34,950 bases of DNA from a virus, in IMG/VR virus record IMGVR_UViG_3300025872_000155, positions 1 to 34,950 of that record, one strand, 5' to 3'. The notes below the pieces were generated by a model. That model was not told the DNA's origin and ran no database searches. It saw nothing but the letters and a program-made list of their open reading frames with translations. The position numbers and the translations under genes are program-made. Below are positions 1-34,950 of this stretch, one piece after another. Numbering within the stretch: position 1 is the stretch's first letter; each line of letters begins with the position of its first letter.

Positions 1-1374
1 ATCCTGTACACCAGTGAACGTAGACCCGAGAGCCACGAGCTGTCGCTGCGGCATCGCCAGAAAGACGCTGTGGTTCGACACGGGCGCCTGCGGGATGATC
101 TGAGCATTCTGAAAGCTGGTCGTGGGCGACCACTGGTAGATGGGGCCTCCCGGCTCGGTATCGAACGTCAGCAGCGACGACGTATCGGGGCTGGCGATGA
201 GTATCTCGCCCCAGTTGCTGAGCGACCAATCCGAGGCTTCGACTGGGAACCCCGCCGCAGCGACAGGGGCCGCGCCTGTGGAGTACCCGCCGACCGAATA
301 CCCGCCGACCGAATACCCGGTGCCTTCGGGTAGCGGGCCGTAGGCCACGTAGTAGATATACCGGGCGTCGCCGCCGTTGATGAACCCCGACGTCGTGGCG
401 GAAGCATTCTGCGCCGCTTGGATCGTGAACGTGTTCACAGTCGGAACCGACTGCACAATGTAGTCGCCCGTCAACGTGACGCCGCCGACGGTTGTCGCGA
501 TTAGCACGGAATACGTGTCGCCTACGGCAAAGCCGTGATCGTTCAAAGTCACTGTGACAATGGACGAGCCGCTCACTGTGTCAAACTCGGCGACGAGGCC
601 GCCGTTAGCCACCGAGGACGTAGCCAGCGCGGGGTCGCCCAGCGTGTCAAGCGCCGCGATCTGAAACGTGGTGGACGACGCCGCGATGCAGGGATACAGG
701 CCAAACAGTATCAGGCCGCCGACGCTGATGTGCGCGGGGATATACACGGCGTCGTAATTCGTGATGTTGCTGCCGCCCGCGCCGACGGTGCCCGCCACGG
801 TCTGCGCCCCGGTCGTGGCGTTCAGGTATGACACCGACCCCGGCGAAGATGCCGTCACCGTAGCGGTCGCGTTATATCCCGCAGGCGTCACGCCCGCGAC
901 GACGACAGTGCCCCCGACGGGGAACACATGCGTTCCCGCGTAGGTGATCGTGGCTGTCGTGCCGTCGCCAGACGCGCCCGTCGTCGCGGCGCTGAACCCC
1001 GGATCGCCTATGGTCACGATGTTTGAGCCAAGTGTGGTCGTGCAGTCGACGGCAGTGTTGTTGTCGAAGACCTGCGGGGTAATGTCTTTGGCGGTGCCCT
1101 CGTTTATGACATACAGGCGGCCTTCCGTGGCCCCTGAATTGCCGACGGCAAGATAGTCATTCGTGAGATTGTCGCGCCACGCCCACAGCGCGCGCGGCGT
1201 ACCCTCCAACGCCAACGGGTAAAACCGCGACCAGCCGCCCAACTTCTGGATGAGCCCTAGGTTCTCGCGGTCCTTGATGAAGCGGACGAGTTGCGTGGCG
1301 CTGATCGCGGCCTCGTTGAGCGCCGGTGTCCGGTTCAGGTCGACTGTCGGGATCAGCTTCAGGGTGGCGTGCAT
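1..1374 (-). CDS. Tail nozzle / packaged-DNA stabilisation protein, P22 gp10-like (partial)
   Basis: This open frame runs off the left edge; 458 codons are visible, starting at ATG 1374-1372 three bases after the stop of the adaptor gene, with a GAGGG Shine-Dalgarno. The N-terminal 70 residues contain the motif KLGGWSRFYP followed by ALWAWRDN and a beta-propeller-like strand (YLAVG), which I recognise from phage proteins annotated as P22 gp10-like nozzle or DNA-stabilisation proteins. These close the tail channel below the adaptor. Around residues 268-322 there is an HGF...GD...V stretch resembling the FCCH-like beta domains common in phage tail proteins. At residues 353-367 a pentapeptide GYSVG is repeated in tandem. 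It is the last visible gene of the late operon, next to an adaptor, as expected for a tail-tube protein. The family call is from pattern memory, so moderately sure. Confidence 0.7.
   Translation of the reverse strand, partial: MHATLKLIPTVDLNRTPALNEAAISATQLVRFIKDRENLGLIQKLGGWSRFYPLALEGTPRALWAWRDNLTNDYLAVGNSGATEGRLYVINEGTAKDITPQVFDNNTAVDCTTTLGSNIVTIGDPGFSAATTGASGDGTTATITYAGTHVFPVGGTVVVAGVTPAGYNATATVTASSPGSVSYLNATTGAQTVAGTVGAGGSNITNYDAVYIPAHISVGGLILFGLYPCIAASSTTFQIAALDTLGDPALATSSVANGGLVAEFDTVSGSSIVTVTLNDHGFAVGDTYSVLIATTVGGVTLTGDYIVQSVPTVNTFTIQAAQNASATTSGFINGGDARYIYYVAYGPLPEGTGYSVGGYSVGGYSTGAAPVAAAGFPVEASDWSLSNWGEILIASPDTSSLLTFDTEPGGPIYQWSPTTSFQNAQIIPQAPVSNHSVFLAMPQRQLVALGSTFTGVQD
274..318 (-). 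repeat. In-frame 15-bp tandem repeat (three copies)
   Basis: Three consecutive 15-bp units lie inside the nozzle gene. Two (289-303 and 304-318) are identical, and the third (274-288) is diverged. On the coding strand they encode the pentapeptide GYSVG twice and then GYSTG. The unit length keeps the frame, so copy number can change without a frameshift. Confidence 0.85.
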
Positions 1375-1377
1375 GCG

Positions 1378-2103
1378 CTACCCTCGCGTCGGCGTCGCGG
1401 CAACGGCGGGCGACATCGACGACCACGCCCCGGCCTCGAACTTCTTTCGGGCCTCTTCAACCATCGCGCTCTTCAGCAGGGTCTGATACTGCGTCTCGTA
1501 GTTGATGGGCATGCCGGCGTCGTTTGGCTGGCTGGCACCAAGCGCGAAGTCGCGCTGGTAGCCGCTGATGAAGACCATGGACGCCATCAGGAAGAGGTCA
1601 GGCAGGTACGTGCTGACGAAGGTCGTCGTGTTGGACGCCGACAGCGACGCGGGACGCACGGTGCCGACAATCTCGACGCTGTAATTTGCGTTCGGCCATG
1701 GTGCGACCAGCGCGGTGTTCTGGTTCAACATCGCCATCCAGCTAGGGACGCCCGTCACGCTGGGTGAGGCATACACGACATCTATCCAGACCTTGGTCGT
1801 GGGGAGCAACGTGACGCGCGTGCCCGCGTCCGGGTTCGTCGTAGTCGACGGCGTGATGACGTTGATCTCCTGCACCGTCACGAACTGGTCCATGGGCCAC
1901 GTAATCTGCCGACTGCCGACTGTGCAGGTGAAGCCGGGGGTGGCCGTCACAGTCGACAGGAGATCGAGGTCGCGATAAATGCGGTTCTCGGCGTATGTAA
2001 TGCACTGCGGCAAGTTGGCGACGAAGTTGACGTCCGCCGGGTCTACGACGGCAAGATTAGCCAGTTCCGTGACATACGTGCTGTAGGTGAGCCCAGTCGT
2101 CAT
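1378..2103 (-). CDS. Head-tail adaptor protein, SU10-adaptor-like
   Basis: A 241-aa protein. Its mix of N-terminal helices (LPQCITYAENRIYRDLD), a central beta-rich part, and a C-terminal helical segment with YLPDLFLMASMVFISGYQ resembles the phage adaptor family typified by phage SU10. These proteins form a dodecameric ring between portal and nozzle. The start ATG at 2103-2101 overlaps the holin stop (ATGA), so translation is probably coupled. The nozzle gene follows after three bases. A second adaptor-like protein is encoded at 6987-7679. Family assignment is from remembered motifs and position; the gene itself is certain. Confidence 0.7.
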   Translation of the reverse strand: MTTGLTYSTYVTELANLAVVDPADVNFVANLPQCITYAENRIYRDLDLLSTVTATPGFTCTVGSRQITWPMDQFVTVQEINVITPSTTTNPDAGTRVTLLPTTKVWIDVVYASPSVTGVPSWMAMLNQNTALVAPWPNANYSVEIVGTVRPASLSASNTTTFVSTYLPDLFLMASMVFISGYQRDFALGASQPNDAGMPINYETQYQTLLKSAMVEEARKKFEAGAWSSMSPAVAATPTRG

Positions 2104-2504
2104 TTGGAGGCCACTCCCTTGACTTTTTCAAAGGAGCGCATCGCGCCGAGGCCCAACATGGCGAACAGCAGCTCCCAGAGATTGTTGTCGAGCCGGGGGG
2201 CGTTCAGAAGCCGCGTGACGGCCTCCTCGCTGACGAATGATGCGGCGTACACGGCCAAGGGATACAGCAGAAACTGGTACACCAGCGCCGCGCCGCAAAT
2301 CCAACCGATGAACGGCCGCCACCCGGAGACGAATACGTTGGGGTTCGCCGCCTCGACTTCGTTGACCCGCATCTGCGACAGATCGGCAGACTGCAACGCC
2401 GAGAGCAGTCGAAGCTGAAACTCGTTGCGCGCGTTCGGATCGGGGATCAGCTTTTCCAGCGGCCCCGCCAACAGCCCTAGGATAGTGGTGATGATCGCGG
2501 GCAT
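2100..2504 (-). CDS. Holin, three-transmembrane family
   Basis: A 134-aa protein starting at ATG 2504-2502, which overlaps the endolysin stop by one base (TGATG). The frame stays open upstream to 2903, but that extension is antisense-like arginine-rich filler and overlaps the endolysin, so the internal start is preferred. It has a hydrophobic N-terminus (IITTILGLLAGPLEKLI), then a soluble helical stretch, then FIGWICGAALVYQFLLYPLAVYAASF and a last hydrophobic segment WELLFAMLGLGAM. This matches the Holin_3TMs pattern of phages with GH108 lysozymes. It would form the inner-membrane lesion that releases the endolysin. Adjacent lysis genes support the call. Confidence 0.85.
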   Translation of the reverse strand: MPAIITTILGLLAGPLEKLIPDPNARNEFQLRLLSALQSADLSQMRVNEVEAANPNVFVSGWRPFIGWICGAALVYQFLLYPLAVYAASFVSEEAVTRLLNAPRLDNNLWELLFAMLGLGAMRSFEKVKGVASK

Positions 2505-3019
2505 CAGAACTCGTCCATTCTGTTGGCCCACCCGGTGGCGAATACCGCCTGCGCCGGATCGCGGCCGATGAAGCGCAAATACAACTCGTAGCGTTCGCAC
2601 TTTACCCGAAAATATAGTTCCGGCCAATTCGTGACGCCGCGCAGCGCCTGTCGGGTCAGGGGGCCGAAGCCGCCGTCGATGGCTCCGGTGTACAGCCCCA
2701 TTTTCTGCAGCGCCGTCTGCAGCGCCTTGGTCGCGGCCCCCGGCCCTGAGTTGACCGCGAAGTCGAACATCAGCCCCTGCAGCGCGGGGTCGGTGATCGC
2801 GTCGTAGCCCGGCTTGATGAAGTAGTTTGCCCTGTAGATGTCGCGGGCCGTGGCCTCCGACATGGTTGACACGTCGTTCACGCTGGCGGGGCGCTTCAGC
2901 CAATCCGAGAGCGTGGCCTGCGTAATGCCGAAGTTGGTCGGGCCGCCGCGATCAGAAGGGTGATTGACATAGCCGCCCTCGCGGCGAAGCACGGCGTTGA
3001 TGAGTTCATCGACGGTCAT
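2504..3019 (-). CDS. Endolysin, glycoside hydrolase family 108 muramidase
   Basis: A 171-aa protein. Residues 13-33 hold the GH108 signature: REGGYVNHPSDRGGPTNFGI with E14 of EGGY as the expected catalytic glutamate, and D23 in the PSDRGG loop. The C-terminal half (ALQTALQKMGLYTGAIDGGFGPLTRQAL) is the small peptidoglycan-binding domain usual in this family. Length fits the family. No signal peptide is visible, so export would depend on the holin. The start overlaps the previous stop as ATGA and its own stop overlaps the holin start, giving a tight lysis cassette. Confidence 0.95.
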   Translation of the reverse strand: MTVDELINAVLRREGGYVNHPSDRGGPTNFGITQATLSDWLKRPASVNDVSTMSEATARDIYRANYFIKPGYDAITDPALQGLMFDFAVNSGPGAATKALQTALQKMGLYTGAIDGGFGPLTRQALRGVTNWPELYFRVKCERYELYLRFIGRDPAQAVFATGWANRMDEF

Positions 3020-3252
3020 TTGTCGACCTTCTCATCAAGCTTATCGGATATCCGCTGGAACATGATCTCGATCCGTTTCATGGTTTCCGAGAAGTCGGTC
3101 TTGGTGACGTATGTCTTGGGCATCTCGACTTCGAGCGCCTGCACGTCCTTCTGAAGCGCCTTGACTGCGTCCCATACTTGACGCGCAAACCATCCCACCG
3201 CCGCCAAAATTGCGGCGAGGCCCAGATTTATCAGCGTCTGCGCGTCAAGCAT
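3016..3252 (-). CDS. Small membrane protein with coiled coil, lysis-associated
   Basis: A 78-aa protein with one N-terminal hydrophobic segment (LINLGLAAILAAVGWFA), then a charged helical region with heptad-like spacing (VWDAVKALQKDVQALEVEM ... KRIEIMFQRISDKLDEK). ATG 3252 is chosen; a GTG nine bases upstream is also possible. It sits directly upstream of the endolysin and overlaps it by ATGA. One transmembrane helix plus a coiled coil could be a spanin subunit, an antiholin or an accessory holin; the sequence does not decide. I recognise this type from other phage lysis regions but know no proven function. Confidence 0.7.
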   Translation of the reverse strand: MLDAQTLINLGLAAILAAVGWFARQVWDAVKALQKDVQALEVEMPKTYVTKTDFSETMKRIEIMFQRISDKLDEKVDK

Positions 3253-3262
3253 GGCGCCCACT

Positions 3263-3466
3263 TTAGTTTACAGCAGCATCGGCCGACGCCTCGGCAGGCG
3301 GCGGCGGCACAAACTGCGCGTCGCCCTGTGTCTTGATCTTGCCAATCAAGTTAGCGACTTCAGAAAACGGCCTCTGCCCAAGTGCGTGCAAGAGGTAATT
3401 GACTTCTCCCGCAGTCAGGTCAAGACTAATGGGTTGGTTAAGTGGATTCTCAGGTTCAGTTACCAT
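3263..3466 (-). CDS. Conserved small phage protein, unknown function
   Basis: A 67-aa protein starting at ATG 3466-3464 with a clear GAGGAG Shine-Dalgarno seven bases upstream; the longer frame to 3496 lacks one. The centre (SLDLTAGEVNYLLHALGQRP) looks like a helical phage protein in which this stretch precedes PFSEVANLIGKI. The C-terminus is Pro/Ala-rich. It is the first gene after the 133-base gap that follows the spike, so it may begin the lysis transcript. No function known to me. Confidence 0.75.
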   Translation of the reverse strand: MVTEPENPLNQPISLDLTAGEVNYLLHALGQRPFSEVANLIGKIKTQGDAQFVPPPPAEASADAAVN

Positions 3467-3599
3467 GTGGTCTCCTCGGAAAGTATCGCGCCCCACTATA
3501 CCGGCTGCAGTTTAAAAACTAACTCTGACATTATGGCACCGGAAACCGGCATCTCTTCGGGTAGTAATTCAAGCAAGGAAAAGTGGACTGTTCGTTTGT
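3467..3599 (-). promoter_or_regulatory. AT-richer intergenic gap with possible leftward promoter
   Basis: This 133-base stretch separates the spike gene from the lysis genes and is the longest gap in the left half. On the minus strand it contains TATAGT (3495-3500), 29 bases before the first ATG. The upstream -35 match is poor. No terminator hairpin with a U-tract follows the spike gene here. A weak promoter for the lysis cassette is possible but not established. Confidence 0.25.
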
Positions 3600-5648
3600 T
3601 CATATGAACAGCTTTGGTGTTCCGCGATTAAACGCAAGAATGTTAGTTTTCCTGTTGAACATCGCCCGCCGCGTTGGCTGCATAACACCCCCACCCGTAT
3701 AAGTTGGCAGGGCGGTGGAATCGTAGTTATTTAACGAATAGCTGGTGGCGTCGATGATTGTCACCGCCAGATTAAGGCCGTTGAGCATCGTCATCCCGTT
3801 AATCGCTTGATGCACGACACGGGAATCAAAGGTGCTAGTAGTAAGTCCGTGCGCCGTTGTCGTTGTAACCACAGCCGGATTAGCGTTTGTGATATTCGCC
3901 ACCCGGAAAGACGGGCCGTTTAAAAGGGCGCCGTTCTGTTCGCCAAAGTCGCGCCATTGATTAAGGTTTGCCATGGCGGCCGAGCGAGCAAAACGTCGGA
4001 TATTTATGATAGCTTTGACCGTAGACCCCCCGGCCATGGCCGCGCCACCGCCCACATAAGGCGTTACAAATCGGCCGTCAAAAGGGGCCGTCGTCACGAC
4101 GCCCGTCCACGGGTTCACGTTTACCACCCGCGTTGCAATTGTCAGGTTGCCTTCCAAACCGACATCAGGGCTAGTGACGCGATAAGTTCCTGTTGGAATA
4201 CCTATATCATCCAAGCCCCACACATCGGCGTATGAGCTATTGATGAAAGTATTTCCCGGCGCCCGGATAACCACCGTATAAGAAGGCGCGGGCCCCACAG
4301 TCACGTTGGACACCGCCCACGATTGAACCCCATATCTCTCAACCATGTCGAGCGCCATAGCAGACTTGCTAACCGCCCATTCTGCACGTTGGCCTTGCGC
4401 AGGGGTAGCATTTACATATCTCCAACGATTATAGTTGGCTATAAAATTTGCAAACATGTCATTGGCACGGAAGTTGTTTCCGTCCGTGATGGATTGCACT
4501 TCATCCACGCTACTGAGGATGTACGGTATGCTGGTTTCCGTAATACCGTTGTTTAGAGCGACACCGTTCAAAACATCTACATCGTTGGTGTATATATTCA
4601 ACTGATAGCCTTTATCTCGCAGCACCGGGCTTATACTCTCCATTTGATATTGGACGTTGCCGTCTTTACCGAGGGAGGGGTCTTCCGCGATTGTAGGGGG
4701 GCGGCGGTCGCCAACTTCGTGATCCAGCGTGACGCCGATCTTTATAGGCTTCCATTTACCGGCTGCTGCATTTGCGCGATCTTGCGCAAAAGTACCTGTA
4801 TTTGCCGATGTATTGGCGACAGCGCACCACCAAAAAGTTAATTGTTCCGCATCCTGTTTGATCTGGCCCACCGTGTTGGAGCCGCTGTTGACCCACGCGC
4901 TCCAGATATCCGTGAGTTTGGCAGGCAGAAAGATCACCGTGTCGCGGGCGACCGCGAAGCCGACGCCCGAGGGAAGGCCGACTTGCGTGGGCCGAAGCTG
5001 GAGCGGATAGTAAATGAAAATCGTGTCTACCGAGGACTCGGCCGCAGCCGCCGAGTAGAACGTGAGTCCCGCCGCCGTGCAGATGTCCTCATAGCCGCCC
5101 GTGCCCGTCGCGGAATTACCCGACAGGAAGGAGATCAGTGCACGGGTCGCGGCGATGGCCTTGGCGTAGGTTGAATACTCGACACGGCATTCCGGCGTCT
5201 TGTCCACCGCAACCGTGATGACTGACCAGTTGGCGATATCGGCGGCAAACGTCGCGGCGGACGTGTGGTCGTTCAGCGAGGCATAGTTCAACCCCGTGAC
5301 GGGGTCATAGACCCGCTGCCCGGTGATGTAGGAAAACCCACCCTGAAACGGGATGCAGGTCGTCCGGCGCAACACTTGGTTCTTGTTGGTCCCAAAGTTC
5401 GCGCCCAGCAGGTTCGCCGAATAGTTGGGGTTGTTCGTGTTGTTGTCGCGGAACGACCATTGAAGATACAACCGCGATACATATGCAGTCGAGTTCTTTA
5501 GCGCCCAAATCTGCGTGGACATGGCTTGGTCGGCCGGGTCGCCCACCCACGAGCCGTCATCGGTCGCGTCTGGAGGGGACTGCGACACCAGCCCGCCAGA
5601 GTTGAGCCCGACGAATTGCGCTCGGTCGGAGTTGTTGAAGAAGGCCAT
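3600..5648 (-). CDS. Tail spike / receptor-binding protein with possible glycosidase-like core
   Basis: A 682-aa protein. The N-terminal quarter is a structural module. Residues about 285-420 read like a TIM-barrel polysaccharide hydrolase (KIGVTLDHEVGD, then VLRDKGYQLNIYTNDVDVLNG), with acidic residues in DHE and TND as possible catalytic groups; this is inference. The C-terminal part (about 595-660) has HGLTTSTFDSR...INGM..LNGL...SYSLNNYDSTALPTYTGGG, resembling the FCCH-like beta domain frequent in phage tail proteins. The start overlaps the upstream fibre gene stop (TAATG). Roughly 3600-4850 is visibly less GC-rich than 4850-5648, suggesting that the C-terminal receptor-binding part was exchanged. 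A role in host-surface recognition is likely; enzymatic activity is uncertain. Confidence 0.65.
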   Translation of the reverse strand: MAFFNNSDRAQFVGLNSGGLVSQSPPDATDDGSWVGDPADQAMSTQIWALKNSTAYVSRLYLQWSFRDNNTNNPNYSANLLGANFGTNKNQVLRRTTCIPFQGGFSYITGQRVYDPVTGLNYASLNDHTSAATFAADIANWSVITVAVDKTPECRVEYSTYAKAIAATRALISFLSGNSATGTGGYEDICTAAGLTFYSAAAAESSVDTIFIYYPLQLRPTQVGLPSGVGFAVARDTVIFLPAKLTDIWSAWVNSGSNTVGQIKQDAEQLTFWWCAVANTSANTGTFAQDRANAAAGKWKPIKIGVTLDHEVGDRRPPTIAEDPSLGKDGNVQYQMESISPVLRDKGYQLNIYTNDVDVLNGVALNNGITETSIPYILSSVDEVQSITDGNNFRANDMFANFIANYNRWRYVNATPAQGQRAEWAVSKSAMALDMVERYGVQSWAVSNVTVGPAPSYTVVIRAPGNTFINSSYADVWGLDDIGIPTGTYRVTSPDVGLEGNLTIATRVVNVNPWTGVVTTAPFDGRFVTPYVGGGAAMAGGSTVKAIINIRRFARSAAMANLNQWRDFGEQNGALLNGPSFRVANITNANPAVVTTTTAHGLTTSTFDSRVVHQAINGMTMLNGLNLAVTIIDATSYSLNNYDSTALPTYTGGGVMQPTRRAMFNRKTNILAFNRGTPKLFI

Positions 5649-6478
5649 TAGGGGAGCGCCACTTCACCAATCACGCCTTGACGAACACGTAGTTCGTCGC
5701 GCCCGGAATCCAGAATGTTTTGTAATTCAGATCGCGCGTTGGCGGCCGGGTTGATAAGCGGCTGCTGGCCATCTTCAGTGTAGACGGTACTAAAACCACT
5801 AGTAACCGGGGTGTATGTAACCGTCCAATTGCCGGTGCCGTCCTGAATGAACAGCATGGTCATGTTAACTACCCACGATGCAGGCGGCGCGGGAGAAAAC
5901 ACGACAGTCGTGTTGGCCGACAGCGTGATCACACAGTAAGTTCCGTTGCGCCAGTCAATGGTCGTCGTGGCCGACGTGGCAACCACGGTTTGCGGCAATA
6001 GAGTTCCGGCGGGTTGCAAAGTCGTCCACAGCGGATCGGTATTAGCCCCGGATGTCTGCAGCACCTGATCGACCGCGCCCGGCGGCAAAATCTGCCACGC
6101 GGACGCGCCACGATAAAGCAGCGACCCGCGTGTGTTGCCGATCATGTCAAGCGCAGCGCTGGCGCTGATGTCGGCGGGGGTCGCAGGACCCCCTGTGACG
6201 TTTCCTTTCAATGTGAGCGCCGGCATGGCTGCAAGGTAGCTGTTGGTGACGCCGGCTGTCTCAAGGCCAATCGTGCCCGAGGATGTGATTGTTCCGCCTG
6301 TGATCGGCGACGATGTTGCGATGCTTGAGACTCCCGGCGGGGGGTACTGCAGGTTGATGTATTGCCCAAGCTGCGCTGTGCTCACGCGCACGCTGGCGCC
6401 GGCCTGCACGGCCTCGTACTGTTCGGTCCCGTTGAGCGCCACCGCAGGGGATAGATTAGGAATCTGGATATTGCTCAT
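5648..6478 (-). CDS. Tail fibre-like structural protein
   Basis: A 276-aa protein of low complexity, rich in Thr, Ser, Ala and Gly. It contains short phage-fibre signatures: an N-terminal IPNLSPAVALNGTEQYEAVQAG segment and GSLLYRGASAWQIL followed by PPGAVDQVLQTSG, which recurs in phage fibre and neck appendages. The C-terminus (RSELQNILDSGRDELRVRQG) is more charged. The start overlaps the Zn-ribbon gene stop by ATGA and its stop overlaps the spike start, so these genes are translated together. It could be a fibre, a baseplate appendage or a spike adaptor. Confidence 0.6.
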   Translation of the reverse strand: MSNIQIPNLSPAVALNGTEQYEAVQAGASVRVSTAQLGQYINLQYPPPGVSSIATSSPITGGTITSSGTIGLETAGVTNSYLAAMPALTLKGNVTGGPATPADISASAALDMIGNTRGSLLYRGASAWQILPPGAVDQVLQTSGANTDPLWTTLQPAGTLLPQTVVATSATTTIDWRNGTYCVITLSANTTVVFSPAPPASWVVNMTMLFIQDGTGNWTVTYTPVTSGFSTVYTEDGQQPLINPAANARSELQNILDSGRDELRVRQGVIGEVALP

Positions 6479-6978
6479 GATAGCGGCCCTGTCTCGGGAA
6501 CGTCAGTGTTGTTGTACGGCAGCCCCGGATCATCGTTACCCGGCGCATTCGGATCGGTGCCCGGCTGCTGGTTAATTCCCCCCGGCGGCTCGCCCGTCTG
6601 CTGCGTGACGCGGGTGTTGTCGTCCTGCGTGATGCGAACCGTGTCGCCGGGAATTGGGGTGCCCGTCCAGAAATCTACCGTATTCTGGCCGCTGGTCGCG
6701 CGCTGTGTCGTGGACGCAGCCGCGAAATCCTGAACACGAGGGTTCATGATCGGCACGGGGTCAGCCGGGATCACAATCGCGCGGAGCTGCTGCTGCTGGT
6801 CGTCGTTGCACTTGCGGCAAACGAGAACGCGCGTGTTCTGCAGCGTCGCGCCGCGCCAGTCAAATTGCCAAGCAAGATCAATGTGATTGTAGCGGAAACC
6901 GCAGCGGTCACAGATCGCATGCGCTTGCGGGCCCGATGGACTAGTGCGTGCTCTCCCTGAACGTGAGGCGTACCCCAT
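6475..6978 (-). CDS. Zinc-ribbon-containing phage structural protein, unknown role
   Basis: A 167-aa protein. Near residues 20-60 it has ICDRCGFRY ... VLVCRKCNDD, two CxxC pairs that would bind one zinc, with WQFDWRGATLQ between them. The rest is Pro/Gly/Thr/Gln-rich and probably disordered. I recognise the CDRCG...F..L.WQ...G..L pattern from phage proteins found beside adaptor and fibre genes, but no function is known to me. It begins eight bases after the stop of the adaptor-like gene and ends with an ATGA overlap into the fibre gene. Confidence 0.7.
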   Translation of the reverse strand: MGYASRSGRARTSPSGPQAHAICDRCGFRYNHIDLAWQFDWRGATLQNTRVLVCRKCNDDQQQQLRAIVIPADPVPIMNPRVQDFAAASTTQRATSGQNTVDFWTGTPIPGDTVRITQDDNTRVTQQTGEPPGGINQQPGTDPNAPGNDDPGLPYNNTDVPETGPLS

Positions 6979-6986
6979 GTGTCACC

Positions 6987-7679
6987 TCACGGCCTGTAGT
7001 AGCCAAATATGCTTGGCGAAATGTACTGCTGCGCCTGCTCGATGTTTTGTTCCGCCGCAATCTTGTAAGTCTCGTCGGCTACCGCCTTGAGGCCCACCGC
7101 AAGCTGCGGGTTCCATACCTTGGCAAGTCGGTACGCGAGCCCGTCAGCAAACGCTTCGAGCCAAAGGTAAGGGATTTCAACGGTCTGCCCGCCCGTGAAC
7201 TCCGAATCCTGCAGCCGACGCACGCGGTAGTATTTGAGCGCCGACGTGCTGCCGCCGTCGGGGACAGGCCACAACGTGACAGTCGGGTTGATCAGGCGGT
7301 CGAACCAGAAAACCGTGGGGAAGCCCTGCTGCTCTTTGTTCGGATACGTCGCGTATTCCGTGCGGCTGACCGGCATGATGATGCGGTCGATGTTTGAGCC
7401 GCTCTGGGGCGTCACCATGTAGGCGTCGAGGATCATCACCGTGTTGGAGTCTACCGGATAGGTCGCCACGCCTTGCGACACCGGCGTCGTCACGAGGTCG
7501 ACGGCCCACAGGTTAACGCCTTGGTTCGACCATGTCGCCAACATCATGTTCGTCGCCATCCGGGCGCTCTGCATGTGCTCTTGCACGAGCGACGTCGGCC
7601 TGATCTGGCAGAGATTGAACGCATAAAGCGTCAACTCGCCGAGGCTGGGATTGAAGGTGTAGGTTCCGCTAGACGTCAT
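6987..7679 (-). CDS. Head-tail connector / adaptor-like protein
   Basis: A 230-aa protein. Helical ends (LGELTLYAFNLCQIRPTSL, then QEHMQSARMATNMMLATWSN) flank a beta-rich middle; the later part has FPTVFWFDRLINPTVTLWPVPDG and a helical C-terminus with WLEAFADGLAYRLAKVW. This architecture is typical of podovirus head-completion or adaptor proteins of the P22 gp4 / SU10 type. It differs from the 241-aa adaptor at 1378-2103, so the phage may use two ring proteins or one may bind a fibre. Start ATG 7679, 15 bases after the fibre gene. Function inferred from fold-like pattern and context. Confidence 0.65.
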   Translation of the reverse strand: MTSSGTYTFNPSLGELTLYAFNLCQIRPTSLVQEHMQSARMATNMMLATWSNQGVNLWAVDLVTTPVSQGVATYPVDSNTVMILDAYMVTPQSGSNIDRIIMPVSRTEYATYPNKEQQGFPTVFWFDRLINPTVTLWPVPDGGSTSALKYYRVRRLQDSEFTGGQTVEIPYLWLEAFADGLAYRLAKVWNPQLAVGLKAVADETYKIAAEQNIEQAQQYISPSIFGYYRP

Positions 7680-7694
7680 GTTTGATTCCTCCCG

Positions 7695-9809
7695 CTAGGA
7701 TAGCAGAAAGAAATTGTTTTGGCTCGTTCCGGGGGCCGGAGGAGCCGTGAATATCCACCCCGGATTATTGCCGCCGTTTGTGCTGTTGGCCCCCGCGTAC
7801 CATGTGGCGCCGCCAGTAGCGGTGCTGCGGCTAATGCTCAGATAGTCCGCACTCACAGTGCCGCTTGCTTTCGACAGTGTGTGCGTAGCAGCAGTGGCAC
7901 TCTGGATCGTGACCAGATTTCCTGCCGTGCCGCTGACGCTCCAAGTCGTGATAGTCTGAGTGGTTCCGGCCGTAAATGAAAACGTCGTCGGCTGAACTGA
8001 GTTGGTGAGCGTTCCGAAGGTATTGCTGCCGGTAATGACCAGCGTGCCCGCGCCTGCATTCTTCAGCGTGATGCCGCTATAGTTTACGCCGCCCCCGGCA
8101 AATGTCTTGGTGGACGCGGAGTCTAGCGCGATAGTGCCTGTGCCGGTGACGGTCATCCCGGAGGAGGTCACAGTCCACGGCGCGGTTCCGCTGATCGTCC
8201 AAGTACCCGACCCGATGACGATTGCGCGCGTGGCCGCGCCGGAATCGGCGCGAACGCCCCCCGCCGCGTTCGTCAGCGTAACATTGAAGCCGTTCGCGTC
8301 AAACGTGCCCTGAACTGCCGCCACTCCATCGTTGGACGCCTTAGAACAGGTAAAATTGTCTTGAAGTTTAACAATGGTAGAGGGCGCGTTTACCAGCACG
8401 CCTGCAGTTGAAGTAATTCCCGCAGACGTGAACAACTGAGTTGTTCGGCCGTAAAAACCAAAACTCTGGCGAAACGCGGTGCCGGCGAACGAGCACCCGG
8501 TGCCAAATATCAGATTGCCATATATTTGCACGCCAAAATCAGGAAAAGCATTAGTCGATGGTGATATGGAAAGGATCATGTCGGAGCTGGTCACGACCCG
8601 CGCCGACATGTCCAGCGTCCCAACATACGGCGGTGTATCGGAGTTGAACGTCACCGTCGCGCCGTCGTTCAACCCCGTTGTGCTGAAGATGCAGGTATCT
8701 TGAGGAAGCGGGAAATTATCATTTGACGGGCTCCCGGTAGATGTCAGCGCCCACGCAGTCGCAGTCCACACGCCGCCCGCCGCCAGATTCCAGTACACGG
8801 TTTTTGGCGCAGTGAAGGTAATACCTGAGTTACCTTTGCAGTCACCAAAACTGGTCCCTGAGATAGGGGCCGCCGCGCCCGCAATCGTAATATCGCGGAA
8901 ATCGACATTATCGCCAGAAAAGGCACCGCATGTAAGCGTTACTGTGGTGCCCACCGTAGCCGAACGCAGAAAAGATCGTCTGGCGCGTGACGCGCCTGTG
9001 GATATTGAAAATGTGCCCGTAATCGTGGCACCCCCCGGCGAAGACACAGATAGTTCCCGAAAAGTGAAACTTGTGCCCGTAAATGACAAATTTCTGAACG
9101 AACCTAGATTAGTCAGGGAAGGCGCGCTGGTGGCGTTAGTGATATTCACATCGTAATAAGTCTTGCTGTTGAAATTTACGCTGCCGGTTGCGCTGATATT
9201 CAATACTGACGTGCCTGCGTTAACCGTCGTCGTCCCGGTAGAACTGTCGATAAAACCAGATGTAGTTATCGTGCTGGAGCCCAGAGTAAGAGTTTTTGTA
9301 GACGCGCCATTAAGTTGGAACACCCCGGAGGGGAGTGTCAGATTGTAGTTTCCGGTATCAAACGCGTTCGCCGTAAGAGTTACCGAGGCCGAGCCCCCCA
9401 TAGTCAAGGCGCTGCCAAGCGTCCACCCTCCGTTTGTGGCAAAGAATGTGATGGAGCCGTTTATGGTTACGCCGTTCGTAGTTACCGTTCTCCCGGCGAT
9501 AGTGGACGAAAAATTTATTGCGCCGGTGCTGGACCAGACCGTACCGACCGCCAGTGACATTGACCCACGAATATTGAGGGTAGGCGTCGTGCCCGTCGCG
9601 AACGTTACCGTCCCAGCAGATACTGTAATATCAAGGCACGCCAAAGCGCCCGTCATCGTGACGGTATACGTACCCGCCTGATCGAAGAATACGTTGTCGG
9701 CGACGGTCGGCACCGAGAAGCCGCTGGAGCCGCCAGAGCTGTCAGACCAATTTGTGGTCGACGTCGTGTTCCACGTTCCGGTTCCTCCGACCCAGTATCT
9801 GTCAGCCAT
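7695..9809 (-). CDS. Large beta-solenoid tail fibre / adhesin-like protein
   Basis: A 704-aa protein made almost entirely of Thr, Ser, Gly and hydrophobic beta-strand repeats. It opens with RYWVGGTGTWNTTSTTNWSD, a motif I recognise at the start of many phage fibre and prophage adhesin-like proteins, and has strand repeats such as TVTFATGTTPTLNIRGS that suggest a stacked beta-helix. No catalytic motif is obvious. The C-terminus ends NNPGWIFTAPP followed by a short Asn/Phe/Leu tail. Its ATG overlaps the stop of the 59-aa gene upstream. Stretches of lower GC within it suggest exchange of fibre segments. Probable role: host attachment. Confidence 0.65.
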   Translation of the reverse strand: MADRYWVGGTGTWNTTSTTNWSDSSGGSSGFSVPTVADNVFFDQAGTYTVTMTGALACLDITVSAGTVTFATGTTPTLNIRGSMSLAVGTVWSSTGAINFSSTIAGRTVTTNGVTINGSITFFATNGGWTLGSALTMGGSASVTLTANAFDTGNYNLTLPSGVFQLNGASTKTLTLGSSTITTSGFIDSSTGTTTVNAGTSVLNISATGSVNFNSKTYYDVNITNATSAPSLTNLGSFRNLSFTGTSFTFRELSVSSPGGATITGTFSISTGASRARRSFLRSATVGTTVTLTCGAFSGDNVDFRDITIAGAAAPISGTSFGDCKGNSGITFTAPKTVYWNLAAGGVWTATAWALTSTGSPSNDNFPLPQDTCIFSTTGLNDGATVTFNSDTPPYVGTLDMSARVVTSSDMILSISPSTNAFPDFGVQIYGNLIFGTGCSFAGTAFRQSFGFYGRTTQLFTSAGITSTAGVLVNAPSTIVKLQDNFTCSKASNDGVAAVQGTFDANGFNVTLTNAAGGVRADSGAATRAIVIGSGTWTISGTAPWTVTSSGMTVTGTGTIALDSASTKTFAGGGVNYSGITLKNAGAGTLVITGSNTFGTLTNSVQPTTFSFTAGTTQTITTWSVSGTAGNLVTIQSATAATHTLSKASGTVSADYLSISRSTATGGATWYAGANSTNGGNNPGWIFTAPPAPGTSQNNFFLLS

Positions 9810-9981
9810 CGATTACTTCCTCTTGCGGCGGCGGCACAGACACAAGGGCAACCCACGCATTGACGCGCGCCTCTTTCAGCGCGACGATCTCGGCTTCGGT
9901 GAAGGTGTGATCTTCAGGCAGAAGCAGCGCGTCGCGAAAAATGCCGTGTTCGGTTGCGTACTCAAAGTCGATCTTCAGCAC
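9802..9981 (-). CDS. Small acidic protein (59 aa, GTG start), unknown function
   Basis: A short frame fills the gap between two fibre genes exactly: GTG at 9981-9979, one base after the stop of the 177-aa gene, and TGA at 9804-9802, overlapping the next ATG by eight bases. The product starts MLKIDFEYATEHGIFRDALL and continues with LPEDHTFTEAEIVALKEARV, ending in a Pro/Glu-rich tail. It looks like an ordinary soluble protein with GC-rich third positions like its neighbours. Its position before a large fibre gene would fit a fibre-assembly helper, but that is only inference. An ATG in the TGATG overlap is in a frame that stops at once, so GTG is the start. Confidence 0.65.
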   Translation of the reverse strand: MLKIDFEYATEHGIFRDALLLPEDHTFTEAEIVALKEARVNAWVALVSVPPPQEEVIDG

Positions 9982-9982
9982 A

Positions 9983-10516
9983 TCACACCTGCGTCGTTAC
10001 GGCGACAACATCCCAAAACGCTTCGTCTGAGTTATAGATGCATCCGACGTAGCAAACTTTGCCAGACGTAGTGGTGGTGGGCAGCGTCACTCCGATAACT
10101 CGGTAGGAGCCCGCGCCTACAGTGGTCCATGTCAAAAGCTGCGGCGTACCGTTATCCTTGATCCTGAACGTAAGCCTGTCGCCATTAGCAGGTGAACCCC
10201 CGGTCGAGGCATTGATGGTCAGCGTCGCCGCCAAGGCAGTGAACACATAAATGTCCGCCGTGGCGATGCTGGGCGTCACCGAGGAGGCGGACGCCGTCGA
10301 GGAAATCCGGGGGTCGATGCGCTTGTTGGTGAGCGTCTGGGTGTCGGTGGTACCCACTATGCTGCCAGAAGGCGCCGCCAGATTGCCTAGCACGCCCGCG
10401 TTGTTGTACAGCAGGTATCCAGAAGTACCGGACAGTACCGGCGTTGTGCCGACTGTCAGGGACCCACTGCCGCCGCCGCCAATGGTAAGGCCGTTGCCGA
10501 GGGAGAGTCCGCTCAT
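9983..10516 (-). CDS. Tail fibre-like structural protein
   Basis: A 177-aa protein. The N-terminus is Gly/Ser-rich (GLTIGGGGSGSLTVGTT) and leads to GYLLYNNAGVLGNL and TDTQTLTNKRIDPRISS. The last pattern is frequent in phage fibre or appendage proteins, where it precedes a small C-terminal beta domain (LTFRIKDNGTPQLLTWTTVG here). The start overlaps the stop of the 217-aa gene (ATGA). No enzymatic motif. Probably a short fibre or virion appendage. Confidence 0.6.
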   Translation of the reverse strand: MSGLSLGNGLTIGGGGSGSLTVGTTPVLSGTSGYLLYNNAGVLGNLAAPSGSIVGTTDTQTLTNKRIDPRISSTASASSVTPSIATADIYVFTALAATLTINASTGGSPANGDRLTFRIKDNGTPQLLTWTTVGAGSYRVIGVTLPTTTTSGKVCYVGCIYNSDEAFWDVVAVTTQV

Positions 10517-11166
10517 CGCGGCACCACGCCGCTCTGGATCACAGTCATCGTCACGCTGCCGGTGCCGCTATTAAGCAACAAGCGCACGTATGCGGGCACG
10601 AAGAACAGGTTGCTCTGCTTCGTTGCGGTGGCCCCTACGACATCCGTGTCGTTGGACGCCACCCACGTCATTGACGCGGCCGCTACGGGATCAGTCGGGC
10701 TGTTGGGGTTATCGAGGGTCGTCTGGACCGTGTAGTTGACAGTCCCGCTGACCGTGCATTGCAGGGCGGTATTCGCGAGCGCCCACGGGTCAAGATAGAC
10801 CCACGGGCTGCCTGCCACACTATTCGTGCCGACGGACAGGTTTCCCGTCAACGCCGCGCTGCAGTACGCACTGGTTGCGGTCTTGTAGTCCAGAACCGAC
10901 GCCACGGTGCTGTTATTGACCAGCGTCACCGTCTCCGAAATCAGGTCGCCCGCCCAGTTCGTCCCCGACAGCAGGATCGTCTTGGTCGTCTCGTCGGCCG
11001 TGGTCGTGAAGAGGATGCGCCGCGCCTTGTCGAGCGTCGCCGCGCCCCCGGAGACGAGGGAGCCGTTCAGCACGAGATTGCCGGCCCCCGCAACGCCAGA
11101 GGCTGTGCGGATATTGGTGGCGCTCGCGCTGGTGAGCGGGCCAACAGCAGTGACAATCGGGCGCAT
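10513..11166 (-). CDS. Virion structural protein, unknown role
   Basis: A 217-aa, beta-rich, Thr/Ser/Ala/Val-rich protein without cysteine pairs or charged motifs. The central part has FTTTADETTKTILLSGTNWAG followed by DLISETVTL. This resembles phage proteins of unknown role encoded between capsid and fibre genes. The ATG at 11166 has an AGGAG Shine-Dalgarno. It starts 11 bases after the DUF6321-like gene and overlaps the following fibre gene by ATGA. It could be a decoration or tail protein. Confidence 0.6.
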   Translation of the reverse strand: MRPIVTAVGPLTSASATNIRTASGVAGAGNLVLNGSLVSGGAATLDKARRILFTTTADETTKTILLSGTNWAGDLISETVTLVNNSTVASVLDYKTATSAYCSAALTGNLSVGTNSVAGSPWVYLDPWALANTALQCTVSGTVNYTVQTTLDNPNSPTDPVAAASMTWVASNDTDVVGATATKQSNLFFVPAYVRLLLNSGTGSVTMTVIQSGVVPR

Positions 11167-11177
11167 TTATAGGGCTC

Positions 11178-11453
11178 CTAGCATTTCACGTCCCACTTCT
11201 TCAGCGCAAGATTGATGCGGCTGTTCGGATCGTGGGCGGTTTTGGAAGACGTCAGTTTTTCCTTCATCCCGCACATGCGGGCGCGGAAACTATCGCGGCG
11301 CGCAGAAGATGCCGGGCTGCTCTTGGCCTGCTCCGCAGTGACGGGCGGCTTGATGTTGTAGCCGACGGCGCGCAGCGAAGCCCGGCCGGTGGCGTTGAGG
11401 CCCCCCGACGGGTTCTTCCCCTCGCGACGCTGCCATGCCGGTGTGCGGGCCAT
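11178..11453 (-). CDS. DUF6321-like small basic protein
   Basis: A 91-aa basic protein. It starts with TPAWQRREGKNPSGGLNATG and continues RASLRAVGYNIKPPVT, SSARRDSFRARMCGMK and ends in a KKW-rich tail. I recognise this order (WQR-EGKNP-GGLN-KGR, then RR-SFCARM-GM) as the DUF6321 family of small phage proteins; function unknown, probably virion-associated or DNA-binding. It lies immediately after a terminator-like hairpin and before the structural genes. Family call rather sure, role unknown. Confidence 0.8.
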   Translation of the reverse strand: MARTPAWQRREGKNPSGGLNATGRASLRAVGYNIKPPVTAEQAKSSPASSARRDSFRARMCGMKEKLTSSKTAHDPNSRINLALKKWDVKC

Positions 11454-11464
11454 CGGGCACCTCG

Positions 11465-11497
11465 AAAAAAGGGGGCGGGGGTCGAAACCCCCGCCAT
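11465..11497 (-). terminator. Rho-independent-like terminator, leftward
   Basis: Read on the minus strand: an 8-bp perfect stem (GGCGGGGG / CCCCCGCC, 11474-11481 with 11488-11495) and a 6-base loop, followed by CCC and then six T (11470-11465). It lies seven bases after the stop of the 96-aa gene. The three C before the T-run make it slightly imperfect, so partial read-through into the next gene is likely. Confidence 0.65.
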
Positions 11498-11503
11498 AGG
11501 TCG

Positions 11504-11794
11504 TTAGTCGATCTGCTTCACGCTGCGGCCCTTGGCGGGGGTGCCGCTGTGGGCCGAGGACAGCGGGTTCATGTTCGACCCCGTGCGGCCGCCGCTCTTG
11601 CGCGGCTTGCGCCCGGCATGGTGCGCGGCGCTCTTGCCGTGCATCTTGACGGTCTTGCCGCCGCGCTTACGCTCCTTCGCCGCCGACAAAATCGGTTCGG
11701 CGTCGGCCGTGCGCGACGGCGGGCTCTTGGCGAGGTCTTCCGAATACTCGGCGACGCCGCCAGTTTCACGATGCTTGCGATGACGAGCCTTCAT
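11504..11794 (-). CDS. Small very basic GG-motif protein
   Basis: A 96-aa protein with net strong positive charge. Characteristic pieces are KARHRKHRETGGVAEYSEDL at the start, AKERKRGGKTVKMHGKSAAH, then GRKPRKSGGRTGSNMNP followed by LSSAHSGTPAKGR. I recognise this order from phages with capsid and decoration genes nearby. Its basic-GG motifs recur in the 492-aa and 1301-aa proteins of this window. It may bind packaged DNA or the inner capsid, but that is inference. Shine-Dalgarno AAGGAG lies upstream of ATG 11794, and a terminator follows. Confidence 0.7.
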   Translation of the reverse strand: MKARHRKHRETGGVAEYSEDLAKSPPSRTADAEPILSAAKERKRGGKTVKMHGKSAAHHAGRKPRKSGGRTGSNMNPLSSAHSGTPAKGRSVKQID

Positions 11795-11805
11795 TGGAAG
11801 TCTCC

Positions 11806-12273
11806 TTAGTTAGTCGACGTGAGCTGTACGTACTGAACGGAGACATTGACGTATCCGGCCGAAGTAGCGCCCACGGGGGTGATGGTGATGACGAGCGGGG
11901 CGGTCGTCGGAGCCGCAACCCCGAGAACCGTCTGGTTGGACATCGCAGCAAGCTGCGCTGCAGTGTACGTCGGGGCGATCCGGCCGGTGGCGGCCTTCAC
12001 GTTGACACCGCTGACATATTCCGTGCCGGCGGCCGTGATGCCGACAGACAAGGTCGCAGAGGTGGCCGAATTGAACGCCGTCAGGACATCGATGAAGAAG
12101 TCCAGAATGATCGATCCGGCGGGGATGTAGAGTGTGGAGGACACGGCAGTCGTGCTGTTCTGCGTCAGCGACGTAGTCTGCACGAGCGTGGCGTAACCCT
12201 GATTGGGGCCGTTGGTCTGGCCCGCCTGAAGGTCGCCCGTGATGAGCGGACCCGAAAGATGAGTAGCTGCCAT
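11806..12273 (-). CDS. Virion structural protein, probable decoration protein
   Basis: A 155-aa protein downstream of the major capsid gene. It is Thr/Ala/Ser-rich, with N-terminal GPLITGDLQAGQTNGPNQG and a beta-strand core (TTAVSSTLYIPAGSIILDFF, then FNSATSATLSVGITAAGTEY). No charged clusters, cysteines or catalytic residues. Position between capsid and small basic genes suggests a capsid decoration or head-stabilising protein. A GC-rich hairpin separates it from the capsid gene, so its expression level may differ. Start ATG 12273 with AAGGAA upstream. Confidence 0.6.
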   Translation of the reverse strand: MAATHLSGPLITGDLQAGQTNGPNQGYATLVQTTSLTQNSTTAVSSTLYIPAGSIILDFFIDVLTAFNSATSATLSVGITAAGTEYVSGVNVKAATGRIAPTYTAAQLAAMSNQTVLGVAAPTTAPLVITITPVGATSAGYVNVSVQYVQLTSTN

Positions 12274-12295
12274 GGTAGTTCCTTCTGTGAGTTAA

Positions 12296-12321
12296 CGCCG
12301 GGTGCCGTCAGGCACCCGGCG
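12296..12321 (-). other. Perfect 11-bp GC-rich stem-loop after the capsid gene
   Basis: An 11-bp perfect inverted repeat (12296-12306 with 12311-12321, four-base loop) lies nine bases after the capsid stop. On the minus strand it is followed by TTAACTCAC, not a T-run, so it is not a standard intrinsic terminator. It may protect the capsid mRNA 3' end or weaken read-through. Confidence 0.7.
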
Positions 12322-12329
12322 CTGACCAT

Positions 12330-13244
12330 TTACGAGGTCGGGAACGATCCATAGATGGAGCGGAAGTTGTAGTACCCGAACGAGTACCGCTCGTAGCCCT
12401 TCACCAGCAGATTGTCGGTGACGAAGTCGACCTGCATGTCCGTCTCGAACTTGATGCGCTCCATGTAGGAGAGCCCGTCGATGTTGGTCAGCAGGAACCA
12501 CGCGTAGGACGACGTCAGGAAGTCGTTGACCATGTAGCCTTCGGGCAGACCGCCCGCCGTCGACATGATCGCGTTGACGTCGTTGTCCGCCGTGCCGGGG
12601 CGCAGTTCCGTCTTGGTCAGACGGATGGCGACCGGCTCAAGCTGCGGCGGCACGATGAGCTTCCGGGCGCGGGCGAAGACCTTGAGGCCCGCCTGATCCT
12701 TGAAGTTCGTGCGGACCGAGATCATCGCGTTGAGCAGCGACGCCTCGTTCAGGTCGACCTGAACCGCCGGCTTGTTGGCTACCGTGCCGCCGTCGATGGG
12801 GTGATCGGTGGCGCAGAGCGCCTTGCCGTCGCCGCCGATGGCCGCATTGTAGGTCGTCGCCGTGTTCAGGATGTTCGCGCCGTAGATTTCCTTGGTCTGC
12901 TGGAAGGACTCGATCAGACCGAGGTTCGACGGGTGGAACTGCGTCTTGTACAGGTTGTCGTCGATGGCCTTGCGAGTGATCGCGTAGCCAAGGGCGATTT
13001 CCGTGTGCTCCTGATTGTAGACGAACCGTTCGCCAGCGCCGTTGTCGAACGCGGTCTGGCCGCCTTCGGTCTTGAGCTGGGCGAGGCCGAGGTAGCGCAT
13101 CTCAGCGGTGCGCTCCAGAGCCATCTTCGAGTCGTGCTTGGTGAAGATTTTGTCGTACTGAGACGGGATCATCTCGTACTTGCCCTCGACGCCGCGCAGG
13201 CCGGGGAGGAGCAAGTCCTTGATGGCGGAAAGATTAACAGCCAT
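12330..13244 (-). CDS. Major capsid protein, HK97-fold (Mu-F / gpT-like)
   Basis: A 304-aa protein. Its start MAVNLSAIKDLLLPGLRGVE, the loop ALCATDHPIDGGTVAN and the end YERYSFGYYNFRSIYGS match phage major head proteins of the Mu gpT-like kind, which build the icosahedral shell. Length fits. A strong AAGGAG Shine-Dalgarno precedes ATG 13244. It is preceded by a decoration candidate and followed by a stable hairpin. The scaffold candidate lies upstream beyond a terminator and a candidate promoter, which would let capsid be made in excess over scaffold. The call is secure from motif and position. Confidence 0.9.
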   Translation of the reverse strand: MAVNLSAIKDLLLPGLRGVEGKYEMIPSQYDKIFTKHDSKMALERTAEMRYLGLAQLKTEGGQTAFDNGAGERFVYNQEHTEIALGYAITRKAIDDNLYKTQFHPSNLGLIESFQQTKEIYGANILNTATTYNAAIGGDGKALCATDHPIDGGTVANKPAVQVDLNEASLLNAMISVRTNFKDQAGLKVFARARKLIVPPQLEPVAIRLTKTELRPGTADNDVNAIMSTAGGLPEGYMVNDFLTSSYAWFLLTNIDGLSYMERIKFETDMQVDFVTDNLLVKGYERYSFGYYNFRSIYGSFPTS

Positions 13245-13257
13245 TGGTCATTACTCC

Positions 13258-13887
13258 TTAGCTGATACCAGTGGGGCCAGCGCCATTCGAGCGCAGCCAC
13301 TCGTTGTTGAAGCCGACGATGACCTGATTGTAGGCCGTAGTCGGATCAGCGCCGTCGGAACCCGGCGGGGCGACGATCAGGCCGCGCACGATGAACGGGA
13401 AGGTCACCGTGGTGCCCGCGCTGTTCAGGTACGCGCCGGACTGGCCGGTGCTGGCATTGCCGGTGCCGATGGCGAACTGGGCGTACTGCCCAACCTTCGA
13501 GCTGGTGACCGTGGTCAGCGAACCCGTGATGTTGAAGGTCGTGCTGTTGCCCATGACGACGAACTGCGCGTTCGGATCGTCGATGATGTACGCCTCGACG
13601 TCGCCCGAGGCGTCGCTGCCCGGCCAGTAGCTGTTCCACACAGTGCGCTTCTGCGACACCGAGAGGTACTTGCAACCGACGAAGATGCCCGCGAGCGTCG
13701 TGGTGCCCGCAGCAGCCTGCGTGATGTAGCCGTTGGCGGTGGAGACGACCGGCATCACCGGATCGCCGGAATAGATCGCGGTGGTGTCGGTGGACGCGAT
13801 CAGGCGGGTCGACTGGGCAAAGGTGGGAGCGCCACCCGAGCCGCCGTAGTACTGACGGAAACCGAAAGGCGCATTCGTATTCGCCAT
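13258..13887 (-). CDS. Capsid decoration / head-associated protein candidate
   Basis: A 209-aa protein starting MANTNAPFGFRQYYGGSGGAP, an opening I recognise from phage proteins encoded next to the capsid gene. The rest is beta-rich, with TTAIYSGDPVMPVVSTANGY, then KRTVWNSYWPGSDASGDVEA and YIIDDPNAQFVVMG. No cysteine pairs and no enzyme motif. A very good AAAGGAG Shine-Dalgarno lies at 13897-13903. As the first gene after the terminator and a candidate promoter, it is probably made in large amounts with the capsid protein. The role is inferred from context. Confidence 0.65.
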   Translation of the reverse strand: MANTNAPFGFRQYYGGSGGAPTFAQSTRLIASTDTTAIYSGDPVMPVVSTANGYITQAAAGTTTLAGIFVGCKYLSVSQKRTVWNSYWPGSDASGDVEAYIIDDPNAQFVVMGNSTTFNITGSLTTVTSSKVGQYAQFAIGTGNASTGQSGAYLNSAGTTVTFPFIVRGLIVAPPGSDGADPTTAYNQVIVGFNNEWLRSNGAGPTGIS

Positions 13888-13981
13888 GTCGGAAACTCCT
13901 TTGTGAAGGAAGGTCCGCAGGCGTCCCGAGACGTCGCAAGAGCCGGTAAAATTGAAGCCTCACACCGGGGAGGCCATTCCC

Positions 13982-14011
13982 ATAATGCGCTAGGAGAGAC
14001 GAAGTATTCAA
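13982..14011 (-). promoter_or_regulatory. Candidate sigma70-type promoter for capsid genes
   Basis: On the minus strand TTGAAT (14006-14011) and CATTAT (13982-13987) are separated by 18 bases. They lie between the terminator and the 209-aa gene, in a 142-base gap otherwise without genes. Match is moderate, four or five of six positions in each box. Context, directly after a strong terminator, is the main support. Confidence 0.4.
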
Positions 14012-14029
14012 CTTGACAAGATGACAACG

Positions 14030-14052
14030 AAAAAGGGGGCCCGAAGGCCCCC
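14030..14052 (-). terminator. Rho-independent terminator, leftward
   Basis: On the minus strand a 7-bp perfect stem GGGGGCC / GGCCCCC (14046-14052 with 14035-14041) closes a TTCG tetraloop and runs straight into five T (14034-14030). This is a textbook intrinsic terminator, 20 bases after the stop of the 195-aa gene. It divides the packaging/assembly genes from the capsid genes. Confidence 0.9.
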
Positions 14053-14072
14053 TCAGACGGAGAGACGGTCCC

Positions 14073-14660
14073 CTAATCATCTTTCGGGATGGGCATCGCC
14101 TCAAAGCTCTTCTTGATCGTCGGCCTCGTGCGGGGGTCTGAGAACTCCCGCTCCATCGTGCCCGGCGGGGCGGCATTGAGCTGCTGCTCTTTGGCCTTAA
14201 TCTGGTTGCGCGCCTTCCGCAGGTCCAGTTCCTCGACACGCTCCGTGATCTCTCGGGGCCGCTGCATCAGTAACATGCCCTTGCGTTCGATGGTGTCGCC
14301 CTTCCAGCCGGCGGGCATCATCTCCGGGTGACGGCGCGACGGCACCGGCTCCCAACCCGTGCGGGCAAGCGCAACCTGATACGCGGGGTCTTCCTGCCCC
14401 ATGATCGTGCGGCGCTTCCACTCATAGGTCCACCCATCGGGAACCTGATCGGGGGAAAAGTAGAACTCGTCGACACCTTCATCCATGCCGCCAAGATGGC
14501 CGAGGATTTCAGCGGTACGACGTTTTGCGGCGGCGCGGGGGTCGTCGTCGCGCAGGGCGGGGCGCATCTCCGGGCGAGTCGCTTCCACGACCGTCTCTTC
14601 CGTCTCTTCGACGCGGCGCGAACGGCGGCGGCGGCCGCCAGTCTGGGGCAGGGTGTCCAT
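14073..14660 (-). CDS. Conserved phage protein downstream of scaffold, unknown function
   Basis: A 195-aa charged protein. The N-terminus is basic then acidic (GGRRRRSRRVEETEETVVEA). The middle has FYFSPDQVPDGWTYEWKRR and GWEPVPSRRHPEMMPAGWKG, and the C-terminus is helical (ERVEELDLRKARNQIKAKEQ). I recognise the PDGWTYEWKR and W.PVP..RHP patterns from phage genomes, next to scaffold genes, without known function. The start overlaps the scaffold candidate stop by one base (TGATG). A strong terminator follows. Possibly a second assembly factor. Confidence 0.65.
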   Translation of the reverse strand: MDTLPQTGGRRRRSRRVEETEETVVEATRPEMRPALRDDDPRAAAKRRTAEILGHLGGMDEGVDEFYFSPDQVPDGWTYEWKRRTIMGQEDPAYQVALARTGWEPVPSRRHPEMMPAGWKGDTIERKGMLLMQRPREITERVEELDLRKARNQIKAKEQQLNAAPPGTMEREFSDPRTRPTIKKSFEAMPIPKDD

Positions 14661-15466
14661 CAGTGCATCCGTCCTTCCTTCTTGAGCGCGACCTTGTTCT
14701 TCGCGTACTCCTCGGGGGTCATCTTCATCATTTCGGCCATCTCGCGCTCTTCGGCGGTGAGACGGACCACGTTGCCGCCGCGCGTTTCGCGAGAAACGGG
14801 CGCGGCGGGCGGCGGCGTCGAGCGCCGCGAGGCAGACGACAGCGGCTCTTCGACTGTGGCGGCCTTGCGGACACCCAGCAGCCCCTCGACGGTGGCGAAG
14901 TAGTCGTCGCTGTCGGCGGCGTGGCCGTCGGCCACGGCCATGTTATGCGCTGCGATCATCTTCTGGTTCAGGCGCGGATCGGTCACGAACTGCGGATGCT
15001 TGCGCACCCACTCGGCCGAGCGCGACGAGAGCTGGGACGCGAACGCCTCCACGGGGTCGGACGAGCGCGCCACCGGCATCACGGGCTGCGGAGCTGTCTC
15101 CAGCGCCTGCTTGCCCTGCTCAAGCTGCAGGAGCTTGGCGGCGTGGGTCGCCATGTCCTCCTGATAGCCTGCGGCGGCGTCGTAGTCGCCGTTCGCCATC
15201 GCCGCCTTGTAGTTCGCCTTGGCGATCTCGTTGCTCTGGCGCAACGTGTCGATGGCGTTCGCCACGAGCTGCAGGTTCGTCTCCTGCACCGTGCCGCGCG
15301 CCTCGTGAGCCGCCAGTTCGGCGCTGTGACGCGCCTCTTCCGCCGCCTTGGCGCGCGCCTCGGCCGCTTCCAGCCGCTGCTTCAGGTCATCGACGCCCTC
15401 GTCAAGCGTTACTTCCTTCGGCGTGTCGCTGTCCTCGATGACAACTTCTTCGTTTTCAGTGCTCAT
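14660..15466 (-). CDS. Putative scaffolding protein
   Basis: A 268-aa acidic protein rich in Ala, Glu and Gln. Residues 25-60 form a likely coiled coil (LKQRLEAAEARAKAAEEARH), followed by long helices and a flexible Pro/Ser region. The C-terminus is helical and basic at the end (MKMTPEEYAKNKVALKKEG). Acidic helical proteins of 200-300 residues placed between portal and capsid genes are typically internal scaffolds that bind capsid through a basic C-terminal helix. There is no sequence signature that proves it. A GAGGA Shine-Dalgarno precedes ATG 15466. Confidence 0.6.
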   Translation of the reverse strand: MSTENEEVVIEDSDTPKEVTLDEGVDDLKQRLEAAEARAKAAEEARHSAELAAHEARGTVQETNLQLVANAIDTLRQSNEIAKANYKAAMANGDYDAAAGYQEDMATHAAKLLQLEQGKQALETAPQPVMPVARSSDPVEAFASQLSSRSAEWVRKHPQFVTDPRLNQKMIAAHNMAVADGHAADSDDYFATVEGLLGVRKAATVEEPLSSASRRSTPPPAAPVSRETRGGNVVRLTAEEREMAEMMKMTPEEYAKNKVALKKEGRMH

Positions 15467-15473
15467 GATGTCC

Positions 15474-15866
15474 TCACCATACCCGGTCAGGCTGATCGAC
15501 CTTGCCCCTGATCGCCGTATCGTCGATCAGTCTGCAGGCGACGCCGTTGACGTTGATGGCCCAGCCGTCGCTGGGCCGAAAGATGACCCAGTCGCCTTCG
15601 TTGATGTCGGCGTCGGCGAACCACTCGCCGCGCTCGTCCACGAAGGCGCGGGGTCCCTTTTTCACGACGAGGCCCGCCTTGCCTTGAATGCGGTCCTCGG
15701 AAGTGTAGTTGTCCGTCAGGAAAATTCCCGACTTGGTCCGGTTGGGTCGCACGTAAATCGCGACCAAAACCGCGTTGTTGAAGACATCGACACCGGACGT
15801 GTCGCCAAGCGTGGCGAACAACTCCTTCTTCGGGTCGTTGTCGTGCTTCATCGCCATCTGTGGCAT
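15474..15866 (-). CDS. GroES-like co-chaperonin
   Basis: A 130-aa protein starting at ATG 15866 with GAGGAG seven bases upstream; the longer frame to 15911 overlaps the previous gene and is not preferred. A Cpn10 beta-barrel pattern is visible: VLVAIYVRPNRTKSGIFLTD, where KSGIFLTDN corresponds to the mobile loop that contacts GroEL (GGIVL in GroES), then GLVVKKGPRAF, INEGDWVIFRPSDGWAINVNG, and a C-terminal ACRLIDDTAIRGKV strand. A phage co-chaperonin would redirect host GroEL to fold capsid proteins, as T4 gp31 does. It lies upstream of the scaffold and capsid genes. Classification good, function inferred from the family. Confidence 0.8.
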   Translation of the reverse strand: MPQMAMKHDNDPKKELFATLGDTSGVDVFNNAVLVAIYVRPNRTKSGIFLTDNYTSEDRIQGKAGLVVKKGPRAFVDERGEWFADADINEGDWVIFRPSDGWAINVNGVACRLIDDTAIRGKVDQPDRVW

Positions 15867-15867
15867 G

Positions 15868-16068
15868 TCAGCTCCTCTCTGCGCCTTTGATGATTGCCTC
15901 CGCTTCCTCATAGATTTCGAGCGCCTCGCGGAGGCCTTGGAAGCGCCCTGTCTCCCGAGCGTAGTCGCGCTCGGCCATGGTCCCGTTCATCACGTTGTGC
16001 GTGCTGGCGGCCATGCGTTCATTGATCAGCACGCCGAACTTGCGGCCAATCCTCGTGTCGAATGTCAC
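15868..16068 (-). CDS. Small conserved phage protein (66 aa), unknown function
   Basis: A 66-aa helical protein with a GTG start at 16068, supported by GGAGGAG upstream. The C-terminal half GRFQGLREALEIYEEAEAI is a pattern I have seen in small phage proteins near portal or scaffold genes, where it probably makes a helical hairpin. It ends one base before the GroES-like start. No function known to me. Confidence 0.65.
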   Translation of the reverse strand: MTFDTRIGRKFGVLINERMAASTHNVMNGTMAERDYARETGRFQGLREALEIYEEAEAIIKGAERS

Positions 16069-16091
16069 TGGCTCCTCCCAGTGGCCGGGGT

Positions 16092-16127
16092 GGGACGCTG
16101 CGCCGTGAGGAGCCGTCGCAGCGTCCC
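16092..16127 (-). other. Perfect 11-bp stem-loop between late genes
   Basis: An 11-bp perfect inverted repeat (16092-16102 with 16117-16127) with a 14-base loop lies in the 75-base gap after the 492-aa gene. No T-run follows on either strand, so it is not a standard intrinsic terminator. It may be an mRNA processing or stabilising element. Confidence 0.7.
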
Positions 16128-16143
16128 GGTCGCCGGCCAGCGA

Positions 16144-17622
16144 TTACCTCTTGTGCTTCTGGATCGCGGTCTTCTCGATGCGGCCCATGCCGCCCAACGC
16201 GCCCGCGTCCATGTCCTTGTAGGATCGAGCGCGGCCGCCCGACAGGCGACCCACACGCTTGCCGTGCTCGATCTCGGTCTTCTCCATGCGGCCCATGCCG
16301 CTCAGGGCTCCCGCGTCCATGTCTTTGTAGGACTTGTAGGCGCGACCGCCGCGCTTGCGCGGCATCGGCGGCATGCCCGGAGGAGGCGGCGGGCCGCCAG
16401 CCAAGCCCGGCGGCGGCATCGGCGGCATCGGGGGTGGCGCGCCCGCGCCCATCGGGGGCGGGGCCACCGGAGGCACCGGCAACGGCGAGGGCGTCGGCAT
16501 CTTGGGCATCATCGCCTGCTGATCCTGCGGCTTGCCCGCATTGACCGAGATGATGATGTTGGTCTTGCCCTTGGTGCGGCCGCCAGCCTTGCGGCCCTTG
16601 CGCTGCGCGCTGCGAAGAATTTCGCGACGCATGCCGGGTGACAGTTTTGCCCAATCATCCTCCGTAGTCTTCGGATGAATGGCCTTGGCTTTGATCGCCT
16701 CTTCCAATTCCGGCGTCTTGGATGCCGCCTTATACGTCCAATAATCTTCGTCGCTCTTGCCACCATCAGCCTTCGGCATGCGGCCGCCCGTCGGGCGGGT
16801 GCCGCCGAAGTAGGTACCGCCGCCGCGCTTCTTGCCGATACCCTTGGCTTTCATAAGTTCGTCGATATTCTGATACGGTTCACCAGTTGCCTGCGATCCG
16901 CCATCAGGGCCGCGCGTCGGGGCGTCACCGGGGATGGGCTTCTTGGCCGACCCTCCGTACTGCTTCTTGGCGGGGCCGCCCTTCTTCAGCTTCAGCTCTT
17001 CGTGCTTGCCGCCGTGCATGTTTTTGTCGTGCTGGGCGAACGCCTTCTTGACGAGCTTCTTGTCCTGATCGACGTCGCCGCCGCGCTTGAACTCGCCCGG
17101 CCGAAACTTATCGGGGTTGTCGGCGTCTGACGGCTTGCCGCCGGGGCCGAACTTCATCTCGCCCTCGTCGGTCAGGCGACGCTTGGTACGAGGCATCCAC
17201 TTCTCTTTGCTTTCGTCCCAGCGGTCGTGGTCTTTCACCGTCTCGTAATAACGGGACGTCTTGCCGCCCTTGGCGTAGCCGCCGGTATGCGCGTCGCCGC
17301 CTTCGCGGGCCTTGTTCGCCTTCTTGTCGTTGCGGTTGATCAGGTCAGTGACCAGCGAGCGGCCGCCAGCCTTGCGCTGCTTGCGCTGCTTGCGGTCGGC
17401 GCGCACGGCGGTGGGGCCGCCCTCGCACTTCTCGATGACCTTTCCGCCCTTCTTGAAGGCGCGGCGCGTCAGCGGGCGCATGCCCACCTTCATGCCGGTG
17501 TTCATCATCTCGGGAGGCGACCACGTCGACGCATCGACCTTGGTCTTCGGTTCGCCCTTGCCGCCCATGCGGGTGGCCTTGGCCTTCATGGCCGCGCGTG
17601 CGGCCTTTGACATATCGCTCAT
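16144..17622 (-). CDS. Basic KGG-motif repeat protein, probable virion or DNA-associated protein
   Basis: A 492-aa, Lys/Arg/Gly-rich protein, probably largely disordered. Short basic-GG motifs recur along it (FKKGGKVIEK, RKAGGRSL, YAKGGKTS, FKRGGDV, LKKGGPAKK, RKAGGRTKG, PRKRGGRAY). A Pro/Gly/Met-rich linker covers about 375-425. Near the C-terminus SYKDMDAGALSGMGRMEKT is followed by a second copy SYKDMDAGALGGMGRIEKT. The ATG follows the upstream stop directly, and its Shine-Dalgarno AAGGAG lies in the end of that gene. No enzyme domain. The same motif types occur in the polyvalent protein upstream, suggesting a shared location, perhaps inside the capsid bound to DNA. Confidence 0.65.
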   Translation of the reverse strand: MSDMSKAARAAMKAKATRMGGKGEPKTKVDASTWSPPEMMNTGMKVGMRPLTRRAFKKGGKVIEKCEGGPTAVRADRKQRKQRKAGGRSLVTDLINRNDKKANKAREGGDAHTGGYAKGGKTSRYYETVKDHDRWDESKEKWMPRTKRRLTDEGEMKFGPGGKPSDADNPDKFRPGEFKRGGDVDQDKKLVKKAFAQHDKNMHGGKHEELKLKKGGPAKKQYGGSAKKPIPGDAPTRGPDGGSQATGEPYQNIDELMKAKGIGKKRGGGTYFGGTRPTGGRMPKADGGKSDEDYWTYKAASKTPELEEAIKAKAIHPKTTEDDWAKLSPGMRREILRSAQRKGRKAGGRTKGKTNIIISVNAGKPQDQQAMMPKMPTPSPLPVPPVAPPPMGAGAPPPMPPMPPPGLAGGPPPPPGMPPMPRKRGGRAYKSYKDMDAGALSGMGRMEKTEIEHGKRVGRLSGGRARSYKDMDAGALGGMGRIEKTAIQKHKR

Positions 17623-20600
17623 CTATTTTCTCCTTACAGCCGCGAGCGCACGCTCGACAATGGTGGACTTCTTACTCGTTCTTCCGCCGCGCTTGAAGCC
17701 GCCGCCGCCGCCGCCAAGCATCTCTGTCGGCGAGACGGAGTAGTTGAGCGGCTGGTAGGTCGGGTAGGCGGGCGGTGGTGCTTCGGCGGCCGCAGCGGAC
17801 GCGGCAGGCGCGGCTGCGGCCGGGGTTGCAGCCTTCGGGAACAGTTCGTCGTAGCTCTTGCCGTTCAGCGCCTGCGCCAACATGCGCTGATAGGCGGGGT
17901 CCGGGTCCTGCTGCGTGGCCTGCCCGACCATGCCCTGATAGTCGGCAGGTGCCTGCTGCTGGGGTGCCTGCTGCTGGGGTGCCTGCGCCGCAACTTGCTG
18001 GTTGAGATTGCTGAAGGAGCCCTTCAGGTTCTGCAGGAGCCGGTTGACGCCGCCGCCGGGTGCGTAGCCCGCGCGGCCGCCGGTTTTAAACGGTTTACCG
18101 CGCATACGTTCATAGTAAGCGGCCAAATTGTCGGCCATCTCGGGCGTTACTTTTTGCATCTGCGTCGTCAATTGCAGTTTACGTTGAATCGCGTTGGGCA
18201 CTTCGTCAATTTCAGGGTCAAGGTTACCCGCAATAGTCTTCCACGCTTTCGGGAACATCAACCCGACAGGCGTCGGTCGCTCAAACCCTCCGTGATACGT
18301 TCCGGGTGCCTGTATGGGGTAGCCGCTGTGGGGGACTTTTGGCTCGTATAAAAGACCCTTCTCTGGATGCAACTTGGACAGCACTCGACCTGCAGACATG
18401 GAGCGCGGCGCAAGATATTCAGGTTCTGTGACCGCCATGCGTATGGCCCCCGGTTCAGGCAACCCGGCAACAACATTTGCGCTTTTCTCAATAGCGTTCA
18501 TGAGTTGATACCGCTGGCTCAAATTAAGTTGCTTGGCCACCCAGTCAGGAAAATCTCTGTGCCCAATACTTGGGGCGTTAGGAAAAAGGGGCTCGCCGGT
18601 CTTGGGGTGGGGGTGCGTCCGAATAGTTTTGTCAATCTTCGCGGCGTTCGCTTTGCTGATCTTGGCAAACGGCAGCATTTCAGCCAGCATGTTCCATACA
18701 GCGGGAGTGCTGCTTATAGCCCCACGGCTCATAGAAATCGGTACATGATATGCCGGACTGCCTTGCCTCTCAGCTTGCAGCGCGGCGTTAAGCTGATCTT
18801 TGATCGCTTTCTCGTTTGACGCCCATGCAGTACCGGCTTTTCCACGACTGTAGAAAGGCCCCCCTTCGGTATGGACCGGGTTCTTGAAAATGTTCCCGCC
18901 GATGCCGTGGATCGTCATGTCGGTGGCAAGCAGATCACCCGGCCCTGAAACCAGTGTGCTGCCGATCATTTTATGCGGGTCCAAGGGTTTGTGCGGCACA
19001 AGCGGCTGTCGCGCCCGCAGCACCGCCATATTCTCCCAGTCGCTATTCGGCGTTATGGTGGATAGTTTGTTAATCGTGTCTTTGCCGCGCTTGCGCAGGC
19101 GCGGGTACAAACTTGCAGGAGTATGCCCGCTGGCCGCCGCGCCCTCTTCAAGCGGGTTCACCCATTTTGGTTCCACTTCGCCTCCGCGCTTGAACTGGCT
19201 GAAGCCGTTGCCCTTGATGCTGTCGCGCATCTGCGGCGTGATGTCGAGGCTGTGGAGATCGCGGCGCGCGTCCGGCACTTGGCGCTGCGCGCCAGACGGA
19301 TCGCGGTCGAGATAGTCGGCCTGTTCGTCTTCGGGCAGGTCTTCCACGTTCTGCGGCGTCCGCAACGTGAAGCCGCCCAGTTGCACCTTTGCCTGCGGGT
19401 CGTGCTGCTGCGCGAGCGTCTGCAGGCGCTTCGGCAGGATGTTGTCGTAATAGCCACGCATGCCCGCGCCGCCCATCTTGAGGTCGTCGCCTTCAAGCTC
19501 ATGGTAGAACTCTCCGCCCAGCCGGCCTCGGCCCTCGTAGCGTTGCGGCTCGTACTTCATGATCTTCTCGGCGGCTTCCTTGCCGATATGCGTCGCGAGA
19601 TCGCCCGGCTTCACGTCTTCATGCTCGACGCCTTGGTTGTCGTGCGTCGTCGCGTGCAGGTAGCCGATGTCGGGGAAGTACGTGATGTTCTTGACCTGAT
19701 GGCTCAGGTCGTACCGCTTGTTCTGCTCGTCACCCGGCGTGACGACGACCTTGTCGTAGCCGCCGTGCGCGGCTTCGTGCAGCACGCGCTTCAGCGCGAG
19801 GTCGGTCCACTTCTGGGTGCTGTCGACATAGGGGCCGTGTGGGACGCCTTCACGTTCTTTGTATGCTTCCTGCTGCTGCGCGAACAAGTCGGGGTGTCGT
19901 TTCCAGACGCCGTCCCATGCGTGGGGGTCTTCGTCATTGAGCTGCGGCTCGCGGCGCTTGACCTCTTGCAATATGGCATCGAGCTTCGCGTCAGGGTCGC
20001 CTTGTTTAAACCCCTGATCGCGCCCCTGCTGCCCCCAGTCGCTCTGGACTTCCTCGACGTGCAGCACCTTCTCGCCGTTCGGCCCCCTGCGGTCGGACAT
20101 GCGAAGGTGCGCGAGGACGTTGGGCTCTTCCCAGTGGCTCGACTTAAAAATGGGGTCGTGGGTGGCCGTTTCGACGCGACTGACAACTGCGCCTTCCGGG
20201 GCAGCCGCTTTCGCGGCTTCTTCGGTGTCAAACCCCTGCTTAGTTCTTTGCGTCGCTGGGTCGAACCATTCAAACGTGTAGTCGCGGCGCTGTTTATCAG
20301 GCAGATGCAACAATACCTCTCGGTAGTTCTCGCCGCCGGGGAGCTGGTAGGTGTGGAACTTGGTGTCGCCGTCATCTTCACGCACGTCGTCGTGCGGCGC
20401 GTAGTCGCCTTCGTAGTGGCGTAGGAGCGTCTCCTGCAACGGGACCGCATTGTCCTCAAGGTGCTTGATTACCTCCTCTCGGGGGAGGGCCTTCGAGCCC
20501 AGCGTGTCAAACTTGGAATGCTTCAGCTCGTCGGGCTTGATGCCCGGCATCGCCGCGTATTGCTGTGGCGTCGCTTTGGCCTGACCCTTGGTCTTGATGA

Positions 20601-21528
20601 TCTTGGCAGCGCCGCTGTGCAGCTTGAAGGGCGGGACGTTGCCGCCAGTGGCGCGGCCGATGTACCCGCCTCCTGCCTTGCTGATGTCCGGATCGTTTGG
20701 GTCATATGTGCCACGGTTTCCAATGGCGCTCTTGATCTGCCTCGGATCAAACGCAATCCATGACGTGCCGCCCTCGACTTCGTTCTTATACTTGATGCCG
20801 TCGTGGCCCTTAGCAATCAAGTGGTCGCGTAACTTGCGCGCCATCTCTTGCGCCGTTTCATACGTCGGCTCGTCAGACTCGTGCTCAAGGCCGAGAACAC
20901 TTTCGTTGATGTGCCGTCGATAGCCCGAATCTTTCTCATATCTCGCGCGCATCTCGTCGTCATCGTTAAGCAAGTGCTCAACCCACGGCGTCGAAACCGA
21001 CTGGCGAAGCATCCAGTCGTGCATTTCTCTTTCCGTGGTGACGTGCGGGTTTTTGATTGCAAGATGCACCGGATAAACGCGGTTGCCCGACGTGGTTCCC
21101 TTGCGTTCGCCGTATAGCCCTCTGGCGAACCTGTTAGCGACTTCAGGTTCTTCAGCAAAGTGACTGCCAAGGTATGTCGTCGGGTCGGGGCCGCTGCCCT
21201 GCCGCTGTATACTTTCGCCGTGTTCATCTTCGACATAGTGAGGCTCGCCGACGCCAAACACTGAGAAATCCGTGGGCTCAACCGTGCCGTGGTATAGCCG
21301 CAAAGGTGCCTTGCTGCCTTTTAAAAAACGCGCCTTGGCATCTGCAGCGCCGCCTTTAGCCAGTCGTGACGGGCCGATGTACTTGCCGCCGCCGGGGCCG
21401 CTGTAGCCGCCACCGCCGGGCGACGGGTCCAATCCCCCGCCGGGGCCCGGATAGATGTTGGCGATGCGCCGCAGCAGGGCGCGCTGATCGCGGGCGATCA
21501 TCGCTGCGCGACGGACAGGGTCAGCCAT
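17623..21528 (-). CDS. Polyvalent protein with N-terminal ADP-ribosyltransferase-like domain
   Basis: A 1301-aa modular protein. Residues 75-282 form an ART-PolyVal-type domain: LYHGT (78-82), YLGSHFA (119-125), and the typical end SWIAFDPRQIKSA (256-268) with GNRGTYDPNDPDI. Residues about 318-785 are a second polyvalent-protein module with FKSSHWEEPNVLAHLRM, LHVEEVQSDWGQQGRDQGF and GDEQNKRYDLSHQV. Residues about 785-1150 are a third module unknown to me. The tail is Gln/Pro/Ala-rich, then GGGGGG and FKRGGRT. Polyvalent proteins are thought to be packaged and injected to act on the host early in infection. ART activity is predicted; host targets are unknown. The start overlaps the 75-aa gene by eight bases. 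Confidence 0.75.
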   Translation of the reverse strand: MADPVRRAAMIARDQRALLRRIANIYPGPGGGLDPSPGGGGYSGPGGGKYIGPSRLAKGGAADAKARFLKGSKAPLRLYHGTVEPTDFSVFGVGEPHYVEDEHGESIQRQGSGPDPTTYLGSHFAEEPEVANRFARGLYGERKGTTSGNRVYPVHLAIKNPHVTTEREMHDWMLRQSVSTPWVEHLLNDDDEMRARYEKDSGYRRHINESVLGLEHESDEPTYETAQEMARKLRDHLIAKGHDGIKYKNEVEGGTSWIAFDPRQIKSAIGNRGTYDPNDPDISKAGGGYIGRATGGNVPPFKLHSGAAKIIKTKGQAKATPQQYAAMPGIKPDELKHSKFDTLGSKALPREEVIKHLEDNAVPLQETLLRHYEGDYAPHDDVREDDGDTKFHTYQLPGGENYREVLLHLPDKQRRDYTFEWFDPATQRTKQGFDTEEAAKAAAPEGAVVSRVETATHDPIFKSSHWEEPNVLAHLRMSDRRGPNGEKVLHVEEVQSDWGQQGRDQGFKQGDPDAKLDAILQEVKRREPQLNDEDPHAWDGVWKRHPDLFAQQQEAYKEREGVPHGPYVDSTQKWTDLALKRVLHEAAHGGYDKVVVTPGDEQNKRYDLSHQVKNITYFPDIGYLHATTHDNQGVEHEDVKPGDLATHIGKEAAEKIMKYEPQRYEGRGRLGGEFYHELEGDDLKMGGAGMRGYYDNILPKRLQTLAQQHDPQAKVQLGGFTLRTPQNVEDLPEDEQADYLDRDPSGAQRQVPDARRDLHSLDITPQMRDSIKGNGFSQFKRGGEVEPKWVNPLEEGAAASGHTPASLYPRLRKRGKDTINKLSTITPNSDWENMAVLRARQPLVPHKPLDPHKMIGSTLVSGPGDLLATDMTIHGIGGNIFKNPVHTEGGPFYSRGKAGTAWASNEKAIKDQLNAALQAERQGSPAYHVPISMSRGAISSTPAVWNMLAEMLPFAKISKANAAKIDKTIRTHPHPKTGEPLFPNAPSIGHRDFPDWVAKQLNLSQRYQLMNAIEKSANVVAGLPEPGAIRMAVTEPEYLAPRSMSAGRVLSKLHPEKGLLYEPKVPHSGYPIQAPGTYHGGFERPTPVGLMFPKAWKTIAGNLDPEIDEVPNAIQRKLQLTTQMQKVTPEMADNLAAYYERMRGKPFKTGGRAGYAPGGGVNRLLQNLKGSFSNLNQQVAAQAPQQQAPQQQAPADYQGMVGQATQQDPDPAYQRMLAQALNGKSYDELFPKAATPAAAAPAASAAAAEAPPPAYPTYQPLNYSVSPTEMLGGGGGGFKRGGRTSKKSTIVERALAAVRRK

Positions 21529-21748
21529 GGCAGAGGGCCCGTAATTTTGTCGCCGTCGTGGAAGTTTCGGCGAGGTAGTTGTAGTACGGCTTGAGCAAGT
21601 CCTTCACGGTTTCCGGTTGAACGCCCACAATCTCGCTCCACGCTTTTTCGGCGGCTCGCGCTTGATCGGCCATAGGCACTTCGTCCTTCGCGCCATACGC
21701 AATCAGCACCGTCTGCGTCAACTTGATCTGAATTTCGCGAGGGGTCAT
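21521..21748 (-). CDS. Small protein between portal and polyvalent gene, unknown function
   Basis: A 75-aa protein, helical, with IQIKLTQTVLIAYGAKDEVP and LKPYYNYLAETSTTATKLRA. The start overlaps the portal stop (ATGA) and the end overlaps the next gene by eight bases, so it is tightly coupled to both. No motif recognised. A portal-associated or head-assembly helper is possible, from position only. Confidence 0.6.
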   Translation of the reverse strand: MTPREIQIKLTQTVLIAYGAKDEVPMADQARAAEKAWSEIVGVQPETVKDLLKPYYNYLAETSTTATKLRALCHG

Positions 21749-24102
21749 TTCGGTGCCTTCGGCTTCAGGCGCGCGAGTTCCTTCTCGTGCGCGTGTTGCG
21801 CCTCGCGCTCGCTCGTGGCGTGCGCCTGCGTGGCCTTGGTCTTTAGCAGGTCACCCACGAGCCGCAGGTTGGCCTCCTGCAGCTCGGCCTGACGTTCGAG
21901 GTCGCGGTTCTCGTCTTCCTTCAGCGCGCGTTCCTGCTTGAACTGCACGTCCTTGGCCTTCGACGCGATGTCGGCCGCCTTCAGGGCCAGCTCTTGGCTC
22001 TTGTCCTCGGGCGGCGCGAGCCCCGTCGGCTGCTGCGCCTTCATCGCCTCGACCTGCACGCGCTGGCCTTCGATCTGCAGCTTGCCGGCGTCGGCCTGCG
22101 CCTTCTGCTGCAGCGCCTCGCGCTTGATCTGCTGGTCGCCCTGCTTGAGTTTCAGTTCCTCCATGCCCTTCTGGACTTCAAGCGGCGGCTTGTTCATAGC
22201 CGCCGGGGGCACGAAGAATTGCTCGGGGTTGTTCCAGCCCAGCGCCTGCAGCGCCGCCGTATCGACCGCGATGGGGTCGTACAGCGTCGGGCTTGCCCCC
22301 TGCAGCTGCTTCAGGGCCATGACCTTAACGATGCGCTGCGTGTGGCTCGCCGTGTTCGGGTCCGCCTGCGGCACCAGCGACTGCGAGTACATGTCGAGCG
22401 CGTCGGTGAACGTCTTCTGGTCCCACTCGAACGCCGGCTTGCGGTTGCGCTGCCAGAAACTCTCGGGATGCTCCTTGAAGCACTTCACGAGGAGCTGGAA
22501 CTCCTCGGCCTGCGCCGCGTGCATGCGCTTGTGGACGCTGTTCAGGATTTTCTGCGCCTGCTCGATCAGCGCCAACGTCGTGCCCACGGGCGCGTCGGCG
22601 CGACCCTCGCCAACCTGCTGCTCGCTCGTGCCGCCCAGCCGCTGCCCGGTCGTGGCGATGTTCTCGACCAGCGCCATGAGCGCCTGCGACGGCTCCTTGT
22701 ACGGGAGCGGCATGATCGCCTGATTGAGCGGCATGCCGCCCGTCTTGACGAGCGCGCCGCCGCCCGGCGGCACGCGGAAGATGTTCGTGTTCTGGCGTCC
22801 GCCGGCGTCGCTGAACAGGAAGCCGGGGAAGTTCGCGTACATGCCCGCATCGAGCAGCTCGCGCCACGCGGCCGTGATCGCGTTGGTCGTGTTGCCGAGG
22901 ATATGCAGCAGGCCGAGCGGATAGAAGCCGAAGCCCGGCACGAACATGTAAGGCACGAAGACGGCGCGCGCCTCGGGCAACTCGGCCGTGTCTTCGTCGT
23001 AATTGCGGACGATGGACAGGATTTGCTTGGAGCTGACGTCGATGGTCACGCGCCACGGGATTTCGAGGCCGCTTTCCTTGCCCTTCCACTTGTGCTCGAA
23101 GCCCTTGACGTTCAGCTCGCAGTAGCACTCGTAGATTTCGCGGTCGCGGTCTTCCGGGTTCAGCGCCTCGGGCTCGACGCCCTGCTGCGCCTTCTTCTCG
23201 CGCTGCGCGCTGTCGAGTTCCTGCGGCATCGGCGTCGAGAGCGGCACGTCACGGTAGACGCCCAAAATCTGCAGGCGCTTCACAGTGCTGGGTCGCATCT
23301 GGACGCGATGTGTAACGCGCTTGGCACTGCGGATGTCGGTTGCGGCCGCGTTGACGATCAGGTCTTCGGCGTCGACCGTCTCGCTGATCGGGCGATTGCG
23401 AAGCGGGCAGAAGTAGACCTTCTTGAACGCCAGCCCACCGAAGCCGAGCATCAGCAGCATGCGGTCGGTATCGGGATAATACTCCGTCGCGATGGCCGTC
23501 AGGTAGTGATTGAGGTCGCGCTCAAGCGCGTCAGCCATGCGGTCGGTCTGGAACGTGCCGTTGTTGTCGTCGACCCTGATCTTGACCGGGCCGTCAGTCG
23601 GCAGCAGCTCGGCGCGGGCGTTCGCCTGAAAGCGGAGCACGGCTTCGAGCAGCAGCGGGTGACGGACGCGGTTCATGCCCTCGACGGGCGCGCCCTCGGC
23701 GGCGCCACCAATGCCCGGCACCTCGATCTTCAAGCCCAGCAGCTTGATGCCCTGCGCGCGGTCCTCGATCCACTCCTTGCGACTATCGATGTCGTCGCCG
23801 ATGCCCCGGATCAGGTCGTCCGCGATCTTGGACAGCTCCGCGTCGTCGATCTTGCCGACGAGGTTGCTGAACCACTCGGACGTATCTTCGCCGGCGCCTT
23901 CCTCGACGGGCTTGCCGTCAAGGCTGATCGTGATCGACCCATCGGGATGATCGATCTTCAGGATGTTGCCTTTGTCGTCAAGATGCTCGACGTCTGCGCC
24001 CTCGGGCGCGTTCTCGACAACAACATCTTCGCCCGGCGGCAATGCGTCGGGGTCGGGCTGGACCAAGCGGATGTTGGGGCTCAGCCCCGGCACTAGCGCC
24101 AT
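21745..24102 (-). CDS. Portal protein
   Basis: A 785-aa protein, long as in P22-like podoviruses. The order fits a portal: an acidic N-terminal region, helical RHPLLLEAVLRFQANARAEL, GFGGLAFKKVYFCPLRNRPI, VFVPYMFVPGFGFYPLGLLH, a helix with GNTTNAITAAWRELLDAGMY, the QRLGGTSEQQVGEG segment, and TLALIEQAQKILNSVHKRMH. The last ~165 residues are Gln/Lys/Glu/Ala-rich and probably coiled coil, corresponding to the barrel or crown. Portal rings form the DNA entry vertex and bind the terminase. The TerL gene lies upstream, and a 69-base gap with an inverted repeat separates them. Confidence 0.9.
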   Translation of the reverse strand: MALVPGLSPNIRLVQPDPDALPPGEDVVVENAPEGADVEHLDDKGNILKIDHPDGSITISLDGKPVEEGAGEDTSEWFSNLVGKIDDAELSKIADDLIRGIGDDIDSRKEWIEDRAQGIKLLGLKIEVPGIGGAAEGAPVEGMNRVRHPLLLEAVLRFQANARAELLPTDGPVKIRVDDNNGTFQTDRMADALERDLNHYLTAIATEYYPDTDRMLLMLGFGGLAFKKVYFCPLRNRPISETVDAEDLIVNAAATDIRSAKRVTHRVQMRPSTVKRLQILGVYRDVPLSTPMPQELDSAQREKKAQQGVEPEALNPEDRDREIYECYCELNVKGFEHKWKGKESGLEIPWRVTIDVSSKQILSIVRNYDEDTAELPEARAVFVPYMFVPGFGFYPLGLLHILGNTTNAITAAWRELLDAGMYANFPGFLFSDAGGRQNTNIFRVPPGGGALVKTGGMPLNQAIMPLPYKEPSQALMALVENIATTGQRLGGTSEQQVGEGRADAPVGTTLALIEQAQKILNSVHKRMHAAQAEEFQLLVKCFKEHPESFWQRNRKPAFEWDQKTFTDALDMYSQSLVPQADPNTASHTQRIVKVMALKQLQGASPTLYDPIAVDTAALQALGWNNPEQFFVPPAAMNKPPLEVQKGMEELKLKQGDQQIKREALQQKAQADAGKLQIEGQRVQVEAMKAQQPTGLAPPEDKSQELALKAADIASKAKDVQFKQERALKEDENRDLERQAELQEANLRLVGDLLKTKATQAHATSEREAQHAHEKELARLKPKAPK

Positions 24103-24155
24103 TCAGAAACCTCGCGAGACGGTCATGATACCACGACAGCCGTGGCGCATACTAC

Positions 24156-24168
24156 TGACAGGTTGTCA
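24156..24168 (-). promoter_or_regulatory. Inverted repeat TGACA-N3-TGTCA upstream of portal gene
   Basis: A perfect 5-bp inverted repeat with a three-base spacer lies in the 69-base gap between TerL and portal. The same TGACA-N3-TGTCA pattern occurs in the operator-like palindrome at 29254-29266. On the minus strand it contains TTGACA, but no good -10 box is found at the right distance. Confidence 0.3.
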
Positions 24169-24171
24169 AGA

Positions 24172-25782
24172 CTAGATGCCGTACAAGCTCGCCGGTGGGG
24201 CGCCTCTATGGCGAAGACTTTCGCCCACTTCGGCAATGTGTTCGCTGCTGCGCGTGAGCATCGATGCCTGCCGCAGATGCGTCAGGGCTTGCGATACGGT
24301 GTCGACGAGGTCGTCATGTTTTCCTCGCGGGAACGTCGATGTCTGTCCGATTACCATCTCGGCCCACTGGCGGTCGGGCGCGAACACCATGCCCTCGGCG
24401 AACAGGTGCTGCACGGCGTAGACGCGCGCGACCTTGTCGAGCATGCCGGGGTTGACGAGCTGCACGGCGAAGCCGTCGTAACCGAAGAGGCGGCGCAGCT
24501 CCTGCGCGACGCTGTGCCCTGCGGCCTTGTCTTCGATCAGCAGCCGGTCGACCTTCATCTCCTTGCAAGTCTTCTGCACGCGCAGCACGAGGTCGTGCAG
24601 TTCGAGACGTTCCTGCCACGCGTTCATCAGCATGACCTTCGGCGCTTGATTGCCGTAGTCACGCGGATCGACGCTGGTCAGGCGCTCGCCTCGGATGACC
24701 TGCTTCGACGGCTGCGCAACGGTGTCGGACGTGAAGATGCCCCACACGGTGAGCGCGCTGAAGTCGTTCTCCTGCTTCGTCGTGAAGGCGGTGTCGAGGC
24801 TCGCGATGACGTAATCGAACTGCGGGAAGTGCGGCGCGTCGTGCAACTGCCACCAGTCGCGCTTGATGATGCCGCCGCCCTTTGGCTCGGGGCGCTGCTG
24901 TAGTTGCCCTGCGGCCTTCCACGGGCCCAGCCGCTTCTTCAGCACCTCAACCTGCTCTTCGGCAAAGCGTTCGGGCCACAGCAGCTCGCCCGCCTCGGTG
25001 CGCGGGTCTTCCCACCCGATGCTGGTCGCGAAGCTGCGCTCGGGCTCGAACTCCATGGGCAGCATGAGATGCGTCCACCCCTCGTCAGTGTCGAGGATGT
25101 GGCCGGTCAGGTCTTCCTCGCCCAGCCGCTGCTGGATCACGATGTAGGCGCCGGTGCGCGCATCGTTGAGGCGGGTCGACATCGTGCCGTCCCACCACTC
25201 CTTCGTCGTCTCAATCAACGCCTCGGAGAGCGCCTCGTTGGCGGCGTTCGGGTCGTCGACCACGATGATGTTGCCGCCTTCACCAGTGACGCGCGCATCG
25301 ACGGCCGTGATCAGGCGTTCGCCGCGCTTGTCGTTTTGAAAGCGCCCCTTGGTGTTCTGATCGCCAACCAGTTGAAAGCGGGAGCCCCACAACTTCTGGT
25401 ACCACGGGCTCTCGATCAGGCGCCGCGTCTTCACGCTGTCGCGCATCGCCAGCGACATCGCGTAGGAGGCGTGTAGCAGCGGCACCTGCGGGCCTGATAC
25501 GGCGCTGATCTCGCGCTGCGTCCAGACCCACGCGGGGAAGCAGACGCTGACGATGCTGGACTTGCCACAGCGAGGCGGAATGTTGATCAGCAGCTTGCGG
25601 ATGTCACCGTCGACGACCGCTTCGAGGTGCTCGCACATGGCTTCGAGCGGCCACCCGTGTGTGAACGGCGACGGGTCAACGTACTTCCAAGCCTTCTGCA
25701 CGAACTCGTAGAGCGACGTCTCGCACTCGACGCGCTCGATCTCGCGTAGCGTCTCAAACGGGTTGAGGTCCGCTAGGTTCAT
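24172..25782 (-). CDS. terL: Terminase large subunit
   Basis: A 536-aa protein of usual length. ATPase: Walker A PPRCGKSS at 69-76 and Walker B IIVVDDP at 172-178. Nuclease: D330 in SLDTAF, D418 in LLIEDKAAGHS, and D490/D491 in KHDDLVDTVSQAL, which together form the RNaseH-like metal site. It pumps DNA into the procapsid through the portal and cuts the concatemer. Its ATG overlaps the stop of a 37-aa gene (ATGA), so it is translationally coupled. The closest type in memory is the psiM2 ORF9-like terminase group (TIGR01630). Confidence 0.97.
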   Translation of the reverse strand: MNLADLNPFETLREIERVECETSLYEFVQKAWKYVDPSPFTHGWPLEAMCEHLEAVVDGDIRKLLINIPPRCGKSSIVSVCFPAWVWTQREISAVSGPQVPLLHASYAMSLAMRDSVKTRRLIESPWYQKLWGSRFQLVGDQNTKGRFQNDKRGERLITAVDARVTGEGGNIIVVDDPNAANEALSEALIETTKEWWDGTMSTRLNDARTGAYIVIQQRLGEEDLTGHILDTDEGWTHLMLPMEFEPERSFATSIGWEDPRTEAGELLWPERFAEEQVEVLKKRLGPWKAAGQLQQRPEPKGGGIIKRDWWQLHDAPHFPQFDYVIASLDTAFTTKQENDFSALTVWGIFTSDTVAQPSKQVIRGERLTSVDPRDYGNQAPKVMLMNAWQERLELHDLVLRVQKTCKEMKVDRLLIEDKAAGHSVAQELRRLFGYDGFAVQLVNPGMLDKVARVYAVQHLFAEGMVFAPDRQWAEMVIGQTSTFPRGKHDDLVDTVSQALTHLRQASMLTRSSEHIAEVGESLRHRGAPPASLYGI

Positions 25783-25892
25783 GCTCGCTTACGGCGAGTG
25801 CGCGACGGTGTGTTGGCTTGCACGCGCTTCGCGATCTCCTCGCGCAAGTGCCAGTGGTCGTAGTACGACTGGCGTATCTCGGCGGCTGTCAA
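25779..25892 (-). CDS. Very small basic protein with TTG start (37 aa)
   Basis: A 37-aa frame from TTG 25892-25890 to TGA 25781-25779. The TTG overlaps the stop of the zinc-binding small gene (TTGA) and its stop overlaps the TerL start (ATGA), so it exactly bridges two real genes. The product begins MTAAEIRQSYYDHWHLREEI and has a basic tail ending RTRRKRA. An Arg-rich tail in the gene directly before TerL would fit DNA or RNA binding, but that is inference. The longer frame to 26012 is antisense-like Arg/Pro filler. Confidence 0.55.
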   Translation of the reverse strand: MTAAEIRQSYYDHWHLREEIAKRVQANTPSRTRRKRA

Positions 25893-26071
25893 GGTTTGGC
25901 CTCGAAATACTGAGCGCGAGGTCCGCAGAGTTCCCTGCCGGCCTGCGGCGGCCCGTGCCGCTCGGCGTGGCAGTACAGCGGGCCGGTCGGCGGATCGACA
26001 GGGCGGCCGCACATGACGAGGCCGTCGCTGTTGACCCAGTGGTGCGTGCAGTTAACGCAGTAGGGCTCCAT
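25889..26071 (-). CDS. Small cysteine-rich putative zinc-binding protein (60 aa)
   Basis: The product begins MEPYCVNCTHHW and continues with VMCGRPVDPPTGPLYCHAER. Several Cys/His in C-x2-C-x2-HH, C and C-H spacing suggest one zinc site. ATG 26071 is used, because it overlaps the upstream stop by one base (TGATG); a GTG three bases upstream is also possible. I have seen small phage proteins of this CVNC...C...C type, but none with a known function. It belongs to a run of six very small genes between TerS and TerL. Confidence 0.65.
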   Translation of the reverse strand: MEPYCVNCTHHWVNSDGLVMCGRPVDPPTGPLYCHAERHGPPQAGRELCGPRAQYFEAKP

Positions 26072-26352
26072 CACGACACCTCGACGCGGGGAACGTGCGG
26101 CGTGGTCGGCGCGACGAACACCCAGCCGGCGGCGACAAGCGCGGCGAGGCCGTGAAAAGCCTCCTGCACCAGTTTTGAGCGCATCTCACCGTCCAGCTCG
26201 TCCCACTCGACGATGCGCAGCCTGCCTGCGCTGGAATCGCGATAGCGGCCCTTGCCGTCATCATCGCCGGCTGCCGGGCGCGCCCACCCATTCGCGGCGT
26301 AAGTGCCTTTCGCGGCCTGCTCGGCCATCGTCAACAGCAGCGTGTGGTTCAT
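26071..26352 (-). CDS. Small phage protein (93 aa), unknown function
   Basis: A 93-aa protein with an N-terminal helix (NHTLLLTMAEQAAKGTY), a charged middle (GDDDGKGRYRDSSAGRLRIV) and a hydrophobic C-terminal helix-strand (HGLAALVAAGWVFVAP). The hydrophobic part is too short and broken to be a sure membrane segment. It overlaps both neighbours by ATGA/TGATG. Not recognised. Confidence 0.6.
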   Translation of the reverse strand: MNHTLLLTMAEQAAKGTYAANGWARPAAGDDDGKGRYRDSSAGRLRIVEWDELDGEMRSKLVQEAFHGLAALVAAGWVFVAPTTPHVPRVEVS

Positions 26353-26588
26353 TGCAGCCTCGTGAAATCGCCCGCGTAGTACATTCCGTAGAGCACGTCA
26401 GGCGCGTAGGGGCTGCTCATCAGCGCCTCAAAGGCCGCGCGCTGCCTGCTGCTGCGCCCGTCGGTGATCTGGGCGTAGCAGGCGCCGGTCGCCTCCTCCC
26501 AGCCCACCTCGACGCCCGCGCGCATGGCGGCGCGTAGCAGCTCGGGGGCAGGCAGGACAGGCACCTTCACGGCGCAAGCGTACATCAT
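26349..26588 (-). CDS. Small phage protein (79 aa), unknown function
   Basis: The start is taken at ATG 26588, which overlaps the upstream stop (ATGA); a second ATG follows directly and a TTG lies at 26606. The product has LLRAAMRAGVEVGWEEATGA and SRQRAAFEALMSSPYAPDVL, two helices with no known motif. The end overlaps the next gene. Role unknown. Confidence 0.55.
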   Translation of the reverse strand: MMYACAVKVPVLPAPELLRAAMRAGVEVGWEEATGACYAQITDGRSSRQRAAFEALMSSPYAPDVLYGMYYAGDFTRLQ

Positions 26589-26779
26589 TCGACGGCCCTG
26601 AAACAATGCCAGAGAGCGTATTCGTCGAGGTAGCCCTCGACGTCGAAGGTGCCGCGAAGCTGTGTCAGCGCCATGAACAGCGGCAGCAAGACAGGCAGGT
26701 TATCAGCCGCGACCGCCTCGGGCACGAACTCGTAGACGCCGGCGCCGATGTGGAACTTCAGGTCGCTAACGGCTCTCAT
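26585..26779 (-). CDS. Small phage protein (64 aa), unknown function
   Basis: The start is ATG 26779, overlapping the upstream stop by one base (TGATG); the frame is open to 26830 but the extension overlaps the upstream gene and looks like filler. The product reads MRAVSDLKFHIGAGVYEFVP then a leucine-rich helix (LPVLLPLFMALTQLRGTF) and YLDEYALWHCF. Not recognised. Confidence 0.55.
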   Translation of the reverse strand: MRAVSDLKFHIGAGVYEFVPEAVAADNLPVLLPLFMALTQLRGTFDVEGYLDEYALWHCFRAVE

Positions 26780-27009
26780 CACACTGTCACCCGTATGCAG
26801 TAATCCTCGCCGCTTTCGCGGTACACGCAATGTATTGCTTCCAGCATCTGTTCAAATCCAATTGATGTCATCGACGTGATGGTCCCCTCCGAAACAGTGT
26901 GGCCGCCGCTCACGACTTTGAAGCGAAGCGTGATGGGGATGTTTGCAACGGTAAGCGGCGCCACTGCAAGCGCGGGCGCCCCGACAATCAAAGCCCGACG
27001 ATTAAACAT
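26779..27009 (-). CDS. Small exported protein with Tat-like signal peptide
   Basis: A 76-aa protein. ATG 27009 is chosen because GAGGAG lies eight bases upstream, inside the end of terS; a TTG at 27015 is too close to it. The N-terminus MFNRRALIVGAPALAVAPL has twin arginines, then a hydrophobic stretch and an Ala-x-Ala-like region, as in Tat or Sec signals. The mature part would be about 50 residues (TLRFKVVSGGHTVSEGTITS). A secreted protein among packaging genes is odd. It might act in the periplasm during infection, for example in entry exclusion or envelope change, but nothing proves it. Confidence 0.6.
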   Translation of the reverse strand: MFNRRALIVGAPALAVAPLTVANIPITLRFKVVSGGHTVSEGTITSMTSIGFEQMLEAIHCVYRESGEDYCIRVTV

Positions 27010-27011
27010 TT

Positions 27012-27578
27012 TCAACGCTCCTCCTCGGTCTTTCCCTTCGTCGCCTGCAGCAGAATTTGTTTGAGCTGGTCGCGCTGCTCGGGGTCGAGCGCGAGCACGT
27101 CGATCCGCGTCGCCTGCGTCTCGATGGGCCCGCCGTCCTTGCCTGTCAGCTCGGTGATGATCTTCTCGCCGTAGACCCTCGGCAAAACCTTACCCAGCAG
27201 CCACTTGCGCGTGTCGATGCGCAAGCGCGACCGCATGATGTGTTCCATGTCGGGCTTCAACGATCCGTCCTCGTCGACGTAGTAGTCGCCGCGCTTGTCG
27301 CGCGCGATCTCGTCGAGGTCGTCCGCCCAGCCGAGGGCCATCAGGTGCCGGGCACGTGCGTAGGCGTCCGCGAAACCTTGATGATTGTCAAGCACCCATG
27401 TATAGACCGTCTGCCGCGCGATCCCGATATCGCGACAAACCGTCATCAGCGGCTCTCCTTCTGCGATCCTCCGACAGATTTCGGCCGCGACTGCGGCCGA
27501 GTATGTGTCTTCCGGGCGCCCGTTACGTGGGCGTTGCCGAACCCCTTGACGACCAGCGCGCCCCAGAGGGCGAACCAT
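27012..27578 (-). CDS. terS: Terminase small subunit
   Basis: A 188-aa protein from ATG 27578. An N-terminal HTH is clear: RPEDTYSAAVAAEICRRIAE, then PLMTVCRDIGIARQTVYTW. A helical body follows (DDLDEIARDKRGDYYV, RLRIDTRKWLLGKVLPRVYG) with EKIITELTGKDG and a C-terminal helix. This matches DNA-recognition subunits of the terminase. The start is ambiguous: the longer form keeps the HTH but overlaps the membrane-protein gene by about 130 bases. An in-frame ATG at 27446 has a good AAGGAG and overlaps that gene's stop by one base, but would cut the HTH. Upstream frames extend to 27722. Confidence 0.8.
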   Translation of the reverse strand: MVRPLGRAGRQGVRQRPRNGRPEDTYSAAVAAEICRRIAEGEPLMTVCRDIGIARQTVYTWVLDNHQGFADAYARARHLMALGWADDLDEIARDKRGDYYVDEDGSLKPDMEHIMRSRLRIDTRKWLLGKVLPRVYGEKIITELTGKDGGPIETQATRIDVLALDPEQRDQLKQILLQATKGKTEEER

Positions 27579-27658
27579 ATCGGCCACATCAGCGGCAGGA
27601 GCAGGATCAGCACCAGCGTCGGCAGGGCGAGCATTACGGCGAGCCATCGCCAGATCAC
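27446..27658 (-). CDS. Small membrane protein overlapping terS
   Basis: A 70-aa protein. The N-terminus MIWRWLAVMLALPTLVLILL and the following PLMWPIWFALWGALVV form one or two transmembrane segments; the remainder is basic and polar (THTRPQSRPKSVGG). ATG 27658 overlaps the stop of the HTH gene (ATGA). The last third shares DNA with terS in another frame. It could be a small inner-membrane effector such as a superinfection or holin-like protein; the sequence does not decide. Confidence 0.6.
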   Translation of the reverse strand: MIWRWLAVMLALPTLVLILLLPLMWPIWFALWGALVVKGFGNAHVTGARKTHTRPQSRPKSVGGSQKESR

Positions 27659-27846
27659 GCTCGCGCCTTGAGAAGCTCAAGCATCGCCACGACCGACCGG
27701 GGGACCGGCGTCGTGCCCGCAAGCCACCGATACACCGTGCGACTGCTCACCCCCGCGAGCACGGCGAGTTCGCTGTTCAAAATATCCATTTCGTCGAGCA
27801 GCCGCGCCAGATGCAGCGGCGTCAGGTCAGTGGCAATCTCAGTCAT
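27655..27846 (-). CDS. Small HTH DNA-binding protein
   Basis: A 63-aa protein with one XRE-like helix-turn-helix: LNSELAVLAGVSSRTVYRWL at residues 23-42, followed by AGTTPVPRSVVAMLELLKA. Small single-HTH proteins of this kind are frequent in phages of GC-rich proteobacteria and probably regulate transcription. The ATG lies only 23 bases after a terminator, with no clear Shine-Dalgarno, so expression may depend on read-through or a promoter within the terminator region. It begins the coupled chain that leads to terS. Confidence 0.75.
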   Translation of the reverse strand: MTEIATDLTPLHLARLLDEMDILNSELAVLAGVSSRTVYRWLAGTTPVPRSVVAMLELLKARA

Positions 27847-27870
27847 GCTGGCAATCTACGCCAAAACGAC

Positions 27871-27899
27871 AAAAAGCGCCAGCCCTTCGGCTGGCGCTT
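27871..27899 (-). terminator. Rho-independent terminator, leftward
   Basis: An 11-bp perfect stem (27874-27884 with 27889-27899) closes a four-base loop (CTTC on plus, GAAG on minus) and is followed on the minus strand by a run of T starting within the stem (27875-27871). It lies 15 bases after the stop of the 93-aa gene. On the plus strand the T-run is shorter, so the main direction is leftward. Confidence 0.85.
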
Positions 27900-27914
27900 T
27901 CTGAGACGACAGAA

Positions 27915-28196
27915 CTACGCGATTTTCTGGTTCGCGCGGGCGGCGACCGTGATGCGCGAGGCGGTCGAGGTCTTGGTCGCCTCCGCGATCTGGGCCTCCG
28001 TCAGCCAGCCCTTCACCATCGCGGTATCGAGGCGGCTCGTCTCGTAGGTCGTGACCTTGAGCGCGAACTTGGTGCCCGCGACCTCCTCGACGCCGAGGTC
28101 CATGATCTTCGCCTTGAGGATGGCGACGGTCTTCTCCATCGCCTTGAGCTGCGCGACGGCGACGGCATACTCGTCAACGAACTTGCTGGTCTTCAT
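27915..28196 (-). CDS. Coiled-coil phage protein (93 aa), strongly expressed unit
   Basis: ATG 28196 is chosen because AGGAG lies six bases before it; the ATG at 28202 abuts the Shine-Dalgarno. The N-terminal half is helical (EYAVAVAQLKAMEKTVAILKAK), the second half has KVTTYETSRLDTAMVKGWLT and ends in a basic tail. The LDT..V..WL part resembles phage proteins near recombination or replication genes; role not known to me. The gene stands alone between a near-consensus promoter (28225-28253) and a strong terminator, so it is probably an abundant product. Confidence 0.7.
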   Translation of the reverse strand: MKTSKFVDEYAVAVAQLKAMEKTVAILKAKIMDLGVEEVAGTKFALKVTTYETSRLDTAMVKGWLTEAQIAEATKTSTASRITVAARANQKIA

Positions 28197-28224
28197 CTTC
28201 ATCTCCTATCCAATCGACACATCC

Positions 28225-28253
28225 CTTATACGGAAAAGTTATCCACATGTCAA
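28225..28253 (-). promoter_or_regulatory. Strong leftward sigma70-type promoter with DnaA box in the spacer
   Basis: On the minus strand TTGACA (28248-28253) and TATAAG (28225-28230) are 17 bases apart, close to consensus. The spacer contains TTATCCACA on the plus strand (28239-28247), a perfect match to the bacterial DnaA box. It drives the 93-aa gene and overlaps the end of the 66-aa HTH gene by four bases. Confidence 0.75.
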
Positions 28254-28450
28254 ATCGTCAATCTACTCCGCTTTCGCGGAGGGTGCCGGATAATCACCCC
28301 GTCAAACGGCACGCGCCGGTAGGTGCGCCGCCACTTGATATCCGCGATGGTGTGCTTCCACGTGCCGTGCGACATCGCAATCTCGCCGTAGGGGCGAACG
28401 TCGGCCAAGATTGAACGCACCTCGTCGTTACTGAATACCCTGCGTTTCAT
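28250..28450 (-). CDS. Single-HTH protein, paralogue of the upstream double-HTH protein
   Basis: A 66-aa protein. Residues 8-48 read NDEVRSILADVRPYGEIAMS then TWKHTIADIKWRRTYRRV, which align with residues 33-71 of the 164-aa protein upstream (VLADPRPYGEIA, TVAQIKARRLYAHV). So it is a one-domain relative arising by duplication. ATG 28450 overlaps the upstream stop (ATGA). Likely a DNA-binding protein, perhaps competing with or pairing with its larger relative. Confidence 0.7.
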   Translation of the reverse strand: MKRRVFSNDEVRSILADVRPYGEIAMSHGTWKHTIADIKWRRTYRRVPFDGVIIRHPPRKRSRLTI

Positions 28451-28941
28451 GCGCCCTCCAACTTCGCGAGCAGCGCCGCGCGCTCGTCGTCATACCGAGC
28501 CTTCAGCGCGCGCAGTTCGGCGCGTACTGTCTCGCGCGCCGACAACGGCGGCGTCAGATCGCGGGTGACATGCGTATACGCGAGGCCCTGCTTGATCCGG
28601 CGGACTGTGTGCTCGCTGACGCCGTGGTGGGCCGCAATCGCGCGCGATGAACCGGGGGAGAGATATATTTCCGCCACTTTCCCGGCATCGCCGCTGCGGG
28701 TGCCGCGAGGGATGTCGCCGGCGAACGAAACGTGCGCGTACAGCCGCCGCGCCTTGATCTGCGCAACCGTCTGATAGCTGACACCGTAGTCGTGCGCGAT
28801 CTCTCCATATGGCCGAGGATCGGCCAACACCTCTCGCACGACTTCGGCGGGCATCTTCTGGCGGCGCAGCGCCGCCGCTTCATCCACCTCCAACACTTCG
28901 AGCGCGTCTCGCGACCGCGCGACGACCCACGGATGCACCAT
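28447..28941 (-). CDS. Double-HTH DNA-binding protein, candidate regulator
   Basis: A 164-aa protein from ATG 28941, which has GGAGG nine bases upstream; the frame continues to 28992. Two HTH copies: residues 31-71 (PYGEIAHDYGVSYQTVAQIK, then YAHV) and 88-125 (IAAHHGVSEHTVRRIKQGLA, then YTHV), followed by a charged helix (ELRALKARYDDERAALLAKL) for dimerisation. The IAxxxGVSxxTVxxIKxxxxYxHV pattern is known from HTH domains linked to phage HNH endonucleases, but no nuclease is present here. It faces the rightward genes across a region with three operator-like repeats, so it is a candidate repressor (inference). Confidence 0.65.
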   Translation of the reverse strand: MVHPWVVARSRDALEVLEVDEAAALRRQKMPAEVVREVLADPRPYGEIAHDYGVSYQTVAQIKARRLYAHVSFAGDIPRGTRSGDAGKVAEIYLSPGSSRAIAAHHGVSEHTVRRIKQGLAYTHVTRDLTPPLSARETVRAELRALKARYDDERAALLAKLEGA

Positions 28942-28953
28942 GATAATAACCCT

Positions 28954-28966
28954 CCAGACTGTCTGG
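28954..28966. promoter_or_regulatory. Operator-like palindrome 1 (CCAGACTGTCTGG)
   Basis: A 13-bp perfect palindrome around a central T, 13 bases upstream of the leftward HTH gene start and just upstream of its Shine-Dalgarno. It shares the core CAGACTGTC with two sites in the same intergenic region. Confidence 0.55.
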
Positions 28967-29000
28967 GTATTTCCAGACCGAGCTTCAAGCACATTTCCTA

Positions 29001-29150
29001 TATCATTTAAAGAATACTAGCGCCACTCACTAGGTCCTACGCGCGTTTAGTATATTTAATTCTTTCTCGCGATATTTATGGAGTTAATAGAGACAAAAGA
29101 CCCCCGGCACTCGGAAAACGCCGGTTTTATTGACTTTTCATATAGGGGTC
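29001..29150. other. AT-rich divergent intergenic region
   Basis: No gene is visible between the leftward HTH gene (start 28941) and the rightward 239-aa gene (start 29307). Within this gap 29001-29100 has 35 G or C in 100 bases, much lower than the genes around it. It contains a minus-strand TATACT (29049-29054) without a good -35, and a small GCCGG stem followed by TTTTATT (29104-29130). It probably holds promoters; an origin is possible but nothing specific shows it. Confidence 0.5.
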
Positions 29151-29156
29151 ATAGTT

Positions 29157-29168
29157 CCAGACTGTCGG
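29157..29168. promoter_or_regulatory. Operator-like site 2 (CCAGACTGTCGG)
   Basis: Imperfect copy of the palindrome at 28954-28966, with the same CAGACTGTC core. It follows a CATAGT sequence (29150-29155) on the plus strand, the -10 type used by the repeated promoter cassette. Confidence 0.45.
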
Positions 29169-29251
29169 TCCGCACCCCCGGAAGGAGCGCCCCGACTGAC
29201 GTTTTGACGAGCGTTCGCTGCGGCTAACACGATTTCAGCCGTCTTTTTATG

Positions 29252-29282
29252 TTTGACAGACTGTCAAAATCGAAGGTATGAA
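29252..29282 (+). promoter_or_regulatory. Rightward promoter with operator palindrome over the -35 box
   Basis: A 17-bp perfect palindrome TTTGACAGACTGTCAAA (29252-29268) contains TTGACA (29253-29258) as a -35 box. TATGAA (29277-29282) lies 18 bases later as a moderate -10. The 239-aa gene starts 24 bases downstream. A protein binding this palindrome would block RNA polymerase. The palindrome also contains the CAGACTGTC core of sites 1 and 2. Confidence 0.6.
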
Positions 29283-29306
29283 GGGCTCCTCAGACAGGAG
29301 ATCGAC

Positions 29307-30026
29307 ATGGACATTGAAGCCCTTCTTTCCGCCGACGTCATCTACAACATCGACTACGTCGCGATGCGGGCCACTCTGAACCGGGCCCTTGAGAAGGCCA
29401 AGGCGGCCGCCTCGGACGTCTACCTCGCCATCCCCTACGAGGACCGTTGCACCGACGAGCTGTCGGCGCAGTACCACGGCACGATCTACCCGCATACGCT
29501 GCCGGGCTGGTTGAAGAAGCTACCGCAGTCGGTCAGCCCGACGCACGCCGCAGCCCTTGAAGCTTACCGGGCTCTCGAAGCCCTCGCCCCGATCTGCGCT
29601 AAATTCGTCGCCGCCAAGGGCCGCGTCGTGAAGGCCCGCAAGCCGTCGACCGCCGTCCGCAAGACCCCCGCGCGGACGCTTGATAACACCGGCACCTGCG
29701 CCTGCTGCGGCCAGAACGTGAAGCTCGACGGCGGCGTCATCGTCGCCCACGGCTACACGATCCGCTGGGGCTTTCAGTCGGGTTCCTGCTTCGGCGTCGG
29801 CTTTCGCCCCATCGAAGTGTCGGACGAGGGCCTGCGGGCCGCCCTGCAGGGCTTTGAGAGCCGGCTGGGCAAGGCCCGCCTCTCGCTGGAGTACGGCGCC
29901 CTGACGCGCCGCGAGCGGGCCGAGCTGGAGGGCCGCGTCAGCGGCTCGAAGGCGGCCATCGCGCACTACACGGCGGCGATCCGCGACTGGGCCCCCCGCC
30001 CCCTCCCCACCGAAAAGAGGAGTTAG
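29307..30026 (+). CDS. Phage protein with CxCC zinc-binding-like motif, upstream of mom-like gene
   Basis: A 239-aa protein from ATG 29307 with GGAG eight bases upstream; the frame is open from 29253 but that part is promoter DNA. The N-terminal 120 residues are helical. A basic linker leads to a compact domain: NTGTCACCGQNVKLDGG, VAHGYTIRWGFQSGSCFGVG and FRPIEVSDEGL, with C131, C133, C134, H148 and C161 as possible metal ligands. I recall similar domains in phage and plasmid proteins without known function. The C-terminal region is helical (ERAELEGRVSGSKAAIAHYT). It ends two bases before the mom-like gene and carries that gene's Shine-Dalgarno, so they form one operon. Confidence 0.7.
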   Translation: MDIEALLSADVIYNIDYVAMRATLNRALEKAKAAASDVYLAIPYEDRCTDELSAQYHGTIYPHTLPGWLKKLPQSVSPTHAAALEAYRALEALAPICAKFVAAKGRVVKARKPSTAVRKTPARTLDNTGTCACCGQNVKLDGGVIVAHGYTIRWGFQSGSCFGVGFRPIEVSDEGLRAALQGFESRLGKARLSLEYGALTRRERAELEGRVSGSKAAIAHYTAAIRDWAPRPLPTEKRS

Positions 30027-30028
30027 AC

Positions 30029-30631
30029 ATGTCGCATGATCAAGTGCGAGCCTTTCGGGCGGCTGACTGGGTCGTAAAACCCGCACCCTTGGCCGACGGT
30101 CAGAGGATGGTTCGCGAACATCACTACGCACGCGGCGGCAGTAACACCTGCGTGTATATGCACGGCTTGTACAGACGCAGCGACGATACGCTCTGCGGAG
30201 TGGCATGGTGGCTGCCGCCGACGCGCGTCGCATGTGAGAGCGTCAACAAGGCTGATTGGAAGCGCGTGCTGTCGTTGACTAGGCTGGTGGTATTACCGAA
30301 CGTGCCCGCGCCTAACGCGGCATCCTATTTGATTGGACGGTCAATTAGGTTAATTCGCGCGGAGGGCCGTTTCGTATCGCTGGTCACTTACGCCGACGAG
30401 TACATGGGCCACACGGGCGGCATTTATCGCGCAACCAACTGGCGGTACGTCGGCCGCACGGGGCCGTACCCGCGCTGGGAAACCGCTGAGGGCAAGCAGG
30501 TCGCCGTTAAAGCCACGGTTAATCGCACAAAGGCTGAAATGCTCGCGTTAGGGCACCACCGCGTAGGTGCGTACTACAAGCATAAGTTTGTGATGCACTT
30601 ACACCCCGCCCCCTCCGAAAAGAGGATTTGA
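30029..30631 (+). CDS. Mom-family DNA-modification protein (adenine acetamidation-type, GNAT-like fold)
   Basis: A 200-aa protein. Conserved Mom-family pieces are in order: REHHYARGGSNTCVYMHGLY (29-48), LCGVAWWLPP (55-64), WKRVLSLTRLVVLPNVPAPN (77-96), SYLIGRSIRLIR, then LVTYADEYMGHTGGIYRATN (119-137) with WRYVGRTGPYPRW. The YAD..xGHxGxIYxAxNWxYxG block is the strongest signature of phage Mu Mom. Mom changes adenine to N6-carbamoylmethyladenine and protects phage DNA from host restriction. Whether this homologue makes the same base is not known. The gene has more AT-ending codons than the gene before it. Its stop codon lies inside the -35 box of the next promoter. Confidence 0.82.
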   Translation: MSHDQVRAFRAADWVVKPAPLADGQRMVREHHYARGGSNTCVYMHGLYRRSDDTLCGVAWWLPPTRVACESVNKADWKRVLSLTRLVVLPNVPAPNAASYLIGRSIRLIRAEGRFVSLVTYADEYMGHTGGIYRATNWRYVGRTGPYPRWETAEGKQVAVKATVNRTKAEMLALGHHRVGAYYKHKFVMHLHPAPSEKRI

Positions 30632-30656
30632 CACCCCTCCCCACCTGCCCCATAGT
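30628..30656 (+). promoter_or_regulatory. Repeated promoter cassette, copy 1
   Basis: TTGACA (30628-30633), 17-base spacer, CATAGT (30651-30656). The -10 lies in a near inverted repeat TGCCCC-ATAGTC-GGGACA, followed by TCGAATAGGAGA with the Shine-Dalgarno of the 68-aa gene. The TGA of the mom-like gene is part of the -35. Copies 2 and 3 are at 33041 and 33881. Confidence 0.8.
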
Positions 30657-30680
30657 CGGGACATCGAATAGGAGATCGTC

Positions 30681-30887
30681 ATGAGCACACCCCGCCAAGT
30701 CAACGCCGCCCTCAAGAAGATGAGCTCCAAGCACACCTTCCACCGCAACCAGCTCGGTGGCTGCTACTACTACTTCGCGGGCGGCGCCTTCGAGGTCCCC
30801 TCGCTCTACATGTGGACGATCAGCGACTACCCGCTGGAGCGGATCCTCGACCACTACAAGGCGGCCGTCGCCGCGCAGGAGGCCTAG
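30681..30887 (+). CDS. Small conserved phage protein (68 aa)
   Basis: A 68-aa protein with KHTFHRNQLGGCYYYFAGGA followed by FEVPSLYMWTISDYPLERIL. I recognise the GxxYxYF...S.Y...I...PLE..L pattern from small phage and plasmid proteins of unknown function. The AGGAG Shine-Dalgarno comes from the promoter cassette. It is the first of three closely spaced genes (gaps of 2 to 3 bases). Confidence 0.7.
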   Translation: MSTPRQVNAALKKMSSKHTFHRNQLGGCYYYFAGGAFEVPSLYMWTISDYPLERILDHYKAAVAAQEA

Positions 30888-30890
30888 GCC

Positions 30891-31169
30891 ATGAGCACCA
30901 AGCACATCGTCACCGCCTACTGCCCCTTCGGGCTCGGTGAAATCGCGGTCGACATCGTCTACACCTACACGCCGGGGCGCCCGGCGCGCGGCCCCAGCTA
31001 CGCCAGCGGCGGCGAGCCCGCCGATCCCCCGGAGGTCGAATTTGTCTCGGCCGCGCTGCCCGAGGGCACGCTCAATCCCCATCACCAGACGATGCTGGTA
31101 GAGTGGGCCGAGGAGTGGCTCGCAGCCGAGGGCTACGACACCGCCGTCACCAACGCAGAGGAGTTCTGA
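30891..31169 (+). CDS. Conserved phage accessory protein (92 aa), unknown function
   Basis: A 92-aa acidic protein. The segment VDIVYTYTPGRPARGPSYAS then GGEPADPPEVEFVSA resembles small phage proteins with a YTPGRP...P.Y.SGGEPA.PPE motif in early regions; role unknown to me. The C-terminus is helical (TMLVEWAEEWLAAEGYDTAV). It starts three bases after the 68-aa gene. Confidence 0.7.
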   Translation: MSTKHIVTAYCPFGLGEIAVDIVYTYTPGRPARGPSYASGGEPADPPEVEFVSAALPEGTLNPHHQTMLVEWAEEWLAAEGYDTAVTNAEEF

Positions 31170-31171
31170 TC

Positions 31172-31459
31172 ATGGCCTACATCGACCGCACGACTTTCGA
31201 AGTCGACCGCATCGCGCACATCGTCGGCAAGACGGGCTACTGCATCGTCTACGCCTACGGCACCGTCGAGGTGACGCTCCGAGGCGAAACCAAGCGCGTC
31301 GAGGCTACCCGCTGGCAGGACAACGACATCCTCTGCGGACGCGCCCTGCTGCACCGTTTCCAGCCCGGCGCCGAGCCCGCGAAGCTGGTGATCACCAGCA
31401 CGTCCGACGGCCGCGAATTTTACAACAGCCACCTCCCCGCCAGCGTTACGTGGGCGTGA
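31172..31459 (+). CDS. Phage accessory protein (95 aa), unknown function
   Basis: A 95-aa protein from ATG 31172, two bases after the previous stop, with GAGGAG upstream; the frame is open further upstream but overlaps the previous gene. It looks like a mixed alpha/beta domain (FEVDRIAHIVGKTGYCIVYA, then YGTVEVTLRGETKRVEATRW). No known motif. Last gene of the transcript that begins at promoter copy 1, before two hairpins. Confidence 0.6.
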   Translation: MAYIDRTTFEVDRIAHIVGKTGYCIVYAYGTVEVTLRGETKRVEATRWQDNDILCGRALLHRFQPGAEPAKLVITSTSDGREFYNSHLPASVTWA

Positions 31460-31476
31460 GAGGTTATTGACGGCGA

Positions 31477-31517
31477 GAGCCCCGCCTAGGGGCTCGACCC
31501 GCCAGCAACTTCGCTGG
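31477..31517 (+). other. Two adjacent stem-loops in the leader of the 191-aa gene
   Basis: GAGCCCC/GGGGCTC (31477-31483 with 31489-31495) and CCAGC/GCTGG (31502-31506 with 31513-31517) lie in the 72-base gap before the 191-aa gene. Neither is followed by a T-run, so they are not clear terminators. They may mark an mRNA processing point or control translation of the next gene. Confidence 0.5.
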
Positions 31518-31531
31518 AATATCTGGAGATC

Positions 31532-32107
31532 ATGACTATGCCATCGATCAGGCTCACCGAGAACCACCGGCGCTGGCTGCGCCTCCTCGCCCGCAACACC
31601 GTGAAGGTTCCCGACAAGCAGGCCGCCTACGACGCCGCCTACGCCGCCGCCGCGCCACTGGTGCGCAAGCTGGTGGAGAAGCGGTACCCGCCGGAGGACA
31701 TGAAGTTGCTGGCTAAGTACGACGTTGCGGGGCCTGACTGCTGCATCCGCGTCATCCTGACCGCCGGGGGTGTCGAGCAGTTTGAATTTCGCACCGACGA
31801 AGAGAGCCCGTGGAGGCCTGATAGAGCCGGCTGCCGCAGCCACCTGTATCAGGCTGACGACGTCACGACTGCCGCTGTGCAGGCGTATGTGGCCGCAATG
31901 GACGCCCTCCGGGAGGCGACTGACGCCAAGCTGCGCGACTACAATTCTTTGATCGGGCACAGCAAGAAACTTGAAGAGGTCGAGGCCGTGTGGCCCGCTG
32001 CCACCGCCCTGCGCGCCACGCTCGACCGTACGCTGCCGGTGACCCTCTCCGAAGACGTCATCGCCCGCATCCGCGCCGATGTCGCCGCCGTTCCTGCGGA
32101 GGCTTGA
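31532..32107 (+). CDS. Phage accessory protein (191 aa), unknown function
   Basis: A 191-aa protein, Ala/Arg/Leu-rich and helical. Pieces are LTENHRRWLRLLARNTVKVP, PLVRKLVEKRYPPEDMKLLA, and CCIRVILTAGGVEQFEFRTD in the middle, then a long helix LREATDAKLRDYNSLIGHSK. No enzyme motif. ATG 31532 or 31538 could be used; GGAG precedes both. I do not recognise the family. Confidence 0.6.
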   Translation: MTMPSIRLTENHRRWLRLLARNTVKVPDKQAAYDAAYAAAAPLVRKLVEKRYPPEDMKLLAKYDVAGPDCCIRVILTAGGVEQFEFRTDEESPWRPDRAGCRSHLYQADDVTTAAVQAYVAAMDALREATDAKLRDYNSLIGHSKKLEEVEAVWPAATALRATLDRTLPVTLSEDVIARIRADVAAVPAEA

Positions 32108-32170
32108 GACGTGAGGAAGCGCACGATTGACGATGTGATCCGGGCCGTTCTGCAATAGAGGATACGACTA

Positions 32171-32461
32171 ATGCCGATGATCCGTAAGAAGTTCGTTGAA
32201 GCCCTCCAATGGGATGGGACACCGCAGGCGCGCAGAACGGTTTCCATTTGGTCGCCGCTTGTGACGCAAACGCTGCATGCCGATGGATCACTCGAAATAC
32301 CGACGTTGGAGGGGCGCATGCGCGCGGATGTTGGTGATTGGATCATTCGCGAATCGTTCCCGACCAGAGGTCGCAGAATTTACTCCTGCAAGCCCGACAT
32401 CTTTGCCGCGACTTATGAGCCGGAAGGTCGCGATGAAGTCGCGGAACAGGTGCGAGCGTAA
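32171..32461 (+). CDS. Conserved small phage protein (TLEGxM...GDWIIR family)
   Basis: A 96-aa protein. IRKKFVEALQWDG at the start, then LEIPTLEGRMRADVGDWIIR and YSCKPDIFAATYEPE match a common small protein found in many phages: VEAxQW, then TLEGxMxxxxGDWII, then CKPDIFxxTYE. Function unknown; often beside early or nucleotide-related genes. AGAGGA nine bases upstream gives a ribosome site. Its DNA is less GC-rich than the 31172 gene. Confidence 0.8.
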   Translation: MPMIRKKFVEALQWDGTPQARRTVSIWSPLVTQTLHADGSLEIPTLEGRMRADVGDWIIRESFPTRGRRIYSCKPDIFAATYEPEGRDEVAEQVRA

Positions 32462-32497
32462 TCGCGAGTTAGTCAAAACCCCTCTAGGAGTAGAGAT

Positions 32498-33004
32498 ATG
32501 ACAGAGAGAGAAGAAGCATTAGAGGAAGCGGCGAAGGTGGTGGATCAGTATACGCGAGTATCTCCGCTCCATAATTACGGCCCCTCGGGCGTCTCCCGGA
32601 CCGAGAAAGCGGCGATGGACGCCGCAGTAGTCATCGCGCAAGACATCCGCGCGCTCAAGTCCTCCTCCCCTCCCCCTAAAGGGGGTGAACGAATTGCGGC
32701 GTTGCGAGAGGCGATGCAAGCGGTTGGTTTGTCCGCGTGGAAACACGCGGGAGAAGACGCCTATTCGCAGGGCATGGACGCGGGCGCACGCCATCAGCTT
32801 GCAGCGTGCCTGCGGGCCATTCGCTATCTCTTACCTGACGGGAAAGCCACGTCGCCGGACGAGAAGGCTGCGAGCGAACACCTCCTCACAGAGAACGCAA
32901 GGCTGAGGGAGGCGCTGGGAAGCATAGCGCGCAATACGTGTTGTGATCCGTGCCGCGAAGCTGCCCTTGTTGCCCGCGCCGCCCTCTCCGAAAGGACAGA
33001 CTGA
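32498..33004 (+). CDS. Helical phage accessory protein (168 aa), unknown function
   Basis: A 168-aa protein. It starts with an acidic helix (REEALEEAAKVVDQYTRVSP); a short proline-rich linker SSSPPPKGGE separates a second part with SQGMDAGARHQLAACLRAIR, and the C-terminus has NTCCDPCREAALVARAAL. The cysteines (CCxxC) might bind metal. The last codons carry the CCGAAAGGA element also found at the ends of other genes here. The next promoter cassette begins 37 bases later. Confidence 0.6.
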   Translation: MTEREEALEEAAKVVDQYTRVSPLHNYGPSGVSRTEKAAMDAAVVIAQDIRALKSSSPPPKGGERIAALREAMQAVGLSAWKHAGEDAYSQGMDAGARHQLAACLRAIRYLLPDGKATSPDEKAASEHLLTENARLREALGSIARNTCCDPCREAALVARAALSERTD

Positions 33005-33040
33005 CGTCGTTAGCCCTGATCCGGCCTGTGGTTAAGTCAT

Positions 33041-33069
33041 TTGACAACCTCTCCTGAATGCCCCATAGT
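33041..33069 (+). promoter_or_regulatory. Repeated promoter cassette, copy 2
   Basis: TTGACA (33041-33046), 17-base spacer, CATAGT (33064-33069). The -10 is inside a perfect inverted repeat TGCCCC-ATAGTC-GGGGCA (33060-33077), followed by TCAGATAGGAGA as in copy 1. This is the most symmetrical copy. Confidence 0.82.
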
Positions 33070-33093
33070 CGGGGCATCAGATAGGAGATGGCA

Positions 33094-33369
33094 ATGACAC
33101 AGATCAAGACCCGCACCGTCACTTGGGGCTCCATCGTAGGTTCCGCCGCCTTCCGCGCGGGCGTCGAGGACTATCAGGCGGGGCGCGCGCCCGACTACGA
33201 CAAGTACCCGCTAGCCAAGGGCAACTGGCAGTACGAGCGCGGGCGGCAGTACGCCGCCGCCTGCGCGGGGCAGGGCAAGACCCCGCAGCGCAACCGCTGC
33301 GGCCGCAGTGTCAGTCGGTCCGCCATCCACGACTTTGCCAACATGTACGGCCCGCAGGGCGTCCTGTGA
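33094..33369 (+). CDS. Small phage protein (91 aa) with YERGRQYA motif
   Basis: The start is ATG 33094 with GGAG six bases upstream; the ATG at 33088 abuts it. The middle, FRAGVEDYQAGRAPDYDKYP then AKGNWQYERGRQYAAAC, recalls small phage proteins with a GxxDYxAGR...W.YERGRQ.A order, loosely like the RMF/CrpP ribosome-modulation fold. That likeness is weak and untested. The C-terminus is basic (GKTPQRNRCGRSVSR). It follows promoter copy 2. Confidence 0.65.
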   Translation: MTQIKTRTVTWGSIVGSAAFRAGVEDYQAGRAPDYDKYPLAKGNWQYERGRQYAAACAGQGKTPQRNRCGRSVSRSAIHDFANMYGPQGVL

Positions 33370-33392
33370 GCTGCGCGGAAAGGAAAATCACA

Positions 33393-33884
33393 ATGTACAC
33401 GATCCTTTGGAGCCGTTCGGGCAATTACGACGGTATTGACTGGGACGACGAACAGACGATCACGTTCCGGCGGAAGCGCAAGGGCTTCGAAGTCGTTTCT
33501 CTCCACCCCGGCGCAGGCTACCACGGCGCGTTCACCGACATTGCTGACCGCATGCTGCTCGATGAGGCCACGGAGTGGCTTAACAATGACGGCTACGCCG
33601 TTGCAAAAAAGACGGCCGGACCCGCCACCCCTCGTCGCAAGACCCACGCCCGCGACTACACGCACACCCGGACGTTCTGCGGCCGCGCCTTGGTTGGCCG
33701 GGCGCAAAGGCAGGCGACGAGCGCCGAACAGACAACATGTGTCATCTGCCTCCGAAAATGGGCGCACAGCATCGAGGGAACCCTTAACCGAGCGATGTCG
33801 GATGCGGTAGACGCGCAAAAAATAATAACTCAGTTGCGCCGCGATCACGCAACGCTTCGTCGAAAAGTGAAAAAGAACCGTTGA
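33393..33884 (+). CDS. Phage accessory protein with C-terminal Cys motif (163 aa)
   Basis: The start is ATG 33393 with GGAAAGGA upstream; a longer frame from 33123 is shadow of the previous gene. Residues 1-70 form one domain (YTILWSRSGNYDGIDWDDEQ, then FEVVSLHPGAGYHGAFTD). The second half has THTRTFCGRALVG ... TTCVICLRKW, a C...CxxC set that may bind zinc, then a basic helical tail (LRRDHATLRRKVKKNR). Possible nucleic-acid binding, inferred from charge only. Its TGA lies inside the -35 box of promoter copy 3. Confidence 0.6.
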   Translation: MYTILWSRSGNYDGIDWDDEQTITFRRKRKGFEVVSLHPGAGYHGAFTDIADRMLLDEATEWLNNDGYAVAKKTAGPATPRRKTHARDYTHTRTFCGRALVGRAQRQATSAEQTTCVICLRKWAHSIEGTLNRAMSDAVDAQKIITQLRRDHATLRRKVKKNR

Positions 33885-33910
33885 CCCCGGCTCCCGATCT
33901 GCCCCATAGT
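33881..33910 (+). promoter_or_regulatory. Repeated promoter cassette, copy 3
   Basis: TTGACC (33881-33886), 18-base spacer, CATAGT (33905-33910), with the flanks TGCCC upstream and CAGGACATCGAATAGGAGA downstream. It is slightly weaker than copies 1 and 2 by match. The stop codon of the 163-aa gene is in the -35 box. Confidence 0.72.
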
Positions 33911-33936
33911 CAGGACATCGAATAGGAGACAGCATC

Positions 33937-34131
33937 ATGATCGACCTTTTCATCGCCATCGACCTCGAAGACAAATATCGCCGTTGGATGCAGGTTGAGC
34001 CCGCCGCTTGGCGGCTCGACGACAGCCACCCTCGCGACACCCGCAGGGTGTTTATTCAGTTGTATCGCGCGTTTCCAAGCGATCTGCTGCTTGAGTACGA
34101 AGTCACCGCCAGCGAAAGGAGCGTCGCATGA
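33937..34131 (+). CDS. Small phage protein (64 aa), unknown function
   Basis: A 64-aa protein: MIDLFIAIDLEDKYRRWMQV, then RDTRRVFIQLYRAFPSDLLL. It follows promoter copy 3 (Shine-Dalgarno AGGAG). Its last codons hold a GAAAGGAG that serves the next gene, whose ATG overlaps its stop (ATGA). Not recognised. Confidence 0.6.
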   Translation: MIDLFIAIDLEDKYRRWMQVEPAAWRLDDSHPRDTRRVFIQLYRAFPSDLLLEYEVTASERSVA

Positions 34132-34478
34132 TTTGCTACTTCCCCGCCATCTGGGACGAGGCCAACACCGTTGGCCTCGCAGCAGGGCGCGCCTGTCGCC
34201 CCATCCCCATGACCGTGCTGCAGGACGGCCGCGTCGTCGAAGTCGTTGACGACGGCATGTGCGGCTTCGGGTGGGTTAAAATTCGCCCCGCCAACGGCAA
34301 ATTCGCGCGCTGGCTGAAGGCTCAGAACATCGGGCACAAGGCATACGACGGCGGCTGGGACGTCAGCGTCCACGCCTTCGGGCAGAGCTGGGAGCGCAAG
34401 AGCGCGACCGCAGCGGCTATGGCTGACGTGCTGGTCAAGCACGGCATCGACGCAACTTCACACAACAGGATCGACTAA
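34128..34478 (+). CDS. Phage accessory protein (116 aa), unknown function
   Basis: A 116-aa protein with DEANTVGLAAGRACRPIPMT, then VVDDGMCGFGWVKIRPANGK and a C-terminal helix (ATAAAMADVLVKHGID). It looks like a compact alpha/beta domain. No known motif. Coupled to the 64-aa gene by overlap and followed one base later by the repeat protein. Confidence 0.6.
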   Translation: MICYFPAIWDEANTVGLAAGRACRPIPMTVLQDGRVVEVVDDGMCGFGWVKIRPANGKFARWLKAQNIGHKAYDGGWDVSVHAFGQSWERKSATAAAMADVLVKHGIDATSHNRID

Positions 34479-34479
34479 A

Positions 34480-34950
34480 ATGGAAAAGAAGATCGTTCGC
34501 ACACCCACCCGCGCCGAAGGCGGCATCACGCCCGAAGAAAAAACCAAGCTCGATGCTCACGCGCAGCTTTGGGTCGGCCGCGCTCTGCGCACGGCCCCCA
34601 TCGAACCGGACAAGATCGTCCCCGCAATCGAGGGAATATACGCAGCGGCCGGTCTGAAGAAGCCCCGCGTCGTGATCGTCCCCTCGCCGCTGGTGATGGC
34701 GATGGCTTACGGCGCGGCAGCCGCCGTATGGTATTCGAGGGGCAAGGCGGCGACCGTCGCGACGACCCTCGCGGCGACCGACGTGGCGACCGACGTGGCG
34801 ACCCGCGCGGCGACCGACGCGGCGACCGACGCGGCGACCGACGAGGCGACCCGCGCGGCGACCGACGAGGCGACCTTTGCGGCGACCTACGAGGCGACCG
34901 ACGAGGCGACCCGCGCGGCGACCTTTGCGGCGACCAACGCGGCGACCTTT
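34480..34950 (+). CDS. Tetrapeptide (A-T-x-x) tandem-repeat protein (partial)
   Basis: This frame runs off the right edge; 157 codons are visible from ATG 34480, one base after the previous stop. Residues 1-89 are a normal domain (GGITPEEKTKLDAHAQLWVG, then IVPAIEGIYAAAGLKKPRVV, MAYGAAAAVWYSRG). From residue 90 to the edge the protein is a four-residue repeat of the form A-A-T-D or E-A-T-R, with the fourth residue varying among D, R, F, Y, N, V and L. I recall phage proteins with similar ATxA runs following a YGAAAAVWYSR segment. Their function is unknown to me. A helical rod or stalk is possible. Confidence 0.75.
   Translation, partial: MEKKIVRTPTRAEGGITPEEKTKLDAHAQLWVGRALRTAPIEPDKIVPAIEGIYAAAGLKKPRVVIVPSPLVMAMAYGAAAAVWYSRGKAATVATTLAATDVATDVATRAATDAATDAATDEATRAATDEATFAATYEATDEATRAATFAATNAATF
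34747..34950 (+). repeat. 12-bp in-frame tandem repeat, 17 units to the window edge
   Basis: Seventeen consecutive 12-bp units, consensus GCG-GCG-ACC-GAC with variation mostly in the first and last codons (GAG or GTG for the first; CGC, TTT, TAC, AAC for the last). The second and third codons (GCG ACC) are nearly constant. The array continues beyond the window. Confidence 0.95.

What the first reader, a model, noticed from the sequence alone, without database searches (positions are those of the whole stretch)
30029..30631. Mom-family DNA modification gene in a podovirus-like genome
The block YADEYMGHTGGIYRATN plus the upstream HHYARGG and LTRLVVLP pieces place this protein in the Mom family, best known from phage Mu, where Mom modifies adenine to N6-carbamoylmethyladenine and blocks restriction. 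Here it lies in a rightward accessory operon, not beside Mu com. It suggests that the phage protects its DNA by a hypermodified adenine.
Basis: partly seen in the sequence, partly recalled or inferred. Interest (0 to 1): 0.75.

Follow-up and report, generated by a model that had tools for sequence, protein, structure and literature searches.

The report
Mom DNA-modification gene, inserted as cassette
This virus of bacteria carries a relative of the phage Mu enzyme Mom, which decorates adenines in DNA so that host restriction enzymes cannot cut it; the enzyme family is well known outside Mu, but here one can see the gene dropped cleanly into a gene slot that close relatives have empty or filled with other genes.

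Summary
Window 30029-30631 (+) encodes a 200-aa Mom-family protein: Pfam Mom E 4e-26, PHROG 1384 E 1.6e-32. The model (pLDDT 90) matches the Mu Mom crystal structure (8bv8) best, then acetyltransferases. It keeps the residues shared with Mu Mom, including the serine (S99) matching Mu S124, whose alanine mutant is deposited as inactive. A podovirus-type portal and adaptor are present; no Com or Mor/C relative was found.

This kind is already known: 135 records of the phage collection encode Mom-like proteins. New here are: (1) a deep, strongly supported Mom clade found only in uncultivated viruses and one Hymenobacter contig; (2) a clean empty site. Five close relatives carry the flanking genes joined, with one copy of a ~30-bp repeat where the window has mom between two copies; two others hold different genes there. 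Mom's last eight residues copy the upstream protein's end, and its stop codon lies inside the next gene's putative -35 box; (3) three relatives (TerL 91-96% identical) carry two other, non-orthologous Mom types elsewhere. Repeated capture suggests selection for adenine hypermodification. Chemistry, sequence specificity and restriction protection are inferred by homology. New member of a known kind.

The parts
30029..30631 (+). mom gene, 200 aa, Mom-family GNAT-fold DNA-modification protein
   Evidence: Pfam PF25680 4e-26; PHROG 1384 1.6e-32; AF2 pLDDT 90.1, Foldseek best hit 8bv8 Mu Mom
30122..30127 (+). codons of the invariant H32-Y33 of Mom
   Evidence: invariant in 29 aligned Mom proteins including Mu
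30323..30325 (+). codon of S99, aligned with Mu Mom S124 (S or T in every aligned Mom)
   Evidence: 8bv8 is titled 'inactive mutant S124A'
30389..30397 (+). codons of Y121-A122-D123 of the Y/F-A-D motif (A122 and D123 invariant)
29996..30025 (+). left copy of the ~30-bp direct repeat: 3' end of the upstream gene plus the RBS of mom
30604..30633 (+). right copy of the direct repeat: codes the tail PAPSEKRI of Mom and ends in TTGACA
29307..30026 (+). upstream neighbour, 239 aa, unknown function, CxxC-containing; kept in relatives without mom
   Evidence: phrog_28271 1.6e-18; 76-88% DNA identity in L045, L091, L086, L040, L052
30626..30684 (+). putative promoter-RBS module of the next gene (TTGACA-N17-CATAGT, dyad TGCCCC..GGGACA, AGGAGAT, ATG); its -35 box holds the stop codon of mom
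33039..33097 (+). second copy of the promoter-RBS module
   Evidence: 76% to the first copy
33880..33938 (+). third copy of the promoter-RBS module
   Evidence: 69% to the first copy
29252..29268 (+). 17-bp perfect palindrome TTTGACAGACTGTCAAA before the operon, overlapping a possible -35 box; candidate operator
   Evidence: sequence and counts
28447..28992 (-). divergent HTH DNA-binding protein, candidate regulator of the right-arm operon
   Evidence: Pfam HTH_28 1.2e-07

Best explanation
The gene encodes a Mom-family, GNAT-fold enzyme that adds a carbamoylmethyl-type group to the exocyclic N6 of adenines in the phage's own DNA during infection, so that host restriction endonucleases no longer recognise it. 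The phage gained it as a single-gene cassette: recombination placed mom between the 3' end of the upstream gene and the promoter of the next gene. It supplied an RBS on the left and an in-frame end on the right and left the downstream -35 box intact. Transcription most likely comes from the upstream operon promoter, without Com or C. Shown by computation: family, fold, conserved active-site residues, empty site, different cargo in the slot, other Mom types in close relatives, purifying selection in the family. Inferred: chemistry, donor, target sites, timing, protection.
For: Pfam Mom 4e-26; PHROG Mom-like 1.6e-32; profile comparison of the clade with Mu Mom, probability 96.9, E 2e-10; AF2 pLDDT 90.1, pTM 0.84; Foldseek PDB best hits are both chains of 8bv8 (E 9.5e-12 and 5.0e-11, TM 0.70 and 0.73), next hits are N-acetyltransferases at E about 4e-6. 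Eleven residues invariant across 29 Mom proteins including Mu (H32 Y33 G46 G57 L83 R85 N96 A122 D123 G130 Y133); S99 aligns with Mu S124. dN/dS about 0.05-0.06 in close pairs of Mom genes. Empty site in five relatives, other cargo in two. Two other Mom types in relatives with TerL 91-96% identical.
Against: Only 18% identity to Mu Mom, the member I know to be chemically characterised; the clade has its own blocks (AWWLPPT, CESVN, TGPYPRW), so donor or product could differ. No isolate, virion DNA or expression data. The window copy has no near-identical homologue, so selection on this very gene could not be measured. Three other loci (L005, L011, L020) also score at the floor of the flank-repeat test, so the empty site, not the repeat alone, carries the insertion argument.
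Confidence: 0.77

Rival explanations
1. A Mom-family enzyme that modifies DNA but with another adduct or base context than Mu (for example another acyl or aminoacyl group on adenine).
For: The clade is separated by a long, fully supported branch (support 100/99, length 3.78) and has private conserved blocks absent from Mu Mom.
Against: The core invariant set and the catalytic serine position are unchanged, and the fold matches Mu Mom better than any other solved structure.
Confidence: 0.15
2. An ordinary GNAT acetyltransferase acting on a protein, tRNA or small molecule, with a Mom-like sequence by common descent.
For: GNAT folds follow in the structure search; some phage Mom-like genes are annotated 'acetyltransferase'.
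Against: No other Pfam family was reported even with the limit at E 10; Mu Mom outranks all acetyltransferases in the fold search by five orders of magnitude in E-value.
Confidence: 0.05
3. A recently captured passenger gene with no function in this phage.
For: GC3 0.70 against 0.88-0.96 in the two downstream and one upstream neighbours, more TTA, AGG and GTA codons; absent from relatives with readable flanks.
Against: Intact frame with all signature residues and a good RBS; other window genes also have low GC3 (0.62-0.75); the same phage group gained two other Mom types independently.
Confidence: 0.05

Closest known systems
Mom of phage Mu (PDB 8bv8; Pfam PF25680)
   Same: GNAT-type fold (TM 0.70); H-Y, G, L-x-R, N-x-x-S, A-D, G, Y signature; single-gene DNA modifier in a tailed phage
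   Different: 18% identity; no com overlap, no C-type activator found; sits in a right-arm operon as an inserted cassette
Mom-like proteins of PHROG 1384 (Salmonella VSiP / FSL SP-031, Listeria A511, Corynebacterium Stickynote, Staphylococcus PMBT8 and others)
   Same: Same family; also single accessory genes in non-Mu phages
   Different: 25-32% identity; separate clade in the tree
Mom homologue of Bacillus podovirus Thornton (PMC9965433)
   Same: mom in a podovirus, flanked by a short direct repeat (21 bp) that is single-copy in a relative lacking it
   Different: Different phage family and genome position; here the repeat also grafts the protein's tail and spares a promoter
Jumbo-phage Mom fused to restriction-fold nucleases (PMC7824862)
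   Same: Mom domain proposed as self-protection
   Different: No nuclease fused here; one relative (L021) is instead fused to a SNF2-type helicase

Membership tests
Mom family (PF25680 / PHROG 1384) | Profile match above the curated cut-off | tested here: met
   92.4 bits against 27.1, E 4e-26; PHROG 1.6e-32
Mom family (PF25680 / PHROG 1384) | GNAT-like fold closest to Mu Mom | tested here: met
   AF2 pLDDT 90.1; best PDB hit 8bv8, E 9.5e-12, TM 0.70
Mom family (PF25680 / PHROG 1384) | Conserved active-site set, including the residue of Mu S124 | tested here: met
   H32 Y33 R85 N96 A122 D123 G130 Y133 invariant; S99 = Mu S124 position, S/T in all rows
Mom family (PF25680 / PHROG 1384) | Product N6-(carbamoylmethyl)adenine in DNA | not testable with these tools
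   needs LC-MS of virion or plasmid DNA
Mom family (PF25680 / PHROG 1384) | Protection from restriction enzymes | not testable with these tools
   needs digestion or plaquing assays
Mu-type com-mom operon | Overlapping upstream com gene (zinc-ribbon translational activator) | tested here: not met
   No PF10122 match in the window at E <= 10; the upstream 239-aa gene has CxxC but occurs in relatives without mom
Mu-type com-mom operon | Mor/C-family late activator | tested here: not met
   No PF08765 match in the window at E <= 1; the window is a partial genome
Mu-type com-mom operon | Start region folded so as to hide the RBS | tested here: inconclusive
   window start region no more stable than shuffles (z +0.63), but the Mu control region did not stand out either (z 0.00)
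Podovirus | Podovirus-type portal and adaptor | tested here: met
   SU10_portal 9.1e-15, SU10_adaptor 8.8e-09, both over the cut-off; morphology itself not tested

The most novel reading that the evidence does not exclude
This lineage of uncultivated podovirus-like phages repeatedly captures unrelated mom genes (three non-orthologous types at three places among close relatives) through a modular right arm. There, a repeated promoter-operator-RBS module and short repeats act as docking points, so that adenine hypermodification is a swappable counter-defence trait. The mom clade may make an adduct that differs from Mu's.
Probability: 0.45. Interest if true: 0.5.

Novelty: new member of a known kind. 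Interest (0 to 1): 0.36.

Why it matters
Most study of Mom has been on phage Mu, where it sits in an elaborate com/C/Dam control circuit (my knowledge). A deep clade without com, seen beside its empty insertion site, shows mom as a stand-alone plug-in module. It gives a matched set (mom present, absent, or of another type in nearly identical phages) for testing what the modification is worth against host restriction. The clade is a sensible source of enzymes for asking which parts of Mom set donor and sequence specificity.

Tried and rejected
(1) Com-like role of the upstream CxxC protein: rejected, it is kept in relatives lacking mom and does not match the Com profile. (2) A hairpin hiding the mom start as in Mu: the window start region is not more stable than shuffles, but the Mu control did not stand out either, so the test has no power. 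(3) mom generally flanked by repeats: not general; of 28 loci the window scores highest, and only L005, L011 and L020 also reach the p floor. (4) mom in introns: Rfam found none in the window or in 11 mom loci. (5) mom regularly beside a tRNA, which would hint at an aminoacyl-tRNA donor: only L015/L016 have one, a single case. (6) A general link to DNA polymerase: seen in L002, VSiP and a fragment in L003, not in others; PF00476 was found only in the L003 record of six searched, below its cut-off. (7) Defence-system match for Mom in PADLOC: none. (8) Host of the window: the nearest TerL with a named host is from Roseobacter phages at about 42% identity, too far to call.

Full report
Observation. 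The frame 30029-30631 (+) is intact and codes 200 aa; all three quoted motif blocks are present. It matches Pfam Mom at E 4e-26, well over the curated cut-off, and PHROG 1384 'Mom-like DNA modification protein' at 1.6e-32. Sequence alone finds Mu Mom in the PDB at E 0.0018.

Fold and active site. An AlphaFold2 model from 20 sequences of its own clade has pLDDT 90.1 and pTM 0.84. The best solved structures are the two chains of 8bv8, Mu Mom S124A, at E 9.5e-12 and 5.0e-11; the next are N-acetyltransferases at E about 4e-6. Mu S124 lies in NSES and is Ala in the deposited chain; the window has NAAS with S99 at that place, and every aligned Mom has S or T there. H32, Y33, G46, G57, L83, R85, N96, A122, D123, G130 and Y133 are invariant over 29 proteins including Mu. 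Close pairs of Mom genes show dN/dS 0.05-0.06.

How unusual it is. Mom-like genes lie in 135 records of the phage collection, with hosts from Listeria to Halogranum, at up to about 33% identity to this one. Published notes cover Bacillus podoviruses (PMC9965433) and jumbo phages (PMC7824862). Closer relatives (41-71%) occur in 20 loci of the IMG/VR viral contigs and in one Hymenobacter contig. In a tree they form one clade on a long branch with support 100/99. Some other rows in that tree have long branches, so the order outside the clade is unsure.

Empty site. Contigs with related large terminases were fetched. In L045, L091, L086, L040 and L052 (TerL 91-96% identical) the upstream gene aligns up to 30029-30033, and the next aligned block starts at 30604 on the same stretch of the relative: mom is missing and the ~30-bp sequence CCCCCTCCCC(A/T)CCGAAAAGAGG..TTGACA occurs once (L052 differs at one base). 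In the window it occurs twice, before and after mom. L044 has another gene between such copies and L047 begins another. In the relatives the upstream protein ends in RPLPSEKRG or similar, with its TGA stop inside TTGACA; in the window that end reads RPLPTEKRS with a TAG stop, and Mom now ends in PAPSEKRI with the TGA inside TTGACA. The last four residues are of low confidence in the model. So mom seems to have been spliced in by recombination at this short sequence; loss by deletion between repeats cannot be strictly excluded, but the other cargo in the slot favours gain. GC3 of mom is 0.70 against 0.88-0.96 in the nearest neighbours, although some other window genes are as low. The same arrangement on a smaller scale was reported for the Mom homologue of Bacillus phage Thornton (PMC9965433).

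Promoter module. TTGACA-N17-CATAGT begins at 30628, directly at the end of mom. The pattern TTGACA-N16-18-NATANT occurs twice in the window against 0.03 expected. A 59-nt unit holding it, a dyad over the -10 region and the RBS, occurs three times in the right arm (30626, 33039, 33880) and in relatives. The insertion thus kept the putative downstream promoter whole. Upstream, the operon starts near the perfect palindrome TTTGACAGACTGTCAAA, opposite a divergent HTH gene. These are sequence matches, not shown functions.

Other Mom types in the same phages. L035 and L052 encode a 215-aa Mom (Pfam 1.4e-27 for the L035 protein) and L044 a 232-aa Mom (5.2e-22), at other places in the right arm and only about 30-33% identical to the window's. 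The equivalent of the L035/L052 site would lie past the window end, which stops in a 12-bp tandem repeat. Many relatives are short contigs, so their lack of mom is not proof of absence.

Mechanism. By homology, the enzyme transfers a carbamoylmethyl-type group to adenine N6 in phage DNA and blocks restriction (for Mu: my knowledge, with PMC8072286 and PMC10002423). Donor, product and target motif for this clade are not known and cannot be read from sequence. Mu-type control is not seen: no Com, no Mor/C in the window, with the caution that the record is partial.

Verdict. It is a new member of a known family; the added value is the clean insertion anatomy and the repeated capture of different Mom types by one phage lineage.

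Noticed in passing
L021:5920-8088 (+): Mom domain fused in one 723-aa frame to a SNF2-type helicase (Pfam Mom 5.8e-26, SNF2-rel_dom 2.1e-10); L003 has a SNF2-type helicase 0.7 kb downstream of mom.
   Followed up: partly
L015/L016:4207-7759 (+): mom, with a tRNA gene that has an 8-nt loop and four-base anticodon GUCC, lies between two frames that look like the N- and C-terminal parts of a large terminase (only the C part matches Pfam); the N part looks intein-bearing in its Walker A.
   Followed up: partly
window:34747-34950: Contig end runs into a 12-bp tandem repeat coding a four-residue A-T-x-A/E repeat; the assembly probably broke there.
   Followed up: no
window:30626, 33039, 33880 (+): Repeated 59-nt promoter-dyad-RBS module before right-arm genes, also in relatives; looks like a phage regulon with an operator over the -10 box.
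   Followed up: partly
window:28954-29268: AGACTGTC occurs three times in the 35-kb window, all in this divergent intergenic region, twice inside perfect palindromes; related sequences in L035 and L040.
   Followed up: partly
window:12330-13244 (-): Major capsid protein weakly matches Mu-like gpT (23.2 bits, cut-off 20.1).
   Followed up: no
window:15474-15911 (-): GroES-like co-chaperonin gene within the structural cluster (PHROG 3188, 6.7e-11).
   Followed up: no
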